Positions 1-64,000 of a DNA stretch of 64,000 bases are shown here, piece by piece; position 1 is the first letter of the stretch; the number at the start of each line of letters is the position of its first letter. This stretch comes from Ramlibacter cellulosilyticus (lineage in GTDB: Bacteria > Pseudomonadota > Gammaproteobacteria > Burkholderiales > Burkholderiaceae_C), in the NCBI RefSeq assembly GCF_014297465.1, contig NZ_JACORT010000014.1:1-64000 (forward strand), written 5' to 3'. Made by a program: the position numbers and the translations under genes. The notes under the pieces were generated by a model. That model was given only the letters and a program-made list of their open reading frames with translations. It searched no databases and was not told where the DNA came from.

Positions 1-1
1 G

Positions 2-103
2 CCGATGCTTGTGATCGGCGCCGTGATGCGCAAGCTCGTCGCCATCGCATACGGCGTCCTGAAGTCGGGCCAACCCTTCAACCCGGCGCTTCACGCCGCT
101 TGA
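2..103 (+). CDS. IS110-family transposase, C-terminal end (cut by window edge)
   Basis: The first 33 codons visible, ending in TGA at 101-103, read as the extreme C-terminus of an IS110-type (DEDD) transposase: the stretch MRKLVAIAYGVLKSGQPF is the usual tail of that family, in which a conserved Arg-Lys-Leu segment is followed by 'Y-G-V-L-K-S-G-x-P-F'. Only this tail is in the window, so I cannot say whether the element is intact. IS110 elements normally lack long terminal inverted repeats, which fits the absence of any obvious terminus after the stop codon. Its neighbour downstream is a short hairpin repeat and then the converging uxaA-like gene. Confidence 0.75.
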   Translation, partial: PMLVIGAVMRKLVAIAYGVLKSGQPFNPALHAA

Positions 104-139
104 CCTGGATAACAGTATCTACGTGTGACGCGCTCCCCG

Positions 140-170
140 GTAGGCTGGGTTGCCCGAAGGGCACCCCAGC
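140..170. repeat. Short hairpin repeat, family R2, copy 1
   Basis: A 31-bp hairpin with arms 144-155 and 159-170 (GCTGGG-N-TGCCC, loop GAA, GGGCA-N-CCCAGC), preceded by GTAG. The same layout, with a single unpaired base at the same place in each arm, recurs inverted at 24372-24402 and 46937-46968. It lies between the converging transposase tail and uxaA-like gene, and could act as a REP-like element or a bidirectional terminator. Confidence 0.7.
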
Positions 171-177
171 AATCCGC

Positions 178-1725
178 TCAGCTCACCACCCCGATGTTCC
201 ACGGAACGAACTCGTGGTCACCCAGGCCCAGCAGTTCGCTCTTGCTGCGCTCGCCCGAAGCGATCTTCAACGTGAGCCGGAAGATCTCTTCCGCCGTCTC
301 GGCCATCGTCTTCGTGCCGTCGAGGATCTCGCCGCAGTTGTAGTCCATGTCTTCGGTCAGCCGCGAGTACATGGGCGTGTTCGTCGCGAGCTTGATCGAG
401 GGCACGGGCTTCGCGCCGAACATGGAGCCCCGCCCCGTCGTGAACAGGATCATGTTCGCGCCGCCGGCGATCTGCCCCGTGGCGGAGCACGGGTCGAAGC
501 CGGGCGTGTCCATGAACACGAAGCCGTTCTGCCGCACCGGCTCCGCGTAGCGGTACACCTCCATGAGGCCCGTGGTGCCGCCCTTCATCGAGGAGCCCAG
601 CGACTTCTCGAAGATGTTGGCCAGGCCGCCCATGTTGTTGCCGGGGCTCACCGCGCCGTTGATCTGCACGTCGCGGCCCGGGGAGTACTCCTCCTTCCAC
701 CAGCGGATGCGCTCGATCAGCTTCCTGCCGACGGCCTCGTTCACGGCGCGGCGCGTCAGCGTGTGCTCCACGCCGTAGATCTCCGGCGTCTCCGACAGGA
801 TGGCCGTGCCGCCGTGCCGCACGAGGATGTCCATCGCGGCACCGAGCGCCGGGTTCGCGGTGATGGAGGAAAAGCCGTCGGAGCCGCCGCACTGCAGGCC
901 GATCTTCAGGTGCTTCGCCGACACCGGGACGCGCACGACGTCGTTCGCGCGCGGCAGCATCTTCTTCACGGCTTCCACGGCGGCTTCGATCGTCTTGCGC
1001 GTGCCGCCGCTTTCCTGCATGACGAAAGTCGCGAGGCGCGGATTCGCTTCCAGCTTCTCCTGCGCCAGCAGCCCGGAGAGCTGGTTGCGCTCGCAGCCGA
1101 GGCCGATGATCAGCACCGCGGCGAAGTTCGGGTGCTTCGCATAGCCGCCGATGGTCCGCCGCAGCAGGTCCATCGGCTCGCCGCTCATCTCCATGCCACA
1201 GCCCAGGCCGTGGGTGAGGCCCACCACGCCGTCGATGTTGCCGAAGGCCGCGAGGCGCTCCTCGGTGAACCACTCCGCCACCTTGTGCACGACGGTCGCC
1301 GAGCAGTTCACGGTGGAGAGGATGCCGATGTAGTTGCGGGTGCCGACCTGGCCGTCCGGGCGCACGTAGCCCAGGAAGGTGGCCTGCTCCTTCTCGGGCA
1401 GCACCGGCGTCTCCACGTAGTCGCGGCCGTACGCGTAGTCGCGGTCGAACTCGCGGAAGCTCACGTTGTGCGAGTGCACGTAGGTGCCCGGCGCGATGTC
1501 CACCGCGGCGAAGCCGATGCAGACGTTGTACTTCAGGATCGCCTCGCCCGCCTGGATCGGGCGCGCGGCGATCTTGTGCCCCGCGGGCACCTGGCTGCGG
1601 CTGGTGAAGCCTTCGCTGGGCACGGGCGTGCCGATGCCCACTTCCGTGCGGGCCACCACGACGTTGTCGTTGGGGTGCAGGCGGATGATGGGTCCGTGGA
1701 CCTTCTTGGCGGAGAGTTCGATCAT
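178..1725 (-). CDS. UxaA-family dehydratase (altronate/galactarate dehydratase-like)
   Basis: A 515-residue protein of the UxaA/GarD family of Fe-dependent sugar-acid dehydratases, which remove water from C6 acids such as altronate or galactarate in the cytoplasm. An N-terminal SAF-like domain spans about residues 1-85; the catalytic part follows, with family motifs HGLGCGMEMSGEP, GLGCERNQ, LQCGGSDGFS and CSATGQIAGGANM carrying the conserved cysteines. Length matches the family (about 495-525). The start lies 10 bases after the stop of the Bug binding-protein gene, so the two are probably co-transcribed. The exact substrate cannot be read from sequence; many paralogues in Burkholderiales act on unknown sugar acids, so I leave the symbol empty. 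Confidence 0.88.
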   Translation of the reverse strand: MIELSAKKVHGPIIRLHPNDNVVVARTEVGIGTPVPSEGFTSRSQVPAGHKIAARPIQAGEAILKYNVCIGFAAVDIAPGTYVHSHNVSFREFDRDYAYGRDYVETPVLPEKEQATFLGYVRPDGQVGTRNYIGILSTVNCSATVVHKVAEWFTEERLAAFGNIDGVVGLTHGLGCGMEMSGEPMDLLRRTIGGYAKHPNFAAVLIIGLGCERNQLSGLLAQEKLEANPRLATFVMQESGGTRKTIEAAVEAVKKMLPRANDVVRVPVSAKHLKIGLQCGGSDGFSSITANPALGAAMDILVRHGGTAILSETPEIYGVEHTLTRRAVNEAVGRKLIERIRWWKEEYSPGRDVQINGAVSPGNNMGGLANIFEKSLGSSMKGGTTGLMEVYRYAEPVRQNGFVFMDTPGFDPCSATGQIAGGANMILFTTGRGSMFGAKPVPSIKLATNTPMYSRLTEDMDYNCGEILDGTKTMAETAEEIFRLTLKIASGERSKSELLGLGDHEFVPWNIGVVS

Positions 1726-1735
1726 GGTGTCGGTG

Positions 1736-2710
1736 TCAATCGGCGCGGATGTGCGCGGCCTGGATCAGCCTGGCCATGCGCGGGACCTGCGCCTTCATCA
1801 GGTCGGTGAATTGCTGGCTGCTGCTGGCCACGATGGTGAAGCCCTGGTCCGTCACCTTGCCGGAAAGCTCCTTCGACTTCAAGGCCGCGACGGCCTCGGA
1901 CTCGAGCTTCTTCACGACGTCGGCGGGCGTGCCGGCGGGCGCGAACAGGCCGTACCAGGTCAGCACCTCGAAGTCGGCCAGCCTGGCCGACTCGGCGATG
2001 GTGGGGACGTCGGGGAACGCGGGATGGCGCTTCAGGCTCGTGACCGCGATCGCGCGCAGCTTGCCGGACTGGATGTACTGCGTCACGGCCGGCACGTTGG
2101 AGAACAGCACGGGCACCTGGCCGCCGACCGCGTCGGTCAGCGCCGGCGCTTCGCCCTTGTACGGGATGTGCGTGATGTCGAGGCCCAGCCCCGTCTTGAA
2201 CAGCTCGCCGGCCACGTGCTGGGGGCCGCCGGCCCCGGCGGAGGCGTACGAGAGGCCGCCCTTCTTCGCCAGCGCGATCAGTTCCTGCATGTTCTTCGCC
2301 GGCACGCTGGTGTGCACGGCCAGGATCATGGGCATGGACACCAGCATCGAGACGGGCGTGAAGTCCTTCAGCGGGTCGAACGGCAGCTTGGCGTAGATGG
2401 CGGGCGCCACCAGCATGGTGGACTGGGAGCCGAGGAACAGGGTGTAGCCGTCGGCCGGCGCCCTGGCCACGAACGTGGCGGCGATGGTGCCCGTCGCGCC
2501 GGGCTTGTTCTCGACGACGAAGGACTGGCCCGTCTGCACGCCCATCTGGGTGCCCACGAGGCGGGCGATGATGTCCGCGCCGCCACCGGCGGCGAAGCCG
2601 ACCGCCACCTTCACGGGCTTGTCGGGGAAGCCGGCGGCGCGCACGGGCAGCGTGGCAGTGGCGAGGGCGGCAGCGGCGGCACCGAGGGCAGTGCGGCGGG
2701 AAATCGTCAT
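1736..2710 (-). CDS. Bug/TctC-family periplasmic substrate-binding protein
   Basis: A 324-residue extracytoplasmic solute receptor of the tripartite tricarboxylate (Bug) type, a family greatly expanded in Burkholderiales. The ATG at 2710 gives a signal sequence with SRRTALG followed by a hydrophobic Ala-rich stretch and an AXA-like cleavage site, which looks Tat-like; longer open frames upstream lack these features. Family motifs include FPDKPVKVAVGFAAGGGADI near the mature N-terminus, GATGTIAATFVARAPADGYT and HIPYKGEAPALTDAVGGQV. No TctA/TctB membrane genes are adjacent, as is usual for orphan Bug proteins. The neighbouring UxaA-like gene suggests a sugar-acid or carboxylate ligand; this is inference. 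Confidence 0.9.
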   Translation of the reverse strand: MTISRRTALGAAAAALATATLPVRAAGFPDKPVKVAVGFAAGGGADIIARLVGTQMGVQTGQSFVVENKPGATGTIAATFVARAPADGYTLFLGSQSTMLVAPAIYAKLPFDPLKDFTPVSMLVSMPMILAVHTSVPAKNMQELIALAKKGGLSYASAGAGGPQHVAGELFKTGLGLDITHIPYKGEAPALTDAVGGQVPVLFSNVPAVTQYIQSGKLRAIAVTSLKRHPAFPDVPTIAESARLADFEVLTWYGLFAPAGTPADVVKKLESEAVAALKSKELSGKVTDQGFTIVASSSQQFTDLMKAQVPRMARLIQAAHIRAD

Positions 2711-2816
2711 GGGGTCTCCGTGTCCTGTTCTGGAATGCGCCCGCATCTTGGACCGCCGCGCCGGCGCGAACCACGGGGCGGCGCCACATTCAATCGATAA
2801 TGAAGTTTTGTTCCGG
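2711..2816. promoter_or_regulatory. Divergent intergenic region with a possible LysR operator
   Basis: The 106-bp gap between the divergent Bug gene and the LysR gene contains an interrupted palindrome TTCA-N8-TGAA at 2789-2804, within an AT-richer stretch just before the LysR start. LysR regulators commonly bind such a site in the shared promoter and control both directions. The assignment rests on position and symmetry only. Confidence 0.4.
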
Positions 2817-3674
2817 ATGGACACGCAGTTCCTGCAAAGCTTCGTGATGGTGGTCGACTGCGGCTCGATGGCCGAGGCCGCACGCCGCCTCGACCTCACC
2901 CCCGCGGCGGTGGCCGCCCGCGTGAAGTCGCTGGAGGAAGCGATGGGGACGGCCCTCGTGCGCCGCGCCGGCCGGACCGTGAAGGCCACCGAGGCCGGCC
3001 TGCGCATCCTGACGCACGCCCGGGCCGTGCTGCGCGACGTGCGCAACCTGCAGGCGCTCGCGAACGACGACGCGCCGCTGGGCGAATGGCGGCTGGGCGT
3101 CTCGGCGTCCGCGCTCACCGGCCTGCTGCCGCCGCTGCTGCGCGGCCTGTACCGCAAGCATCCCAAGCTCGCCGTCTACATGGAGCCGGGCAACTCGGGC
3201 CAGCTGTACCAGCGCGTCACGGGCGGCATGCTGGACGCGGCCATCATCGTCGAGCCCCAGTTCACGCTGCCCAAGTCCTGCGGCTGGCAGGCGCTGGCCG
3301 AGGAACCGCTTTGCCTGCTGGCGCCGCGCTCGCTGGCGGGCCGCGACCCGCTGGACCTGCTCGCGAGCGAGCCCTTCATCCGCTACGACCGCAGCATGTG
3401 GGGCGGCCGCATGGCCGACGCGTGGCTGCGCGAGCACCAGATCCAGCCGCAGGAGCGCATCGAGATCGATGCCCTCAATGCCATCGCCGTGTTCGTGGAC
3501 CAGGGCCTGGGCGTCGCGCTGGTCCCGGACTGGACGCCGCCCTGGCCCGAAGGCCTGCAGGTGGCGCGCATCCCGCTGCCGCCCCCGGTGCCGGTGCGGC
3601 GCATGGGCCTCGTCTGGACCGAGGGCCCGAAGGCGGCGCTCGCGCGTGCATTGCTCGCGCAAGCGCAGGCCTGA
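2817..3674 (+). CDS. LysR-family transcriptional regulator
   Basis: A 285-residue LysR-type regulator. The ATG at 2817 starts the usual winged helix-turn-helix (residues about 1-60, with SMAEAARRLDLTPAAVAARV as the recognition region); upstream in-frame sequence is non-homologous. The remainder is the periplasmic-binding-protein-like co-inducer domain, including the DALNAIAVFVDQGLGVALVP segment near the end. It is transcribed divergently from the Bug/UxaA pair and is the obvious candidate to regulate it, responding to a substrate or intermediate of that pathway. The family is certain, the effector unknown. Confidence 0.92.
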   Translation: MDTQFLQSFVMVVDCGSMAEAARRLDLTPAAVAARVKSLEEAMGTALVRRAGRTVKATEAGLRILTHARAVLRDVRNLQALANDDAPLGEWRLGVSASALTGLLPPLLRGLYRKHPKLAVYMEPGNSGQLYQRVTGGMLDAAIIVEPQFTLPKSCGWQALAEEPLCLLAPRSLAGRDPLDLLASEPFIRYDRSMWGGRMADAWLREHQIQPQERIEIDALNAIAVFVDQGLGVALVPDWTPPWPEGLQVARIPLPPPVPVRRMGLVWTEGPKAALARALLAQAQA

Positions 3675-3799
3675 AACCAACACCTCGGGGAGATGGCGGG
3701 GAATTCACCCTCTGTTCCGCCCTTTGGCCGGCGCGGGCCCGGCGACAATCGGGGCTCACCCGGCCGCACGTGGCCACGAACAATCGAGAGGAAGAGGGA

Positions 3800-4276
3800 A
3801 TGAACCGCAAGCAATCCATCCGCCTGGTCCTGGCGCTCGCCGCCGCGGCCGTTGCCGGCGCCACCTGGGCCAGCAACGAAGCCGCCACCGCTCCCGAAGC
3901 GATCGCGATGGTGAAGAAGGGCGTCGCCTACATCAAGGCGAACGGCAAGGACAAGGGCTTCGCCGAGATCACGAACCGCGACAGCAAGGAATTCCACGAC
4001 CGCGACCTGTACCTGGCCGTGCACAAGCTCGATGGCACCGCCGTGGCGCACGGCACCAACGAGAAGATGGTCGGCAAGAACTTCATGGAAATGAAGGACA
4101 TCGACGGCAAGGAGTACATCAAGGAGCGCGTCGAACTGGCGAAGACCAAGAGCACCTTCTGGACGGACTACAAGTTCAACAACCCCGTCACCAAGAAGAT
4201 CGAGCCCAAGACCGCGTACTGCGAGCGCCTGCCCGGCGAGGACTACGTGGTCTGCGGCGGCATCTACAAGAAATAA
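3800..4276 (+). CDS. Secreted single cache-domain protein
   Basis: A 158-residue protein with a signal peptide (residues 1 to about 22, cleavage near TWA-SN) and one small cache-type sensor domain (PEAIAMVKKGVAYIKANGK, LYLAVHKLDGTAVAHG, EKMVGKNFMEMKDIDGKEY, CGGIYKK). Cache domains normally bind small ligands outside the membrane, often attached to chemoreceptors or kinases; here no signalling domain is fused, so it is a free periplasmic version. A good ribosome site (GAGGAAGAGGG) sits before the ATG. It stands alone between the LysR gene and flhC. Function is not known; a binding or sensory accessory role is inferred. Confidence 0.8.
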   Translation: MNRKQSIRLVLALAAAAVAGATWASNEAATAPEAIAMVKKGVAYIKANGKDKGFAEITNRDSKEFHDRDLYLAVHKLDGTAVAHGTNEKMVGKNFMEMKDIDGKEYIKERVELAKTKSTFWTDYKFNNPVTKKIEPKTAYCERLPGEDYVVCGGIYKK

Positions 4277-4341
4277 GTTCTTGCCCGCCTGGCGGGACCG
4301 CCGGCCGGCGGATGGCCGCGCGCAGTCCTTGCTGACACAAT

Positions 4342-4360
4342 CCCTTCCGTCACGGAAGGG
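4342..4360 (+). promoter_or_regulatory. Hairpin covering the flhC ribosome-binding site
   Basis: A perfect 8-bp stem (4342-4349 with 4353-4360, loop TCA) ends 3 bases before the flhC ATG and pairs the GGAAGGG that would serve as Shine-Dalgarno. If it forms in the mRNA it would hide the ribosome site and let translation of flhC be switched by a protein, an sRNA or temperature. Upstream, TTGCTGACACAAT at 4329-4341 could contain the promoter -10 region. Confidence 0.45.
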
Positions 4361-4363
4361 GTC

Positions 4364-4912
4364 ATGGCCGGCAAGAGTGTCCTGCAGGAAGCACGCGATG
4401 TGCAGCGCGCCATCGAGCTGATCGAGCTCGGGGCGCGCCTGCAGTTCATCGAGGCGGAAGTGAGCCTCAGCCGCGAGCGGCTGCTGCGCCTGTACAAGGA
4501 AGTGAAGGGCAGCTCGCCCCCGAAGGGCCTGCTGCCCTTTTCCGTGGACTGGTACATGACCTGGATGGCCAACATCCACGCGTCCATGTTCTACAACATC
4601 TACCTGCAGATGCTGGAGCACGCCGGCGAGGACCGGCTGGAAGCCTTGATCAAGGCCTTCCGCCTCTACCAGGACCAGGCCCGCCTGCAGGGCGACGACC
4701 CGGTCCTGGACTTCACGCGCGCCGCGACCCTGGTGAAGTTCTTCGGCGGCGGCATGCTCGATCTCGCGACGTGCACGCGCTGCACCGGCCGCTTCGTCAC
4801 GCATGCGCACGAGAACCGTTCCGGGTACGTCTGCGTGCTGTGCCGGCCGCCTTCGCGCGCGGGCAAGAAGAAGCGCGGCGCCGGCGAACCCGAGCCCGGC
4901 GAAGCGGCGTAG
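4364..4912 (+). CDS. flhC: FlhC, flagellar master transcriptional regulator subunit
   Basis: A 182-residue FlhC. The protein forms the FlhD4C2 complex that activates class II flagellar promoters with sigma-70. All four zinc cysteines are present at C137, C140, C157 and C160 (CTRC and CVLC), and the helical core (RDVQRAIELIELGARLQFIE, LPFSVDWYMTWMANIHAS) is canonical. The C-terminus after residue 165 is a basic, low-complexity tail. The partner flhD lies downstream, not upstream as in enteric flhDC. No other flagellar genes occur in this window, so the regulon must be elsewhere. Confidence 0.95.
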   Translation: MAGKSVLQEARDVQRAIELIELGARLQFIEAEVSLSRERLLRLYKEVKGSSPPKGLLPFSVDWYMTWMANIHASMFYNIYLQMLEHAGEDRLEALIKAFRLYQDQARLQGDDPVLDFTRAATLVKFFGGGMLDLATCTRCTGRFVTHAHENRSGYVCVLCRPPSRAGKKKRGAGEPEPGEAA

Positions 4913-5054
4913 CGCGCCGTTCGTACCCGGGCGGGCACCGTCCGTCCTTTGGAACCACGGCTTTGCGGAGATTCCTCACGCCCGGCGCGCGAAGGGGGTG
5001 ACGTGCGTCCCGGCGCGTAACACAATGTCACAAAGAACGTTGCGGAGCACCGGC

Positions 5055-5375
5055 ATGGCCAACACCGACACCAGCAAGGAAATCGCCGACCTGAATCTCA
5101 CGTACATGCTTCTCGCGCAGAAGCTGCTGCGCGAGGACAAGGCTGCCGCGATGGTGCGCCTCGGCATCGGCAACGAACTCGCGGACCTGCTGGCCGGCAT
5201 GTCGCTGGCGGAGACGATCCGCATCGCGAGCACCAACTTCATGCTCTGCGCATTCCGCCTGGACGAAGCGTCGGTGGTCAAGAGCGTGACGCAGGCCGAG
5301 CGCGCGCCCGCGTTGCAGCAGGCCCACCTCTCGATCCTGCTCGCCGGGGCGCGCCCGCAGGCGCGCGCGGCCTGA
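5055..5375 (+). CDS. flhD: FlhD, flagellar master transcriptional regulator subunit
   Basis: A 106-residue FlhD (family about 105-120). The core EIADLNLTYMLLAQKLLRED, MVRLGIGNELADLLAGMSLA and IRIASTNFMLCAFR matches the FlhD fold that dimerises and binds DNA together with FlhC. I chose the ATG at 5055 because it gives the usual short N-terminus; an in-frame ATG at 5025 would add 10 residues. There is a 142-bp gap after flhC, with TAACACAAT at 5019-5027 that could be a separate promoter. A triple terminator follows the stop codon directly. Confidence 0.93.
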   Translation: MANTDTSKEIADLNLTYMLLAQKLLREDKAAAMVRLGIGNELADLLAGMSLAETIRIASTNFMLCAFRLDEASVVKSVTQAERAPALQQAHLSILLAGARPQARAA

Positions 5376-5456
5376 GCCCCGCGAGGGGCTCTTTCCTGGA
5401 TCGCCCCGCGAGGGGCTCTTTCCCGGATCGCCCCGCGCGGGGCTCCTTCCCGGACC
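5376..5456 (+). terminator. Three tandem 27-bp terminator hairpins
   Basis: Directly after the flhD stop there are three head-to-tail 27-bp units (5376-5402, 5403-5429, 5430-5456). Each has a GC-rich hairpin (GCCCC-GCGA-GGGGC or a close variant) followed by CTTTCC. Units 1 and 2 differ by one base; unit 3 has three changes. They probably form a strong multi-hairpin terminator for flhC-flhD and also lie at the 3' end of the converging small gene. Confidence 0.7.
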
Positions 5457-5462
5457 TTCCGC

Positions 5463-5855
5463 TCAGGGTTCCTGGCGGATCACGTCGCGCACGGCGAAGC
5501 GCACTTCCTTCAGCAGCGCGGCGCTGCCGCTGGTGGTGCCGTAGCTCGTGTTGTGCGCCACCATGGCCCAGCGTTGCTGCTCGCCGTCGGTGACCAGCTT
5601 CTCGATCGTCGTGCGGATCGTGTAGACGTGGCGCTTGCCGTTGCCGTCGGGCGTGCAGTGCACCTCGGCGCGCACCGCCATGTCCTTGGGCAGGCGCAGT
5701 CCCGTGTCCTTGCCGACCTTGGCCACGATCCCGGCAATGTCGTCCGCCTTCACCAGGCGGCAGTCCAGGTCCTGCAGCACCGTCGTGGCGGGTGCCGCGT
5801 GCGCGGCGGCCGCGGCCAGCGCGCCGGCCACCAGCATCGAAATCCTCTTCCCCAT
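5463..5855 (-). CDS. Small secreted protein of unknown function
   Basis: A 130-residue protein with a clear Sec signal peptide (MGKRISMLVAGALAAAAAHA, cleavage after AHA) and a soluble mature part with two cysteines (DLDCRLVK and EVHCTPDG) that could form a disulfide. I do not recognise a named family. The ATG at 5855 is preceded by a purine-rich ribosome site (GAGAGGG). It is divergent from the di-heme cytochrome gene across a 172-bp gap and converges on flhD through the triple terminator. A periplasmic role is the only inference supported. Confidence 0.75.
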   Translation of the reverse strand: MGKRISMLVAGALAAAAAHAAPATTVLQDLDCRLVKADDIAGIVAKVGKDTGLRLPKDMAVRAEVHCTPDGNGKRHVYTIRTTIEKLVTDGEQQRWAMVAHNTSYGTTSGSAALLKEVRFAVRDVIRQEP

Positions 5856-6027
5856 GACGACCCTCTCTTCCTTGTTGGAGTGCAGGGATCGTAGGAGCGA
5901 AGCCCCGGAGGCAATGGGTCGAACAAAGGTGGATTTCCCCCTCCTTTGTCCAGGGTCGTCGTCACGCGCGCGCGGCTCGCGGCGTCTATCCGCGCATCCC
6001 GCCGCGGTGGCGGGAGGGAGCCCTTCC

Positions 6028-7215
6028 ATGCGCGCGCGTTTCCTCGTCCTCGCCCCGGCGCTGCTGCTGGCCGGCTGCGGCGGGAGCAATTCCTCGATCG
6101 ACCTCCTGCCGGCGGACCTCGTCGCGTCGGGGCGCCAGATCTTCCGCCACGACACCTTCGGCGACGAGGCTTTCTGGACCGACCAGTTGCGGATGCACGA
6201 GCCGATCGGCACCGCGGTGAGCCCGCGCAAGGCGCTGGAAGTCGGACTGAAGGTCGATGCCGAGGCGCTGCCTGCCTCGGTGGTCGAAGGCATCCGCAGC
6301 GGCAAGGTGAACCTCGACGATCCCGCAACGACCGTCGCCCTGCTCAAGCTCGACGCCGTAGTCGGCGTGAAAGGCGTGGTCGAGACGGTGGCCGGCGTCG
6401 ACCGGCTGGCCCGCGTCGGCATCACGTGCGCCCTGTGCCACTCCACCGTCGACAACAGCTTCGCGCCCGGCATTGGCAAGCGGCTGGACGGCTGGCCCAA
6501 CCGCGACCTGAACCCGGGCGCGATCATCGCGCTGTCGCCGGCGCTCGACGCGCAGAAGAAGGCGGTCTACAACAGCTGGGGCAAGGGCATGTACGACCCG
6601 CGCTTCAACCAGGACGGCCTGAGCAAGCCGGTGGTGATCCCGCCCGCGTACGGGCTGGCCGGCGTCGAGAAGATCACCTTCACGGGCGATGGCGACGACA
6701 TCGCCTACTGGAACCGCTACGTGTCCGTGACCCAGATGGGCGCGCAGGGCAGCTTCCACGATCCGCGCACCGGCGTGTCCGTCACGCACGGCACGCAGGA
6801 TCTGGTGAGTTCCAAGCTGCCGGCGCTGCAGGCCTACCAGATGTCGATCGCGGCGCCGCGGCCGCCCGCCGGCTCCTTCGACGCCGTCGCCGCCGAACGC
6901 GGTCGCCTGGTCTTCCAGCGCGCGAACAGCTGCGCGACCTGCCACTCGGGCGCCACGTTCACGGACGCCAACCAGCGCCTGCACCCGGGCGCGGATTCGA
7001 TGGCCGAACCCGAGCAACCAAGCTATGCCGCGCGCTCGGCGACGAAGATGTACCGCACGAGCCCCTTGCGCGGCGTGTGGCAGCACGCGCCCTACTTCCA
7101 TGACGGCTCCGCGGCCACGCCCGAAGCGGTCGTCGAAACCTACAACCGCAGGCGCGCCATGGGCCTGACCGAGCAGGAAGTCCGCGACGTGGCGCAGTAC
7201 CTGCGTTCCCTCTAG
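6028..7215 (+). CDS. Di-heme cytochrome c peroxidase-like lipoprotein
   Basis: A 395-residue exported protein. A lipobox (LLAGCGG, Cys17) marks it as a lipoprotein anchored in the periplasm. Two c-type heme sites are visible, C134-x2-C137-H138 and C302-x2-C305-H306, the second within a cytochrome c domain (RGRLVFQRANSCATCHSGA). The motif PYFHDGSAATPEAVVETYNR is typical of the bacterial CcpA/MauG peroxidase superfamily. The unusually long stretch before the first heme and the lipobox set it apart from classical CcpA, so the substrate may not be hydrogen peroxide. The GGGAGGGAG upstream of the ATG at 6028 supports this start. It stands alone. Confidence 0.85.
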   Translation: MRARFLVLAPALLLAGCGGSNSSIDLLPADLVASGRQIFRHDTFGDEAFWTDQLRMHEPIGTAVSPRKALEVGLKVDAEALPASVVEGIRSGKVNLDDPATTVALLKLDAVVGVKGVVETVAGVDRLARVGITCALCHSTVDNSFAPGIGKRLDGWPNRDLNPGAIIALSPALDAQKKAVYNSWGKGMYDPRFNQDGLSKPVVIPPAYGLAGVEKITFTGDGDDIAYWNRYVSVTQMGAQGSFHDPRTGVSVTHGTQDLVSSKLPALQAYQMSIAAPRPPAGSFDAVAAERGRLVFQRANSCATCHSGATFTDANQRLHPGADSMAEPEQPSYAARSATKMYRTSPLRGVWQHAPYFHDGSAATPEAVVETYNRRRAMGLTEQEVRDVAQYLRSL

Positions 7216-7395
7216 CCGGCGACGGGCGCGCTGCGCCGCAACATGCCGCGCGGCGCGCTTGCGCGGCCGTGCGCCTGCGCGACACCCGTGCGGGAAAACA
7301 CCATGCGGCCCGCCGGGCGATGCGTGGAAGCATGCACACCTCCTTCGCAAGGCCGAGGTCAGCAAGTGCAGGTCTCCCCGGAAGCGCGCACGACG

Positions 7396-8178
7396 ATGAC
7401 TCCCGCCCCCGACAGTGCGCTGCTGTCGGTGCGCGACCTGTGCGTGCGCTTCCGCGGCATCACGGCCCTCGACGGCGTGTCCTTCGACGTGCACCGCGGG
7501 CACATCGCGGGCCTCATCGGCCCCAACGGCGCGGGCAAGACCACCCTCTTCAACTGCCTCTCGCGCCTGTACGGGTATGCGGAAGGCTCGATCCGCTTCG
7601 ACGGGCGCGCGCTGGAAGACGCGCCCGCGCACCGCATCGCGGGGCTGGGCATCGGCCGCACCTTCCAGAACCTCGCGCTGTTCTCCAGCATGACGGTGCT
7701 GGACAACATCAAGGTGGGCCGGCATGCGCGCACGCGCAAGGGATTCCTCGCGAACGCCCTGCGGCTGCCGGGCGTGGGCGTGGAAGAACACGACAGCACG
7801 CGGCGCGCCGAGGAACTGGTGCGCTTCCTCGGCCTCGACCCGGTCGCGGACAAGCGCGTGTCGGAGCTGCCCTTCGGCACGCGCAAGCGCGTCGAGCTCG
7901 GGCGCGCCCTCGCGAGCGAACCCAAGCTGCTGCTGCTCGACGAACCCGCTGCCGGCCTCAACCACGAGGAGGTCGGTGCGCTCGGCAGCCTCATCCGCGC
8001 CATCCGCGACCAGTTCCGCCTGACCGTGCTGCTGGTGGAGCACCACATGGGGCTGGTGATGAGCGTGTCGGACCGCGTCGTCGCGCTCAACTTCGGCCGC
8101 AAGATCGCCGAGGGCAGCCCCGCGGAGGTCCGCCAGGACGCGGGGGTGATCCAGGCCTACCTGGGGACCGACAGCTGA
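7396..8178 (+). CDS. Branched-chain amino acid-type ABC transporter ATPase (LivG-like), operon 1
   Basis: A 260-residue ABC ATPase of the LivG class. The Walker A is GPNGAGKTT, the Walker B LLLLDEPAAGLNHEE, the signature LPFGTRKR (the degenerate form usual for LivG) and the switch His is in LLVEHHMG. It energises import through the LivH/LivM permeases encoded downstream. Its stop overlaps the next start (TGATG at 8176-8180), implying translational coupling. The ATG at 7396 aligns with the family; longer in-frame starts in the preceding 180-bp gap look unconserved. That gap (7216-7395) shows no other recognisable feature. Substrate may be amino acids or other amide/aromatic compounds. Confidence 0.9.
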   Translation: MTPAPDSALLSVRDLCVRFRGITALDGVSFDVHRGHIAGLIGPNGAGKTTLFNCLSRLYGYAEGSIRFDGRALEDAPAHRIAGLGIGRTFQNLALFSSMTVLDNIKVGRHARTRKGFLANALRLPGVGVEEHDSTRRAEELVRFLGLDPVADKRVSELPFGTRKRVELGRALASEPKLLLLDEPAAGLNHEEVGALGSLIRAIRDQFRLTVLLVEHHMGLVMSVSDRVVALNFGRKIAEGSPAEVRQDAGVIQAYLGTDS

Positions 8179-8894
8179 TGGCCGCCCCGCTGCTCGAAGT
8201 TCGCAACCTCCGCGCGGGCTACGGGCCGACGGAGGTGCTGCACGGCCTGGACTTCGCCATCCCCGAAGGCAGCATCACCGCGCTGCTCGGGGCCAACGGC
8301 GCGGGCAAGACCACGACCTTGCGCGCGATCTGCGGGATGGTGCGCACGAGCGGCGAGGTGTCCTTCGCCGGCCAGCGCATCTCCGGCAAGTCCACGGAGG
8401 ACATCGTGCGCCTCGGCGTCGCGCACGTGCCGGACGGCCGCGGCACCTTCACCGACCTCACGACGGAAGAGAACCTGCGCCTCGGGGCCTACGCGCGCCG
8501 CGAGCACGGCGCGCTGGCGGAGGACTACGGGCGCATGTACCGGCTCTTCCCCATCCTCGCCGAACGCCGCCACCAGCAGGCCGGCACGCTTTCCGGCGGA
8601 CAGCAGCAGATGCTCGCGGTGGCGCGCGCCCTCATGCTCCGCCCGCGGCTGCTGCTGCTGGACGAGCCTTCCTTCGGCCTCGCGCCCATGGTGGTCAAGG
8701 AGATCTTCGAGGTCATGCGCGAGATCAACCGCAGCCAGAAGATGACCATCCTGCTCGTGGAGCAGAACGCGGCGATGGCGCTGAAGCTCGCGGACCAGGC
8801 GCACCTGCTGGAGACGGGCCGCATCGTGCGTTCCGGCGCCGGTGCGGAACTGATGAACGACGACGCGGTGCGCCGCGCCTACCTGGGGTACTGA
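8178..8894 (+). CDS. Branched-chain amino acid-type ABC transporter ATPase (LivF-like), operon 1
   Basis: A 238-residue ABC ATPase of the LivF class, partner of the preceding LivG-like subunit. The Walker A GANGAGKTTT is intact, the signature is TLSGGQQQML, the Walker B LLLLDEPSFGLAP and the H-loop equivalent is LLVEQNAAMAL (the Gln variant typical of LivF). It overlaps the previous gene by one base and ends 4 bases before the permease gene, so the whole set is one operon. It should form a heterodimer with LivG on the cytoplasmic face of the LivHM channel. Confidence 0.9.
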   Translation: MAAPLLEVRNLRAGYGPTEVLHGLDFAIPEGSITALLGANGAGKTTTLRAICGMVRTSGEVSFAGQRISGKSTEDIVRLGVAHVPDGRGTFTDLTTEENLRLGAYARREHGALAEDYGRMYRLFPILAERRHQQAGTLSGGQQQMLAVARALMLRPRLLLLDEPSFGLAPMVVKEIFEVMREINRSQKMTILLVEQNAAMALKLADQAHLLETGRIVRSGAGAELMNDDAVRRAYLGY

Positions 8895-8898
8895 ACGC

Positions 8899-9771
8899 AT
8901 GGACGCCTTCCTGCACCAGGTGATCGCGGGCCTCGCCACCGGCGGCATCTACGCCAGCCTGGCGCTCGCGCTCGTCATGATCCACAACGCCACGCGGCTG
9001 GTGAACTTCGCGCAGGGGGAGATGGCGATGTTCGCCACCTACCTGTGCTGGACGATGATCCAGGCGGGCTGGCCGTACTGGATCGCCTTCGCCGCGACCA
9101 TCGTGCTGTCCTTCGTGCTCGGCATCGCGATCGAACGCATCGTCATCCGCCCCGTGGAGCGCGCGCCGGTGCTCACGACGGTGGTCGTCTTCATCGGGCT
9201 GCTGCTGATCCTCAACAGCGTGGCGGGCTGGATCTTCAGCTACACGATCAAGTCCTTCCCCAGCCCCTTTCCGAGCGGCCCGCCCTTCGGGCTGCACATC
9301 GTGTCCTCGCACGAGCTGGGCGCGATCAGCGTGACGCTGCTGGTGCTGCTGCTCGTGTTCCTCTTCTTCCGGTTCACGCCGCTCGGCCTCGCCATGCGGG
9401 CCGCCGCGCAGAACCCGGATTCGAGCCGACTCGTCGGCATTCGCGTGGGCTGGATGCTGGCGCTCGGCTGGGGGCTCGCCGCGGCGATCGGCGCGACCGC
9501 CGGGATGATGGTGGCGCCCATCGTCTTCCTCGAGCCGAACATGATGACGGGCGTGCTGCTGTACGCCTTCGCCGCGGCGCTCCTGGGCGGCATCGACAGC
9601 CCCGGCGGCGCGGTGGTGGGCGGCTTCATCGTCGGCGTGCTGGAGAACATCGTGGGCGCCTACCTGATCGGCACCGAGCTGAAGCTCACGGTGGCCCTCG
9701 TACTGATCGTGGGCGTGCTGGTGGTCAAGCCCGCAGGCCTGTTCGGCCGCGTCATCGTGCAACGGGTCTGA
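8899..9771 (+). CDS. Branched-chain amino acid-type ABC permease (LivH-like), operon 1
   Basis: A 290-residue inner-membrane permease of the LivH family with about eight hydrophobic segments. Family hallmarks are the N-terminal GLATGGIYASLALALVMIHN and NFAQGEMAMFATY, the MRAAAQNPDSSRLVGI coupling region and LGGIDSPGGAVVGGFIVG near the C-terminus. It forms the translocation pore with the LivM-like protein encoded 2 bases downstream. Confidence 0.9.
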   Translation: MDAFLHQVIAGLATGGIYASLALALVMIHNATRLVNFAQGEMAMFATYLCWTMIQAGWPYWIAFAATIVLSFVLGIAIERIVIRPVERAPVLTTVVVFIGLLLILNSVAGWIFSYTIKSFPSPFPSGPPFGLHIVSSHELGAISVTLLVLLLVFLFFRFTPLGLAMRAAAQNPDSSRLVGIRVGWMLALGWGLAAAIGATAGMMVAPIVFLEPNMMTGVLLYAFAAALLGGIDSPGGAVVGGFIVGVLENIVGAYLIGTELKLTVALVLIVGVLVVKPAGLFGRVIVQRV

Positions 9772-9773
9772 AC

Positions 9774-10823
9774 ATGGAAGCAGCCGCCACCGATCTCGCC
9801 CCCGTCGCGCCGGCGCAGGCTTCCGGCGGCGTGCGCGGATGGTCGCGCGGCTGGGTGCTGGCCTTCGTGCTGCTGGTGCTCGCGGCCTGCGTGCTTCCCT
9901 TCGTCTCCAGCAACTACCGCGTGTTCCAGTACACGATGGTGCTGATCTACGCGATCGCGCTGCTGGGCCTGAACATCCTCACCGGCTACAGCGGGCAGAT
10001 CTCGCTGGGGCACGGCGCGTTCTATGCGATCGGCGCGTACGCCACGGCGATCCTCATGGACAAGTTCGGCGTGCCTTACTGGTTGTGCATTCCGGTCGCC
10101 GGCGCCGTGTGCCTGCTCGCGGGGTTCCTGTTCGGCCTGCCCGCGCTGCGGCTGGAAGGCGTGTACCTCGCGCTCGCCACCTTCGCGCTCGGCGTCGCGC
10201 TGCCGCAGCTGCTGAAGTACAAGCACCTGGAGGAATGGACCGGTGGCGTGCAGGGCATCATCCTCACCAAGCCGGAGCCGCCGGTCGCCAGCCTGTTCGG
10301 GCTGCAGCTCAATGCCGACCGCTGGCTGTTCCTCTTCACGCTCGCCGTCGGCGTGGTGATGTTCGTCATCGGCTGGAACCTGCTGCGCGGCCGCGTCGGG
10401 CGGGCGCTGATCGCCATCCGCGACCAGCCCATCGCCGCCGCCACCATGGGCATCGACAACAGTCTGTACAAGTCGCTCGCCTTCGGGGTGAGCGCGATGT
10501 TCACCGGCGTGGCCGGCGGGCTGGGCGCGGTCGCCGTGGCTTTCGTGGCGCCGGACAGCTTCACGATCTTCCTGTCCATCTCGCTGCTGGTCGGCATGGT
10601 GGTGGGTGGGCTCGCCTCGATCACGGGCGCGATCTGGGGCGCGATCTTCATCCAGTTCGTTCCCAACCTGGCGGACCAGGTGTCCAAGGCGGCGCCGTGG
10701 GCGATCTACGGCGCGCTGATGATCCTCTTCATGTACGTGATGCCCACCGGCATCGCGGGTGCCTTGCGCCTGGCCTGGCTGCGCGTGAAGCGCAAGCCGC
10801 GCCGGGACTCCGCGGCGGGGTGA
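9774..10823 (+). CDS. Branched-chain amino acid-type ABC permease (LivM-like), operon 1
   Basis: A 349-residue inner-membrane permease of the LivM family. A soluble N-terminal tail of about 25 residues precedes roughly ten hydrophobic segments. Hallmarks: ALLGLNILTGYSGQISLGHG, AFYAIGAYATAILM, LIAIRDQPIAAATMGIDNS (coupling region) and VGGLASITGAIWGA. The ATG at 9774 follows the LivH-like stop by 2 bases. Together with LivH it makes the membrane channel of the importer. Confidence 0.9.
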   Translation: MEAAATDLAPVAPAQASGGVRGWSRGWVLAFVLLVLAACVLPFVSSNYRVFQYTMVLIYAIALLGLNILTGYSGQISLGHGAFYAIGAYATAILMDKFGVPYWLCIPVAGAVCLLAGFLFGLPALRLEGVYLALATFALGVALPQLLKYKHLEEWTGGVQGIILTKPEPPVASLFGLQLNADRWLFLFTLAVGVVMFVIGWNLLRGRVGRALIAIRDQPIAAATMGIDNSLYKSLAFGVSAMFTGVAGGLGAVAVAFVAPDSFTIFLSISLLVGMVVGGLASITGAIWGAIFIQFVPNLADQVSKAAPWAIYGALMILFMYVMPTGIAGALRLAWLRVKRKPRRDSAAG

Positions 10824-10857
10824 TTCGCCGTACTCCCTCCCTGAAAGGACGACAACC

Positions 10858-12066
10858 ATGGCCATCAAGAACCGCATCGCCTGGGCCGCGCTGGGACTGG
10901 CGCTCGCGGCCGCGCCAGGCTTCGCGCAGCAGAAGCAGTACGGCCCCGGCGCGAGCGACAGCGAGATCAAGATCGGCAACACCATCCCGTACTCCGGGCC
11001 GGCTTCGGCGTACGGGATCATCGGCAAGGTGGAGGCCGCGTACTTCAAGATGCTCAACGAGTCGGGCGGCGTGAACGGCCGCAAGATCAACTACATCAGC
11101 ATCGACGACGGCTACAGCCCGCCCAAGACGGTGGAGATGATCCGCAAGCTGGTCGAGCAGGACGAGGTGCTGTTCACGATCAGCACGCTGGGCACGCCGT
11201 CGAACTCCGCGATCCACAAGTACATGAACCAGAAGAAGGTGCCGCACCTCTTCGTGGCGACGGGCGCGTCGAAGTGGAACGACGCGAAGGACTTCCCGTG
11301 GACCATGGGCTTCAATCCCAACTACCAGAGCGAAGGCCGCCTCTATGCGCAGGACATCCTGCGCAACCACCCGAACGCGAAGATCGCCGTGCTGTACCAG
11401 AACGACGACTACGGCAAGGACTACCTCAAGGGCTTCACCGAGGGCCTGGGCGACAAGGCCAAGACCATGATCGTCAAGGCCGTGACCTACGAGGTGACCG
11501 ACCCGACGGTCGACTCGCAGATCGTCACGCTGCAGGGTTCGGGCGCCGACGTGTTCTTCAACATCACCACGCCGAAGTTCGCCGCGCAGGCGATCCGCAA
11601 GGTGGCGGACGTGGGCTGGAAGCCCGTGCACTACCTGAACCAGGTGTCCGCGAGCGTGGGCTCGGTGCTCAAGCCGGCCGGCCTCGACAAGTCCGTGGGC
11701 CTGATCTCCATGCAGTACATCAAGGACCCGACCGATCCCAAGTGGGCCAGCGACGCGGCCATGAAGGACTACTTCGCGTTCATGAAGAAGTACCTGCCGG
11801 GCGAAGACCCCATGGACGGCAGCGCCACCTACGGCATGGCGGTCGCGCAGCTCACGGTGCAGCTGCTGAAGCAGTGCGGCAACAACCTCACGCGCGAGAA
11901 CGTGATGAAGCAGGCTGCCAGCCTGAACTACCAGATCCCGATGGCACTGCCGGGCGTCGTGGCCCAGACCAACGCGGGCGACTTCGCGCCCTTCCAGACG
12001 ATGCAGCTGGTGAAGTTCGACGGGAAGACGTGGCAGGGGTTCGGGGAGCCGGTGGCGGTGAAGTGA
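10858..12066 (+). CDS. Branched-chain amino acid-type ABC substrate-binding protein, operon 1
   Basis: A 402-residue periplasmic binding protein of the LivK/AmiC-like type I fold. It has a Sec signal peptide ending at GFAQQ, then SEIKIGNTIPYSGPASAYG, the ligand-binding start of the family. A good ribosome site (GAAAGGACG) precedes the ATG, 34 bases after the LivM stop. It is the last gene of operon 1, unlike operon 2 where the binding protein lies between the ATPases and permeases. Its closest relatives by sequence feel are the branched-chain-type proteins annotated widely in Comamonadaceae, with ligands rarely known. Confidence 0.88.
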   Translation: MAIKNRIAWAALGLALAAAPGFAQQKQYGPGASDSEIKIGNTIPYSGPASAYGIIGKVEAAYFKMLNESGGVNGRKINYISIDDGYSPPKTVEMIRKLVEQDEVLFTISTLGTPSNSAIHKYMNQKKVPHLFVATGASKWNDAKDFPWTMGFNPNYQSEGRLYAQDILRNHPNAKIAVLYQNDDYGKDYLKGFTEGLGDKAKTMIVKAVTYEVTDPTVDSQIVTLQGSGADVFFNITTPKFAAQAIRKVADVGWKPVHYLNQVSASVGSVLKPAGLDKSVGLISMQYIKDPTDPKWASDAAMKDYFAFMKKYLPGEDPMDGSATYGMAVAQLTVQLLKQCGNNLTRENVMKQAASLNYQIPMALPGVVAQTNAGDFAPFQTMQLVKFDGKTWQGFGEPVAVK

Positions 12067-12073
12067 TTTCGAA

Positions 12074-12217
12074 CGGTGGGGTTCGCTGGCGCTCACCTGC
12101 GGCGGCTGCGCCGCCCCACCCTACGATCCGCGGCGCGCCGCGGATGAATGCGGTGGCCGTTTCCGTGTAGGGTGGGGCGGCGCCAGCCGCCGACGGTGAA
12201 CGAAGTGAACCCCACCG
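12074..12217. repeat. Long inverted repeat, family R1, copy 1
   Basis: A 144-bp inverted repeat between the converging binding-protein and senA genes. The outer arms run from 12074 (CGGTGGGGTTCGC) inward to CCACCCTAC at 12124, and from GTAGGGTGG at 12167 outward to CCCCACCG at 12217. In the centre is a perfect 20-bp palindrome (12126-12145). Outer arms are shared with copies at 15516-15664 and 58821-58945 while the centres differ. Probable REP/MITE-like element, possibly serving as a bidirectional terminator. Confidence 0.8.
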
Positions 12218-12224
12218 ACCGGCG

Positions 12225-13466
12225 CTAATCCACCCGCACGCTCCGGAACCCGGCAAACACATCCCTTCGCTGCGGCTCGAAGAAATTCCGGTAGCGCGCA
12301 TGCGCGAGCGCCGGCGCCGTCGCCGGCGACGCGCCGCGCAGCACGCGCCGCGTGCCGAACCACGGCCGCGAGTAATCCACGTACGGGTGCGGCGCGAACC
12401 CCGGGTACGGCTCGAACACGCTCGCCGTCCACTCCCACGCCTGCCCCCAGCGGAAGCCGGGCACGGTGAACGCCGCGCACTCCCACTCCGCTTCCGTCGG
12501 CAGGCGCCGTCCCGCCCAGCGGCACCAGGCTTCCGCCTCGTGCGCGCTCACGTGGACGGCGACTTCGTTGTCGTCCAGCGCCTGCCACCCGCCCTGGCGG
12601 AACAGCTCCCAACCCGCGGCGCTGCGGCGCAGCCCGGCGGGACGGCGCTGGTGCAGCGACGCGAGCCACGCGCGACCGGAATCCGTCCACCACTGTGCGT
12701 CGTCGTAGCCCCCCTCCTCCACGAACGGCAGGAAGGCACCCCAGCTCACGGGCTCCGCATCGATCGCGAAGGGGCCCACCTCCACGGCGTGCGCGGTCAA
12801 CTCGTTGTCGAACGCGAAACCCGCGCCCGCGCTTCCGAGGGTGAAGGCTCCGCCGGGGACCTTCAGCTCCCCGGTATGGGCCACCGTCGGCGCACGCTCC
12901 TCCTCGCCCAGCGGGATGCCCAGCGCACGGCCCATGTACGCGGCGGCCTCGGCGTGCATCTGCTCGTGCAGGGCGGCCAGGCGGAAGAAATAGAGCGCAT
13001 CGGCGTCCGCGCCCGGCGGCAACGCATCGAGCTCGCGCAGCGAGGCAACCAGCGTGCGCTGCAGGTAATCCGCCGTGGCATCCGCGTCGGGCAGCGGCAG
13101 GTCCCAGCGCGTGCGGTGCGCCACCTTGCCGGAGTCGTACCAGGCGTCGGCGGAGGGCAGCAACGACGCCGTCCGCGCCACCCCCGGATCGGCACGCGCC
13201 CCGAGCGCGCGCTGCGGGTTGCGCAGCACCCACCATTCCTGGAACCAGGCGACGTGCCCAAGCTCCCACAGCGGGGGATTGAGTTCCTGCGCGTAAGGCA
13301 CGTGGGGACGCGGCCCCAGCGCGGCACGGAAGTCCGCAGCCAGGCGCTGCGTGCGCTCGCGCGCCGCGACCAGGGCCGCGCGCACGGCAGCCGCAGGGCC
13401 TTCGCGCAGGGCGATGGCTTCCGGCGCGCCGGGCGCGCTATAAACAGGCGATGTCCCGTTCCTCAT
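12225..13466 (-). CDS. senA: SenA, selenoneine synthase (EgtB homologue)
   Basis: A 413-residue two-domain protein like the sulfoxide synthase EgtB: an N-terminal DinB-type helical domain (about 30-190) and a C-terminal FGE-sulfatase fold (about 205-413: VPGGAFTLGSAGAGFAFDNE, RRLPTEAEWECAA, RVLRGASPAT, FAGFRSVRVD). The three iron ligands can be read as H71 (ELGHVAW), H167 and H171 (HEQMHAE). Its partners here are a SenB-type glycosyltransferase and selD rather than egt genes, which identifies the selenoneine pathway described from Variovorax: SenA joins a selenosugar to hercynine. The annotated ATG at 13466 overlaps the divergent senB start by 16 bp, so the true start may lie a few codons inside. 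Confidence 0.88.
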   Translation of the reverse strand: MRNGTSPVYSAPGAPEAIALREGPAAAVRAALVAARERTQRLAADFRAALGPRPHVPYAQELNPPLWELGHVAWFQEWWVLRNPQRALGARADPGVARTASLLPSADAWYDSGKVAHRTRWDLPLPDADATADYLQRTLVASLRELDALPPGADADALYFFRLAALHEQMHAEAAAYMGRALGIPLGEEERAPTVAHTGELKVPGGAFTLGSAGAGFAFDNELTAHAVEVGPFAIDAEPVSWGAFLPFVEEGGYDDAQWWTDSGRAWLASLHQRRPAGLRRSAAGWELFRQGGWQALDDNEVAVHVSAHEAEAWCRWAGRRLPTEAEWECAAFTVPGFRWGQAWEWTASVFEPYPGFAPHPYVDYSRPWFGTRRVLRGASPATAPALAHARYRNFFEPQRRDVFAGFRSVRVD

Positions 13467-14449
13467 CGGTGGTGATCGTAAGCCCCGCCCTCGCCGACGC
13501 CAACAACGGCAACTGGCGCACGGCGCGCCGCTGGCAGGAACTGCTGGCCGGCGAGCGCAGGGTGCGCATCACGCAGGCGTGGCCGGACGCCGACGCGGAC
13601 GGCGACGGCGTGATGCTGGCGCTGCACGCGCGCCGCTCGGCCGGCCCCATCGCGGCGTGGGCGGGCGCGCATCCGGGCCGGGGTCTCGCGGTGGTCCTCA
13701 CCGGGACGGACCTCTACCAGGACATCGCCGTGGACGCGGCCGCGCAGCGCTCGCTGCAGCTCGCGCAGCGCCTCGTGGTGCTGCAGGAATGCGCACCCGG
13801 GGCCCTGCCGCCGGAGCACCGACCCAAGGCGCGCGTGATCTACCAGTCGACGCCGGCGCATGCACTCTTGCCCAAGCCCGCGGACCGGCTGCAGGCCGTC
13901 ATGGTGGGGCACCTGCGGGCGGCCAAGGCGCCGGAGGTGCTCTGGGCCGCAGCGCGCGCGCTCGCCGGGCGCGAGGACATCCGCATCGCCCACATCGGGG
14001 ACGGCAGCGCGGAACCGGACCTGGCGCAGCAGGCCCGCGACACCGCCGCGGCCTGCACCGGCTACCGCTGGCTCGGCCCGCTGCCGCACGAGGAAACCCT
14101 GCAGCGCATCCGCGCCGCCCACGTGCTGGTGCACACGAGCGCCATGGAAGGCGGCGCCCACGTCGTCCTGGAAGCGGTGCGCTGCGGCACGCCGGTGCTG
14201 GCGAGCCGGGTGCCGGGCAACGTCGGCATGCTGGGCGGCGACTACGCCGGCTATTTCCCCGCGGGCGACGGCGCCGCGCTCGCGCAACGGCTGCTCGCCT
14301 CCCGGGCCGGCCAGGCGGCCGATAACCCCGCGGACGGGCTGCTGGCCCGGCTCGCCGCACAATGCGCCCTGCGCGCCCCGCTCTTCGATGCGGGCGCCGA
14401 GCGCGCCGCGCTCCTGTCCCTGCTGCACGAACTGGAAGTCCCCGCATGA
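13451..14449 (+). CDS. senB: SenB, selenosugar synthase (GT4-like glycosyltransferase)
   Basis: A 332-residue GT-B glycosyltransferase of the group linked to selenoneine synthesis. The N-terminus VVIVSPALADANNGNWRTARRW is a hallmark of this group (written here as VVIVSPALADANNGN plus WRTARRW). The C-terminal donor domain has GHLRAAKAPEVLWAAARA and EGGAHVVLEAVRCGTPVLAS, with the E-x7-E region. The known reaction couples a UDP-sugar to selenophosphate to give a selenosugar. Its stop overlaps the selD start (ATGA at 14446-14449), tying the two steps. The ATG at 13451 overlaps senA; GTG codons at 13469 or 13472 are alternative starts that would remove the overlap. Confidence 0.88.
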   Translation: MSRSSSVVIVSPALADANNGNWRTARRWQELLAGERRVRITQAWPDADADGDGVMLALHARRSAGPIAAWAGAHPGRGLAVVLTGTDLYQDIAVDAAAQRSLQLAQRLVVLQECAPGALPPEHRPKARVIYQSTPAHALLPKPADRLQAVMVGHLRAAKAPEVLWAAARALAGREDIRIAHIGDGSAEPDLAQQARDTAAACTGYRWLGPLPHEETLQRIRAAHVLVHTSAMEGGAHVVLEAVRCGTPVLASRVPGNVGMLGGDYAGYFPAGDGAALAQRLLASRAGQAADNPADGLLARLAAQCALRAPLFDAGAERAALLSLLHELEVPA

Positions 14450-15504
14450 ACACCACCTCCGCCGCCGAACCCCGCCTCACCTCGCTGTCGCATGGCGGCG
14501 GCTGCGGCTGCAAGATCGCTCCCGGCGTGCTGTCCGAGATCCTCAAGGGGACCGCCCGCCTGCCGGTGCCGCCGGAACTGCTGGTGGGCATCGAGACGGC
14601 CGACGACGCGGCCGTCTACAAGCTCAACGAAGACCAGGCGCTGATCGCGACGACGGACTTCTTCATGCCCATCGTGGACGATCCGTACGACTTCGGCCGC
14701 ATCGCCGCGACCAACGCGATCTCCGACGTGTACGCGATGGGCGGCAAGCCCATCATGGCGCTCGCGCTGGTCGGCATGCCGATCAACGTGCTGAGTACCA
14801 CCACGATCGGCCGCATCCTCGAAGGCGGCGAGTCCGTCTGCAAGGCGGCGGGCATCCCCATCGCCGGCGGCCACACGATCGATTCCGTCGAGCCGATCTA
14901 CGGCCTCGTGGCGCTGGGCCTGGTGCATCCGCAGCGCGTGAAGCGCAACGCCGACGCCCGCGCGGGCGACGTGCTGGTGCTGGGCAAGCCGCTCGGCGTC
15001 GGCGTGCTCTCCGCGGCGCTGAAGAAGGAGAAGCTCGACGCGGCCGGCTACGAACGCATGATCGCGACGACGACGCGCCTGAACACGCCCGGCCCCGAGC
15101 TGGCCGCACTGCCCGGCGTGCACGCGCTGACGGACGTCACCGGCTTCGGCCTCGCCGGCCACGCGCTGGAACTGGCGCGCGGCGCGAAGCTGTCGCTCGC
15201 GATCGACTGGAAGATGGTGCCGGTGCTGGAGGGCGTGCGCGAGCTGGCGTCGTCCGGCTTCGTCACCGGCGCGTCGGGCCGCAACTGGGCGGGGTATGGC
15301 GAAGACGTGGCGCTGCCCTCGGGATTCGCCGACGCCGACAAGGCGCTGCTCACCGATCCGCAGACCAGCGGGGGGCTGCTGGTGTCGTGCACGCCCGACA
15401 GCGTGGGCCAGGTGCTGGACGTGTTCCGGCGGCATGGGTTCGGGCAGGCGGCGGTGATCGGGGAGGCGAGCGCCGGAGGGAAGGCGCGGTTGACGGTGCG
15501 CTGA
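14446..15504 (+). CDS. selD: Selenophosphate synthetase (SelD/SenC)
   Basis: A 352-residue selenide, water dikinase making selenophosphate from selenide and ATP. The active-site loop HGGGCGCK holds Cys20 (a cysteine form, not selenocysteine) and Lys23. Other family motifs are DDAAVYKLNEDQALIATTDF, VYAMGGKPIMALAL, IAGGHTID and LTDPQTSGGLL. Translational coupling to senB makes it the SenC-type supplier for selenoneine; it could also feed selenouridine or selenocysteine synthesis, but selA/selB/mnmH are not in this window. Length is normal. Confidence 0.95.
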   Translation: MNTTSAAEPRLTSLSHGGGCGCKIAPGVLSEILKGTARLPVPPELLVGIETADDAAVYKLNEDQALIATTDFFMPIVDDPYDFGRIAATNAISDVYAMGGKPIMALALVGMPINVLSTTTIGRILEGGESVCKAAGIPIAGGHTIDSVEPIYGLVALGLVHPQRVKRNADARAGDVLVLGKPLGVGVLSAALKKEKLDAAGYERMIATTTRLNTPGPELAALPGVHALTDVTGFGLAGHALELARGAKLSLAIDWKMVPVLEGVRELASSGFVTGASGRNWAGYGEDVALPSGFADADKALLTDPQTSGGLLVSCTPDSVGQVLDVFRRHGFGQAAVIGEASAGGKARLTVR

Positions 15505-15515
15505 GCGCTTCGCGC

Positions 15516-15664
15516 CGGTGGGGTTCGCGTTCGCTCACCGTCGGCGGCATTCGCCGCCCCACCCTACAGCCGCAAGGCCACCCCAACCGCATCGCGGCGC
15601 GATGCGCTGCCTGTAGGGTGGCGACGCGACAGCGTCGGAAGGTGAGCGAACGCGAACCCCACCG
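15516..15664. repeat. Long inverted repeat, family R1, copy 2
   Basis: A 149-bp inverted repeat between the converging selD and enoyl-CoA hydratase genes. Outer arms (CGGTGGGGTTCGCGTTCGCT from 15516; AGCGAACGCGAACCCCACCG ending 15664) match copy 3 almost exactly and copy 1 closely. The middle carries a different hairpin (GCATCGC-GGC-GCGATGC at about 15589-15605). Confidence 0.8.
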
Positions 15665-15672
15665 ATGAACCC

Positions 15673-16470
15673 TCACCGAAACCGCGCCGCCCTCTTCTCC
15701 ACCGCCGCCATCACCGCCTCCCGCTGGTTCGCGCTCCCGATCAGCCGCTGCTGCTCGAACGCTTCGGCCACCAGCACCCGCGCCGCATCCACCGGCGACG
15801 CCGTCGCGAACAAGCGCTTGGCCGCGCGCACCGCGTCCGGGTTGCTGTTGGCGATCTGCCGCGCCATGCGGCGCGCTTCTTCCAGCGGCTCGGGGCTCGC
15901 GCGCGTCGCCAACCCCAGCGCCACCGCTTCCGCCGCACCGACGACCCGCCCCGTATAAGTCAGCTCGCGCGCCACGTCCCCGCGCACCAGCTCGGTCAGC
16001 AGCACGCAGCCGGCCATGTCGGGCACCAGGCCCCACTTGATCTCCATGACGGAGAGCTGCGCGTCCGGATGCACGATGCGCACGTCCGCGCCGAGCGCGA
16101 CCTGCAGCCCGCCGCCGAAGGCCACGCCCTGCACGGCGGCGATCACCGGCACGGGCAGCTCGCGCCAGCCCCACGCCACCTGCTGCCAGAAGTTCGCGAG
16201 GCCGTGCGTGCGCGGCACGAGGTCGCCGATGCCCTCGCCGCCGCCCGCGATGCCCTCCAGGCTGGCCTTGTCGAGCCCCGCGCAGAAGGCGCGGCCTTCG
16301 CCGTGCAGCACCACGGCACGCACGGACGCATTCCCCCGCACCTGCGCGATCGCGGCGATCAACGCCTCGAACATGGCGTGGTCCAGCGCATTCATCTTGT
16401 CGGCGCGGACCATCGCCACCTCGGCGACGCCCTGCTCGTCCACGCTGACCTTCACCCTCGGTTCGCTCAT
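15673..16470 (-). CDS. Enoyl-CoA hydratase/isomerase family protein (crotonase fold)
   Basis: A 265-residue crotonase-superfamily protein. Family motifs: VRADKMNALDHAMFEALIAA, the oxyanion-hole segments VLHGEGRAFCAGLDKAS and AAVQGVAFGGGLQVALGADV, and LSVMEIKWGLVPDMAG with the catalytic-region Glu. It should act on an acyl-CoA in fatty-acid or aromatic degradation in the cytoplasm. The ATG at 16470 starts the domain directly. It is divergent from the second Liv-type operon across 196 bp (16471-16666), which holds the two promoters but no recognised gene. Confidence 0.88.
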   Translation of the reverse strand: MSEPRVKVSVDEQGVAEVAMVRADKMNALDHAMFEALIAAIAQVRGNASVRAVVLHGEGRAFCAGLDKASLEGIAGGGEGIGDLVPRTHGLANFWQQVAWGWRELPVPVIAAVQGVAFGGGLQVALGADVRIVHPDAQLSVMEIKWGLVPDMAGCVLLTELVRGDVARELTYTGRVVGAAEAVALGLATRASPEPLEEARRMARQIANSNPDAVRAAKRLFATASPVDAARVLVAEAFEQQRLIGSANQREAVMAAVEKRAARFR

Positions 16471-16666
16471 CGTCTGCTCCTGTGGCGGCAAGCCTGCATT
16501 CTGCGCGAGGTCAGGCTTCTGACAGCCTGCCCGGCCGCGAGCGAACGCCTCCTCGCGCGCAACGGACCACGCAAAACTACCTAGGGCTTTCCCCCCTTTC
16601 TGCGGTGCAGCACGGCCACCACCATTGCGCCTTCGACGGGACCGCCGACGCGGCCCCCGCCAAGCC

Positions 16667-17458
16667 ATGCCGGAGACCGCCAACTTGTCCGCTGAGACCA
16701 TCCTCGAAACGCAGGGCCTGACGAAGGAGTTCAAGGGCTTCGTGGCCGTGAACAACGTCGACCTGAAGGTCAGGCGCGGCGACATCCATGCGCTGATCGG
16801 CCCCAACGGTGCGGGCAAGACGACCTTCTTCAACCTGCTGACGAAGTTCCTGCCGCCCACCCGCGGCCGCATCACGTACAACGGCACGGACATCACGCAC
16901 GAACGGCCGGCCCAGACGGCCCGCCGCGGCATCGTGCGCTCGTTCCAGATCTCGGCCGTGTTCCCGCACCTCACCGCGCTGGAGAACGTGCGCGCCGCGC
17001 TGCAGCGCAACCTGGGCACCTCCTTCCACTTCTGGAAGCCCGAGCGCTCGCTGCACCACCTGCACGGCCGCGCGCTGGAACTGCTGCATGCGGTGGACCT
17101 GCAGGACTTCGCGAACGAGCTCACGGTGAACCTGCCTTACGGCCGCAAGCGCGCGCTGGAGCTCGCCACGACGATGGCGCTGGAGCCGGAGCTGATGCTG
17201 CTGGACGAACCCACGCAAGGCATGGGCCACGAGGACGTGCACCGCGTGACGCAGCTGATCAAGAAAGTGTCGCAGGGACGCACCATCCTGATGGTGGAGC
17301 ACAACATGAACGTCGTCTCCTCCATCGCGGACCGCATCACGGTGCTGCAGCGCGGCGCGGTGATCGCCGACGGCCCGTACGCGGAGGTGTCGAAGAACCC
17401 GCAGGTGATCGAAGCCTACATGGGCTCGACCGAGAACGAACTGCAAGGCGCGCACTGA
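16667..17458 (+). CDS. Branched-chain amino acid-type ABC transporter ATPase (LivG-like), operon 2
   Basis: A 263-residue LivG-class ATPase. Walker A is GPNGAGKTTF, the signature region LPYGRKRALE, Walker B LMLLDEPTQGMGHED and the switch His lies in LMVEHNMNVV. It is the first gene of a five-gene operon (ATPase, ATPase, binding protein, permease, permease). The next start follows its stop by 2 bases. The gene is divergent from an enoyl-CoA hydratase, hinting at a substrate that is degraded through CoA esters; this is only context. Confidence 0.9.
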   Translation: MPETANLSAETILETQGLTKEFKGFVAVNNVDLKVRRGDIHALIGPNGAGKTTFFNLLTKFLPPTRGRITYNGTDITHERPAQTARRGIVRSFQISAVFPHLTALENVRAALQRNLGTSFHFWKPERSLHHLHGRALELLHAVDLQDFANELTVNLPYGRKRALELATTMALEPELMLLDEPTQGMGHEDVHRVTQLIKKVSQGRTILMVEHNMNVVSSIADRITVLQRGAVIADGPYAEVSKNPQVIEAYMGSTENELQGAH

Positions 17459-17460
17459 GC

Positions 17461-18168
17461 ATGGCTGCCAACGAACTTCTCCGCATCGAGAACCTGCACG
17501 CCTGGTACGGCGAGTCGCACGTGCTCCACGGCGTGAACATGCGCGTCAACGAGGGCGAGGTCGTCTCGCTGCTGGGGCGCAACGGCGCCGGCCGCACGAC
17601 GACCATGCGCGCCATCGTCGGCCTGACGGGCCGGCGCACCGGCTCCATCCGCATCCGCGGGCAGGAGGCGATCGGCCTCGCGCCGCACCGCGTCGCGAAG
17701 CTGGGCGTCGGCTACTGCCCCGAGGAACGCGGCATCTTCGCCAGCCTCTCGGCGGAGGAGAACCTGCTGCTGCCCCCGACGATCGCGCAGGGCGGCATGA
17801 GCGTGGACGAGATCTACGCCATGTTCCCCAACCTCCAGGAGCGCGCCGCGAGCCCGGGCACGCGCCTGTCCGGCGGCGAGCAGCAGATGCTGGCGGTGGC
17901 GCGCATCCTGCGCACCGGCGCGCGCCTGCTGCTGCTGGACGAGATCTCCGAAGGCCTGGCGCCGGTGATCGTGCAGAAGCTCGCCGAGACCATCCGCACG
18001 CTCAAGGCCAAGGGCTACACCATCGTGCTGGTGGAACAGAACTTCCGCTTCGCCGCGCCGCTGGCGGACCGCTTCTACGTGATGGAGCACGGCAAGATCG
18101 TTCGCGATTTCGCGCAGTCGCAGCTGCAAGAGAACATGGGAATGCTCCAGGAATACCTGGGCGTCTGA
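17461..18168 (+). CDS. Branched-chain amino acid-type ABC transporter ATPase (LivF-like), Walker A Lys replaced by Arg
   Basis: A 235-residue LivF-class ATPase with signature RLSGGEQQML, Walker B LLLLDEISEGLAP and Q-type switch LVEQNFRFA. The Walker A reads GRNGAGRTTT: the invariant phosphate-binding Lys is Arg (codon CGC at 17593-17595, in the same frame as the rest). Lys-to-Arg at this position usually impairs ATP hydrolysis, though this variant recurs in some LivF-like lineages. The LivG partner keeps its Lys, so the complex may run with one canonical site. It overlaps neither neighbour and lies inside operon 2. Confidence 0.88.
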   Translation: MAANELLRIENLHAWYGESHVLHGVNMRVNEGEVVSLLGRNGAGRTTTMRAIVGLTGRRTGSIRIRGQEAIGLAPHRVAKLGVGYCPEERGIFASLSAEENLLLPPTIAQGGMSVDEIYAMFPNLQERAASPGTRLSGGEQQMLAVARILRTGARLLLLDEISEGLAPVIVQKLAETIRTLKAKGYTIVLVEQNFRFAAPLADRFYVMEHGKIVRDFAQSQLQENMGMLQEYLGV

Positions 18169-18200
18169 ACAACATCCGTTTTCAACAAGGAGACCCTGCT

Positions 18201-19403
18201 ATGAAAATGAAGACCCTCGCGGCCGCCCTGGCCCTCGGCTTCGCGGCCACCGGCGCCTTCGCCCAGGCCCAGACCGGCCCCGTGCGCATCGGTTTCATCA
18301 CCGACATGTCCAGCCTCTACGCGGACATCGACGGCCCCGCCGGCGCCGAGATGATCAAGCTGGCCGTGCAGGACTTCGGCGGCAAGGTGCTGAACCGCCC
18401 GATCGAGGTGCTCACCGCCGACCACCAGAACAAGGCCGACGTCGCAGCCTCCAAGGCGCGCGAGTGGATCGACAGCCAGAACCTGGCCATGCTCGTCGGC
18501 GGCACCAGCTCCGGCACCAACCTGGCCATGGCCGGCATCGCCAAGGAGAAGAAGCGCCCCTTCATCTCCATCGGCGCCGGTTCGGCCCGCCTGAGCAACG
18601 AGGACTGCACGCCCTACACCATCCACTACGCCTACGACACCGTTGCGCTGGCCAAGGTGGGCGGCAGCGCCCTGGTCAAGGCCGGCGCGAAGAAGTGGTA
18701 CTTCCTGACCGCCGACTACGCCTTCGGCCATTCGCTCGAAGCGGATGCCACCACGGTGGTGAAGGCCAACGGCGGCACGGTGGTCGGCTCGGTGAAGCAC
18801 CCGCTGAACGCCTCCGACTTCTCGTCCTTCCTGCTGCAGGCGCAAGGCTCCAAGGCCGACATCCTGGCCATGGCCAACGCCGGCGGCGACTTCGTCAACG
18901 CGATGAAGGCGGCCAAGGAATTCGGCATCACCAAGTCGATGAAGGTCGCCGGCCTGCTGGTGTTCATCAACGACGTGCACTCCGTCGGCGTCTCCAACGC
19001 CGAGGGCCTGCAGGTGGCCGACAGCTGGTACTGGAACCAGGACGACGAGTCGCGCAAGTTCGCCAAGCGCTTCTTCGACAAGTACAAGCGCATGCCGTCT
19101 TCGCTGCAGGCCGCCGACTACTCCGCCACCATGAACTACCTGAAGGCGGTGCAGAAGGTCGGCACGACCGACGCCGACAAGGTGATGGCCGAGCTGAAGT
19201 CGATGAAGTACAACGACTTCTATCACAAGAACGCCAGCGTCCGCGCCGACGGCCGGATGATGCACGACATGTACCTGTTCCAGGTGAAGAGCGCCAAGGA
19301 GTCCACCACGCCCTGGGACTACTACAAGCTCGTGGCGAAGGTGCCCGGCGAGCAGGCGTTCACGACGGTGGCCGAGTCGAAGTGCTCGCTGCTGAAGAAG
19401 TAA
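18201..19403 (+). CDS. Branched-chain amino acid-type ABC substrate-binding protein, operon 2
   Basis: A 400-residue periplasmic binding protein of the LivK-like type I fold. Signal peptide ends at AFAQAQ, and the mature start is VRIGFITDMSSLYADIDGPA. The ribosome site is AAGGAGA. Features such as FISIGAGSARLSNEDC and YAFGHSLEADAT occur in a branch often found beside aromatic or short-acid degradation genes, but the ligand cannot be decided here. Two strong hairpins follow the stop codon, before the permease genes. Confidence 0.88.
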   Translation: MKMKTLAAALALGFAATGAFAQAQTGPVRIGFITDMSSLYADIDGPAGAEMIKLAVQDFGGKVLNRPIEVLTADHQNKADVAASKAREWIDSQNLAMLVGGTSSGTNLAMAGIAKEKKRPFISIGAGSARLSNEDCTPYTIHYAYDTVALAKVGGSALVKAGAKKWYFLTADYAFGHSLEADATTVVKANGGTVVGSVKHPLNASDFSSFLLQAQGSKADILAMANAGGDFVNAMKAAKEFGITKSMKVAGLLVFINDVHSVGVSNAEGLQVADSWYWNQDDESRKFAKRFFDKYKRMPSSLQAADYSATMNYLKAVQKVGTTDADKVMAELKSMKYNDFYHKNASVRADGRMMHDMYLFQVKSAKESTTPWDYYKLVAKVPGEQAFTTVAESKCSLLKK

Positions 19404-19419
19404 GGACGTAGAGAGACAG

Positions 19420-19472
19420 GGGGCACGCCAGGCGTGCCCCTCACCCCAGCCCTCTCCCCAGAGGGGAGAGGG
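19420..19472 (+). promoter_or_regulatory. Two hairpins between binding-protein and permease genes
   Basis: Two consecutive perfect hairpins: 19420-19428 with 19432-19440 (9 bp, loop CAG) and 19450-19459 with 19463-19472 (10 bp, CCCTCTCCCC/GGGGAGAGGG, loop AGA). The second resembles a widespread bacterial intergenic repeat. Neither has a T-run, so they are more likely to stabilise the upstream mRNA or attenuate read-through, giving more binding protein than permease. Confidence 0.55.
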
Positions 19473-19483
19473 AGCAGAGACAT

Positions 19484-20368
19484 ATGGAAATCTTCGGCAT
19501 TCCCCACCAGGCCTTCCTCGGCCAGCTGATGCTGGGGCTGGTCAACGGCGCGTTCTACGCGATGCTCAGCCTCGGGCTGGCGGTCATCTTCGGCCTGCTG
19601 GACATCGTGAACTTCGCCCACGGCGCGCTCTACATGGTCGGCGCGTTCGCCGCGTGGATCATGCTGGACAAGTGGGGCGTGAGCTACTGGTGGGCGCTGG
19701 TCCTCGCGCCGCTGATCGTCGGGGCGATCGGCGTCGTCATCGAACGCCTGTTCCTCAAGAGGCTGTACGGGCTCGATCCGCTCTACGGATTGCTGCTCAC
19801 CTTCGGCCTCTCCCTCATCCTCGAAGGCGCCTTCCGCAGGGAGTACGGCGTCTCCGGCCAGTCCTATTCGGTGCCCGACCTGCTGTCCGGCGCCACGAAC
19901 CTCGGCTTCATGATCCTGCCGAACTACCGCGCCTGGGTGGTGGTGGCCTCGATCACCGTGTGCCTGGCCACCTGGTTCCTGATCGAGCGCACGCGCCTCG
20001 GCGCCTACCTGCGGGCGGGCACGGAGAACGCGAAGCTGGTGCAGGCGTTCGGCGTCAACGTGCCGCTGATGGTCACGCTCACCTATGGCGCCGGCGCGGC
20101 GCTGGCCGGCCTGGCCGGCGTGCTCGCCGCCCCCGTGATCCAGGTGACGCCGCTCATGGGCTCCAACCTGATCATCGTCGTGTTCGCCGTGGTCGTGATC
20201 GGGGGCATGGGCTCCATCCTCGGCTCGGTGATCACCGGCCTGCTGCTGGGCATCGTGGAAGGCCTCACCCGCGTGTTCTACCCGGAGGCCTCCAACATCG
20301 TGGTGTTCGTGATCATGGCGATCGTGCTCATGGTCCGCCCGGCCGGCCTGTTCGGGAAGGAAGCCTGA
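19484..20368 (+). CDS. Branched-chain amino acid-type ABC permease (LivH-like), operon 2
   Basis: A 294-residue LivH-family inner-membrane permease: LGLVNGAFYAMLSLGLAVIF near the N-terminus, NFAHGALYMVGAFAAW, the coupling region LRAGTENAKLVQAFGVNV and GGMGSILGSVITGLLLGI near the end, with about eight hydrophobic segments. It starts 81 bases after the binding-protein stop, beyond the two hairpins, and its stop is 1 base from the LivM-like start. Confidence 0.9.
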   Translation: MEIFGIPHQAFLGQLMLGLVNGAFYAMLSLGLAVIFGLLDIVNFAHGALYMVGAFAAWIMLDKWGVSYWWALVLAPLIVGAIGVVIERLFLKRLYGLDPLYGLLLTFGLSLILEGAFRREYGVSGQSYSVPDLLSGATNLGFMILPNYRAWVVVASITVCLATWFLIERTRLGAYLRAGTENAKLVQAFGVNVPLMVTLTYGAGAALAGLAGVLAAPVIQVTPLMGSNLIIVVFAVVVIGGMGSILGSVITGLLLGIVEGLTRVFYPEASNIVVFVIMAIVLMVRPAGLFGKEA

Positions 20369-20369
20369 T

Positions 20370-21392
20370 ATGTCGACTCCCTCCTCCACCGTCGCCGTCG
20401 AAGAACTGCCGGTCGAAACACCCAACGCCGCGGTCGCGCGCCACGGCCAGGGCATGAACAAGGCCGTGCGCTTCACCTACCTGGGGCTGCTGGTGCTCGC
20501 GCTGGTCGCGCCCCTGATCGGGCTGTACCCGGTGTTCGTGATGAAGCTGCTGTGCTTCGCGCTGTTCGCCTGCGCGTTCAACCTGCTGCTCGGGTTCACC
20601 GGCCTGCTGTCCTTCGGCCACGCGGCCTTCTTCGGCTTCGCCGCCTACGTGACCGGCTGGTTCGTGAAGGCGCAGGGCTGGACGCCGGAACTGGGCGTGC
20701 TGGCGGGCGTCGTCAGCGCGGCGCTGCTCGGGATCGTGTTCGGCGTCGTCGCGATCCGCCGCCAGGGCATCTACTTCGCCATGATCACGCTGGCGCTGTC
20801 GCAGATGGTGTTCTTCCTCTGCCTGCAGGCGCCATTCACCGGCGGCGAGGACGGCCTGCAGGGCGTTCCCCGCGGCAAGCTCTTCGGCGTGCTGCCCCTG
20901 GTGGACGACCGCGTCATGTACTACGTCGTGCTCGCGGTGTTCATCGCCTGCTTCCTGGGCATCCTGCGCATCGTCACTTCGCCCTTCGGCCAGGTGCTGA
21001 AGATGATCCGCGAGAACGAGCCCCGCGCCATCTCGCTGGGCTACGAGGTGGACCGCTACAAGCTGCTCGCCTTCGTGCTGTCCGCCTCCCTGGCGGGCCT
21101 CGCCGGCTCGCTGAAGACGCTGGTGATGAAGTTCGCGACGCTCTCGGACGTGCACTGGTCCATGTCGGGCGAGGTGATCCTGATGTCGCTGCTGGGCGGC
21201 GTCGGCACCTTCTTCGGCCCCGTGCTGGGTGCCGGCATCGTGATCGGCCTGCAGAACATGCTGGCGGACAAGGTGGGCGAATGGGTGACGGTGATCATCG
21301 GCGTCATCTTCGTGCTGTGCGTGCTGGCCTTCCGCAAGGGCATCGTCGGCGAATTGATGGCCTGGCGCGAGCGGCGCAACGCGAAGCGCTGA
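20370..21392 (+). CDS. Branched-chain amino acid-type ABC permease (LivM-like), operon 2
   Basis: A 340-residue LivM-family inner-membrane permease. A 30-residue soluble lead is followed by hydrophobic segments with AFNLLLGFTGLLSFGHAAFF, the coupling region KMIRENEPRAISLGYEVDRY and LLGGVGTFFGPVLGAGIVIG. It is the last gene of operon 2. An in-frame Met at about residue 29 is an alternative start, but the ATG at 20370 is the one spaced for coupling to the preceding gene. Confidence 0.9.
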   Translation: MSTPSSTVAVEELPVETPNAAVARHGQGMNKAVRFTYLGLLVLALVAPLIGLYPVFVMKLLCFALFACAFNLLLGFTGLLSFGHAAFFGFAAYVTGWFVKAQGWTPELGVLAGVVSAALLGIVFGVVAIRRQGIYFAMITLALSQMVFFLCLQAPFTGGEDGLQGVPRGKLFGVLPLVDDRVMYYVVLAVFIACFLGILRIVTSPFGQVLKMIRENEPRAISLGYEVDRYKLLAFVLSASLAGLAGSLKTLVMKFATLSDVHWSMSGEVILMSLLGGVGTFFGPVLGAGIVIGLQNMLADKVGEWVTVIIGVIFVLCVLAFRKGIVGELMAWRERRNAKR

Positions 21393-21468
21393 GCCCGGGC
21401 TGTCCTGCAGGTGATTGGCAGCGCCGCGCACGCGGCGTAACCTGCGTCTCCCACCCGAGGAGACGCGC

Positions 21469-22236
21469 ATGAAGGACCTCTTTTCCCTGCAGGGCCGCGT
21501 GGCCCTGGTCACCGGCGGCTCGCGCGGCATCGGCCGCATGATCGCCACCGGCCTCCTGCACCAGGGCGCGAAGGTCTACATCACGGCGCGCAAGGCCGCG
21601 GCCTGCGATGCCACCGCGCGCGAGCTGTCGGAGATCGGGCCGTGCATCTCGCTGCCGATCGACGTCTCCACGGTGGAAGGCGCGCGCGCCCTCGCCGCCG
21701 AGGTGCAGCAGCGCGAGCCGGCGCTGCACATCCTGGTGAACAACGCCGGCGCCGCCTGGGGCGAGGACTTCGACAGCTTCCCCGAAACCGGCTGGGACAA
21801 GGTCGTCGACCTGAACATGAAGACGCCCTTCTTCCTCACGCAGGCGCTCCATGCCGCGCTGAAGGCGGGGGCGCGGGAGCGGCCGGCGAAGGTGATCAAC
21901 ATCGCGTCGATCGACGGCATCTCCGTGAATGCCTGGGAGACCTACTCGTACACCGCGAGCAAGGCGGGGCTGATCCACCTGACGAAGCGCATGGCGCTGC
22001 GCCTCGCGCAGGACAACATCGTCGTGAGCGGCATCGCGCCCGGCCCCTTCCCCTCCGACATGAACAAGCAGGCGCGCGACCACGGCGACGAGGTCGCCGA
22101 CCGCGTGCCGGCGAAGCGCATCGGCAACACCGAGGACATGGCCGGCGCGGCGATCTATCTCGCGTCTCGGGCGGGGGATTACGTCGTGGGCGAGACGATC
22201 GTCGTCGACGGGGGCGTGACGATCGCGCGGGGGTAG
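21469..22236 (+). CDS. Short-chain dehydrogenase/reductase
   Basis: A 255-residue classical SDR. The cofactor site is TGGSRGIGR near residue 15, the NNAG motif is LVNNAGAAWGED, the catalytic Ser lies in NIASIDG and the YxxxK pair in SYTASKAG. The Arg after the glycine motif (YITARKAAA) favours NADP(H). A strong ribosome site (CGAGGAGA) precedes the ATG at 21469. It starts 76 bases after the second Liv operon and may be read with it. The substrate is unknown. Confidence 0.88.
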   Translation: MKDLFSLQGRVALVTGGSRGIGRMIATGLLHQGAKVYITARKAAACDATARELSEIGPCISLPIDVSTVEGARALAAEVQQREPALHILVNNAGAAWGEDFDSFPETGWDKVVDLNMKTPFFLTQALHAALKAGARERPAKVINIASIDGISVNAWETYSYTASKAGLIHLTKRMALRLAQDNIVVSGIAPGPFPSDMNKQARDHGDEVADRVPAKRIGNTEDMAGAAIYLASRAGDYVVGETIVVDGGVTIARG

Positions 22237-22243
22237 GAGTCTT

Positions 22244-22322
22244 GTCATTGCGGACTTGACCCGCAATCCATGGGGCGCCCGCACGCGACGCCTCATGGAT
22301 CCCGGGTCAAGCCCGGGATGAC
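22244..22322. repeat. Imperfect inverted repeat between convergent genes
   Basis: A 79-bp inverted repeat: GTCATTGCGGACTTGACCCG on the left and, inverted, GTCATCCCGGGCTTGACCCG on the right, with a CCATGG/CCATGAGG core. It also contains the local hairpin ATCCCGGGTCAAGCCCGGGAT (as ATCCCGGG-TCAAG-CCCGGGAT). This type of repeat is common between convergent genes in proteobacteria. It lies between the SDR and the pfkB-like gene and could terminate both. Confidence 0.7.
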
Positions 22323-22333
22323 ATCTCAGCCGC

Positions 22334-23227
22334 TTACCTGACGCCTTCCAGCGTGTAGTTCTGCGGCCCGCGGCTCGCGATCTTGATCGCGCCCACCTTG
22401 TTGCCCAGCTGCGCGCAACGGGCCAGCGACCAGCCCTGCTCCAGCCCGTGCAGCAGCGCGCCGCGCCAGGCATCGCCGCAGCCGGTGGGGTCGACGATGG
22501 CCTTCGGGCGCTCGGGCGGCACCAGCGTCACTTCGCCGTTCACCCACACCTCGCAGCCGTCGCCGCCCAGCGTGACGACCAGGCCGTTCACGCGCTTCGA
22601 GATCTCCGCGCTGCTCCACCCCGTGCGGTCCGACAGCATCTTGCCTTCGTAGTCGTTGACCGTGACCCACGTCGCCAGGTCGATGAAGTTGGCGAGCTCC
22701 TTGCCGTCGAACATGGGCAGGCCCTGGCCCGGGTCGAACACGAAGGGGATGCCGGCCGCCTTGAACTGCTGCGCGTGCTGCAGCATGGCGTCGCGGCCGT
22801 CGGGCGAGATCATGCCCAGCTTGATGTCGGGGCGCGCCTGCACCTGCACCTTGTGCGCCTGCATCATCGCGCCCGGGTGGAACGCGGTGATCTGGTTGTT
22901 GTCTCGGTCCGTCATGATCATCGCCTGCGCCGTGTAGGTGTCGTCGGCGCGCAGCACGAACTCGCTGCTGATGCCCAGGCTGTCCAGCCGCTGCAGGTAG
23001 TCGCCGCCGTCGCTGCCGACCGCGCCCATGGGCAGCGGCGTGCCGCCCAGGAGCTTCAGGCTGTACGCGATGTTGCCGGCGCAGCCGCCGAAGTCGCGGC
23101 GCAGGCTGGGGACCAGGAAGGACACGTTCAGGATGTGCAGCTGGTCCGGCAGGATCTGCTCGGCGAAGCGGCCCTCGAAGGACATGATGGTGTCGAAGGC
23201 GAGGGATCCGCAGATGACGGCGGCCAT
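22334..23227 (-). CDS. PfkB-family carbohydrate/nucleoside kinase
   Basis: A 297-residue ribokinase-like kinase. The N-terminal glycine-rich substrate segment is RRDFGGCAGNIAYSLKLLGG and the C-terminal ATP/anion-hole signature DPTGCGDAWRGALLHG, whose Asp is the catalytic base. The branch includes adenosine-kinase-like proteins of betaproteobacteria; the sugar or nucleoside used is not certain. It is the last gene of the accB-accC-prmA group on the minus strand, 16 bases after the DUF3426 gene, a conserved neighbourhood in Burkholderiales. Confidence 0.88.
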   Translation of the reverse strand: MAAVICGSLAFDTIMSFEGRFAEQILPDQLHILNVSFLVPSLRRDFGGCAGNIAYSLKLLGGTPLPMGAVGSDGGDYLQRLDSLGISSEFVLRADDTYTAQAMIMTDRDNNQITAFHPGAMMQAHKVQVQARPDIKLGMISPDGRDAMLQHAQQFKAAGIPFVFDPGQGLPMFDGKELANFIDLATWVTVNDYEGKMLSDRTGWSSAEISKRVNGLVVTLGGDGCEVWVNGEVTLVPPERPKAIVDPTGCGDAWRGALLHGLEQGWSLARCAQLGNKVGAIKIASRGPQNYTLEGVR

Positions 23228-23243
23228 GGTTCTCTTTCTGGTT

Positions 23244-24344
23244 TCAGGGATAGAAGGCAAGCAGGCGGTAGCCCGCGACGCGGGCGGAGCCGCCGGTGTC
23301 CAGCGCGACGCCCACCGTGCGCGACCACTCGCCCGCGGCGGGGATCGCACCCTGCGCCGCGCCGAGTTCGGCCGGGGTGAGCACGCGGCGCGCGAGGGTC
23401 TGGTCCTGCGCGTCGGTGACGGTGAGTTCCATCGCCGGCACGGCGACTTCGACGGGCGCCGTGTTGCGCAGCGTGAAGGCGAGGCGATACGTGTCGCCGC
23501 GCAGCCGGTTGAAGCCGGAGCTGTCGATCACGATCGCCTCGATCTGCCGCGGCGCGGAGAGCGTGCAGTCCATCAGGCCGCACATGCGTTCCAGCACCGG
23601 CTTGAGCGCGGGCTGCGCGAGGGCGAGCCGGTCGCGGTCCTGGTAGCCGACCTGCAGCGCGAGCAACGCGCCGAGCAGCAGAACGAGCAGCGCCAGCACC
23701 ATGCGCACGAAGGGCCGGCGCCAGAAGGAGCGGCGGCGCGCCTTGCGCACGAAGGAAACGTCCGGGACCTCCTCCTCTTCCAGCTCCAGCAAGGAAGGCG
23801 GCATCAGGTCCTCGGGCAGGATCTGGCTCTCGGTACCGGGCTCCGGCTGCTCGCCGAGGTCCTTCAGCGAGATTTCCGGCCGGCGGAAGATGAAGGGCGC
23901 GTCCAGCGGCGAGGGCTTCAGCGCCTCGGCCGCGCCCTCGTCGTCGAAGAAGCTGGAGGGATCGTCGGACCGGTCGCTGGTGGCGGGCGCGGGCTGGTCC
24001 GCGCTGGCGGGGACGGCGTCCGGCGCAGGTGCGGGTGCGGGTGCGCGGGCATAGAGCTCCGCGGGCCGTGTCTGCAGTTCGGCGGGGACGGTAGCGGGTT
24101 GCGGGGGAACGGCGCGCTGCGGCGCAGGGTCCGGCGGCGCGACCGGGGTGTCCTGCAGGCCCGCCGAGCGCGTGGCCTGCGCCTCCGGGAGGGCGCCGAG
24201 GACGGATTCGTCCGTGAGGTGCGCGGTGGCGTCGAACACTTCGCTGCAGTGGCCGCAACGCACCCAGCCCTCGGAGATCTTCAGCTGGTCCGGGACGACA
24301 CGGAACATCGTGCCGCAGGCGGGACAGCTGGTGATCAGGCTCAT
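23244..24344 (-). CDS. DUF3426 zinc-ribbon membrane protein
   Basis: A 366-residue protein with an N-terminal MJ0042-type zinc ribbon (C7, C10, C30, C33 in CPAC and CGHC), a long Pro/Ala-rich linker, one transmembrane helix at about 212-232 (MVLALLVLLLGALLALQVGY) and a C-terminal DUF3426 domain (ALKPVLERMCGLMDCTL, FTLRNTAPVEVAVPAMELTV), presumably periplasmic. The start at 24344 begins exactly at the zinc ribbon; a longer frame upstream runs through a repeat. The role is unknown; the family regularly follows prmA. Confidence 0.88.
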   Translation of the reverse strand: MSLITSCPACGTMFRVVPDQLKISEGWVRCGHCSEVFDATAHLTDESVLGALPEAQATRSAGLQDTPVAPPDPAPQRAVPPQPATVPAELQTRPAELYARAPAPAPAPDAVPASADQPAPATSDRSDDPSSFFDDEGAAEALKPSPLDAPFIFRRPEISLKDLGEQPEPGTESQILPEDLMPPSLLELEEEEVPDVSFVRKARRRSFWRRPFVRMVLALLVLLLGALLALQVGYQDRDRLALAQPALKPVLERMCGLMDCTLSAPRQIEAIVIDSSGFNRLRGDTYRLAFTLRNTAPVEVAVPAMELTVTDAQDQTLARRVLTPAELGAAQGAIPAAGEWSRTVGVALDTGGSARVAGYRLLAFYP

Positions 24345-24371
24345 GAGCCCGGGATTGTAGGGGGGCAGCTT

Positions 24372-24402
24372 GCTGGGGTGCGCTTCGCGCAACCCAGCCT
24401 AC
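24372..24402. repeat. Short hairpin repeat, family R2, copy 2
   Basis: Inverted copy of the hairpin at 140-170: GCTGGG-N-TGCGC, loop TTC, GCGCA-N-CCCAGC followed by CTAC. It lies in the 83-bp gap between prmA and the DUF3426 gene on the same strand, so it is inside a probable operon rather than at its end. Confidence 0.7.
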
Positions 24403-24427
24403 AGGGCCGCGAGGCGCCGAAGCAGGG

Positions 24428-25309
24428 TCAGACGGCGGCCGTCATGAGGATCCAGCCGTCCTCCTCGTCGCTCACCTGCAACTGGCAATACGGGGCGTAG
24501 GCGGCCTTCAGTTCGTCGGCCTGGCGCGACAGGATGCCGGCCAGCACGAGGTGGCCGCCCGCCTGCACGTGGCCGCGCAGCAGCGGCGCGAGCACCTTCA
24601 GCGGCGTCGCGAGGATGTTGGCCAGCACCGTTTCGTACTGGCCGCTGGCCATGTCCGGCAGGCCCGCAGCCACGGTCACGCCGTTGGCGCGCGCGTTGTC
24701 CTCGGTGGAGCGCACGGCGGCTTCGTCGATGTCGACGGCATCCACCGAGGCGGCACCGAACTTCGCCGCACCGATGGCGAGGATGCCCGAGCCGCAGCCG
24801 TAGTCCAGCACGCGCTGGCCGCGCGGCGCGTGGTTCGCGATCCAGCGCAGGCACATGCGCGTGGTGGGATGCGTGCCGGTGCCGAAGGCGAGCCCCGGGT
24901 CCAGCCGGATCACCTCGCGCGCCTGCGCCGGCGGTTCGTGCCACGTGGGCACGATCCAGAAGCTGGGCGTGATCTCCACCGGCTCGAACTGCGACTGCGT
25001 GAGGCGCACCCAGTCCTGGTCCGGCACGGCCTGGATGCCCAGCACCCTGCAGTCCGCGAAGAAGTCCTGCGGGGCGAGCAGCTGCGCGGCTTCCTGCGCC
25101 TGCGCTTCCCCGGAGAAGAGCGCGACGACGACCGAGCGCTGCCACCCTTCCCTGGGCGGCGGCATGCCCGGCTCGCCGAACAGGGCCTGCTCCGCCGGGG
25201 TCTGCGCGTCGGCGTCTTCCACCGACACGCTCAGGGCGTCGAGCGCCTCGAGCGCATCGCTCACGGGCTCGACGCGCTCTTCGGGGCAGAGCAGCCGCAG
25301 TTCGAACAT
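24428..25309 (-). CDS. prmA: Ribosomal protein L11 methyltransferase
   Basis: A 293-residue PrmA, which trimethylates lysines of ribosomal protein L11 with SAM. N-terminal substrate-recognition domain about 1-110; methyltransferase with LDPGLAFGTGTHPTTRMCL and the SAM motif VLDYGCGSGILAIGAAKFGA, plus VLANILATPL (the post-II motif). Length is normal (E. coli 293). It starts 7 bases after the accC stop and is in the well-known accB-accC-prmA order. Confidence 0.96.
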   Translation of the reverse strand: MFELRLLCPEERVEPVSDALEALDALSVSVEDADAQTPAEQALFGEPGMPPPREGWQRSVVVALFSGEAQAQEAAQLLAPQDFFADCRVLGIQAVPDQDWVRLTQSQFEPVEITPSFWIVPTWHEPPAQAREVIRLDPGLAFGTGTHPTTRMCLRWIANHAPRGQRVLDYGCGSGILAIGAAKFGAASVDAVDIDEAAVRSTEDNARANGVTVAAGLPDMASGQYETVLANILATPLKVLAPLLRGHVQAGGHLVLAGILSRQADELKAAYAPYCQLQVSDEEDGWILMTAAV

Positions 25310-25316
25310 GGAGGCC

Positions 25317-26666
25317 CTACCGTTTATGGTGCTTCAGCCACTCTTCCAGGTAGTGGATGTTGGTCCCGCCGCTCATGAACTTGGCATCGACCATCAGCTC
25401 GCGGTGCAGCGGGATGTTGGTCTTGATGCCTTCCACCACCGTCTCGCCCAGCGCGCCGCGCATGCGGGCCAGCGCCTGGTCGCGGGTGTCGCCGTGCACG
25501 ATGATCTTGCCGATCATCGAGTCGTAGTTGGGCGGCACGAAGTAGTTGTTGTAGACGTGCGAGTCCACCCGCACGCCGGGGCCGCCGGGCTGGTGCCACA
25601 GCGTGATGCGTCCCGGCGAGGGCACGAAGTTGTACGGGTCCTCGGCGTTCACGCGGCACTCGATCGCGTGGCCGCGCAGCACGATGTCGCCCTGCTTGAA
25701 GGGCAGCTTCTCGCCGGCGGCCACCTGGATCTGCGTCCTCACGATGTCGATGCCCGAGATCAGCTCGGTCACCGGGTGCTCCACCTGCACCCGCGTGTTC
25801 ATCTCGATGAAGTAGAACTCGCCGTTCTCGTACAGGAACTCGAAGGTGCCCGCGCCGCGGTAGCCGATCTTCTTGCAGGCCGCGGCGCAGCGTTCGCCGA
25901 TCTTCTCGATCAGCTTGCGCGGGATGCCCGGCGCCGGCGCTTCCTCGATGATCTTCTGGTGGCGGCGCTGCATGGAGCAGTCGCGCTCGCCCAGGTAGAC
26001 CGCGTTCTTGTGCTTGTCCGCGAGGACCTGGATCTCGATGTGCCGGGGGTTCTGGAGGAACTTCTCCATGTACACCGCCGGATTGCCGAAGGCGGCCTGG
26101 GCCTCGGCCTTCGTCATCTGCACGGAGTTGACCAGCGCCGCCTCGGTGTGCACCACGCGCATGCCGCGCCCACCGCCGCCGCCCGCCGCCTTGATGATGA
26201 CGGGGTAGCCGACGGACTTGGCGATGCGGCGGATCTCCGCCGGGCTGTCCGGGAGTTCGCCTTCGGAGCCGGGCACGCAGGGCACGCCGGCCTTGATCAT
26301 GGCCTGCTTGGCCGAGACCTTGTCGCCCATGGTCCGGATGTTGTCCGGCGTCGGGCCGATGAACTGGAAGCCGCTCTTCTCCACGCGCTCGGCGAAGTCC
26401 GCGTTCTCGGAGAGGAAGCCGTAGCCCGGGTGGATCGCCTCCGCGTCGGTCACTTCCGCCGCGGCGATGATGGCCGGCATGTTCAGGTAGCTCTGGGGCG
26501 AAGGCGGCGGGCCGATGCACACCGCCTCCTCCGCGAGCTTCACGTACTTGGCTTCGCGGTCGGCCTCGGAATAGACCATGACGGCCTTCACCCCCAGCTC
26601 GTTGCAAGCCCGCTGAATGCGAAGGGCGATCTCCCCGCGGTTCGCGACAAGGATTTTCTTGAACAT
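25317..26666 (-). CDS. accC: Acetyl-CoA carboxylase, biotin carboxylase subunit
   Basis: A 449-residue AccC, which carboxylates biotin on AccB using ATP and bicarbonate in the first step of fatty-acid synthesis. ATP-grasp motifs are clear: [50 protein letters not shown] and [12 protein letters not shown]. Length is as expected. It starts 3 bases after accB ends, so the two subunits are made together. Confidence 0.97.
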
Positions 26667-26669
26667 TTG

Positions 26670-27134
26670 TTATTCGATGACGAACAGCGGCTGGCCGTAT
26701 TCGACCGCCTGGCCGTTCTCGCAGAGGATCTGGGTGATCGTGCCGCCCTTGTCCGCCTCGATCTCGTTGAGGATCTTCATCGCCTCGATGATGCAGACCG
26801 TCTCGCCTTCCTTGACCTGGCTGCCCACTTCCACGAACGCCTTGGCGCCCGGTGCGGAGGCACGGTAGAAGGTGCCGACCATCGGCGACTTCACGGTGTG
26901 GCCCTTCGGGGCCTCCGGGGCCGCGGCGGGCGCCGGGGCGGCAGCAGCGGGTGCGAGGGCGGGCGCGGGAGCAGCGACGCTGGTCGCCTGCGGCATCACC
27001 ATCGGCGCGGCGACCTGGCCGGCCGGGCTGCCCTTGACGATGCGGACCTTGCCCTCCGCTTCGGTGATCTCCAGTTCGGACACATTGGATTCCGACACCA
27101 GGTCGATCAGCGTCTTGAGCTTGCGCAAGTCCAT
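26670..27134 (-). CDS. accB: Acetyl-CoA carboxylase, biotin carboxyl carrier protein
   Basis: A 154-residue AccB. The N-terminal helix is [20 protein letters not shown], then an Ala/Pro-rich linker (about 45-78) and the biotinyl domain with the acceptor Lys in EAMKILNE. The ribosome site AGGAGAACCTCC is very strong. The 138-bp AT-richer gap upstream (27135-27272) has a TAAATT element (27167-27172, minus strand) that may be the -10 of an accBC promoter, though no matching -35 is clear. Confidence 0.97.
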
Positions 27135-27272
27135 GGAGGTTCTCCTGCCTCATTGAAAGAGAGGCGAATTTACAGCAAATTCCGCCTTCTTCGCTCTTTT
27201 TGCAGGATCGAGCGTTAGATTTTCACCATCGTTCTGAATTTGCGAACGACGCGGGGGACGGCGCGGCGCGCC

Positions 27273-27833
27273 TCAGGCGGCGGCGGACCAGGCTTGCAGG
27301 TCCGCCTCGCTGACCCGGCCCATTCTACGCTGGCGCACGCGTCCATCCGCCGCGAAAACGACGGAAAACGGCAGGCCGCCGGCCTGGTTGCCCAGGCTTC
27401 GGGTCAGCTCCGTGCCTTCCAGGCCGGCCAGGCCGATGGGGAAGGACACCGGCGTGCGTTGCAGGAACTTGCGCACCGCGGACGGTTGGTCGATGGCCAG
27501 GCCGACCACTTGCCAGCCGTTCGCCGCACGTTGGCGGTAGAACGCGTCGAGCAAAGGCATCTCCTCGATGCAGGGCGCGCACCAGGTCGCCCAGAAGTTC
27601 AGGAGCAGCGGCTTGCCCTGGATGGAGGCCATGGGCAGTTGCGTGCCTTGCGGCGTGTCGAAGGAAAGCGTCCACAGGCGCGCGGCCGCGGCGGGGTCGC
27701 CTTCGTCTTCGCGGGTCCGCCACCAGGCCAGGCCGGCACCGGCGGCGGCGGCCGCGACGGCGACGCCGCCCACGAGAAGCTTGCGGCGGTTCGGGGCGGG
27801 CGCGGGCGCGGGAGCGGTCACGGACTCAGTCAT
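27273..27833 (-). CDS. TlpA-like thiol:disulfide oxidoreductase, membrane anchored
   Basis: A 186-residue thioredoxin-fold protein. An N-terminal anchor (RRKLLVGGVAVAAAAAGAGL) places the domain in the periplasm. The active site is WCAPC in NFWATWCAPCIEEMP, with the cis-Pro in GGLPFSVVF. Such proteins reduce apocytochrome or other periplasmic disulfides. It overlaps the upstream hypothetical gene by 8 bp and precedes accB by 138 bp. In other Burkholderiales an aroQ gene often sits between these two; none is present here. Confidence 0.88.
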   Translation of the reverse strand: MTESVTAPAPAPAPNRRKLLVGGVAVAAAAAGAGLAWWRTREDEGDPAAAARLWTLSFDTPQGTQLPMASIQGKPLLLNFWATWCAPCIEEMPLLDAFYRQRAANGWQVVGLAIDQPSAVRKFLQRTPVSFPIGLAGLEGTELTRSLGNQAGGLPFSVVFAADGRVRQRRMGRVSEADLQAWSAAA

Positions 27834-28422
27834 CGCCGGAAGCCTCCACCAGGGCGCGCACGGCGTCCAGGTCTCCGCGCGGCGTGCGGCCCTTGCTATC
27901 CGGCTTGAGCGCGCCGCGCAGGTCGTCGTGGTCGTAGACCAGCAGGTGCACGCCGATCGGTTCACCGAGTTCGCGGCTCATGCTGGAAAGGCTCAGGGCC
28001 TCGACGGAATCGCCGTTGAAGCCGGTGACGGTGCGGGGGGTGTAGTCCACGTTGTGTTCGATCAGCTTGATCTCCGCCGATTTCGGGTCGTCGCAAAAGA
28101 GCTGGACGTAGATGTCGGACAGGCGCGTCGCCGTTCCATGCCAGACCGCGCCGCCCAGGTACGGGCGGAATTCGGCGAGACGTTCCATCCAGGTCAGCGC
28201 CAGCCGGCGCAAGGCCGCGAGTTCGGCCGGCTGCGTGTCGCCGCAGAAGACGGAAATGTATTCCCGCACCGCGTCTTCCACCGTGTCGTTGTCCGGAAGG
28301 GCCGCGCGCGCGGGCAGTCCCAGCTGCTTGACGGCGCGGCGCTTGGCCGGCCCGTATTCCAGCCCCTCTTCCACGACCAGCCGGGCGGCGGTGGCGGCGA
28401 TTTCGGCCTGCAGGGTGTCCAT
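27826..28422 (-). CDS. Conserved hypothetical protein upstream of tlpA
   Basis: A 198-residue cytoplasmic-looking protein with no signal or membrane segment that I recognise. Visible features: LVVEEGLEYGPAKRRAVKQL near the N-terminus, RPYLGGAVWHGTATRLSDIY and LFCDDPKSAEIKLIEHNVDY. The latter two resemble the nucleotidyltransferase-like fold (a catalytic-looking D-x-D/D near 'LSDIYVQLFCDDPKSAEI'), but I would not assign an activity. Translation overlaps tlpA by 8 bp. The ATG at 28422 is chosen; one three codons upstream (28431) is also possible. Confidence 0.72.
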   Translation of the reverse strand: MDTLQAEIAATAARLVVEEGLEYGPAKRRAVKQLGLPARAALPDNDTVEDAVREYISVFCGDTQPAELAALRRLALTWMERLAEFRPYLGGAVWHGTATRLSDIYVQLFCDDPKSAEIKLIEHNVDYTPRTVTGFNGDSVEALSLSSMSRELGEPIGVHLLVYDHDDLRGALKPDSKGRTPRGDLDAVRALVEASGDD

Positions 28423-28494
28423 CGGGTGCATTCTGCATGGACGCGGCAGCCCCGGGCCCCTAGAGTGCTTTCGTTCCCCCTTCCGGAGCCGGGC

Positions 28495-30123
28495 ATGCAA
28501 AGCACGATGATGGCCACGCCGCTGTCGCTGAACCACCTGCTGGAGCGCGCGGGCCAGCTGTTCCACCGCAACGAGATCGTTTCGCGCCTGCCGGACAAGT
28601 CCCTGCGCCGGCATGCGTATGGCGAGTTCTACCGCCGCACCCGGTCGCTGGCTTCCGCCCTGCAGAAGCTGGGGCTGCAGAAGGGCGAGCGCGTCGCCAC
28701 GCTCTGCTGGAACCACCACGCGCACCTGGAGTGCTACTTCGGCATCCCGGCGGCCGGCGGCGTGATGCACACCCTCAACCTGCGCCTCTCCCCCGATGAG
28801 ATCGGCTGGATCGCAGGCGACGCGAAGGACCGCTTCCTGGTCGTCGACGACGTGCTGCTGCCTCTCTACAAGCAGTTCGCCGGGCTGCACCGGTTCGAGA
28901 AGGTGATCGTGTTCCCGTTCTCGGGCGCGGCCGTCCCGGAGGGATTCACGGACTACGAGCAGCTGCTGGCCGACGCGGACCCCGAGGGCTTCCGCTACGC
29001 CGCGCACGGGGAGGACGACCCGGTGGCGATGTGCTACACGTCCGGCACGACGGGCCGGCCGAAGGGCGTCGCGTATTCCCACCGCTCCACGATCCTGCAC
29101 ACGCTGGTGGCGAGCCTCGGCGACTTCTGGGGCCTGCGGGGCACGGACGTCGTCATGCCGGTGACGCCCATGTTCCATGCGAACAGCTGGGGCATGCCGT
29201 ACGGCGCGGTGATGATGGGCGTGAAGCTGGTCTTCCCGGGACCGCACCTGCACCCGGAGGACCTGCTGGACCTGATGCAGGTCGAGCCGCCGACGCTGTC
29301 GCTGGGCGTGCCCACGATCTGGATGAGCCTCATCCAGACCTACGACGCGTCGCAGGCGAAGGAGTCGCCGCATCACGGGCGCTGGAAGCTCCCGCGCGGC
29401 ATGCGCTCGCTCGTGGGCGGGGCCGCCGTGCCGGAATCGCTGATCCGCGCCTTCGACCGGCACGGCATCTGGATCGAGCAAGGCTGGGGCATGACCGAGA
29501 CTTCGCCCGTGTGCACCATCTCCTATCCGCGCGCCGAGCTGCAGGGGGCGAGCGAGGACGAGAAGTACCGCCGCGCCGCCATGGCCGGCGTGCCCGTGCC
29601 GCTGGTGGACCTGCGCGTGATCGGCGACCAGGGCGAGCAGCCGTGGGACGGCAGGAGCGTGGGCGAGATCCAGGTGCGCGGCCCCTTCATCACGGGCAGC
29701 TACCACGAGGTGCCGGTGAGCCCCGAGAAGTTCACGGCCGATGGGTGGCTGCGCACCGGGGACGTGGCGAGCGTCGACGAACTCGGCTTCGTGCGCATCA
29801 CGGACCGCACCAAGGACCTGATCAAGTCCGGCGGCGAGTGGATCTCCTCCGTGGACCTGGAGAACGCGCTCATGGCCCACCCCGCGGTGGCCGAGGCGGC
29901 CGTGATCGCCATCCCCGACGAGAAGTGGAGCGAGCGCCCGCTGGCCTGCGTCGCGCTGAAGAAAGACGCCGACGCCCACCCCGGCGACCTCAACGCCCAC
30001 CTGCTGCAGCACGGCTTCGCGAAGTGGCAGCTGCCCGAACGCTACGAGTTCATCGAAGCGGTGCCGCGCACGTCCACGGGCAAGTTCTGGAAGCTGAAGC
30101 TGCGGGAGCGGTTCCCGAAGTAG
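28495..30123 (+). CDS. Acyl-CoA synthetase (AMP-forming, medium/long-chain type)
   Basis: A 542-residue ANL-superfamily ligase that activates a carboxylic acid as acyl-AMP and then acyl-CoA. AMP-binding motif [16 protein letters not shown], then [14 protein letters not shown], the adenylate motif [20 protein letters not shown] and the hinge [16 protein letters not shown], with the C-terminal catalytic Lys in TSTGKFWK. The branch (with FHANSWG) is the fatty-acid/dicyclopropyl type common in proteobacteria; exact chain length is not determined. It stands alone, divergent from the hypothetical-tlpA group. Confidence 0.9.
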
Positions 30124-30127
30124 AAGA

Positions 30128-30241
30128 CGGACATCCGAACGCAAAGGGCGCAAAGGTTTCGCAAAGGGCGCGAAAAATATCCTTGTTGAATTCTTTTGCG
30201 TCCTTTGCGGGTTCTTTGCGTCCTTTGCGTTCGGATGTCCG
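30128..30241. repeat. Inverted repeat with AACGCAAAGG motifs
   Basis: Outer arms are a perfect 20-bp inverted repeat (30128-30147 and 30222-30241, CGGACATCCGAACGCAAAGG and its complement). Inside are more GCAAAGG/CCTTTGC copies. The centre is AT-rich (GAAAAATATCCTTGTTGAAT). It fills most of the gap between the acyl-CoA ligase and mpl, which are on the same strand, and resembles the related nested repeat at 51996-52090. Confidence 0.75.
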
Positions 30242-30269
30242 CTTTCTGCTGCCCGGATAATCGCCCCCC

Positions 30270-31649
30270 ATGCACATCCACATCCTCGGCATCTGCGGCA
30301 CGTTCATGGGGGGACTGGCCGCGCTCGCCCGCGAGGCGGGCCACCAGGTCACGGGCTGCGACGCCGGCGTCTATCCGCCCATGAGCGACCAGCTGCGCGC
30401 CCTGGGCATCGACCTGATCGAGGGTTTCGGCACCGAGCAGCTCGCCCTGAAGCCCGACGTCTGGGTCGTGGGCAACGTCGTTTCGCGCGCGCGCCAGGCC
30501 GACGGCACGCCCCGGTACCCGCTGATGGAAGCGATCCTCGACCAGGGCCTGCGCTACACCAGCGGCCCGCAGTGGCTGGCCGAGCACGTGCTGCAAGGCC
30601 GCCACGTGCTGGCCGTCGCGGGAACCCACGGCAAGACGACGACCACCTCGATGCTGGCGTGGATCCTCGAGCACGCGGGGCTGCAGCCGGGCTTCCTGGT
30701 CGGCGGCGTGCCGCTCAACTTCGGCGTCTCCGCGCGCCTGGGCAACCTGGCGCGTCCCTTCACGCCCTTCGTGATCGAGGCCGACGAATACGACACGGCC
30801 TTCTTCGACAAGCGCAGCAAATTCGTCCACTACCGCCCGCGCACCGCCATCCTGAACAACCTGGAGTTCGACCACGCGGACATCTTCGACGACCTCGCCG
30901 CGATCGAGCGCCAGTTCCACCACCTCGTGCGCACCATCCCCTCGACGGGTCGCGTCGTGACCAACGGCCTGGAGGAAAGCCTCGCGCGCGTGCTGCACCA
31001 GGGCTGCTGGAGCGAGATGCGCAGCTTCGGCAGCGCGGTGAGCGACTTCCGCGCCGAGGGCGAGCCGGTGAAGTTCGACGTGCTGGAGCAAGGCCACCGC
31101 GTCGCCCAGGTGCATTGGGACGTTGCCGGCGTGCACAACCAGCTTAATGCGCTGGCCGCCATCGCCGCCGCGCAGCACGTGGGCGTGACGCCCGCGACCG
31201 CCGCGGCCGCCCTGCGCGAGTTCCGCAACGTCAAGCGGCGCATGGAAGTGCGCGGCGTCGCCAACGGCATCACCGTCTACGACGACTTCGCGCACCACCC
31301 GACGGCCATCCGCACCACCATCGACGGCCTGCGCCGGCAGGTCGGGTCCGCTCGCATCCTGGCGGTGTTCGAGCCCCGCAGCAACACGATGAAGCTCGGC
31401 ACGATGAAGGCGCAGCTGCCCTGGAGCCTGGAGCAGGCCGACCTGTCCTTCTGCCACGCCGGCGGGCTCGGCTGGGACCCGGCCGAAGCGCTGGAGCCGA
31501 TGGGCGACAAGGCGCGCGTGGTGCAGTCGATCCCGGAAGCCGTCGAACAGCTGAAGGCGGTAGCGCGCCCCGGCGACCACATCCTGTGCATGAGCAATGG
31601 CGGCTTCGGCGGCATCCACGCGAAGCTGCTGGAGAGCCTCGCCGGCTAG
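30270..31649 (+). CDS. mpl: Murein tripeptide ligase Mpl
   Basis: A 459-residue Mur-ligase-family protein that recycles L-Ala-gamma-D-Glu-meso-Dap by joining it to UDP-MurNAc. It starts with MHIHILGICGTFMGGLAALA, has the ATP loop VAGTHGKTTTTSM, EADEYDTAFFDKRSKFVHY (specific to Mpl) and ends with LCMSNGGFGGIHAKLLESL. Length fits E. coli Mpl (457). The stop codon TAG falls in the left arm of the cloverleaf element at 31644-31923. Confidence 0.95.
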   Translation: MHIHILGICGTFMGGLAALAREAGHQVTGCDAGVYPPMSDQLRALGIDLIEGFGTEQLALKPDVWVVGNVVSRARQADGTPRYPLMEAILDQGLRYTSGPQWLAEHVLQGRHVLAVAGTHGKTTTTSMLAWILEHAGLQPGFLVGGVPLNFGVSARLGNLARPFTPFVIEADEYDTAFFDKRSKFVHYRPRTAILNNLEFDHADIFDDLAAIERQFHHLVRTIPSTGRVVTNGLEESLARVLHQGCWSEMRSFGSAVSDFRAEGEPVKFDVLEQGHRVAQVHWDVAGVHNQLNALAAIAAAQHVGVTPATAAAALREFRNVKRRMEVRGVANGITVYDDFAHHPTAIRTTIDGLRRQVGSARILAVFEPRSNTMKLGTMKAQLPWSLEQADLSFCHAGGLGWDPAEALEPMGDKARVVQSIPEAVEQLKAVARPGDHILCMSNGGFGGIHAKLLESLAG

Positions 31650-31923
31650 GAGCCTGCGCGGCAGAGAAACGGGCCTGCGCCGGTGCCTGGAAGCGTGCCA
31701 GGCTAGGCGCGGCCGACGCCGTGTAGTTCATCTACACAAGGAGGTCGCAACAACGCATGGCACGCTTCCAGGCACCGGCCCGAAGGGTTGGGCCGAGAAG
31801 GGGGCGCCTGCGTCGTTGCGAAAGCGGGTCAAGCCGTCCAGGCTTGACCCACTTTCGCGCCTAGCATCCGCCCCCTTCTCGGCCCAACGCAGGCCCGTTT
31901 CTCTGCCGCGCAGGCTCCTAGCC
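31644..31923. repeat. 280-bp cloverleaf-like nested inverted-repeat element
   Basis: Perfect 36-bp terminal arms (31644-31679 and 31888-31923) enclose two further hairpins. Hairpin B: 31680-31700 with 31758-31778, 21 bp perfect, whose loop holds a smaller palindrome GTGTAG-TTCAT-CTACAC (31721-31737). Hairpin C: 31787-31806 with 31869-31888, 20 bp, topped by a hairpin D (31818-31835 with 31841-31858, 18 bp with one mismatch). Together this folds as a cloverleaf. CTAG lies in both ends. The arms supply the stop codons of both converging genes. It looks like a MITE or a structured mobile repeat; no transposase is nearby. Confidence 0.85.
31757..31864 (+). CDS. Possible 35-residue Arg-rich peptide inside the cloverleaf element
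   Basis: An ATG at 31757 opens a 35-codon frame ending in TAG at 31862-31864, beginning MARFQAPARRVGPRRGRLRR. A perfect anti-16S match AAGGAGGT lies at 31738-31745, 11 bases before the ATG (a little long). The peptide is about a quarter arginine with a single Cys and no known motif. The palindrome GTGTAG-TTCAT-CTACAC lies immediately upstream and could be an operator. Because the frame runs through repeat arms, it may be a chance ORF; the strong ribosome site is the only support for translation. Confidence 0.3.
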   Translation: MARFQAPARRVGPRRGRLRRCESGSSRPGLTHFRA

Positions 31924-32952
31924 CCGGTCCGGCATCAGCGGCAGCGGCGCCGTCAGGTCGTTGGGCGCCGCGCCGGGCAGGTTCGACGGGCGCGGCGACG
32001 AGTCCATCACGGAGAAGTACACGCTCTGCTCCGGCAGGACGGAGTCGCGTGCCGCCGGTGCGCGCGCCGCACTGGCCAGCGCGCGCTTGGGGTTCGACGT
32101 GATCGAGCCCACCACGTACAGCGCGGACAGCACGCGCGCGAGCTGCTCGTCGCCCATGCCCGTGGACTGCTGCAGGCCGTTGAAGTTCATGCCCGGACGG
32201 CTCACCAGTTCGCGCATCACGAGCAGGTGGGCGTCCTTCAGCTGCCGCTGCGGCAGGCGCGGCGGGCGGCGGAAGAAGAGCGGCTGGTTGCGGTAGTGCG
32301 GCGGCAGCAGGTCGCGCTGCGTGCGCTGTGCGAATTGCCACATCACCTGCGAGACGCTCGCGCGCGGGTAGTTGGGCGGGATGGACACGGCGCCGTGGTC
32401 GCGGATGCACCAGCTCGCATCCGCGAAATCCTTCGCGGCCACGCCCGGCATGACGGCGGCCCCGAGCTTCAGGTCCACGACGGCGAGCAACTGGCGGTCG
32501 TGCAGCACTTCCCACGAGCCGGAGTTCAGGCTGGGTTGCTGGTCCGCGATGCTGGAGGCCAGCGCGAACTGCGCCAGCGTGGTCTGCAGCCAGCCCGAGA
32601 ACTGGTTCAGCACCTGGATGCAGCCCGCCTTGTCGGCGAGGTTGAAGGTCACGGCCGGCTTGAAGCCCGGCGCGGTGATCGGCTGGGAGAAAGCCACGGG
32701 CCGGTCGACGTCGGCCAGCGCGAGCTGCACCGAGCGCCCGGACGGCACGGCGGGCTGCACGCGCAGGTGCTCGTTGGCCATCAGCAGCGTCCGGCTGCCT
32801 TCGAGCCACCAGGCATCGGCGTCGGCGAACGCGCCCAGCTCCCAGCTCGCCCTGGGCGAACTGGCGGCTGCGGCCGCGTCGGCTGCCGTCTTGTGTTGTG
32901 CCTCCGTATACCCCGCCAGTCCCAGGCGGAGCACGGGGACCTCGATGGTCAT
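31918..32952 (-). CDS. Conserved hypothetical protein
   Basis: A 344-residue soluble protein without signal peptide. No named family is recognised. It begins MTIEVPVLRLGLAGYTEAQH; the middle includes SWEVLHDRQLLAVVDLKLG, and near the C-terminus RPGMNFNGLQQSTGMGDEQL followed by ARVLSALYVVGSIT looks like a small winged-helix segment. A strong consensus promoter and a GAGGAGGG ribosome site precede the start, so it is clearly expressed as its own unit. Its stop codon lies in the right arm of the cloverleaf element, and it converges on mpl. Confidence 0.72.
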   Translation of the reverse strand: MTIEVPVLRLGLAGYTEAQHKTAADAAAAASSPRASWELGAFADADAWWLEGSRTLLMANEHLRVQPAVPSGRSVQLALADVDRPVAFSQPITAPGFKPAVTFNLADKAGCIQVLNQFSGWLQTTLAQFALASSIADQQPSLNSGSWEVLHDRQLLAVVDLKLGAAVMPGVAAKDFADASWCIRDHGAVSIPPNYPRASVSQVMWQFAQRTQRDLLPPHYRNQPLFFRRPPRLPQRQLKDAHLLVMRELVSRPGMNFNGLQQSTGMGDEQLARVLSALYVVGSITSNPKRALASAARAPAARDSVLPEQSVYFSVMDSSPRPSNLPGAAPNDLTAPLPLMPDRG

Positions 32953-32994
32953 GTGTTCCCTCCTCGGGCTCCCCTTGTGCCCCGAGTCGAAACG

Positions 32995-33023
32995 AATATA
33001 CAGACCGTGTTACGGGATGTAAA
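32995..33023 (-). promoter_or_regulatory. Sigma-70 promoter of the hypothetical gene
   Basis: On the minus strand TTTACA (33018-33023) and TATATT (32995-33000) are separated by exactly 17 bases, in an AT-rich island rare in this genome. A start site near 32988 would give a leader of about 36 bases before the ATG at 32952. Confidence 0.7.
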
Positions 33024-33045
33024 TACTCCGCGAGAACGAAAGGAC

Positions 33046-34170
33046 TTAGCGCCCTCGCCGCTGCTGCACGGCGCGTGATAGCACGTCGAGCACTTCGAGC
33101 GATTCGCCCCAGCCGATGCACGCGTCCGTAATGCTTTTACCGTACTCCAGCGCCTGCGGATCGTCCTTGCCCGGCGTGAACTTCTGCGCACCGCCGCTCA
33201 AGTGGCTTTCGATCATCACGCCGAAGATGTTGCGCGAACCGGACGCGATCTGTGCTGCGATGTCCTTCGCGACGGTCAACTGGCGCTCGTGCTGCTTGCT
33301 GCTGTTGGCGTGGCTGCAGTCCACCATCAGCACCGGGGGCAGCTTCGCCGCTTCCAGTTCGCGGCACGCAGCGGTGACGCTGGCCGCGTCGTAGTTCGGC
33401 GCCTTGCCGCCGCGCAGGATCACGTGGCAGTCGCGGTTGCCGTTCGTTTGCACGATCGCCACCTGGCCGTTCTTGTGCACCGAGAGGAAGTGGTGGCCGC
33501 GCGCCGCGGCCTGGATGGCGTCGGTCGCGATCTTGATGTTGCCGTCGGTGCCGTTCTTGAAGCCGATGGGCGCCGACAGGCCCGAGGCCAGCTCGCGGTG
33601 CACCTGGCTCTCCGTCGTGCGCGCACCGATCGCGCCCCAGGAGATCAGGTCGCCGATGTACTGCGGCGAGATCACGTCGAGGAACTCGCTGCCGGCGGGC
33701 AGGCCCAGGCGGTTGATCTCGATGAGGAGCTGGCGCGCGATGCGCAGGCCCTCGTCGATGCGGTAGCTCTCGTCGAGGTAGGGATCGTTGATCAGCCCCT
33801 TCCAGCCCACGGTGGTGCGCGGCTTCTCGAAGTAGACGCGCATCACCACCTCCAGCGTGTCCGCGTACCGCGTGCGCGCCTCCTTCAGCTTGCGCGCGTA
33901 GTCCAGTGCCGCCCCCGGGTCGTGGATCGAGCACGGCCCCATCACCACCACCAGCCGGTCGTCCGTGCCGGCCATGATGTCGTGGATCCGGCGGCGGGTG
34001 CCGCTGATCAGGGCTTCGACCGGCGTGCCGCGGATCGGGAAGAACCGGATCAGGTGTTCGGGGGGAGGAAGCACGGTGATGTCCTTGATGCGCTGGTCGT
34101 CGGTCTGGCTGGTCTTGTCGACGGGATGCGCATACCAGGCGTCGGTGGCGGCGGTGGCTTTCGGGCTCAT
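33046..34170 (-). CDS. aroG: 3-deoxy-7-phosphoheptulonate (DAHP) synthase, class I
   Basis: A 374-residue DAHP synthase condensing phosphoenolpyruvate and erythrose 4-phosphate, the entry step to aromatic amino acids. Class I motifs: VVMGPCSIHDPGAALDYA (metal Cys), MRVYFEKPRTTVGWKGLIND, GARTTESQVHRELASGLSA, GFKNGTDGNI and MVDCSHANSSKQ. It has an N-terminal extension of about 35 residues typical of allosterically inhibited AroF/G/H forms; which amino acid inhibits cannot be read. Upstream lies a Phe/Tyr/Trp-rich leader peptide and a terminator, so transcription is probably attenuated. Confidence 0.94.
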   Translation of the reverse strand: MSPKATAATDAWYAHPVDKTSQTDDQRIKDITVLPPPEHLIRFFPIRGTPVEALISGTRRRIHDIMAGTDDRLVVVMGPCSIHDPGAALDYARKLKEARTRYADTLEVVMRVYFEKPRTTVGWKGLINDPYLDESYRIDEGLRIARQLLIEINRLGLPAGSEFLDVISPQYIGDLISWGAIGARTTESQVHRELASGLSAPIGFKNGTDGNIKIATDAIQAAARGHHFLSVHKNGQVAIVQTNGNRDCHVILRGGKAPNYDAASVTAACRELEAAKLPPVLMVDCSHANSSKQHERQLTVAKDIAAQIASGSRNIFGVMIESHLSGGAQKFTPGKDDPQALEYGKSITDACIGWGESLEVLDVLSRAVQQRRGR

Positions 34171-34206
34171 GACGTGCTTTCGGGGAGGGTGGTTTTTCGC
34201 GGGCCC

Positions 34207-34237
34207 AAGAAAAAACCGCCGGGGGTGCCGGCGGTTT
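34207..34237 (-). terminator. Attenuator terminator upstream of DAHP synthase
   Basis: On the minus strand AAACCGCCGG and CCGGCGGTTT (34228-34237 and 34213-34222) form a perfect 10-bp stem with a 5-base loop, followed by a run of T (34207-34215). It ends about 37 bases before the DAHP synthase start. The 3' arm CCCCCGGCGG is duplicated inside the leader-peptide gene (34289-34298), allowing a competing antiterminator. Confidence 0.85.
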
Positions 34238-34263
34238 GTTCGAGGTTCTTTGCGTCTTCGTTC

Positions 34264-34347
34264 TTACGGGTACGCTCGGATCTCTCTTCCGCCGGGGGCG
34301 CTGGAGAACCAAAAGTAGCCAAAAAAGAAACCGCGAACGGGACGCAT
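34264..34347 (-). CDS. Aromatic amino-acid leader peptide
   Basis: A 27-codon frame (ATG at 34345-34347, TAA at 34264-34266) reading MRPVRGFFFGYFWFSSAPGG then REIRAYP. Residues 7-14 are seven aromatics out of eight (five Phe, one Tyr, one Trp), as in leader peptides that sense charged tRNA-Phe/Tyr/Trp. It sits between a hypothetical gene and the terminator at 34207-34237 ahead of DAHP synthase. Ribosome stalling at the Phe run would free CCGGCGG in codons 18-20 to pair with the terminator's 5' arm. No strong Shine-Dalgarno is visible. Confidence 0.85.
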   Translation of the reverse strand: MRPVRGFFFGYFWFSSAPGGREIRAYP

Positions 34348-34406
34348 GGATTCAATGTAGCACAAGCTGCTGACACGGCCCGCAACGGGGCCTTCGGCGC
34401 GTGGCT

Positions 34407-34961
34407 TCAGCGCCGCAGCTTCTGCCACCACTGGAGCGCGCGCTCCTTCTGCGGCTCGGTGAGCGCGCCGAAGTCGGAGCCGGCGGCTTCCTCGCGCGCG
34501 AGCCACTGCTCGTGGACGTCCACCAGCAGCGTGCCCTCGCCCAGCGTGCGCCAGGCGACGAGGGTGAATTCCTCCGGCGTCACGTGCAGTTCGCCGCTGC
34601 CCCAGGGGTCCACGTCCAGCAGCCACTGGCCGATCAGCACGCGGAAGTTGTTCAGCGCCTGCAGGTAGCCCGCGTATTCGTAGAGGCCGCGCCAGTCCAG
34701 GCCGAGGTTCACCACCAGCGTGCGGTGGTCGCGCAGGACGTTGAGCATGTCCATGAGCAGCGGGGCGGCGTACTCGCGTCGGCGGTCCAGCCGCAGCCCC
34801 GCCGCGACGCCTTCGGCCTGCAACGCGAGATGCTGCATGTCCTCCGAAAGCTGCCGGCTGTCCTCGTCCGCCAGCTCGCTGCGCAGCAGGTTGCTCAGTT
34901 CGCCGAACGACAGGCTCGGGACATGGGCGGAGAGGCGCGATGTGGGCGGCAGGGTTTCCAT
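34407..34961 (-). CDS. Conserved hypothetical protein
   Basis: A 184-residue soluble, largely helical protein. I recognise no family. Visible segments: SLSFGELSNLLRSELADEDS near the N-terminus, YAAPLLMDMLNVLRDHRTLV, GYLQALNNFRVLIGQWLLDV and a C-terminal EPQKERALQWWQKLRR. It has no signal peptide. It lies immediately upstream of the DAHP synthase leader on the same strand; a 59-bp gap separates its stop from the leader ATG, so the leader may have its own promoter or be read from this gene. Confidence 0.7.
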   Translation of the reverse strand: METLPPTSRLSAHVPSLSFGELSNLLRSELADEDSRQLSEDMQHLALQAEGVAAGLRLDRRREYAAPLLMDMLNVLRDHRTLVVNLGLDWRGLYEYAGYLQALNNFRVLIGQWLLDVDPWGSGELHVTPEEFTLVAWRTLGEGTLLVDVHEQWLAREEAAGSDFGALTEPQKERALQWWQKLRR

Positions 34962-35021
34962 ACGGAAATGGGCTTAAGGGGCTGGAGTATCCCGCACCCG
35001 CGAAACGCTGCAATGGGATTG

Positions 35022-35041
35022 GTCCTACGTTCATGTAGGAC
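35022..35041. repeat. Perfect short hairpin GTCCTAC-N6-GTAGGAC
   Basis: A 7-bp perfect stem with loop GTTCAT in the 198-bp gap (34962-35159) between tldD and the hypothetical gene, both on the minus strand. The GTCCTAC/GTAGGAC arms resemble short dispersed hairpins in Burkholderiales. The rest of the gap is GC-rich, with CGCCCTGCGGCGCCTGGCAGGGC forming another weak hairpin (about 35057-35079); no gene is seen. Confidence 0.5.
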
Positions 35042-35159
35042 GCGTCCGTGCGTCCGCCCTGCGGCGCCTGGCAGGGCGCAGGCGGCAGCCGCCGCCTACT
35101 TCCTCACGCGCTGGGCGTCAGGCCGTACCGCCGAAGTCGCAGCAAGGTCGCCGTCACCG

Positions 35160-36620
35160 TCAGGCGGTGCCGCCGACGGTGAGTCCGTCGATGCGCAGCG
35201 TCGGCTGGCCCACGCCGACCGGCACGCTCTGGCCCTCCTTGCCGCAGGTGCCCACGCCCGTGTCCAGCTTCATGTCGTTGCCGATCATGGTGACGCGCGT
35301 GAGCGCGTCGGGGCCGTTGCCGACGATGGTCGCGCCCTTCACCGGGTACAGGATCTTGCCCTTCTCCACCCAGTAGGCCTCGCTGGCGGAGAACACGAAC
35401 TTGCCGGAGGTGATGTCCACCTGGCCGCCGCCGAAGTTGGTGGCGTACAGGCCCTTGTCGATGCTGGCCACGATTTCCTCGGCCGGGCGGTCGCCCCCCA
35501 GCATGTAGGTGTTCGTCATGCGCGGCATCGGGATGTGCGCATAGCTCTCGCGCCGGCCGTTGCCGGTGGGCGCCACGCCCATCAGGCGGGCGTTCAGCGA
35601 GTCCTGGATGTAGCCACGGAGGATGCCGTCCTCGATCAGCACGTTGCGCTGGCTCGGGTTGCCCTCGTCGTCGACGTTGAGCGAGCCGCGGCGGTCGGCG
35701 ATGGTGCCGTCGTCCAGCACGGTCACGCCGGGCGCGGCGACGCGCTGGCCGATGCGGCCCGAGAACGCGCTCGAGCCCTTGCGGTTGAAGTCGCCTTCCA
35801 GGCCGTGGCCCACCGCCTCGTGCAGCAGGATGCCGGGCCAGCCGGGGCCGAGGACGACGGTCATCTCGCCGGCGGGCGCCGGGCGGGATTCGAGGTTGGT
35901 CATCGCGGACTTCACCGCGTCGTCCACGTAGGACTGCAGCTGCGCGTCGGTGAAGTAGGCGAGGCCGAAGCGGCCGCCGCCACCGCCGGAGCCCATCTCG
36001 CGCCGGCCGTTCTGCTCCGCGATCACCGTCACGGACAGGCGCACGAGCGGACGCACGTCGGCCGCGATCGTGCCGTCGGCACGCGCCACCAGCACCACGT
36101 CGTATTCGCTGGCGAGCCCCGCCATCACCTGCGCCACGCGCGGGTCCTTGGCGCGGGCCATCTGTTCCACGCGCTCCAGCAGCTTGACCTTGGCCGTGCT
36201 GTCGAGGGTGGCGATGGGATCCAGCCCGCCGTACAGCGAGCGGCTGCCCGCGACCTGCTGCGCGGGCACCTTGGCGCGGGCGTTCTTCGCGGCTGCGGCG
36301 ATGGAGCGCACGGTGCGCGCCGCGTCGAGCAGCGAGGCTTCGGAGATGTCGTCGGAATAGGCGAAGGCGGTCTTCTCGCCGCTGACCGCGCGCACGCCCA
36401 CGCCCTGGTCGATGCTGAAGCTGCCCGTCTTGACGATGCCTTCTTCCAGGCTCCAGCCTTCGCTGCGCGTGTACTGGAAGTAGAGGTCGGCGTCGTCGAC
36501 GCGGTGCGCCCGGATTTCCGCCAGCGCGCGCGCCAGGTGGGTTTCGTCCAGCCCGAAAGGCTCGAGCAGCAGCGCCTTGGCGGTCGCGAGGCGTTCGATC
36601 GTGGGTTCGCGGGAGATCAT
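35160..36620 (-). CDS. tldD: Metalloprotease TldD
   Basis: A 486-residue TldD, one half of the TldD/TldE(PmbA) zinc protease that degrades unfolded peptides and processes some modified peptides. The zinc motif HEAVGHGLEGD (HExxxH) is present, with DDGTIADRRGSLNVDDEGNP and GVGTCGKEGQSVPVGVGQPT near the C-terminus, the latter containing a conserved Cys. Length is as in E. coli (481). The partner pmbA is not in the window. It follows the signalling fusion gene at 36666 by 45 bases on the same strand. Confidence 0.95.
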   Translation of the reverse strand: MISREPTIERLATAKALLLEPFGLDETHLARALAEIRAHRVDDADLYFQYTRSEGWSLEEGIVKTGSFSIDQGVGVRAVSGEKTAFAYSDDISEASLLDAARTVRSIAAAAKNARAKVPAQQVAGSRSLYGGLDPIATLDSTAKVKLLERVEQMARAKDPRVAQVMAGLASEYDVVLVARADGTIAADVRPLVRLSVTVIAEQNGRREMGSGGGGGRFGLAYFTDAQLQSYVDDAVKSAMTNLESRPAPAGEMTVVLGPGWPGILLHEAVGHGLEGDFNRKGSSAFSGRIGQRVAAPGVTVLDDGTIADRRGSLNVDDEGNPSQRNVLIEDGILRGYIQDSLNARLMGVAPTGNGRRESYAHIPMPRMTNTYMLGGDRPAEEIVASIDKGLYATNFGGGQVDITSGKFVFSASEAYWVEKGKILYPVKGATIVGNGPDALTRVTMIGNDMKLDTGVGTCGKEGQSVPVGVGQPTLRIDGLTVGGTA

Positions 36621-36665
36621 CGGCCCATTGTAGGGGCCGGGTCTTGCCCCCGTGGCACGACAGGA

Positions 36666-38726
36666 TCAGCCGGAGAAGGTCCTCAGCAGTTCGGGCCGGC
36701 CCAGGTCGTCCAGCAGCGCCTGCGCGTCGCGATAGCGATCCCCCGGGGCCTTGGCGAGCAGGCGGTCCATGATGGGCTGCAGCGCCCCGAGGTCCGGCGG
36801 CAGCGGCGGCGGCGGCGCCGTGAGGTGGCGCGCCAGCAGCAGGTCCAGGGTCTCGCCCGTGAAGGGACGCTGGCCCGTCAGCATCTCGTGGAACATCACG
36901 CCCAGGCTGTACAGGTCGCTCGCGGGCGTCACCGCGCCCCCGCGCGCCTGTTCCGGGCTCAGGTAGTAGGGCGTGCCCACCACTTCGCCGTGGCGCGTCT
37001 CGGCGAGGCCCAGCGACGTGTCCTGGTGCAGCGCCTTGGCGACGCCGAAGTCCGCCAGGGCCACGGTCCCGTCCCGGCGCAGCATCACGTTCTCCGGCTT
37101 CAGGTCGCGATGGATGATCCCCTGCGCATGCACCACCTGCAGCGCCTCGGCCACCTGGCGCACGACGTCGACGACACGCTCCGTCATCATGCCCGCGCGC
37201 AGCTCGCCGCGCAGGTCGCCGCGCTCGAAGTACTCCATCGCGATGTACGCGTGGTCGTCGGAGAAGCCCTGGTCGTAGATGCGCGTGACGTGCGGCACCT
37301 GCAGGCGCGACAGCAGCGCGTATTCCTGGATGAAGCGCGCGAGGCTCGCGCCCTCGGTGGTCGCCGAGGCCTGCAGCACCTTCAGCACCACCGGCAGGCG
37401 GTCCGCCTCGCGCTCGGCGAGGAACACCTCGGTGGTGTGGCCGGACGCGATCTTGCGCACGAGGCGGAAACCCTTCAGCCGCGGCGGCTCCTCGCCGGGG
37501 CCGAACTGGTGGTCCTTCATCGTGGAGAGCTTGTTGCGCAGCGCCCCCTTCACCGCGCGGGCGGTGATCTCGGAGTTGACCTCCACCGCTTGGCGCACGT
37601 CCTCGGCGCTCACGGCCAGGCCGTCGGCTTCCGGCACGCCGCCCGCTTCCAGCCCCAAGACTTCGGCGATGTCCAGCCACGCATGGCGGCCGCGCACTTC
37701 CACCGAGGTCCTGCCGCCGGTCTCCACGCCGCTGCCGGCACGCGCCAGCACCGCGTCGCTGGCGACCACGGTCCAACCGAGCTCCTTGCTCGCGCCCTGC
37801 AGGCGCGCCGCCGTGTTCACGGTGTCGCCGATCGGCGTCGTCTCTTTCGCCGGCCCCGTGCCGAGCTGGCACACGGTGACGCCGCCGGCATGCAGGCTCA
37901 CGCCGATGGCGAACTCCGGCAGTCCGCGGTCGGCGAAGCGCTGCTGCAGCCAGCCGCGGAAATCGTGCGCCGCCACGGCGAGCGCCAGGGCCGCCGCCAC
38001 GGCACGCCGCGCGCCGACGCCCGCGCCGCCCTCGTCGGTGAAGACCGCCATGAGGCCGTCGCCCATGAACTTCAGGTGCTGCCCGCCCTGGCGCAGCACG
38101 GGCACGGAGGTGCGCTCGAAGTACTGCGTGAGCAGCTGCGCGACCTCGTTCGAGTCGAGCTTCTCGGCGATCGAGGTGAAGCCGCGGATGTCGGAGAAGA
38201 GCACGGTGGCCTCGACGTCCTGCTGCGGCTGCGCGCCCGCGGGCGGCTGCGCGAGCAGCGGCACGTCCTGCGGGCGGCCGCCCAGGCTCGCCAGGAAGGC
38301 GTGGCGCAGGTCCTCCTCCCGCGCCTGCACGGCGGAGCGGATGCTGTCCTCGATGCGCCCGCGCTTCTTCAGCAGCGCCCCGAGCGCTTCCAGCAGCTCG
38401 TCCCGCGTGAAGGGCTTGGCGAGGTAGTCGTCGGCGCCGGACTTCATGCCGCGCCGCATGCTGGCGCGGTCGTCCAGCGCAGTCAGCATCAGCACCACCG
38501 TGGTGGCGAGCGCGGGGTCGGTCCGCAGGGCCTCGACGAGCGCGAAGCCGTCGAGGCCGGGCATGTTGATGTCGCTGATCACGACGTCCGGGCGCAGGCT
38601 GCGCGCGGCGGCCAGCCCCTCGCTCCCGTTCACGGCGACGGAGACGGCGTAACCCTCCAGCTTCAGCAGGCGGGCGAGGTTGTTGCGGATGGCGGCGTCG
38701 TCCTCGACGACCAGGACGGTGGTCAT
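36666..38726 (-). CDS. Response regulator - class III adenylate cyclase - Ser/Thr kinase fusion
   Basis: A 686-residue three-domain signalling protein. Residues 1-120: receiver with acidic pocket D9/D10, phosphoacceptor D52 (SDINMPG), T82 and K104. About 160-335: class III nucleotidyl cyclase with metal Asp169 (LFSDIRGFTS) and Asp213 (MGDG), adenine-type K209 and T287, and transition-state N294/R298 (VNTAAR). About 400-680: Hanks-type kinase with K429, HRDLKPEN (D521, N526), DFG (D539) and SPEQA; its glycine loop is degenerate (ASGHTTEV). All key residues for cyclase and kinase are otherwise kept. Its ATG overlaps the stop of the dehydrogenase gene by 4 bases. Confidence 0.9.
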   Translation of the reverse strand: MTTVLVVEDDAAIRNNLARLLKLEGYAVSVAVNGSEGLAAARSLRPDVVISDINMPGLDGFALVEALRTDPALATTVVLMLTALDDRASMRRGMKSGADDYLAKPFTRDELLEALGALLKKRGRIEDSIRSAVQAREEDLRHAFLASLGGRPQDVPLLAQPPAGAQPQQDVEATVLFSDIRGFTSIAEKLDSNEVAQLLTQYFERTSVPVLRQGGQHLKFMGDGLMAVFTDEGGAGVGARRAVAAALALAVAAHDFRGWLQQRFADRGLPEFAIGVSLHAGGVTVCQLGTGPAKETTPIGDTVNTAARLQGASKELGWTVVASDAVLARAGSGVETGGRTSVEVRGRHAWLDIAEVLGLEAGGVPEADGLAVSAEDVRQAVEVNSEITARAVKGALRNKLSTMKDHQFGPGEEPPRLKGFRLVRKIASGHTTEVFLAEREADRLPVVLKVLQASATTEGASLARFIQEYALLSRLQVPHVTRIYDQGFSDDHAYIAMEYFERGDLRGELRAGMMTERVVDVVRQVAEALQVVHAQGIIHRDLKPENVMLRRDGTVALADFGVAKALHQDTSLGLAETRHGEVVGTPYYLSPEQARGGAVTPASDLYSLGVMFHEMLTGQRPFTGETLDLLLARHLTAPPPPLPPDLGALQPIMDRLLAKAPGDRYRDAQALLDDLGRPELLRTFSG

Positions 38727-39643
38727 GATGTCCTCGCGAGTTCCAGCAGCACGGCGTCGTCGAGGCCGGCGCGCCCTTCGGCCACCGCGCGGGCGAAGGC
38801 CTGGTGGGCCAGCGCGCCGAGCGCGGCATCGAAACCGGCCGCGCGCGCCGCCTCCAGCGCGAGCCGCGTGTCCTTGTGCAGCAGCGTGACGTGGGCTCGC
38901 GGCGCATAGTCGCCGGCCAGCGCGCGCCGCATGCGGTCGGAACCGATCCAGCTCTGGCCGCTGGACTGCTCGATGACGTCCAGCGTGCGCGCCGCGTCCA
39001 GGCCGAGGCGCTCCGCCAGGGCGACGGCTTCCGCGGCACCGGCGAGGTTGATCGCCGCGAGCAGGTTGTTGACCAGCTTGGTCCGCGCGCCGTCGCCGGG
39101 ACGCATCCCCACCCGGAACAGCTTGCTGCTCAGGTCCCGCAGCAGCGGGAGGTGCGCGTCGAACACCGCGTCCTCGCAGGCCACCATGAGGCTCATGGTG
39201 CCTTCGCGCGCGCGTTCCGGGCCACCCGACATCGGCGCGTCGATGGGCGCCAGCCCGCCGGCCTGCAGGCGGGCGGCCAGTTGCTCGACGTCGCCCGGGC
39301 CCAGGGTGGGGCACAGCAGCACGGCGCGTCCGGGCGCGAGCGAAGCCGCCGCGCCATCGGGCCCGAACAGCACCTGCTCCGACTCGGCGGCATCCACCAC
39401 GCACACGACCAGCACGTCGGCACCGGCAGCGGCCGCCGCGGGATGCGGCGCGGCGGAGGCGCCGAGCTGCACGAGGGCTTCGACGCGGGAAGGAACGAGG
39501 TCGCAGGCCTGCACGCGCCAGCCGCGCGCAAGCAGGCGGCGGGCCATGCCGCCGCCCATGTTGCCGACGCCGACGATGCCTGCCGTCCCGACGATGCTTG
39601 TGTCCGCCCCTTGCGGCGCGGCCCTTCCGAGTCCACCATCCAT
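38723..39643 (-). CDS. 3-hydroxyisobutyrate dehydrogenase-family NAD(P)-dependent oxidoreductase
   Basis: A 306-residue beta-hydroxyacid dehydrogenase. The Rossmann motif is GIVGVGNMGGGMARRL at about residues 22-37, the substrate motif DAPMSGGPERAREGTMSLMV and the catalytic Lys lies in RTKLVNNLLAAINLAG. The ATG at 39643 gives about 18 extra residues before the fold; a GTG around residue 18 is an alternative. The stop overlaps the fusion-kinase start (ATGA), so the two are co-translated, although the functional link is unclear. Substrate may be a short 3-hydroxyacid, tartronate semialdehyde or similar. Confidence 0.88.
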   Translation of the reverse strand: MDGGLGRAAPQGADTSIVGTAGIVGVGNMGGGMARRLLARGWRVQACDLVPSRVEALVQLGASAAPHPAAAAAGADVLVVCVVDAAESEQVLFGPDGAAASLAPGRAVLLCPTLGPGDVEQLAARLQAGGLAPIDAPMSGGPERAREGTMSLMVACEDAVFDAHLPLLRDLSSKLFRVGMRPGDGARTKLVNNLLAAINLAGAAEAVALAERLGLDAARTLDVIEQSSGQSWIGSDRMRRALAGDYAPRAHVTLLHKDTRLALEAARAAGFDAALGALAHQAFARAVAEGRAGLDDAVLLELARTS

Positions 39644-39776
39644 CGGCCGCGATTATGGTGGCCTCCGGCCGGGCTGCACCCGGGCATCCCCCATTGAGCA
39701 GACGGAGTGTGCGAAACGACCATCCATACTTCAGGCCGGGAACAGAGTGACCTGGCACACGAGAGGGGGAGACGTG

Positions 39777-41552
39777 ATGCAGACCGGCGGGGTGAAGCCG
39801 CCCCGGGAAGAAGTCCAGCAGCGGCTGCTGGAACTGCTGGCCGAACAGAGCCGGCGCGTGCCGATCGCGGTGGGCTGCCTGCTGGTGGTCGTCGCGCTCA
39901 TGGCGGGCCAGCGCATGCCGGCGTGGATCCCTTCCATCTGGCTGGTGGCGGCGATCGCGGTGCTGCTGGTGCGGCGCGACTGGCTGGGCAAGCTGCCGTC
40001 CCAGGTGGAGGTCCCCACGCGCGACCGTGTCCGCACCGCCATCGCGCTGAGCTTCACCAACGGCTGCGTGCACGGGCTGATGCTCGCGGCCTTTCCCGTC
40101 CTGCCCGATGCGGAGCGCTCCTTCGTCACGCTGCTGGTGCTCGGCCTGTGCACGGGTGCCGTGGGGACCACCGCGGGGCACCGGCGCATCTACCTCGCGT
40201 ACCTGCTGCCGGCGGCAGGCTCGCTGCCCATCTGGTGGCTGATCAATCCCGGGGGTCCGACCGCGGGCTGGACGGAGCTGTCGCTGTCCGTCCTGAGCGC
40301 GCTGTACCTGTGGCTGCTGGTCGGCGTGGCCGACAACGCATGGCGCAACTTCAGCGAGTCGGTGCAGATCCGGTTCCAGGACCGCGAGATGGCCGTGCAG
40401 CTGCGCGAGGCCCTCGCCCAGGCGCAGCAGGCCAACCAGGCCAAGACGCGCTTCCTGGCCGCGGCGAGCCACGACCTGCGGCAGCCGCTGCACACCATCG
40501 GCCTGCTCGTGGCCGCCCTCTCGCTGCGGCCCATCGAAGGCCGTGACCGCGAGGTGGTGGACCTCCTCAGCCAGGTGACGGTCGCCCTGTCCGAACAGCT
40601 CGACCAGCTGCTGGACATCTCCAAGCTCGACGCCGGCGTGGTGGAGCCGGACAGGAAGATCGTCGACCTCGGCGAGATGCTGCGCATGCACCACGCCGAG
40701 ATGCGCGCGGCGATCGAGGAGAAAGGCCTGCGCGCCGTGCTCGATGCGCCCACCGGCGTGCGCTGCTGGACCGACCCGGCCCTCGTGCTGCGCGTGCTGC
40801 GCAACCTGACCGAGAACGCCATCAAGTTCACGCAGGAGGGCCACATCGCGCTGCGCCTGCGCATCGAGGACGGCGTGGGCGTCGTCACCGTGGAGGACAC
40901 CGGCCGCGGCATCCCGCCGGAAGAACAGGTGATGGTCTTCGAGGAGTTCTACCAGGTCGACAACCCGGAGCGCGATCGCGCCAAGGGCCTGGGCCTCGGC
41001 CTGTCCATCGTGCGGCGCCTGTGCACGCTGCTCGGCATCGCGCTGGAGCTGCGCTCGGTGGAAGGACAGGGCACGTCCATGGTGCTGAAGGTTCCGCTGG
41101 AAACGCTGGGCGCGCTGGCACCCGTGCCCGCACAAGGCGCCGGCAAGCAGGACTTCGCGGGCCTGACGGTGCTGGTGATCGACGACGAGCGTTCCGTGCG
41201 CATGGGCATGCGCGTCCTGCTGGAGGAGCTGGGTTGCCGCTTCATCGAGGCCTGCACCATCGAGGAAGCCACGCGCGAGGCGACGCGCACCCGGCCGGAC
41301 GTGATCCTGGCCGACATGCGCCTGCGCAACGGCGACACGGGCATCGCGGCCATCCACAGCATCGTGGCGGCGGTGGGGAGCACGCCCGCGGTCCTGATCA
41401 GCGGCGACACCGCGGCGGACCGGCTGCAGGAAGCCAACCGCGCCGGCATCAAGCTGCTGCACAAGCCCGTCAGCCTGCCCATCCTGCAGGCGGAACTGGG
41501 GCGCATCCTGAACGAGAAGGGACCGCGCCATGAGCCCGCCGCCCGCTCCTGA
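39777..41552 (+). CDS. Membrane hybrid histidine kinase with C-terminal receiver (HK1)
   Basis: A 591-residue sensor. Residues 28-185 form five or six transmembrane helices with no large periplasmic loop. HisKA follows with the phospho-acceptor His232 in AAASHDLRQPLHT, then HATPase with NLTENAIKF (N box), DTGRGIP and GLGLGLSIV (G boxes). The C-terminal receiver (about 465-580) has VLVIDDERS, DVILADMRL and LLHKPV. Start is the ATG at 39777 behind GAGAGGGGGA; a GTG directly before it is also possible. It overlaps the giant oxidoreductase gene by 23 bp, suggesting one transcript. Confidence 0.9.
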   Translation: MQTGGVKPPREEVQQRLLELLAEQSRRVPIAVGCLLVVVALMAGQRMPAWIPSIWLVAAIAVLLVRRDWLGKLPSQVEVPTRDRVRTAIALSFTNGCVHGLMLAAFPVLPDAERSFVTLLVLGLCTGAVGTTAGHRRIYLAYLLPAAGSLPIWWLINPGGPTAGWTELSLSVLSALYLWLLVGVADNAWRNFSESVQIRFQDREMAVQLREALAQAQQANQAKTRFLAAASHDLRQPLHTIGLLVAALSLRPIEGRDREVVDLLSQVTVALSEQLDQLLDISKLDAGVVEPDRKIVDLGEMLRMHHAEMRAAIEEKGLRAVLDAPTGVRCWTDPALVLRVLRNLTENAIKFTQEGHIALRLRIEDGVGVVTVEDTGRGIPPEEQVMVFEEFYQVDNPERDRAKGLGLGLSIVRRLCTLLGIALELRSVEGQGTSMVLKVPLETLGALAPVPAQGAGKQDFAGLTVLVIDDERSVRMGMRVLLEELGCRFIEACTIEEATREATRTRPDVILADMRLRNGDTGIAAIHSIVAAVGSTPAVLISGDTAADRLQEANRAGIKLLHKPVSLPILQAELGRILNEKGPRHEPAARS

Positions 41553-44500
41553 AGCCCCCGCGGCCGCGCCTCCCGCCCCGCAGGGCCTGCGCTGGATTTC
41601 CCGCGACTACGGCGCGCTGCGCCAGGAGGCGCGCGGCGGCACCGTCTACGACGCGGTGATCGTCGGCAGCGGCTATGGCGGGGCCATGGCGGCGTCCGCC
41701 TTCGCCGGCCTGCGCGATGCGCAAGGCCGTGCGCTGCGCATCTGCGTGCTCGAACGCGGCAAGGAATACGCACCGGGCATGTTCGCTTCCAGCCTGCAGG
41801 AACTGCCGCCGCACGTGCGCGTGCACCGCCGCGGCCGCGCCCAGGCGATGGGCCGCGCCGACGCCCTGCTCGACCTGCGCGTCGGCCCGCACGTGTGCAC
41901 GCTGGTGGGCAACGGCCTGGGCGGCACGTCGCTGATCAACGCGGGCGTGATGGAGAAGCCGCGCTGGCTGGACGGCCAGCCCGTGCCGGAAGCCTTGCGG
42001 CGCGACCTCGCGGACGAAGACTTCCTGCGCGAAGTGAAGCAGGCCCTGCACGCGAGCGGCACGCTGGCCGACGACCATCCCCGGCTGCACGGCGAGCGCC
42101 TGCCCAAGGCGCAGGCGCTGCGCAAGGTGGCGCGCAATTCGGGGCTGCGCTTCCGCGACGCGGAGATCACCGTGCAGACGCGCCCCGGCGACCCCGACGT
42201 GCCGGCCTGCACGCTGTGCGGCGACTGCATGACGGGGTGCAACGTGGGCGCGAAGCGCTCGCTGGACACCACGGTGCTCGCTCGCGCGCACGCCGCAGGG
42301 GTGGAGCTGTACACCGGCGGCACGGTGCTGAAGGTGGAGCCGCATGCCGACGGCGGCTGGGTGCTGCACACGGTCTACACGGACCGGTCGCTGCGCGAGC
42401 GGCACCAGGCGCAGCCGGTGCGCGCCCGCAAGGTGGTGCTCGCGGCCGGCACGCTGGGCAGCACGGAGATCCTGATGCACTCCGCCGGAGCGCTCTCGCT
42501 GTCGCGCCGCCTCGGCTCGGGGTTCTCCTGCAACGGCGACAACCTCGTGGCGGTGCAAGGCGCGCGCCATCCCGTGCACACGACCACCGACGAGTGGGAG
42601 CCGCTCGCCCGGCGCCAGGTGGGGCCGACGATCACCGGCGTGGTGGAGATCCCGAACGGGCCCCTGCTGGAGGAGTTCTCCGTCCCCGCGCCGCTCAAGC
42701 GCCTGTTCGACGAGACCGTCACCACCGCGCGCCTGCTGCAGCGCCTGCCCCGGTGGCCGTTCCGCACGACAAGCCAGCGGCGGCAGCGCCTGGACAGCAT
42801 GGCCGTCGATCCGGAAGCTATGCAGCGCACGCTGCTGGTCGGCGTCATCGGCCACGACGAAGCGCAGGGCCGCATCGTGCTGCCCGATGGCGCATCGGCC
42901 GAAGGCAGCGCCGGCATCGAGTGGTCCGAAGTGCGCAACTCGCCCATGCTCGAGCGCGGCTACGAGCGCGCCCGCGAAGCGCTTGAGCGCGCCGCGCCGC
43001 CCGGCGCGGACATCCTGCCCAACCCCGCCTGGCAGCCGCTGCCGGCGCGCATGGCTTCCCTCGTGAAGGAGCGCGGGCCCGTGCTGACGGTGCATCCGCT
43101 CGGGGGCTGCCCCATGGGTGCTTCGCACGTCGATGGCGTCGTCAACGAGTTCGGGCAGGTGTTCCGCGTCGATGGCGACGCCGCCGCCGTCTACGACGAC
43201 CTGGTGGTGCTGGACGGGTCCATCCTGCCCTGCTCCGTGGGCGCGAACCCCGCACTGACGATCTCGGCGATCTCGCTGCGCGCCGCGCGCACGCTCGCAC
43301 GGCGCTGGGGCTGGCAAGCGGCCGGCACGCAGGCGGCGGACCCGCAGCTCCTCGCGCGCCTCGTGCGCGAAGCCCCGCTCGCCGCCGCACCCCTGCAGCT
43401 CGCGCCGACGCGCTGGCCCGCGGCGCGCACGCGCCCCGAGTACCGGCCGCCCGAGGCCTGCACGCCCCGGCAGCCGCGTCCCACGCAGGTGGAACTGGTC
43501 GAGCGCCTCTGCGGCGCAGCGGGCGCGCAGGGCGAATACTGGGTCGAACTCACGCTGTCGTACGGGCGCAAGTCCCTCCACGACCTCACCGGGCACGCCG
43601 CGCGCAACGTGCAGCTCGATCCGCAGGACTCCTGGATCCGCATCTACGACAACCGCGACGACGCGCGGCGGCGGCTCCTCACCCTCAGCGAACCGGACCG
43701 CGTGGCGCAGGCGCTGTTCGCGGGCCGCGTGGCGGGGACGCTGACCATCGCGGAGCCGTTCGCGGGCCTGGCCGAACCCTGGTATGCGGCGCTCGCCGCC
43801 GGCGCCTGGTTCGTGAACCGCGGAACGCGCGAACTCTGGGACTGGGTCGCCGGCAAGCAGGCGGCCGGATTCGACCTCGGCGCCTTCATCGGCTCCGCCG
43901 GGCGGGCGGGCGAGCGGCGCGTCTTCCGCTATGCCCTCACGGTGCAGGACGCCGCCGGCCCGCAGCCGCTGCTGCGCGCGGGCACGCGCATCCGCGGCAG
44001 CAAATGCCTCACCTACGGGCTGCGCAGCAATCCGTGGCGGCAGCTCACCGAGCTGCGGCTGGACGGGTTCCCGATCGGCCCCGCCGCCCCCGTGCTGCGC
44101 CTGGACGGGCGCTTCCTCGCGAAGAAGGGCGTGCCGCTGCTGCGCATCACCGACCAGGAGAACCACGTCGTGGCGCTGGCGGAGGTCGCCTCCTTCGCGC
44201 TGTGCTGGGTGCGCATGCTCGCGAGCATCCACCTGTGGTCCTTCCGCGCACCGGATCGCGCGCCCGTGCGGCCCCGGCAGCTGCTGCCGGGGGCGATCAC
44301 CGGCGTGCCTTCGCCCGTCGTCACCGAGCTGCCGCTGGAAGACGGCCACTCGCCCGTGCCCGCCGGCGTGCGGCTCACGCGCTATCCGCGCCCGGGCTGC
44401 CCGCCGGTCGCCCTGATCCACGGCTACAGCGCCAGCGGCAACACCTTCACGCACGAAGCGATCCCCGAGCCGCTCGCGCGCCACCTGTGGAACGGCGGGC

Positions 44501-45441
44501 GGGACGTGTGGGTGCTCGACCTGCGCACCAGCGCCGGCATGCCCACCGCGCTGAAGCCCTGGCACTTCGAGGATGCCGCGTTCGCCGACCTGCCGCGCGC
44601 GATCCGCCACATCGCGGCCGCCACCGGCCAGCGCGTGAGCGTGTTCGCCCACTGCATCGGCGCCGTGATGCTGTCGATGGCGCTGCTCGTCGATCCCGAC
44701 GAACTGCACCTCTATGACAACGGCCCCGGCGATGCGCCCACGCCCCGCCGCTACGCCGCGGAGCTGCGCCGGCTGAAGGACGACGTCGACCGCATCGTGC
44801 TGTCGCAGAAGGGCCCCATGCTGGTCTACTGCGACGACAACGTGCTGCGCGCCTACTTCATGCGCGTGCTGCGCAAGCTGGTGTTCCCCGACGACTACCA
44901 GTTCGAGGTCGCGCAGCAGCCCACGCTGGCCGGCGGCCTCATGGACCGCCTGCTCGCCACGCTGCCCTACCCGCCCGGGGAGTTCGCGCGCGAGAACCCG
45001 GTGCTGCCCTGGAAGCGCGCGCCCTGGGCCGGCTTCCGCCACCGCATGGACGCCCTCTACGCGCGCGACTTCACGCTGGCCAACATCGAGGACCGCACGC
45101 TGGACGCGATCGCCGACCTGTTCGGCCCCCTCAACCTCGACACCGTGGCGCAGGCGATCCACTTCGCGCGGCGCAACACCATCACCGACAGTTCGGGCCG
45201 GCCGTTCGTGACGAGCGCGAGCGTGCTGCGCGCCCGGTGGCCGATGCGGGGCACGGTGAGCATCCACGGGCGCGAAAACGGGCTCGTCGACGTGAAGACG
45301 GTGGACGCCATGCGTTCGCAGATGGCGTTCGCCGGCATTCCGTACCGGGCGATCGAGATCCCCGGCTACGGCCACCAGGACTGCCTGATCGGCCGCGACG
45401 CGGCGCGCGACGTGTTTCCGCACATCGCGGCCAACCTCTGA
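41530..45441 (+). CDS. GMC oxidoreductase - alpha/beta hydrolase fusion (cholesterol oxidase-like)
   Basis: A 1,303-residue fusion. Residues 35-600: FAD-dependent GMC oxidoreductase with G46-x-G48-x2-G51 (VIVGSGYGGAM), C-terminal VHPLGGCPMG (His522) and VGANPALTIS (Asn573), as in cholesterol oxidase. A four-cysteine motif C227-x2-C230-x2-C233-x3-C237 could bind an iron-sulfur cluster. Residues about 650-930 form a region I do not recognise. Residues about 950-1303: alpha/beta hydrolase with ALIHGYSASGNTF, nucleophile elbow AHCIG where Cys1042 replaces the usual Ser, and His1282 (GYGHQD). The PhoD-like gene follows 7 bases later. The reaction is unknown; oxidation of a hydrophobic alcohol coupled to ester or thioester chemistry is a guess. 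Confidence 0.85.
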   Translation: MSPPPAPEAPAAAPPAPQGLRWISRDYGALRQEARGGTVYDAVIVGSGYGGAMAASAFAGLRDAQGRALRICVLERGKEYAPGMFASSLQELPPHVRVHRRGRAQAMGRADALLDLRVGPHVCTLVGNGLGGTSLINAGVMEKPRWLDGQPVPEALRRDLADEDFLREVKQALHASGTLADDHPRLHGERLPKAQALRKVARNSGLRFRDAEITVQTRPGDPDVPACTLCGDCMTGCNVGAKRSLDTTVLARAHAAGVELYTGGTVLKVEPHADGGWVLHTVYTDRSLRERHQAQPVRARKVVLAAGTLGSTEILMHSAGALSLSRRLGSGFSCNGDNLVAVQGARHPVHTTTDEWEPLARRQVGPTITGVVEIPNGPLLEEFSVPAPLKRLFDETVTTARLLQRLPRWPFRTTSQRRQRLDSMAVDPEAMQRTLLVGVIGHDEAQGRIVLPDGASAEGSAGIEWSEVRNSPMLERGYERAREALERAAPPGADILPNPAWQPLPARMASLVKERGPVLTVHPLGGCPMGASHVDGVVNEFGQVFRVDGDAAAVYDDLVVLDGSILPCSVGANPALTISAISLRAARTLARRWGWQAAGTQAADPQLLARLVREAPLAAAPLQLAPTRWPAARTRPEYRPPEACTPRQPRPTQVELVERLCGAAGAQGEYWVELTLSYGRKSLHDLTGHAARNVQLDPQDSWIRIYDNRDDARRRLLTLSEPDRVAQALFAGRVAGTLTIAEPFAGLAEPWYAALAAGAWFVNRGTRELWDWVAGKQAAGFDLGAFIGSAGRAGERRVFRYALTVQDAAGPQPLLRAGTRIRGSKCLTYGLRSNPWRQLTELRLDGFPIGPAAPVLRLDGRFLAKKGVPLLRITDQENHVVALAEVASFALCWVRMLASIHLWSFRAPDRAPVRPRQLLPGAITGVPSPVVTELPLEDGHSPVPAGVRLTRYPRPGCPPVALIHGYSASGNTFTHEAIPEPLARHLWNGGRDVWVLDLRTSAGMPTALKPWHFEDAAFADLPRAIRHIAAATGQRVSVFAHCIGAVMLSMALLVDPDELHLYDNGPGDAPTPRRYAAELRRLKDDVDRIVLSQKGPMLVYCDDNVLRAYFMRVLRKLVFPDDYQFEVAQQPTLAGGLMDRLLATLPYPPGEFARENPVLPWKRAPWAGFRHRMDALYARDFTLANIEDRTLDAIADLFGPLNLDTVAQAIHFARRNTITDSSGRPFVTSASVLRARWPMRGTVSIHGRENGLVDVKTVDAMRSQMAFAGIPYRAIEIPGYGHQDCLIGRDAARDVFPHIAANL

Positions 45442-45448
45442 GGCGCGC

Positions 45449-46930
45449 ATGGAACCGCTCTGGAAGCTGCCGCCCTACGAACTGAGCCCCACCGCGGACG
45501 GCGGCTGGGCCGTGCAGTCGGAGGAAGGCTTCGGCGAGGCGCTTGCCGTCTTCGCGCCGCTGTACAGGGACGGCGAATGGCGGCTCGCCATGGCCGACGA
45601 CGACGTGCTCGCCCTCACCGGCGTGGACGACCGCGGCTGGACGCCGGTGCGCCTGCCCGTCGTGGAGCGCGCGACGCACTACCTGTGCATCCTGCGCTAC
45701 GACCATCCGGCCGACCATCCTTCGAGCACCTGGTTCCGCCTGCAGGTGCCGGGGACGCACGGCCCGAGGCAGGCGCGCGGCCCCGTCGTCGCGGGTTCGG
45801 AACTGCGCCGCGGCCTGGAGCGCGTGCGCGAGCACCTGCGCGAACGCTTCGAGCTCTACCTCGTGCCCGCCGCGGCACAGCCCGCCGCGATCCTGCGCGG
45901 CAGCGCCGACGCGGTGAGCTTCGCCTTTGCGAGCTGCCAGTACCCGGCCGGTCTCCTGGACCGCCCCGTCGCGCACCGTTCGTACCAGCGCCTCGCCGCC
46001 TCGCTGCAGCCGGAAGGCGCCGCGATGCCCGAACGCCTGCTGCTCCTCGGCGACCAGGTGTACACCGATGCCACCTATGGCCTGGTGGACCCCGCGCGCA
46101 TCGACGACCGCTACCGCATCCCCTACGAAGACTTCGCCGATCGCGAGAACGGGCCCTTCGCGTCCCTGCCGCAGACCCTCCTCGCGCTGCGGCGCATGAC
46201 GCCGGACGACCACGAGATCCGCGACAACTGGGAGCCGACGCCCGGCGCCGACCCCGTGCGCGACGCGGCACTGGAAGCTTTCTGGAAGTACCAGCGCCGC
46301 GCGCCCGCGGCCCGGCAGGTGTGGCTCACCGAAGAGGGACCGGGCTGGCGGCTGTTCGTCACGGACTCCCGCACGCAGCGCTCGCCGCGCGACGAGGACA
46401 CGCTGCACGAGGCCCTCATCCTCGGCCGCCACCAGACCGATGCGCTGCACGACTGGCTGCGCGCGCCCGACGACGGCCGGCTGAAGGTGGTGAGCAGCGC
46501 CGCGATGCTGCTGCCGCGCACGCGCATGAACCTCGACGCGCCGCTGTACCTCGATGCCTGGCAGGGCTACCCGGCGTCGCTGCACGGCCTGCTCGCGCTG
46601 CTGTGCGAGCACGAGGTGCACAACGTGGTGTTCCTCTCCGGCGATGCGCACATCGCCTGCGACGCGCGCGTGCAGGTCACGCGGCCGGGCACCGGCAAGC
46701 ACGCGAGCTTCGCTTCGCTGCACGCGCCGGCGCTGTACGCGCCCTACCCTTTCGCCAACGAGGAAGAAGCCAACCTGCTGCTGCAGGACAGCTTCGCTTT
46801 CGGGCACGGCGGCGCCACCTACCACTGCACCGTCTCGGCGCAGGTGCTCGCCGACGGCGCCAACGGCTGCGGCCTGCTGCGCGCGAGCCGGCACGGCGCG
46901 CGCTGGTGCGTGGCGTACGAGGTGCTTTGA
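45449..46930 (+). CDS. PhoD-like metallophosphatase
   Basis: A 493-residue calcineurin-fold phosphoesterase of the alkaline phosphatase D type. Metal-binding motifs: SFAFASCQYPAG, LLLLGDQVYTDATYG, MTPDDHEIRDNW and VFLSGDAHIACDAR. There is no signal peptide, unlike classical secreted PhoD, so it is probably cytoplasmic. An N-terminal region (1-150) is outside the conserved core. It follows the GMC/hydrolase fusion by 7 bases, so both enzymes likely act on one substrate class. Substrate unknown. Confidence 0.82.
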   Translation: MEPLWKLPPYELSPTADGGWAVQSEEGFGEALAVFAPLYRDGEWRLAMADDDVLALTGVDDRGWTPVRLPVVERATHYLCILRYDHPADHPSSTWFRLQVPGTHGPRQARGPVVAGSELRRGLERVREHLRERFELYLVPAAAQPAAILRGSADAVSFAFASCQYPAGLLDRPVAHRSYQRLAASLQPEGAAMPERLLLLGDQVYTDATYGLVDPARIDDRYRIPYEDFADRENGPFASLPQTLLALRRMTPDDHEIRDNWEPTPGADPVRDAALEAFWKYQRRAPAARQVWLTEEGPGWRLFVTDSRTQRSPRDEDTLHEALILGRHQTDALHDWLRAPDDGRLKVVSSAAMLLPRTRMNLDAPLYLDAWQGYPASLHGLLALLCEHEVHNVVFLSGDAHIACDARVQVTRPGTGKHASFASLHAPALYAPYPFANEEEANLLLQDSFAFGHGGATYHCTVSAQVLADGANGCGLLRASRHGARWCVAYEVL

Positions 46931-46936
46931 GGGAAG

Positions 46937-46968
46937 GCTGGGGTGCGCATGCGCGCAACCCAGCCTAC
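46937..46968. repeat. Short hairpin repeat, family R2, copy 3
   Basis: Same hairpin as at 140-170 and 24372-24402, in the inverted orientation: GCTGGGG-TGCGC, a slightly larger loop (AT-GC), GCGCA-ACCCAGC, then CTAC. It lies between the converging PhoD-like and LuxR-type genes, and its CTA (46965-46967) is the complement of the LuxR gene's TAG stop. Confidence 0.7.
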
Positions 46969-47585
46969 GAAATCCGGACGCCCTGCTCCGCCGCCATGTA
47001 GACCGCTTCCGTGCGGTTGCGGGTGCCCAGCTCCTGGTAGATGGCGCGCAGGTGCGTCTTCACCGTGCCGTCGCTGATCCCCAGCTGGCGGGCGATGAGC
47101 TTGTTGGAGTTGCCGCGCAGCGCGGCGCGCAGCACGTCCGCCTGGCGCTCGGTGAGCGTGGGGAAGGCATCGCGCACGTCGCGCGTCTGGATGGGGGCCA
47201 GCGCGCCGGTGGGCAGGTAGACGCCCCCGTCGGCGATCGTCTTCACCGCCGTCATGAGCTGCGCGGGAGGCGAATCCTTGGGGATGAAGCCGGCGGCGCC
47301 GAAGTCGATGGCGCTGCGCACCAGTTCGGCATTGCGGTCGCCAGAGAGCACGACCACCCGCGTCAGCGGCGCGGACTCGCGCAGGGCCTCCAGCGCGTGG
47401 GTGCCGGCCAGGCCTTCCATGTGCCAGTCCATCAGGATCAGGTCGAAGGTGCCGTCCTTCGTGGCGGCCACCGCCTCCTCGGCGGAGCCGGTCAGGGTGA
47501 CTTCCATGCTCGCGTCCAGCTTCTCCAGCAGGAGCCGCAGGCCTTCCCGGAACAGGGAATGGTCATCGCACACCAGAACTCGCAT
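46965..47585 (-). CDS. LuxR/NarL-type response regulator (RR1)
   Basis: A 206-residue response regulator: receiver domain about 1-120 with VLVCDDHSLFREG and phospho-acceptor D53 (LMDWHMEG), then a LuxR-type helix-turn-helix about 138-200 (LTERQADVLRAALRGNSNKL, ISDGTVKTHLRAIYQEL). A good ribosome site (AAAGGAGG) lies before the ATG at 47585. It may be transcribed after rodA (107-bp gap), but its more natural partner is one of the two hybrid kinases nearby. Target genes are unknown. Confidence 0.9.
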   Translation of the reverse strand: MRVLVCDDHSLFREGLRLLLEKLDASMEVTLTGSAEEAVAATKDGTFDLILMDWHMEGLAGTHALEALRESAPLTRVVVLSGDRNAELVRSAIDFGAAGFIPKDSPPAQLMTAVKTIADGGVYLPTGALAPIQTRDVRDAFPTLTERQADVLRAALRGNSNKLIARQLGISDGTVKTHLRAIYQELGTRNRTEAVYMAAEQGVRIS

Positions 47586-47692
47586 GAAAGGCCTCCTTTC
47601 GCCCGTACTGCAGGATAGCGGCGGAAACCCGAACCGATCCGATACCGCGCGATCATGCGACGGGCCGCCGCCGCATGCATCCCCCGAGCGGG

Positions 47693-48847
47693 CTACGTCT
47701 GCACCAGCCGCTTCGCCTTGGAAATCGACATCAGGATCCCGAGCCCCATCCCCAGCGTCACCATCGCCGTGCCGCCGTAGCTGATGAAGGGCAGCGGCAC
47801 GCCCACCACGGGCAGGATGCCGCTGACCATGCCCATGTTCACGAAGGCATAGGTGAAGAAGATCATCGTCACCGCGCCGGCCAGCAGCCGCGAGAACAGG
47901 GTGGGCGCCTCCAGCGCGATCGCCAGCCCGCGCAGCACCAGGAACAGGAAGCTGGCGATCAGGAAGAGGTTGCCCAGCAGGCCGAACTCCTCGGAATAGG
48001 CCGCGAAGATGAAGTCGGTGGTCCGCTCCGGGATGAACTCCAGGTGCGTCTGGGTGCCCTGCATGAAGCCCTTGCCGAAGATGCCGCCGGAGCCGATGGC
48101 GATCATCCCCTGGATGATGTGGAAGCCCTTGCCCAGCGGGTCGCGAGTGGGGTCGAGCAGCGTGCAGACCCGCTGCTGCTGGTAGTCGTGCAGGATGGGC
48201 CAGCGCACGCCGTCGGCGCACAGCGGATCGCCGAACACGACGAGCAGCGTGATGCCCACCAGGCCGAGCGCCAGCGGCGGAATGATCAGCTTCCAGGACA
48301 GCCCGGCGAAGAAGATCACCGACAGCCCCGCGGCCAGCACGAGCAGCGACGTGCCCAGGTCCGGCTGCTTCATGATGAGCCCGACGGGCACCGCCAGCAG
48401 CAGCACGGCGACGATGAAGTCCAGCGGCCGCAGCTGCCCTTCGCGCTTCTGGAACCACCACGCCAGCATCAGCGGCATGGCGATCTTCAGGATCTCGCTG
48501 GGCTGGATGACCACCCCCACGTTCACCCAGCGCTTGGCGCCCTTCTTGGTGATGCCGAAGATCGCCACCGCGATCAGCAGCGCCACCCCGAGCACGTACA
48601 CCGGGACGGCGAAGCTCATCAGCCGCTGCGGCGGGATCTGCGCGATCACGAACATGATCGCCCCGGCCAGCAGCATGTTGCGCCCATGGTCGAGGAAGCG
48701 GGTGCCGTGGTCGAAGCCCGAGCTGTACATGGTCAGCAGGCCGGCGCAGGCCAGGAGGAAGACGGCGAAGGCGAGGGGCCCGTCGAAGCCCTGCAGCATG
48801 GGCGCCAGGCGCTGGCGAAACGACGGTTTTTCAAATACGGCGGCCAT
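47693..48847 (-). CDS. rodA: Rod-shape peptidoglycan glycosyltransferase RodA
   Basis: A 384-residue SEDS-family glycosyltransferase that polymerises glycan strands in the elongasome with PBP2. About ten membrane segments; hallmarks include KKGAKRWVNVGVVIQPSEIL, MKQPDLGTSLLVLAAGL (catalytic-loop Asp region), DFIFAAYSEEFGLLGN and the end GVPLPFISYGGTAMVTLGMG. Length is normal. mrdA and mreBCD, its usual neighbours, are not adjacent; instead it is flanked by two LuxR-type regulators. Confidence 0.94.
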   Translation of the reverse strand: MAAVFEKPSFRQRLAPMLQGFDGPLAFAVFLLACAGLLTMYSSGFDHGTRFLDHGRNMLLAGAIMFVIAQIPPQRLMSFAVPVYVLGVALLIAVAIFGITKKGAKRWVNVGVVIQPSEILKIAMPLMLAWWFQKREGQLRPLDFIVAVLLLAVPVGLIMKQPDLGTSLLVLAAGLSVIFFAGLSWKLIIPPLALGLVGITLLVVFGDPLCADGVRWPILHDYQQQRVCTLLDPTRDPLGKGFHIIQGMIAIGSGGIFGKGFMQGTQTHLEFIPERTTDFIFAAYSEEFGLLGNLFLIASFLFLVLRGLAIALEAPTLFSRLLAGAVTMIFFTYAFVNMGMVSGILPVVGVPLPFISYGGTAMVTLGMGLGILMSISKAKRLVQT

Positions 48848-48920
48848 GCGGAATTATCCTCCGGCCCTCCTCCCAATGGCCGTGGTGTGCGCTGGCGCGG
48901 CTGTTACGATCCGCCAGCCC

Positions 48921-49595
48921 ATGAAGATCCTGGTCGTCGACGATCATCCCCTGTACCGCAGCGGCGTGGTCTACACCCTGCAGAACACCGGCCTGGAGGT
49001 GGAGGTCATCGAGTGCTCGGCGCTCGCCACCGCCTTCCAGCGGATGGACGACGGCCTGGCGGTCGACCTGATGATCCTGGACCTGCAGATGCCCGGCTAC
49101 CAGGGCCTGGACTCGGTGCGCGAGGTGCGCTCCCGCCGCCCGGAGGTGCCGGTCCTGGTGCTCTCCGGCAACGAGGACCCGGCCGTCGTGCACGAATGCA
49201 TCGAGCTCGGCGCCTTCGGCTTCGTGCCCAAGTCCGCGCCGGCCGACCAGTTCCATGCCGCGCTGCAGCTGGTGCTCTCCGGCGGGGTCTACCTGCCGCC
49301 CACCAGCCTGAGCGTCGGCACGCCCGCCACGCGCGCGCAGCAGGACGCGTGGGGCCGCCTCGGCGCCCACCTCACGGAGCGCCAGCGCCAGGTGCTGCTC
49401 GGCATCGTGCAGGGCAAGCCCAACAAGGTGATCGCCCGCGACCTGGGGCTGTCCGACACCACGGTGAAGTCGCACGTGGCGCACATCCTCGATGCGCTGG
49501 TCGTCTCCAACCGCACCGAAGCGGTCTACGCGCTCGCCCGCGCCGGCGTGAGCCTGCGCGACCTGCAGGCGACCGCCGGCGATTCCATCCTCTAG
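48921..49595 (+). CDS. LuxR/NarL-type response regulator (RR2)
   Basis: A 224-residue response regulator: receiver about 1-122 with KILVVDDHPLYRSG and phospho-acceptor D54 (LDLQMPGY), then LuxR-type DNA-binding domain about 148-210 (LTERQRQVLLGIVQGKPNKV, LSDTTVKSHVAHILDALVVS). It converges on the hybrid kinase HK2; the two stop codons share one CTAG (49592-49595). This proximity suggests HK2 is its kinase. It is divergent from rodA across 73 bp. Confidence 0.9.
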   Translation: MKILVVDDHPLYRSGVVYTLQNTGLEVEVIECSALATAFQRMDDGLAVDLMILDLQMPGYQGLDSVREVRSRRPEVPVLVLSGNEDPAVVHECIELGAFGFVPKSAPADQFHAALQLVLSGGVYLPPTSLSVGTPATRAQQDAWGRLGAHLTERQRQVLLGIVQGKPNKVIARDLGLSDTTVKSHVAHILDALVVSNRTEAVYALARAGVSLRDLQATAGDSIL

Positions 49596-51397
49596 CCTGG
49601 GAAAGCCGTGCGCAGCGCCGCCAGCAAGCGCTCGGGCGTGATCGGCTTCTGCAGCACCGGCAAGGCCAGCCCGCGGTCGGCGATGTCCGGCTCGCCCGAC
49701 ACGATCCACGCCGGCACCGGCCCGTAGGCGGCGCGCACGGCCTGCACCGCATCCACCCCCGTGCCTTCGGACAGCCGGTAGTCCGCCAGCATCAGGTCGG
49801 GCGCCGTCCCGGCGTTGCCCAGCACCTGCATCAGCTGCGCGAGGGAGCCGCCTTGCGCCACGCGCGCGCCGGCGTCCAGCAGCCAGGCGCACAGCGCCTC
49901 GCGGGCGAGCCGGTCGTTCTCCACCACGGCGACCAGGCGGCCTTGCAGCAGCGCGGAACCATGGTCCGGACCGGCAGCCACCTGGCGTCGTCCCGGGTGC
50001 GCCAGCGGCAGCCGCACCGTCACCTTGGTGCCGCGGCGGGGCTCGGACGTGATCTTCAGCGGCAGCGCCATCAGGTCGGCCATGTGGCGCGAGATCGCCA
50101 GCCCCAGGCCGATGCCCTCGGCCTCCGCCACGCTGGCCGAGCGCCCGCGGAAGAAGGCGTTGCAGGCCTGCGCCAGGTCTTCCGGCTCCATGCCGACGCC
50201 CTCGTCCGAGACGCACACGACCACCTCGTCGCCCTCCACGTCCACCTTCAGCACGATCTCGCCGTGCAGCGAGTACTTGTAGGCGTTGTCGAGGAAGTTG
50301 CGCAGCATGCGTTCCAGCAGCACGGGGTCGGCCGACACCGTGCATGCGCCCGGCACCTCCATGCGGAAGCGCAGTCCACGTGCTGCGCATTTCTCCGCGA
50401 AGCCCGACGCGGCCGCGGCGAGCAGCTGCTCGAGCTGCACCGGCTGCACGACCGCGCGCATGGTGCCGGCGTCGATCTGCGCGAAGTCGACCAGGTGCCG
50501 GAACATGCCGTCGATGGACTCGCCGGTGCGCACGATCTGCTGCGCCATCGCGTCGCGGCGGGTGGGATCCGTGGAGCGGCGGAAGATGTCGGCCAGGAAC
50601 AGGAGTGCCTGCACCGGCTGGCGCAGGTCATGGCTGGCCGCGCCGAGGAAGCGCGAACGGGCACGCTGCGTCTCCTGCTGGCTCACGAGCGCCTCGCGCA
50701 GCTGCCGCACGAGCACGGCGTTCTGCTGGGCGGCCTGCACGGTGTCCCGCAGCTGGGACTGCACGATCCAGGCCAGCCGCACCAGCATGGGCGCGCCGAA
50801 CAGCATGGACACGCCGATCAGCAGCAGCTCCCGCGGCGTTCCCTGGCCGACCCAGCCCACGAACATCGTCGCCAGGCTCGCCGCCAGGTAGCCCGCGTAC
50901 ACGCGCGGCTGCACGGCGAGGATGGAGACCGCCACCGCGAGCCAGCCGCTGATGATGATCGTGAGCACGCTCAGGTCGGGCTGGCCGATGAAGCGCGCGA
51001 ACAGGGGAACGGAGAGGCTGCCCACCCAGCCGGTCGCCGCGCTGACGATGGCGATGTGCCGCAGGGTCGCCTCGGTCGGGCCGGCGCGCCGCAGCACGCG
51101 GTGGAAGTAGGGCTGGCGCAGCACCATGCCCGCCAGGAGCACGGCGAACCACGCCAGGTAGCCCGCCCAACCCGCGGCGGGAACGATCATGAAGCCGAGG
51201 ATCACGCCGATGGCGAGCGCGCTGTAGCCCCCGGCCCGCGTCTGGGCCAGGATCACGTCGAGGCTGGTGCGGACCAGCTCGGCCGACGTGTCGCCGTCCG
51301 TCCCTGTTTCTTCTTGTGCGGCCAACTTCCACTCCGGGTAAGAGTTTGGCTTAAGCGCGGATGGTTCTGCAATTCGTAACGAACGCGCATCTACCAT
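49592..51397 (-). CDS. Membrane hybrid histidine kinase with C-terminal receiver (HK2)
   Basis: A 601-residue sensor with the same design as HK1: five or six transmembrane helices (about 58-205), HisKA with His256 in GAASHDLRQPVQA, HATPase with NFLDNAYKY, DEGVGM and GIGLGLAIS, and a C-terminal receiver (LVAVVENDRLARE, DLMLADYRLS, VLQKPI). The start is uncertain: the ATG at 51397 leaves only 7 bp to the divergent esterase gene; a TTG about 24 codons inside, behind GGAGTGGAAG, is an alternative. Convergence with RR2 suggests they form a pair. Confidence 0.86.
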   Translation of the reverse strand: MVDARSLRIAEPSALKPNSYPEWKLAAQEETGTDGDTSAELVRTSLDVILAQTRAGGYSALAIGVILGFMIVPAAGWAGYLAWFAVLLAGMVLRQPYFHRVLRRAGPTEATLRHIAIVSAATGWVGSLSVPLFARFIGQPDLSVLTIIISGWLAVAVSILAVQPRVYAGYLAASLATMFVGWVGQGTPRELLLIGVSMLFGAPMLVRLAWIVQSQLRDTVQAAQQNAVLVRQLREALVSQQETQRARSRFLGAASHDLRQPVQALLFLADIFRRSTDPTRRDAMAQQIVRTGESIDGMFRHLVDFAQIDAGTMRAVVQPVQLEQLLAAAASGFAEKCAARGLRFRMEVPGACTVSADPVLLERMLRNFLDNAYKYSLHGEIVLKVDVEGDEVVVCVSDEGVGMEPEDLAQACNAFFRGRSASVAEAEGIGLGLAISRHMADLMALPLKITSEPRRGTKVTVRLPLAHPGRRQVAAGPDHGSALLQGRLVAVVENDRLAREALCAWLLDAGARVAQGGSLAQLMQVLGNAGTAPDLMLADYRLSEGTGVDAVQAVRAAYGPVPAWIVSGEPDIADRGLALPVLQKPITPERLLAALRTAFPG

Positions 51398-51404
51398 CGG
51401 GCGG

Positions 51405-51998
51405 ATGGACGCGACACACCTGTTGTATTTGCACGGCTTCCGTTCCTCGCCCCGCTCCTTCAAGGCCCAGCGCATGGCCGCGGCCGTGCGGGAGCGGTAC
51501 CCCGCGGTCACCTGGTGGTGCCCGCAGCTGCCGCCCTCCCCCCGCGAGGCCATGGCGATGGTCTGGGACACCGTCCGGCACTGGCCGCAGGACCGCATGG
51601 CGGTGGCCGGCTCCTCGCTGGGCGGCTTCTACGCGACCTGGATCGCCGAGCGCACCGGCTGCCGGGCCGTGCTGTTGAACCCGGCCGTGGACCCCGCCCG
51701 CGACCTGCACGGCTACATCGGCGAGCAGAGCGCCTGGCACGACCCGAACGAACGCTTCGAGGTCAAGGCAGAGTTCATGGACGAACTGCGGGCGCTGGAA
51801 TGCGGCCCGGTGCGCCACCCGGAGCGCTATTTCGCGGTGATCGCGAAAGGCGACGAGCTGCTGGACTGGCGGGAAATGACCGGGCGCTACCCGGGCGTGC
51901 GCACCAAGCTGCTGGAGGGCGGCGATCACGCGCTCTCGGATTTCGACGAGCACCTGGAAGAGGTGCTGGCGTTTCTGGAGCTGTCAAAACAGCCATGA
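51405..51998 (+). CDS. YqiA/YcfP-like alpha/beta-hydrolase (esterase)
   Basis: A 197-residue small hydrolase of the UPF0227/YqiA group. It starts LLYLHGFRSSPRSFKAQRM, has the nucleophile Ser in GSSLGGFYATWIAE, a catalytic Asp in KGDELLDW and His in GGDHALSDF. E. coli YqiA has esterase activity on acyl-CoA and short esters. It is divergent from HK2 by 7 bp and its TGA stop is inside the nested repeat that follows. Confidence 0.88.
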   Translation: MDATHLLYLHGFRSSPRSFKAQRMAAAVRERYPAVTWWCPQLPPSPREAMAMVWDTVRHWPQDRMAVAGSSLGGFYATWIAERTGCRAVLLNPAVDPARDLHGYIGEQSAWHDPNERFEVKAEFMDELRALECGPVRHPERYFAVIAKGDELLDWREMTGRYPGVRTKLLEGGDHALSDFDEHLEEVLAFLELSKQP

Positions 51999-52090
51999 AC
52001 GCAGAGGTCGCAGAGGAGGCGCAGAGGTCGCAGAGGGAAACCTGGAATTTCTCTGCGACCTCTGCGTAACCTCTGCGACCTCTGCGTTCA
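51996..52090. repeat. Nested inverted repeat with CGCAGAGGTCGCAGAG arms
   Basis: Outer perfect arms of 21 bp (51996-52016 and 52070-52090) enclose inner perfect arms of 16 bp (52020-52035 and 52051-52066), each made of GCAGAGG units; the loop is GGAAACCTGGAATTT. The outer left arm begins with the TGA stop of the esterase gene. It lies between same-strand genes and probably limits read-through to the RNB gene. Confidence 0.8.
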
Positions 52091-52146
52091 AGAATGCCTC
52101 GCCTCCGCCCGGCGGCCGACTTGCGCCCCCATGGGACAATCGGCCC

Positions 52147-54207
52147 ATGTTCGTTCTGTTTGAAGATGCCGGGAAATTCCTGGCCGGCCGGGTGTTGTCC
52201 GAGACGGACAGTTCCGCCCAGGTCGAGCTCGATTCCGGCAAGCGGGTGAAGGCCAAGGGGGCCAACATCCTGCTGAAGTTCGAGAAGCCGCAACCCCAGG
52301 AGCTGCTGCGCGAGGCGCAGGCCCTGGCCGCCGACATCGACCTGGACCTGGCCTGGGAATTCGCGCCCGAGGAGGAATTCGGCTTCGCCGACCTCGCCCG
52401 CGACTACTACAGCGCGCAGGCCACCGTCGCCCAGCAGGCCGCCGCGCTGCTGCGCCTGTTCGAGGCGCCGCACTACTTCCGCCGCGCCGGCAAGGGCCGC
52501 TTCCGCAAGGCCTCCGCCGAGATCCTGCAGCAGGCCCTGGCCGCCATCGAGAAGAAGAAGCAGGTGCAGGCGCAGATCGGCGCCTGGGCCGCCGAACTCG
52601 CCACGGGCAGCTGCCCGCCGGCGATCCGCGAGCAGCTCTATCGCATCCTGTTCAAGCCGGACAAGAACGCGCCCGAATACAAGGCCGTGGTGGAAGCCTC
52701 CCGCAGCACGCACGAGGCGCCCCTCGCCCTGCTGCAGAAGGCCGGGGCCATCACCTCGCCCTACCAGTTCCACTGGAAGCGCTTCCTGCTCGAATACTTC
52801 CCCAAGGGCACGGGCTTCCCGCCGGTGGCGGCGCCCCCGATCAAGGAGGAGCTGCCGCTCGCGAACGTGCAGGCCTTCTCGGTGGACGACTCCAGCACCA
52901 CCGAGATCGACGACGCCTTGTCCGTGCAAGGCCTCGGCACCGGCACGGTCACCGTGGGCATCCACATCGCCGCGCCCGGCCTGGCGATCGCGACCGGCGC
53001 GCCGCTGGACCAGGTGGCCCGCCAGCGCCTGTCCACGGTCTACATGCCGGGACACAAGATCACGATGCTGCCCGACGACGTGGTGCAGGCGTACACGCTG
53101 CTGGAAGGCCGCGACTGCCCCGCCGTGTCGCTGTACGTGCAGCTCGACGAAGCCTCGCTGGAGGTGAAGGCGAGCGAGACGCGCCTGGAGCGCGTGCCGA
53201 TCGCCGTGAACCTCCGGCACGACCAGCTCGATGCGCACCTCCCGCAAGCCTGGCTGGAGGACGCCACCGTCCCCGGCCCGGACGTGCCCGAGCCCGCGCA
53301 GCGCTTCCGCGCGGAGCTGTCGTTCCTGTTCCGCCTCGCGAAGCAGCTCAAGGCGCAGCGCGAGATCGTGCGCGGCAAGCCCGAGACCTTCAACCGCCCC
53401 GACTACAACTTCCGCGTGCCTGGCGCGGGCGACGACGGCCCGCAGGGCGACGAGACGGTGGAGATCACCGTGCGCCGCCGCGGCGCGCCGCTGGACCTGA
53501 TGGTGGCCGAGGCCATGATCCTGGCGAACAGCACCTGGGGCCAGTGGCTCGCCGAGATCGGCGTGCCCGCCATCTACCGCAGCCAGGCCAGCCTCGCGCC
53601 CGGAGTCAAGGTGCGCATGGGGACCAAGGCGCTGCCGCACGCGGGCATCGGGGTGAAGAGCTACGCCTGGAGCACCTCGCCCCTGCGCCGCTACACGGAC
53701 CTCGTGAACCAGTGGCAGATCATCGCCGCCGCGCGCCACGGGCGCACCGCGGCGCTGGCGGCGCCGTTCAAGCCGAAGGACGCGGAGCTGTTCTCGATCA
53801 TTTCCGCCTTCGACGCCGCCTATTCCGCCTACAACGGCCACCAGGCGACGATGGAGCGCTACTGGACGCTCAAGTACCTGCAGCAGCAGGGCGTGCGCGA
53901 GCTGGAAGCGACCGTGTTCAAGGAAGGCCTGGCGCGTGCCGACGCGGTGCCGCTGGTGCTGCCGGTGCTGGGCGCGGACCTGCCCCGCGGCGCGCGCGTG
54001 CGCGTGCGCCTGGGCGAGATCGACCTGATCACGCTGGACGTGACCGGCACCGTCACCGAGCGCCTGGACAGCGCCGCGGAGGCCGCAGTGTCGGCGGAGG
54101 ACGACACCGACGAGGAAACCGTCGCCGGCCCGATTGCGATCGCCGTGGATGTCACCGACACTCCCGAAGAGGAGGCCGGAGCGGCACCGGCGGCGGCGAA
54201 TACCTGA
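52147..54207 (+). CDS. RNB-domain exoribonuclease (RNase II/R family)
   Basis: A 686-residue 3'-5' exoribonuclease. The RNB catalytic segment AFSVDDSSTTEIDDALSV carries the Asp cluster for two metals, with HIAAPGLAI, STVYMPGHKITMLPDDVVQA and LRRYTDLVNQWQI. The N-terminal 200 residues are a divergent cold-shock-like/helical region, and a short S1-like C-terminus ends in an acidic tail. The overall layout is the betaproteobacterial variant rather than classical Rnr or Rnb. It starts a plus-strand group with tonB-like, aroE and mtgA genes (gap to next start 2 bases). Confidence 0.9.
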   Translation: MFVLFEDAGKFLAGRVLSETDSSAQVELDSGKRVKAKGANILLKFEKPQPQELLREAQALAADIDLDLAWEFAPEEEFGFADLARDYYSAQATVAQQAAALLRLFEAPHYFRRAGKGRFRKASAEILQQALAAIEKKKQVQAQIGAWAAELATGSCPPAIREQLYRILFKPDKNAPEYKAVVEASRSTHEAPLALLQKAGAITSPYQFHWKRFLLEYFPKGTGFPPVAAPPIKEELPLANVQAFSVDDSSTTEIDDALSVQGLGTGTVTVGIHIAAPGLAIATGAPLDQVARQRLSTVYMPGHKITMLPDDVVQAYTLLEGRDCPAVSLYVQLDEASLEVKASETRLERVPIAVNLRHDQLDAHLPQAWLEDATVPGPDVPEPAQRFRAELSFLFRLAKQLKAQREIVRGKPETFNRPDYNFRVPGAGDDGPQGDETVEITVRRRGAPLDLMVAEAMILANSTWGQWLAEIGVPAIYRSQASLAPGVKVRMGTKALPHAGIGVKSYAWSTSPLRRYTDLVNQWQIIAAARHGRTAALAAPFKPKDAELFSIISAFDAAYSAYNGHQATMERYWTLKYLQQQGVRELEATVFKEGLARADAVPLVLPVLGADLPRGARVRVRLGEIDLITLDVTGTVTERLDSAAEAAVSAEDDTDEETVAGPIAIAVDVTDTPEEEAGAAPAAANT

Positions 54208-54209
54208 CC

Positions 54210-55064
54210 GTGAACCTGAAGTCCCTGAGTACCCTGCAGATCGCGCTGGGCCTGTCCCTTGCCGCGCATGCCGCCGTCCTCTTCGTGCGCATCGTCGACC
54301 CGGAGGGATTCAACCGCGTCTTCCAGGACACCCCGCTGGAGGTGGTGCTGGTCAACGCGCACAGCAGCGAGAAGGTCGACAAGGCGCAGGCCATCGCCCA
54401 GCGGTCCCTGAATGGCGGCGGCGAGGCCGAGAAGGGCCGCGCCACCTCGCCCCTGCCGCCCTCGGCGCTCACGAGCTTCGGCGACGCCGCCGAGGACGCG
54501 CAGAAGAAGATCGACGCGATGCAGGAGCAGCAGATGCTGATGCTGGCGACGATCAAGCGCACGCTGGCCGCCATGCCGCCCTCGGACCCGAAGGAGGCGC
54601 GCACCAACCCCGAGGCCGCGGCCCGCGAGGAGAAGCGCCGCCACCTGATGAAGCTGCTCGCCGAGATCGAGAAGCGCATCAACGAGGAAAACGCGCGGCC
54701 CAAGAAGCGCTACATCAGCCCGTCGACGCGCGAAGAGGTCTACGCCGTCTACTACGACTCGCTGCGGCGCAGGATCGAGGACCGGGGCACGACGCACTTC
54801 CCCGAGCTCGCCGGCAAGAAGCTCTACGGCGAGCTGACCATGATCGTCACCGTGAACCACGACGGCCGCGTGCTGGACACCGAGGTGGTGGAAACCTCGG
54901 GCAACCGCACGCTGGACCGCCGCGCCGCGAGCATCGCGCGCTCGGCCGGGCCGTTCGGCAGCTTCAACAGCGCCATGCGCAGCCGCGCCGACCAGATCGT
55001 GGTGGTCTCGCGCTTCAAGTTCACGCGCGAGCAGGTGCTGGAAACCACGCTCACCAGCCGCTGA
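54210..55064 (+). CDS. TonB-family energy-transducer-like protein
   Basis: A 284-residue protein with one N-terminal membrane helix (LSTLQIALGLSLAAHAAVLF), a charged coiled-coil-like middle (AEDAQKKIDAMQEQQMLMLA, EKRRHLMKLLAEIEKRINEE) and a C-terminal TonB domain (about 195-280: YGELTMIVTVNHDGRVLDTE, VVETSGNRTLDRRAASIARS). The usual Pro-rich spacer is short. The start is a GTG at 54210, 2 bases after the RNB stop. ExbB/ExbD are not adjacent, so it may work with a system encoded elsewhere. Confidence 0.85.
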   Translation: MNLKSLSTLQIALGLSLAAHAAVLFVRIVDPEGFNRVFQDTPLEVVLVNAHSSEKVDKAQAIAQRSLNGGGEAEKGRATSPLPPSALTSFGDAAEDAQKKIDAMQEQQMLMLATIKRTLAAMPPSDPKEARTNPEAAAREEKRRHLMKLLAEIEKRINEENARPKKRYISPSTREEVYAVYYDSLRRRIEDRGTTHFPELAGKKLYGELTMIVTVNHDGRVLDTEVVETSGNRTLDRRAASIARSAGPFGSFNSAMRSRADQIVVVSRFKFTREQVLETTLTSR

Positions 55065-55077
55065 GACAATCGCTGCC

Positions 55078-55908
55078 GTGGACCGTTATTGCGTCATGGG
55101 GAATCCCGTGGACCACAGCAAGTCGCCGTGGATCCATGCGCGCTTCGCGCAGCTCACCGGCGAGCCGGTGGAGTACGGCAAGCGCCTGATCGGGCTGGAC
55201 GAATTCCCGCAGGCCGTGCGCGCCTTCATCGCCGAAGGCGGCAAGGGCTGCAACATCACCGTGCCCTTCAAGTTCCAGGCGGCGTCGCTGGTGACGGCGC
55301 GCAGCGCCCGCGCCGAACTCGCCGAGGCCTGCAACATCCTCACCTTCCGCGACGGCGGGATCCTGGGCGACAACACCGACGGCATCGGCTTCGTGGCCGA
55401 CGTGGAACGCAATGCGGGCGTGCCCCTCGCGGGCCGCGACGTGCTGCTGCTCGGGGCAGGCGGCGCCGCCGCCGGCGTGCTGGGCCCGGTGCTGGAAGCG
55501 CGGCCGCGTCGCGTGGTGGTGGCCAACCGCACCTTCGGCAAGGCGCGCGCGCTGGTGGAGCGCCATGCCTCCCTCGCTGCGTCCATGGGGGTCGAGCTCT
55601 CGGCGGCCGGGCTCGACGCCGTGCCGGGCACCTTCGACGTGATGGTCAACGGAACGGCGAGCAGCCTGGGCGGCGGCGGCGTGCCCGTGGACGCGCGCGT
55701 GCTGAAACCGGGCGCCCTCGCCTACGACATGATGTACGGGCCCGCAGCCGAAGGCTTCCTGCGCTGGGCGCGCGAGCACGGCGCCACCGGGCGCGACGGG
55801 CTGGGGATGCTCGTGGAGCAGGCGGCGGAGGCCTTCCTGATCTGGCGCGGCATGCGGCCGCCGTCGGCGCAGGTGCTCGCGGAACTGCGCGAGGAGCTGG
55901 CGCGGTGA
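55078..55908 (+). CDS. aroE: Shikimate dehydrogenase
   Basis: A 276-residue AroE, reducing 3-dehydroshikimate with NADPH in aromatic synthesis. Substrate motif NPVDHSKSPWIHARFA, catalytic Lys in NITVPFKF, Asp in DNTDGIGFV, cofactor loop LLLGAGGAAAGVLGP and ANRTFGKAR (NADPH-type NRT). The start is GTG at 55078. Its stop overlaps the mtgA start (GTGA). A second shikimate-pathway gene, DAHP synthase, lies at 33046-34170. Confidence 0.95.
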   Translation: MDRYCVMGNPVDHSKSPWIHARFAQLTGEPVEYGKRLIGLDEFPQAVRAFIAEGGKGCNITVPFKFQAASLVTARSARAELAEACNILTFRDGGILGDNTDGIGFVADVERNAGVPLAGRDVLLLGAGGAAAGVLGPVLEARPRRVVVANRTFGKARALVERHASLAASMGVELSAAGLDAVPGTFDVMVNGTASSLGGGGVPVDARVLKPGALAYDMMYGPAAEGFLRWAREHGATGRDGLGMLVEQAAEAFLIWRGMRPPSAQVLAELREELAR

Positions 55909-56636
55909 AAGCCGTGTTCCGCTGGATCGTCCTGGCGTTGCTGGCGTCCATCGCGCTGGAGCTCTTCTTCATCGGCCGCATCGCGCTGATGGCCGTGGTC
56001 GACCCGGAGTCCACCACCTTCCAGCGCTCGGAAGCCTGGAGGATCGCCAACGAGCGCGACCGCCTGCGCTGGACCCAGCGCTGGGTGCCCTACGAGGAGA
56101 TCTCGGACAACCTGAAGCGCGCGGTCATCGCCTCCGAGGACGGCAGCTTCGTGACGCACGACGGCGTGGACTGGGACGCCATCGAGAAGGCCTGGGCGAA
56201 GAACACGAAGGCGGAGGAACTCGCCGCGAAGCGCGCGCAGTTCGCGCCCTCGCGTGCGAAGCCGCCGAAAATCATCGGCGGCTCGACGATCACCCAGCAG
56301 CTCGCGAAGAACCTGCTCCTCTCGGGCGAGCGCAACCTGCTGCGCAAGGGCCAGGAACTGGTGCTCACCATGGTGCTGGAGCACACGCTGACCAAGCAGC
56401 GCATCCTGGAGATCTACCTGAACAACGTGGAGTGGGGCGAAGGCGTGTTCGGCGCCGAGGCGGCGGCGAAGCACTACTTCCGCAAGCCCGCGAGCAAGCT
56501 CACGGCCTACGAGGCCGCGCGGCTGGCCGTGATGCTGCCGCAGCCCAAGCGCTTCGAGAAGATGCCGGCCTCCAGCTACCTGGCCGGCCGCACCTCCACC
56601 ATCGTGGCGCGCATGCGCGACGCCGAACTGCCTTGA
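55905..56636 (+). CDS. mtgA: Monofunctional peptidoglycan glycosyltransferase
   Basis: A 243-residue GT51 enzyme that polymerises lipid II. N-terminal membrane helix (LALLASIALELFFIGRIALM), catalytic Glu in VIASEDGSFVTHDGVDW, then GGSTITQQLAKNLLLSGER and YLNNVEWGEGVFGAEAAAKH. The start is the GTG at 55905, overlapping aroE. Its TGA overlaps a TTG start of the next gene, continuing a chain of coupled genes. Confidence 0.94.
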   Translation: MKAVFRWIVLALLASIALELFFIGRIALMAVVDPESTTFQRSEAWRIANERDRLRWTQRWVPYEEISDNLKRAVIASEDGSFVTHDGVDWDAIEKAWAKNTKAEELAAKRAQFAPSRAKPPKIIGGSTITQQLAKNLLLSGERNLLRKGQELVLTMVLEHTLTKQRILEIYLNNVEWGEGVFGAEAAAKHYFRKPASKLTAYEAARLAVMLPQPKRFEKMPASSYLAGRTSTIVARMRDAELP

Positions 56637-57265
56637 AGGCAGCCCTCTCGCCCTGGGCCGCGCGGGCCTTCGGCTGGTTCCTGCTGAAACTGGTGCGCAT
56701 CCTCACGGGTGCGCAGGCGCGCTGGACGGGTTGCCCCCCGCTCGCCGAGCAGCGCATCTACTTCGCCAACCACCAGAGCCACGCCGACCTGGTGATGATC
56801 TGGGCCGCGCTGCCGCACGAGCTGCGCGCCATCACGCGCCCCGTCGCGGCGCGCGACTACTGGATGAAGACGCCGCTGCGCCAGTGGATCACGACGGCGG
56901 TGTTCAACGCGGTCTACGTGGACCGGGAGCGCAAGGAAGGCGGCGACCCGCTCGCGCCGCTGCAGGAGGCGCTGGAGAAGGGCGACTCGATCATCCTCTT
57001 CCCGGAAGGCACGCGCGGCGAGGGCGAGGAAGTGCAGCCCTTCAAGTCCGGCCTGTACAGCCTGGCGCTGCAGTTCCCGAACGTGGTGCTGGTCCCGACC
57101 TGGATCGACAACATCCACCGCGTCATGCCCAAGGGCGAAGTGGTGCCTGTGCCCATCCTCTGCTCCGTCACCTTCGGCGCACCGATCCGCCTGGACCCCA
57201 GCGAGGACCGCCGCGCCTTCCTGGACCGCGCCCGGGCGGCCGTCATCGCCCTGCGCGAGCTATGA
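56633..57265 (+). CDS. Lysophospholipid acyltransferase (PlsC-like)
   Basis: A 210-residue 1-acyl-glycerol-3-phosphate acyltransferase-like protein. Acyltransferase motif FANHQSHADLVMIW (HxxxxD), then VYVDRERKEGGDP and the substrate motif FPEGTRGEGEEVQPFKSG. The start is TTG at 56633, overlapping the mtgA stop (TTGA); no ATG lies near the expected N-terminus. The next gene, a CdsA-like enzyme, overlaps by 4 bases, so the two consecutive phospholipid steps are coupled. Confidence 0.86.
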   Translation: MKAALSPWAARAFGWFLLKLVRILTGAQARWTGCPPLAEQRIYFANHQSHADLVMIWAALPHELRAITRPVAARDYWMKTPLRQWITTAVFNAVYVDRERKEGGDPLAPLQEALEKGDSIILFPEGTRGEGEEVQPFKSGLYSLALQFPNVVLVPTWIDNIHRVMPKGEVVPVPILCSVTFGAPIRLDPSEDRRAFLDRARAAVIALREL

Positions 57266-58254
57266 ACGCGTTCCTGCGCAGCCTCACCCCTTCGCAGCAG
57301 GTCGGCACGCTGTTCATCGCGGTGTTCGGCATCCTCGTGCTCACGAGCGTGGCGGCCTTCCTGCTCACGCTGCGCGAGCGCCGCACGCCGCACGACGAGA
57401 CACGGCATGCGGAGCTGGAAGACTTCCGGCAGCTGCTGGCGACCTCCTGGGGCATGGTGGTCGTGTTCTGGCTGGCGTGGGCCAGCGGCGAGACGGGGGC
57501 CACGCTGCTGTTCGCCGTGATCTCCTTCTTCGCGCTGCGCGAGTTCATGACCCTGTCGCCCACGCGCCGGGGCGACCACCGCAGCCTGGTACTGGCGTTC
57601 TTCGTGGTGCTGCCCTTGCAGTTCTGGCTGGTGGGGACGCGGCACTTCGACCTCTTCACCGTGTTCATCCCGGTGTACGTGTTCCTCGCCATCCCGGTCG
57701 CGAGCGCCCTCTCGGGCGACCCGCAGCGCTTCCTGGAGCGCAACGCCAAGCTGCAGTGGGGCGTGATGGTGTGCATCTACGGCATGAGCCACGTGCCGGC
57801 GCTCTTCCTGCTGCAGTTCCCGCGCCTGAACTACGAGGGCAAGCAGGCCTTCCTGGTCTTCTTCGTCGTGATGGTGGTGCAGACCTGCATGCTGGTGCAG
57901 CACCTCGTGACGCGCCGCCTGCGGCCGGCCCCCAGCCTGCCCGGCATCAGCAGCAGCTTCGCCTGGCGCACCTGGTCCTGGGGCGTGCTGGCCGGCAGCC
58001 TGCTGGGCGCCCTGCTCTCCTTCATCACCCCCTTCAAGCCGGTGCAGGCGCTGCTGGCGGCCTTCGTCGCCTGCGTCGCCGGTTCGCTGGGGCACCTCGT
58101 GATGAAGGCGCTCAAGCGCGATCGCGGCGTGACCACCTGGGGGCCGCAGACGCGTTCGACGACGGGCGCCAACGGCCTGCTGGATCGCATGGACGCCTTG
58201 TGCTTCGGCGCGCCGATCTTCTTCCACTCGGTGCGCTGGTACTTCGGCGCGTAA
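57262..58254 (+). CDS. CDP-diacylglycerol synthase-like phosphatidate cytidylyltransferase
   Basis: A 330-residue polytopic membrane protein (about eight hydrophobic segments) of the CdsA family, which makes CDP-diacylglycerol from phosphatidate and CTP. Its C-terminal signature reads MKALKRDRGVTTWG and TGANGLLDRMDALCFGAP: it keeps K-R-D and LDRMD but has GANG where classical CdsA has GHGG. It is therefore the YnbB-like branch seen beside plsC genes. It overlaps the PlsC-like gene (ATGA) and precedes ruvC by 9 bases. Confidence 0.85.
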   Translation: MNAFLRSLTPSQQVGTLFIAVFGILVLTSVAAFLLTLRERRTPHDETRHAELEDFRQLLATSWGMVVVFWLAWASGETGATLLFAVISFFALREFMTLSPTRRGDHRSLVLAFFVVLPLQFWLVGTRHFDLFTVFIPVYVFLAIPVASALSGDPQRFLERNAKLQWGVMVCIYGMSHVPALFLLQFPRLNYEGKQAFLVFFVVMVVQTCMLVQHLVTRRLRPAPSLPGISSSFAWRTWSWGVLAGSLLGALLSFITPFKPVQALLAAFVACVAGSLGHLVMKALKRDRGVTTWGPQTRSTTGANGLLDRMDALCFGAPIFFHSVRWYFGA

Positions 58255-58263
58255 GATCCTCCC

Positions 58264-58812
58264 ATGCGCATCCTCGGCATCGATCCCGGCCTCCAGACCA
58301 CCGGTTTCGGCGTGGTCGACGCCGACGTGCACGAACTGCGCTACGTCGCCAGCGGCACCATCAGCACGACCCACCTGGAACGCGGCGACCTGCCCGCGCG
58401 CCTGAAGGTGCTGTTCGACGGCATCGGCGAACTGCGCGAACGCTACCAGCCCGATGCAGCGGCGATCGAGATCGTCTTCGTCAACGTGAACCCGCAGTCC
58501 ACGCTGCTGCTGGGACAGGCCCGCGGCGCCTGCGTGACCGCGCTCGTCGCCTGTTCGCTGCCCGTGGCCGAATACCTGCCGATGCAGATGAAGCAGGCGG
58601 TGGCGGGGACGGGCAAGGCGTCGAAGGCGGAAGTGCAGCAGATGGTGAAGCGGCTGCTGAACCTGCCGGGACTGCCGGGGAAGGATGCGGCGGATGCGCT
58701 GGGGCTGGCGATCACGCATGCGCACGCGGCGATCGCGACGGCGCGGATCCAGGAGGCGGGGAAGGTCGCGCGAAGGAATACGAGCGCGTACAAGACGGGG
58801 CGGGTGATTTAG
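58264..58812 (+). CDS. ruvC: Holliday junction resolvase RuvC
   Basis: A 182-residue RuvC endonuclease. Catalytic acidic residues: D7 ([13 protein letters not shown]), the Glu in [20 protein letters not shown], and the C-terminal pair in [15 protein letters not shown]. ruvA and ruvB are not adjacent. It is the last gene of the plus-strand group; the R1 repeat follows the stop by 8 bases. Confidence 0.95.
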
Positions 58813-58820
58813 CGCCCGAC

Positions 58821-58945
58821 CGGTGGGGTTCGCGTTCGCTCACCTTCCGCGGCTGACGCCGCGCCACCCTACAGCCTTTGCAACGCTGCCGATGTAGGGT
58901 GGCGTCGCGCCAGCGACGGAAGGTGAGCGAACGCGAACCCCACCG
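58821..58945. repeat. Long inverted repeat, family R1, copy 3
   Basis: A 125-bp inverted repeat between the converging ruvC and small membrane-protein genes. Arms: CGGTGGGGTTCGCGTTCGCT from 58821 and its complement ending 58945, then CACCTTCCG/CGGAAGGTG and GGCGCCACCCTAC-like inner arms. The centre is only about 20 bp. Confidence 0.8.
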
Positions 58946-58952
58946 AAGGGCG

Positions 58953-59132
58953 CTAAACCGCCAGTCGCTCCAGCACCAGCACGCCGAAAAACACCAGCGC
59001 CGCGATCAGCGTCCACTTGAGGATGACCAACCCGAACCGCTTGTACCGCGGATTCCCCGTCCCCGCATAGAACGCGAAGTTCACCGCCGCTCCCAGCAGC
59101 AGCAGCATGATCGCCCAGCGGAACAGGAGCAT
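58953..59132 (-). CDS. Small membrane protein (59 residues)
   Basis: A 59-codon frame from ATG at 59130-59132 to TAG at 58953-58955: MLLFRWAIMLLLLGAAVNFA, then a short cytoplasmic or periplasmic turn (FYAGTGNPRYKRFG) and a second helix (LVILKWTLIAALVFFGVLVL). Two transmembrane hairpin topology is clear. GGAG lies close upstream of the start. It directly follows lpxC (3 bases) and is probably co-transcribed; no function is known. Confidence 0.7.
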   Translation of the reverse strand: MLLFRWAIMLLLLGAAVNFAFYAGTGNPRYKRFGLVILKWTLIAALVFFGVLVLERLAV

Positions 59133-59135
59133 CGA

Positions 59136-60059
59136 CTACCAGGCCCGTGCGGGCTGCGCGAAGCCGGCAGGGGCCTCGCGTTCGTCGCCGAAGCTCACGA
59201 CCTCGAAGGCGTCCTGGTCGGCGAGCAGCGCGCGAATGAGCTTGTTGTTCAGGGCGTGGCCCGAACGGAAGGCACTGTAGGCGGCGAGCAGGGGCTTGCC
59301 GAGCAGGTACAGGTCGCCCATGGCGTCGAGGATCTTGTGCTTCACGAATTCGTCGTCGTAGCGCAGGCCCTCGGCATTGAGCACGCGGTAGTCGTCGACC
59401 ACGATCGCGTTGTCCATGCCGCCGCCCATGGCGAGGCCGCGGGCCCGCATCATCTCGAGGTCCTTCGTGAAGCCGAAGGTGCGGGCGCGCGCGATGTCGC
59501 GCGAGTAGTGGCCGGAGCTCAGGTCGAACTCGTAGCGCTGGCCCGTGGAATTGACCACGCGGTGGTCGAAGTCGATCTCGAAGCCCAGCTTGTAGCCGTG
59601 GTACGGGTCGAACCGCGCCCACTTGAGGTTCTCGCCCTCGCCTTCGCGCACCTCCACCGGCCGGCGCACGCGGATGAAGCGGCGCGGCGCGTTCTGCTCC
59701 TCGATGCCCGCGCTTTGCAGCAGGAACACGAAGGAGGCGGAAGAGCCGTCGAGGATGGGGACTTCTTCGGCCGTGATGTCGACGTACAGGTTGTCCACGC
59801 CCAGGCCCGCGCAGGCGGACATGAGGTGTTCGACCGTGTGGACCTTGGCACCGCCGTTGGAAATCGTCGACGCCATGCGCGTGTCGGTGACCGCCTGCGC
59901 GGACACCGGGATGTCGACCGGCTGGGCCAGGTCGACGCGGCGGAAGACGATGCCGGTGTCCGGCTGCGCCGGGCGCAGCGTCAACTCCACCCGCTGGCCG
60001 CTGTGCAGGCCGACGCCGACCGCCTTGGTCAGGGTCTTGAGGGTGCGTTGACGGAGCAT
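59136..60059 (-). CDS. lpxC: UDP-3-O-acyl-N-acetylglucosamine deacetylase LpxC
   Basis: A 307-residue LpxC, the committed zinc deacetylase of lipid A synthesis. It starts [20 protein letters not shown]; the zinc ligands are in TVEHLMSA and HKILDAMGD, and the C-terminal His in [13 protein letters not shown]. Length is normal. It is downstream of ftsZ but separated by a 224-bp spacer that contains a hairpin and tandem repeats, so it probably has its own promoter. Confidence 0.97.
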
Positions 60060-60217
60060 GGTGCCGATTTTACGGGCAGCACCGAACCCGGCCGTCTGGC
60101 TTTCCGCATGCCCCCGATAGAGCCAGCCCATTTGTTCAACCCTCCTCCTCCAGCCTCTGCCGGGCCGGTAAAGCGGTGATGAAGCGGGAGTAAAACCCAG
60201 GGACTAGCGCCTAGGGT

Positions 60218-60268
60218 CTAGGGGTTAGGGCAACAGCCCTCCCTAGCCCCTAGCCCCTAGCCCCTAGC
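60218..60268. repeat. (CCCTAGC)4 tandem repeat with inverted counterpart
   Basis: Four perfect 7-bp CCCTAGC units (60241-60268) are preceded by an inverted, partly degenerate CTAGGGGTTAGGG (60218-60230), forming a hairpin with 13-bp arms and one mismatch. Further CTAG/CCTAGG words lie at 60204-60217. The block occupies the ftsZ-lpxC spacer. Confidence 0.8.
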
Positions 60269-60272
60269 CCCT

Positions 60273-60296
60273 GCAAGCCGACGTCAGTCGGCTTGC
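60273..60296 (-). terminator. Hairpin terminator overlapping the ftsZ stop
   Basis: A perfect 10-bp stem (60273-60282 with 60287-60296, GCAAGCCGAC/GTCGGCTTGC) whose 4-base loop contains the ftsZ stop codon (60284-60286). There is no clear T-run, so termination may be Rho-assisted, or the hairpin may protect the mRNA end. Confidence 0.6.
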
Positions 60297-61528
60297 TTCC
60301 GCAGGAACGCCGGGATCTCGAAGTCGTCCATCCCGCCGCTGGAGAGCGCGTCCACCTTCGCGGCCGCCTGCGTGCGGTTCGTGCGCCACACGCTGGGCAC
60401 CGCCAGGTTGCCGTAATCCGCCTGCTGCGCGGAGGCCGCCTGCATCTCGCGGGTCACGATCGCGCCCGGGCCCGCCACCGCATTGTTGATGGTGGGCACG
60501 TTGAACGGCACGTTGTCGGTGCCGGTGCGCAGCACCTGCAGCGGGGGCGCCGTGCGGCGCTGCTGGCCGTGGCGGGACAGGCCGGTGGCGACCACGGTCA
60601 CGCGCATTTCCTCGCCCAGCGATTCATCGTAGGCCGTGCCGAAGATCACGTGCGCGTCCGACGAGGCGCAGGCGCGGATGGTGTTCATCGCCTGCTTGGT
60701 CTCGGCGAGCTTCAGGCCGTTCTTGGCGGCGGTGATCAGCACCAGCACGCCCTTGGCGCCCGAGAGGTCGACGCCCTCCAGCAGCGGGCAGGCCACGGCC
60801 TGCTCCGCGGCGATGCGCGCGCGGTCCGGGCCGCTGGCCACGGCCGTACCCATCATCGCCTTGCCCGGCTCGCCCATGACCGTGCGCACGTCCTCGAAGT
60901 CCACGTTCACGTGGCCCGGCACGTTGATGATTTCCGCGATGCCGCCGACGGCGTTCTTCAGCACGTCGTTGGCGTGCGCGAAGGCTTCGTCCTGGGTGAT
61001 GTCGTCGCCCAGCACTTCGAGCAGCTTCTCGTTCAGCACGACGATCAGCGAATCGACGTTGGCTTCCAGCTCGGCCAGGCCGTTGTCGGCATTGGTCATG
61101 CGGCGGCCGCCTTCCCAGTCGAACGGCTTGGTGACGACGCCCACGGTCAGGATGCCCATCTCCTTGGCCACGCGCGCGATCACCGGCGCGGCGCCGGTGC
61201 CGGTGCCGCCGCCCATGCCGGCCGTGATGAACAGCATGTGCGCGCCCGAGATCGCCTGGCGGATGTCTTCCACGCAGGACTCGGCGCACTCGCGGCCCTT
61301 GTCGGGCTTGCTGCCGGCGCCCAGGCCGCTGGTGCCGAGCTGGATGTGCTTGTGCGCGCTGCTGCGGGCCAGCGCCTGGGCATCGGTGTTCGCGCAGATG
61401 AACTCCACGCCCTGCACGCTGCGCTCGATCATGTGCGCCACGGCGTTGCCGCCGCCACCGCCCACCCCGATCACCTTGATCTGGGTGCCCTGGTGGAACT
61501 CCTCGACTTCGATCATTTCGATGCTCAT
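60284..61528 (-). CDS. ftsZ: Cell division protein FtsZ
   Basis: A 414-residue tubulin-like GTPase that forms the division ring. The start at 61528 gives MSIEMIEVEEFHQGTQIKVI; an upstream in-frame GTG is less likely. GTP motifs: GVGGGGGNAV, AGMGGGTGTGAAPV and NADNGLAEL; the C-terminal partner-binding peptide is DDFEIPAFLRKQ. Length is normal. It is separated from ftsA by 147 bp (61529-61675), which holds a hairpin (GCGCGG...CCGCGC) and possibly an ftsZ promoter. Confidence 0.97.
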   Translation of the reverse strand: MSIEMIEVEEFHQGTQIKVIGVGGGGGNAVAHMIERSVQGVEFICANTDAQALARSSAHKHIQLGTSGLGAGSKPDKGRECAESCVEDIRQAISGAHMLFITAGMGGGTGTGAAPVIARVAKEMGILTVGVVTKPFDWEGGRRMTNADNGLAELEANVDSLIVVLNEKLLEVLGDDITQDEAFAHANDVLKNAVGGIAEIINVPGHVNVDFEDVRTVMGEPGKAMMGTAVASGPDRARIAAEQAVACPLLEGVDLSGAKGVLVLITAAKNGLKLAETKQAMNTIRACASSDAHVIFGTAYDESLGEEMRVTVVATGLSRHGQQRRTAPPLQVLRTGTDNVPFNVPTINNAVAGPGAIVTREMQAASAQQADYGNLAVPSVWRTNRTQAAAKVDALSSGGMDDFEIPAFLRKQAD

Positions 61529-61675
61529 TTGAATACTCCTGGAACTTGCAGTTGCCACTGACGTTTCATTGTTGGATTGCGTGTTAACGCTGGAACGGTG
61601 ATTCGGTGCACCGACATCGCTCCTTTCTGCGCGGTGGGCTTCCGCGCGCCAGCCACAACTTGTAGGGACTCATGA

Positions 61676-62905
61676 CTAGAAGTTCCCCACGATGAAATCC
61701 TTGATGCGCCCGAACGCGGTCTTCACGGACCCGTGCTTCTGCGCCACCTTGGCGCCGCGCACGCGCGCGAGCCGCGCTTCCTCGAGCAATCCCATGACGG
61801 TGGCCGCCCGCGGCTGCGCCACCATGTCCGACAGCGCGCCGCGATAGTGCGGGATGCCGCGGCGGACCGGTTTGAGGAAGATGTCCTCGCCGAGTTCCAC
61901 CATGCCGGGCATCACGGCGCTGCCGCCGGTGATCACGATCCCCGAGGACAGCACCTCTTCGTAGCCGGACTCGCGCACCACCTGCTGCACGAGCGAGAAG
62001 ATCTCCTCGATGCGCGGCTCGATCACGCCGGCGAGCGCCTGGCGCGAGAGCATGCGCGGGCCGCGGTCGCCCAGGCCCGGCACTTCCACCTGGGTCTCGG
62101 GGTCGGCCAGCAGCTGCTTGGCGCAGCCGGACTCCACCTTGATGTCCTCGGCGTCCTTGGTCGGCGTGCGCAGCGCCATGGCGATGTCGCTGGTGATCAG
62201 GTCGCCCGCGATCGGGATGACGGCCGTGTGCCGGATCGCGCCGCCGGTGAAGATCGCGACGTCGGTGGTGCCGGCGCCGATGTCCACGAGCGCGACGCCC
62301 AGTTCCTTCTCGTCGTCGGAGAGCACGGCGCTGCTGGTGGCCAGCGGGTTCAACAGCAGCTGCTCCACCTCGAGGCCGCAGCGGCGGACGCACTTGATGA
62401 TGTTCTCGGCCGCGCTCTGCGCGCCGGTGACGATGTGCACCTTCGCCTCCAGGCGGATGCCGCTCATGCCGATCGGCTCCTTCACGTCCTGGCCGTCGAT
62501 CACGAACTCCTGCGGCTCGACGAGCAGCAGGCGCTGGTCGGTCGAGATGTTGATCGCGCGGGCGGTCTCCACCACGCGCGCCACGTCCGCCGGCGTCACC
62601 TCGCGGTCCTTCACCGCCACCATGCCGCTCGAGTTGATGCCGCGGATGTGGCTGCCGGTGATGCCCGTGTAGACGCGCGTGATCTTGCAGTCCGCCATCA
62701 GCTCGGCCTCCTTCAGGGCCTGCTGGATGCTCTGCACCGTCGCGTCGATGTTGACGACCACGCCGCGCTTCAGCCCGTTCGAGGGGGCCACGCCCAGCCC
62801 CGCGAGCTTCAGTTCGCCGCCCGGCATGACCTCGGCCACGACCGCCATCACCTTGGCCGTGCCGATGTCCAGTCCGATGACGAGATCCTTGTAGTCCTTG
62901 GCCAT
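61676..62905 (-). CDS. ftsA: Cell division protein FtsA
   Basis: A 409-residue actin-like protein tethering FtsZ to the membrane. Motifs: LVIGLDIGTAKVMAVVAEVM, the ATP site ALVDIGAGTTDVAIF and IVITGGSAVMPGM; the C-terminal amphipathic membrane helix FGRIKDFIVGNF is present. It starts 8 bases after ftsQ ends. Order ddl-ftsQ-ftsA-ftsZ is the standard dcw end. Confidence 0.97.
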   Translation of the reverse strand: MAKDYKDLVIGLDIGTAKVMAVVAEVMPGGELKLAGLGVAPSNGLKRGVVVNIDATVQSIQQALKEAELMADCKITRVYTGITGSHIRGINSSGMVAVKDREVTPADVARVVETARAINISTDQRLLLVEPQEFVIDGQDVKEPIGMSGIRLEAKVHIVTGAQSAAENIIKCVRRCGLEVEQLLLNPLATSSAVLSDDEKELGVALVDIGAGTTDVAIFTGGAIRHTAVIPIAGDLITSDIAMALRTPTKDAEDIKVESGCAKQLLADPETQVEVPGLGDRGPRMLSRQALAGVIEPRIEEIFSLVQQVVRESGYEEVLSSGIVITGGSAVMPGMVELGEDIFLKPVRRGIPHYRGALSDMVAQPRAATVMGLLEEARLARVRGAKVAQKHGSVKTAFGRIKDFIVGNF

Positions 62906-62913
62906 CCTCTTCC

Positions 62914-63702
62914 TCAGTTCCTCCGGGTGCCCACGTCGGTGGTGGTCACTCCCCTCAACTTCACCGCGTAGCCGTCGGTGTGGCGCAGGTCCGCCGTCAC
63001 CAGGGCCTCGGGCCGCCGCCCGTACTTCGCCGTCACCTGCGTGAGCGTGGACGCGAAGCGCTGGCTGCGCGCGAGCACTTCCTCCGCCGTGCCCCGCCCC
63101 AGTTCCACCTGGGCGCCGCTGTCCAGCGTCATGGCCCAGCCGCCCCGCCCGGTGAGCTTCACTTCCTCGACGGCCAGGTCCAGCTTTTCCAGCATGGGCT
63201 TCAGGCCGCGGTACATCTCGAGCAGCTGCGGACCGGACCCTTCCGGCCCCACGAGCCGCGGCATGTCCTCGTCCTCCACGTCTCCGGCATTCGCCTCGAA
63301 GACTTCACCGTAGGTGTTCACGAGGCGCGACTCGGAGTCCACGCCCCAGAAGGCCTCGGGCTGGTGCTCCTGCAGCTGCACGCGCAGCTTGTTCGGGAAC
63401 TGGCGCTTCACCACGGCCTGCCGCACCCAGGGCACCGCCTCGAAGGCCTGCCGGGCCGCATTCAGGTCCACCGTGAAGAAGTTGCCGCGCAGCCTGGGCG
63501 CGACGTTCGCGCGCAGCGTCGCGGCACTGTTGTGCGTGACGTCGCCCTGCACCACGATGCCGCCGATGGCGAACAGCGGGTGCCGCAGCGCCCACCAGCC
63601 CAGCGCCGCCGCGAGCAGCAGGCCGCAGGCCGCGAACAGCACCGTGGCGGTGATGTTCATCAGCCTGACGTCCAGCGGCTGGGGCAGCGCCTTCTGCTTC
63701 AT
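62914..63702 (-). CDS. ftsQ: Cell division protein FtsQ
   Basis: A 262-residue bitopic protein of the divisome (FtsQLB). Membrane helix about 17-38 ([20 protein letters not shown]), POTRA domain about 42-112 ([39 protein letters not shown]) and beta domain after it, with [20 protein letters not shown]. Its ATG overlaps the ddl stop (ATGA). Confidence 0.95.
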
Positions 63703-64000
63703 GCCCGGGCACCTCCCGGCTGGTCGAGCGTCGCGTCGGCCAGCAGCATCACGCAGAGGTCCTCGTAGCTGATGCCGGCGGCACGCGCGGACATCGGCAC
63801 GAGCGAGTGGCCGGTCATGCCGGGCGAGGTGTTGATCTCCAGCAGCGACGGCTTGCGCGTCGCCGCGTCGATCATCACGTCGATGCGGCCCCAGCCGCGG
63901 CAGCCCAGCACGCGGTACGCCTTCACCACGAGTTCCTGGATCGCCGCTTCCTCGCCGGCCGGCAGGCCGCAAGGCACCAGGTACTTCGTGTCGTCGGTGA
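63699..64000 (-). CDS. ddl: D-alanine-D-alanine ligase, C-terminal part (runs off window)
   Basis: The last 100 residues of an ATP-grasp D-Ala-D-Ala ligase: [56 protein letters not shown] and the C-terminal helix [20 protein letters not shown]. The N-terminus is outside the window. Position in front of ftsQ supports DdlB. Confidence 0.95.

Follow-up and report, generated by a model that had tools for sequence, protein, structure and literature searches.

A candidate leaderless attenuator with a pan-aromatic leader peptide ahead of DAHP synthase in Ramlibacter cellulosilyticus and its relatives

Organization of the locus

The window, the 64,000-nucleotide stretch of Ramlibacter cellulosilyticus DNA analyzed here, carries on its minus strand a short leader open reading frame (ORF), then an intrinsic terminator, and then the gene for DAHP synthase (Table 1). 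An earlier note on this DNA had pointed out a 27-codon frame with seven aromatics in eight codons (FFFGYFWF), as well as an intrinsic terminator ahead of the DAHP synthase start. Both are present; the note named no strand, and all elements of the locus belong to the minus strand. The terminator hairpin proper spans 34237–34213 and consists of 10 pairs and a CACCC loop, followed by six T. The same note had described a 10-base terminator arm that is repeated in the leader. The repeat is indeed exact, with the 10-mer CCCCCGGCGG found exactly twice within 34150–34400 (34298–34289 in the leader and 34225–34216 in the terminator), but it is not arm throughout: the first three bases of the terminator copy form the loop, CCGGCGG forms the arm, and the complete 3′ arm reads CCGGCGGTTT.

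Table 1. Elements of the leader region and the regulated gene, by position in the window
Feature	Position	Strand	Basis
Extended −10 promoter element TGTGCTACATT	34354..34364	−	Pattern match 34345–34364
Leader peptide ORF MRPVRGFFFGYFWFSSAPGGREIRAYP, 27 codons, no Shine–Dalgarno sequence	34264..34347	−	Anti-SD duplex energy −1.5
Sensor codons 7–14, FFFGYFWF (TTC TTT TTT GGC TAC TTT TGG TTC)	34306..34329	−	Leader reading frame
Segment 1, UUCUC, proposed partner of GAGAG if ribosome-free	34304..34308	−	Suggested by sequence and predicted fold
Segment 2, CCGGCGG, antiterminator arm, leader codons 18–20	34289..34295	−	Conserved GGCGG and pairing with terminator 5′ arm
GAGAG after the arm, part of segment 2	34282..34286	−	GGCGG-N0–6-GAGAG or GGGAG in 97 of 131 loci
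Intrinsic terminator AAACCGCCGG / CACCC loop / CCGGCGGTTT and T tract	34210..34237	−	Sequence scan, conservation
DAHP synthase (AroFGH type), regulated gene	33046..34170	−	TIGR00034, E 2.9e-158, above cut-off

Within the window, the leader is the single frame with seven aromatics in eight codons (it has four nested starts). This holds for a census of 1635 start-to-stop frames of at most 66 codons each, in which one other frame reaches six aromatics. The leader RNA folds somewhat better than its shuffled versions (z −2.28, with 3 of 200 shuffles as low). NCBIfam did not recognize the leader peptide, and a scan with a loose terminator pattern found one site where 2.0 were expected from shuffles of 3.5 kb, which is not significant by itself.

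Conservation of the leader and terminator

Conservation was examined at 110 DAHP synthase loci, comprising the 30 best from 61 genomes (that of the window included) and the best 80 of 595 candidates in named genomes. A leader was called as an ATG frame of at most 40 codons with at least five aromatics within 10 codons. By this definition 96 of the 110 loci possess an aromatic-rich leader, representing 89 distinct peptides, and a terminator is present in all 96. The earlier note had said that its reading would fail if the short frame or the terminator were not conserved among relatives. Instead, conservation held, both at these 96 of 110 loci and then in 120 of 120 genomes of the family (see below).

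The 14 loci without a called leader are of several kinds. L052 lacks upstream sequence, the leaders of L074 and L081 are weaker, and L095 and L109 use a GTG start. At L002 the same leader is present but one base is missing from its T run; the aromatic run is thereby shifted out of frame, with promoter, arm and terminator undamaged. This could be a sequencing slip or a real lesion. No leader was found at the remaining eight of the 110 loci (L079, L080, L085, L086, L089, L100, L107 and L108). Four of these (L079, L080, L085 and L086) are from Polynucleobacter, where DAHP synthase sits close behind the end of tldD with little space for a leader; other Polynucleobacter-titled records, L063 and L068, do have the leader. 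Separately, the DAHP synthase of L072, a record titled Solimonas (Gammaproteobacteria), is 80% identical to that of the window and has the same kind of leader, which points to transfer or contamination.

A further 136 loci (L111–L246) were drawn from order-wide genomes, paralogs within the genus and two extra orthologs from the same genus. The aromatic filter was passed by 42 of 137 start sites there, of which 35 were kept and seven, judged on inspection to be chance frames, were discarded (L144, L187, L191, L220, L232, L233 and L243); L187 was probably dropped wrongly, as our RNA model later matched there (G170). Beyond close relatives, most of the DAHP synthases examined are without such a leader, many of them being paralogs. 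The paralogous DAHP synthases of the genus (53–59% identical; 10 loci, L135–L144) showed no ATG leader, and one chance TTG frame among them was set aside. In one genome with two DAHP synthases (G186; C170 and C15, loci L173 and L154), the leader stands before the enzyme less like that of the window (63%), and none was found before the one at 76%.

Pooling both sets gave 131 leaders (96 and 35), including two duplicates (L018/L032 and L055/L148). By a stricter detector, a terminator follows 131 of 131 leaders, compared with 3 of 393 shuffled versions. The terminator thus exceeds chance because it is conserved, the loose scan alone being unremarkable.

Sensor codons

With respect to what the leader might sense, the 131 leaders hold 7.0 aromatics on average, and 107 of them contain Phe, Tyr and Trp together; Trp is absent from 22 and Tyr from 5. 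The order and identity of these residues vary between leaders while their density is kept. Codon choice is skewed as well, with TTT making up 60% of Phe codons in 96 leaders versus 16% in 63 DAHP synthase genes. Tyr codons show a mild bias of the same sort toward TAT (37% in leaders versus 23% in DAHP synthase genes). The TTT and TAT bias perhaps serves sensitivity to tRNA charging or keeps the RNA unstructured.

A predicted antiterminator arm conserved at the RNA level

Between the aromatic run and the terminator, GGCGG occurs in 124 of 131 leaders, compared with 14.2 expected from shuffles. Eight leaders could not be anchored on GGCGG and CCGCC, which left 123 anchored leaders. In these, GGCGG is read in frame 0 in 78 leaders, in frame 2 in 42 and in frame 1 in 3; GGREI and AVERS leaders, for instance, have the same nucleotides in different frames. 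Since GGCGG occurs in any reading frame, the RNA is kept more than the peptide at the arm. The spacing to the sensor codons is likewise constrained, as the last aromatic codon begins 11–15 nt before GGCGG in 107 of 123 leaders. This distance is approximately that from a codon held by the ribosome to the leading edge of its footprint.

These observations bear on a reading in which, as in TnaC, the nascent aromatic chain itself arrests the ribosome and the trigger is a free aromatic metabolite, with slow decoding playing no part. The dense hydrophobic aromatic stretch conserved just ahead of the arm speaks for such an arrest peptide. However, leaders compared by eye differ in which of F, Y and W they contain, in how many, and in what order (FFFGYFWF, FYFAYFWF, AFYFWFFI and FYFYFYGF), and beyond the aromatic run the sequence is translated in three different frames. 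Both observations fit codon supply and speak against a fixed arrest sequence; the TTT enrichment is a signal at the level of codons. Inspection of the leaders among themselves revealed no conserved arrest sequence of the TnaC type, and we consider an arrest peptide very improbable.

The pairing of CCGGCGG with the terminator 5′ arm as an antiterminator, as put forward in the earlier note, finds support in silico. In alignment A1, which contains 48 diverse leaders of the 123 anchored, leader arm and terminator 5′ arm pair in 90.1% of cells, compared with 16–56% in slid controls. Doubly changed cells number 10 for the arm pairing versus 5.0 in shuffles; in the terminator, 96.7% of cells are paired and 17 are doubly changed versus 4.9 in shuffles. 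The first flank position of the arm (C:G to T:A) co-varies among the 123 anchored leaders, with 95 Watson–Crick combinations versus 72.0 when shuffled and none of 5000 shuffles as high; covariation at the other flank positions is weak or absent, with none downstream of GGCGG. Covariation counted along the tree is modest, with 3 branches showing both changes versus 23 with a change in the leader arm alone (P 0.028). Simple shuffling made the covariation look very strong, and given the modest tree-aware count we do not lean on it. Judged on these sequence comparisons, the arm pairing is well supported by conservation and less so by covariation. The expectation that aromatic codons, arm and terminator co-vary is accordingly borne out in part: the three are kept together, and the leader arm changes to some extent in step with the terminator 5′ arm, with a modest tree-aware signal.

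Folding calculations gave a similar picture. When the RNA of the 123 anchored leaders was folded up to segment 3 with a ribosome at the first aromatic codon, the antiterminator had a probability above 0.5 in 115; this was so in 75 with the ribosome at the last aromatic codon, and in all 123 with the ribosome at some aromatic codon. With no ribosome present, the antiterminator outcompetes the leader hairpin in 49 of 123, so that the default-off state of classical attenuators is not clear everywhere. In the leader of the window, the probability of the antiterminator is near 0 without a ribosome and near 1 with a stalled one. The proposal that a stall at the Phe run frees the arm therefore holds in folding, with the refinement that other aromatic codons also free the arm in this window. 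Full-length RNA, on the other hand, favors the terminator, both without a ribosome (122 of 123) and with one at a middle aromatic codon (117 of 123). As the terminator is preferred at equilibrium even with a stalled ribosome, the switch would have to be kinetic and decided during transcription. The folding value for a ribosome at the stop codon is zero by construction and hence provides no evidence. In the leader of the window the stop codon starts 27 nt past the first base of GGCGG, and the arm itself may therefore be left uncovered by a ribosome paused at the stop.

Distribution of the element

A covariance model, R1, was built on alignment A1 and searched against genomes of the family, order and class; genomes that supplied training sequences are included in all of these counts, many of them among the 37 strong matches of the order. 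On the own genome R1 gave a single strong match, the next best having an E value of 0.046. In the family, each of 120 sampled genomes from 115 genera contains exactly one match at E up to 1e-6, counted by the element alone and independently of its adjacency to DAHP synthase. In the order, 160 genomes were searched: 71 contain a match at E up to 0.01, in many cases a partial one, and 37 contain a match at E below 1e-7, each time directly upstream of DAHP synthase (37 of 37). In the class, 232 genomes were searched and a match at E up to 0.01 occurs in 41. G206 and G342, from one family outside the order, have strong matches with DAHP synthase at both loci; an ORF with at least six aromatics in 10 codons was found at one (L256) and not at the other (L257).

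It could still be asked whether an ordinary terminator of an upstream transcript happens to lie beside a chance aromatic ORF, with the promoter of DAHP synthase located after the terminator. The loose scan does lead one to expect a terminator-like site by chance. In the face of an ORF, arm, spacing and promoter conserved over 131 leaders (two of them duplicates), a single copy in every family genome sampled and a terminator frequency far from that of shuffled sequence, the probability of such a coincidence is negligible. Taken together, the comparative data support the attenuator reading of the earlier note.

Comparison with Rfam yielded no match in the window at gathering score, and so no match to a known T-box or riboswitch family. 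At a relaxed threshold, Phe_leader (RF01859) gave the highest bit score (21 bits, E 0.27) and was the sole match over the whole element on the minus strand, though far below threshold; membership in RF01859 was rejected on score, given the gathering cut-off of 55. A match to sroD (E 0.073) had fewer bits and covered the terminator end only.

A predicted leaderless start

A feature absent from the earlier note's reading is the fusion of the promoter to the leader AUG. Upstream of the AUG strong conservation is limited to TGTGCTACATT and to a CC immediately before the start codon. In the window, the hexamer of this element is TACATT (34359–34354), and its final base lies 7 nt ahead of the A of the AUG. 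Of 96 leaders, 92 carry a −10-like hexamer at this place, 90 of them in extended form, and in 91 of 96 the distance from its last base to the A of the AUG is 7–9 nt; the corresponding rates elsewhere are 105 of 2096 control positions and none of 63 DAHP synthase start codons. Usual promoter spacing would place the transcript start at the A of the AUG. The median anti-SD energy is −1.5 in the 96 leaders, versus −2.7 at 1000 random positions and −6.0 at 63 DAHP synthase starts, and the base before the AUG is C in 79 of 96, giving a pyrimidine–purine initiator. From the fused extended −10, the leader RNA is predicted to be leaderless, beginning with the A of the AUG or immediately beside it. Leaderless starts have been found experimentally in Cupriavidus metallidurans, also of the Burkholderiales, where they make up 4.67% of primary starts (passages of PMC7563307).

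TGTGCTACATT might instead be an operator or the site of an upstream regulator, with the true start further upstream and a 5′ UTR before the leader. Several findings would suit such an arrangement: no conserved −35 box was seen in the 110-locus leader set (at most 0.24 bits at −36 to −30); among the 35 more distant leaders the element is present in 20 and missing from the scanned range in 15, with SD-like sequence in 11% (for example, L126); and the looser pattern TGNTANANT-N6-ATG has 3 matches in the own genome versus 1 in the reversed control, such that form alone is no proof. Nonetheless, the extended −10 form with its narrow spacing to the AUG, the preference for C before the AUG, and a Shine–Dalgarno complementarity of the leaders that is lower than at either random positions or DAHP synthase starts render a 5′ UTR rather unlikely.

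Comparison with known attenuators

In its proposed mode of action, the element would work like classical ribosome-mediated attenuation as in pheL–pheA; by target its nearest counterpart is AroR–aroF, and by start it is the trpL of Sinorhizobium meliloti. Features of the trpL/pheL class found here are a run of end-product codons, a terminator before the gene, and arm pairing in silico. In E. coli, the leader peptides of the pheL–pheA and pheST attenuators sense charging of Phe-tRNA (passages of PMC11802643). Similarity to pheL is seen in the sub-threshold Phe_leader match to the whole element; unlike pheL, the leader here precedes a different gene, adds Tyr and Trp codons, and has no Shine–Dalgarno sequence.

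AroR of Corynebacterium glutamicum is an aromatic leader peptide before aroF, which encodes DAHP synthase; its ribosome-mediated attenuation is described in passages of PMC11802643 that cite Neshat et al. 2014, and attenuation of AroR–aroF was also predicted in passages of PMC4046766. The two share an aromatic leader peptide ahead of a DAHP synthase gene. Whereas AroR contains Phe-Tyr-Phe and is reported to respond to Phe limitation and not to Tyr availability (same passages of PMC11802643), the leader here has about seven aromatics, usually with Trp. The phyla differ, and homology is not expected. C. glutamicum also provides a case of a leader peptide formed without a ribosome binding site, that of ilvBNC, as stated in the title of Morbach et al. 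2000, a paper cited in PMC4046766. That likeness concerns the missing ribosome binding site, the ilvBNC leader differing in its branched-chain amino acids and in belonging to the Actinobacteria.

In S. meliloti, the trpL attenuator RNA (rnTrpL) begins at the leader AUG (extracts of PMC7298713). The present leader resembles it in lacking a Shine–Dalgarno sequence and in having a −10 placed for a start at the AUG, with the 5′ end reported there and predicted here. S. meliloti is an Alphaproteobacterium, and its trpL is a Trp attenuator of the trpE(G) operon. By analogy with rnTrpL and peTrpL of S. meliloti, which are reported to act in trans, the terminated leaderless RNA or its peptide might do likewise, with attenuation secondary or additional. 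The predicted RNA does begin at the AUG and end at a strong terminator, as S. meliloti trpL does (extracts of PMC7298713). Since the peptide changes frame after the aromatic run, and the position of all 37 strong order-wide matches directly upstream of DAHP synthase points to action in cis, a trans role is, in our estimation, improbable.

Proposed mechanism and regulatory context

We conclude that the element very probably controls DAHP synthase by ribosome-mediated transcription attenuation, jointly sensing Phe, Tyr and Trp. The anatomy, conservation, spacing, promoter position, absence of a Shine–Dalgarno sequence and alternative pairing in silico were computed directly. From these we infer the start site, stalling, termination and starvation response of the following model. 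Polymerase would start on the A of the leader AUG or on an adjacent nucleotide, and a ribosome would load onto the leaderless message once the AUG has left the polymerase. A shortage of charged Phe-, Tyr- or Trp-tRNA would stall the ribosome within the aromatic run, with the GGCGG arm ahead of it left free. The free arm could then pair with the CCGCC arm of the terminator before the second terminator arm is made, allowing read-through into DAHP synthase. A ribosome that runs through would cover the arm or let it fold into the leader hairpin, whereupon the terminator would form and an RNA of about 140 nt would be released.

In E. coli, the DAHP synthase genes are repressed by TyrR and TrpR (passages of PMC11802643). 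Searches for TrpR (PF01371) and for the TyrR HTH domain (TIGR04381) gave no match in 37 of 37 genomes (23 of the genus and 14 of other families, with that of the window among the 37), and the E. coli positive control was found in both searches. The leader is a candidate control of entry into the aromatic pathway for a family in which TyrR and TrpR were not found, and it suggests that one leader could integrate three end products. A literature search limited to open-license papers turned up no report of such a leader in betaproteobacteria, which does not show that it is absent from print; in the body of PMC2965389, DAHP-related terms were not found.

A leucine leader with the same fusion ahead of leuA

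In the own genome (5.5 Mb), the pattern TGTGNTANANT-N5–8-ATG has two matches and the reversed control has none. One match is the DAHP synthase leader and the other is the leader MTRIALALLLSPHGRRG before the gene for 2-isopropylmalate synthase (leuA). This second leader is rich in Leu (L274:1519–1572; G000:C23, ATG at 416846), with an extended −10 fused to it and a predicted hairpin after it. In relatives, 25 leuA loci were examined; a loose Leu filter is passed by 23 of them, and 21 were judged to have real Leu leaders, these being all 20 of the same-genus leuA loci together with L301. The extended −10 occurs at the spacing of the DAHP synthase leader in 19 of the 25. These 25 were read from 30 loci, with L307–L311, which match at about 30% identity, left out.

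On balance, we favor a general arrangement in which amino acid attenuators of the Burkholderiales are leaderless, with an extended −10 fused to the leader AUG and the first ribosome engaging polymerase from the first nucleotides. According to this proposal, one pan-aromatic leader takes the place of TyrR and TrpR as the sensor of pathway entry on DAHP synthase, and the same fusion serves the Leu leader of leuA, which is unrelated. Leaderless initiation may be the standard start of attenuators here.

A looser pattern, TGCTANANT-N4–8-ATG, gave 7 matches versus 2 in the control: the DAHP synthase and leuA leaders, four ordinary protein starts and one 27-codon frame. At the four ordinary protein starts (L276, L279, L280 and L281), an extended −10 is separated from the ATG by a gap of 6–7 nt, and these genes may be leaderless as well.
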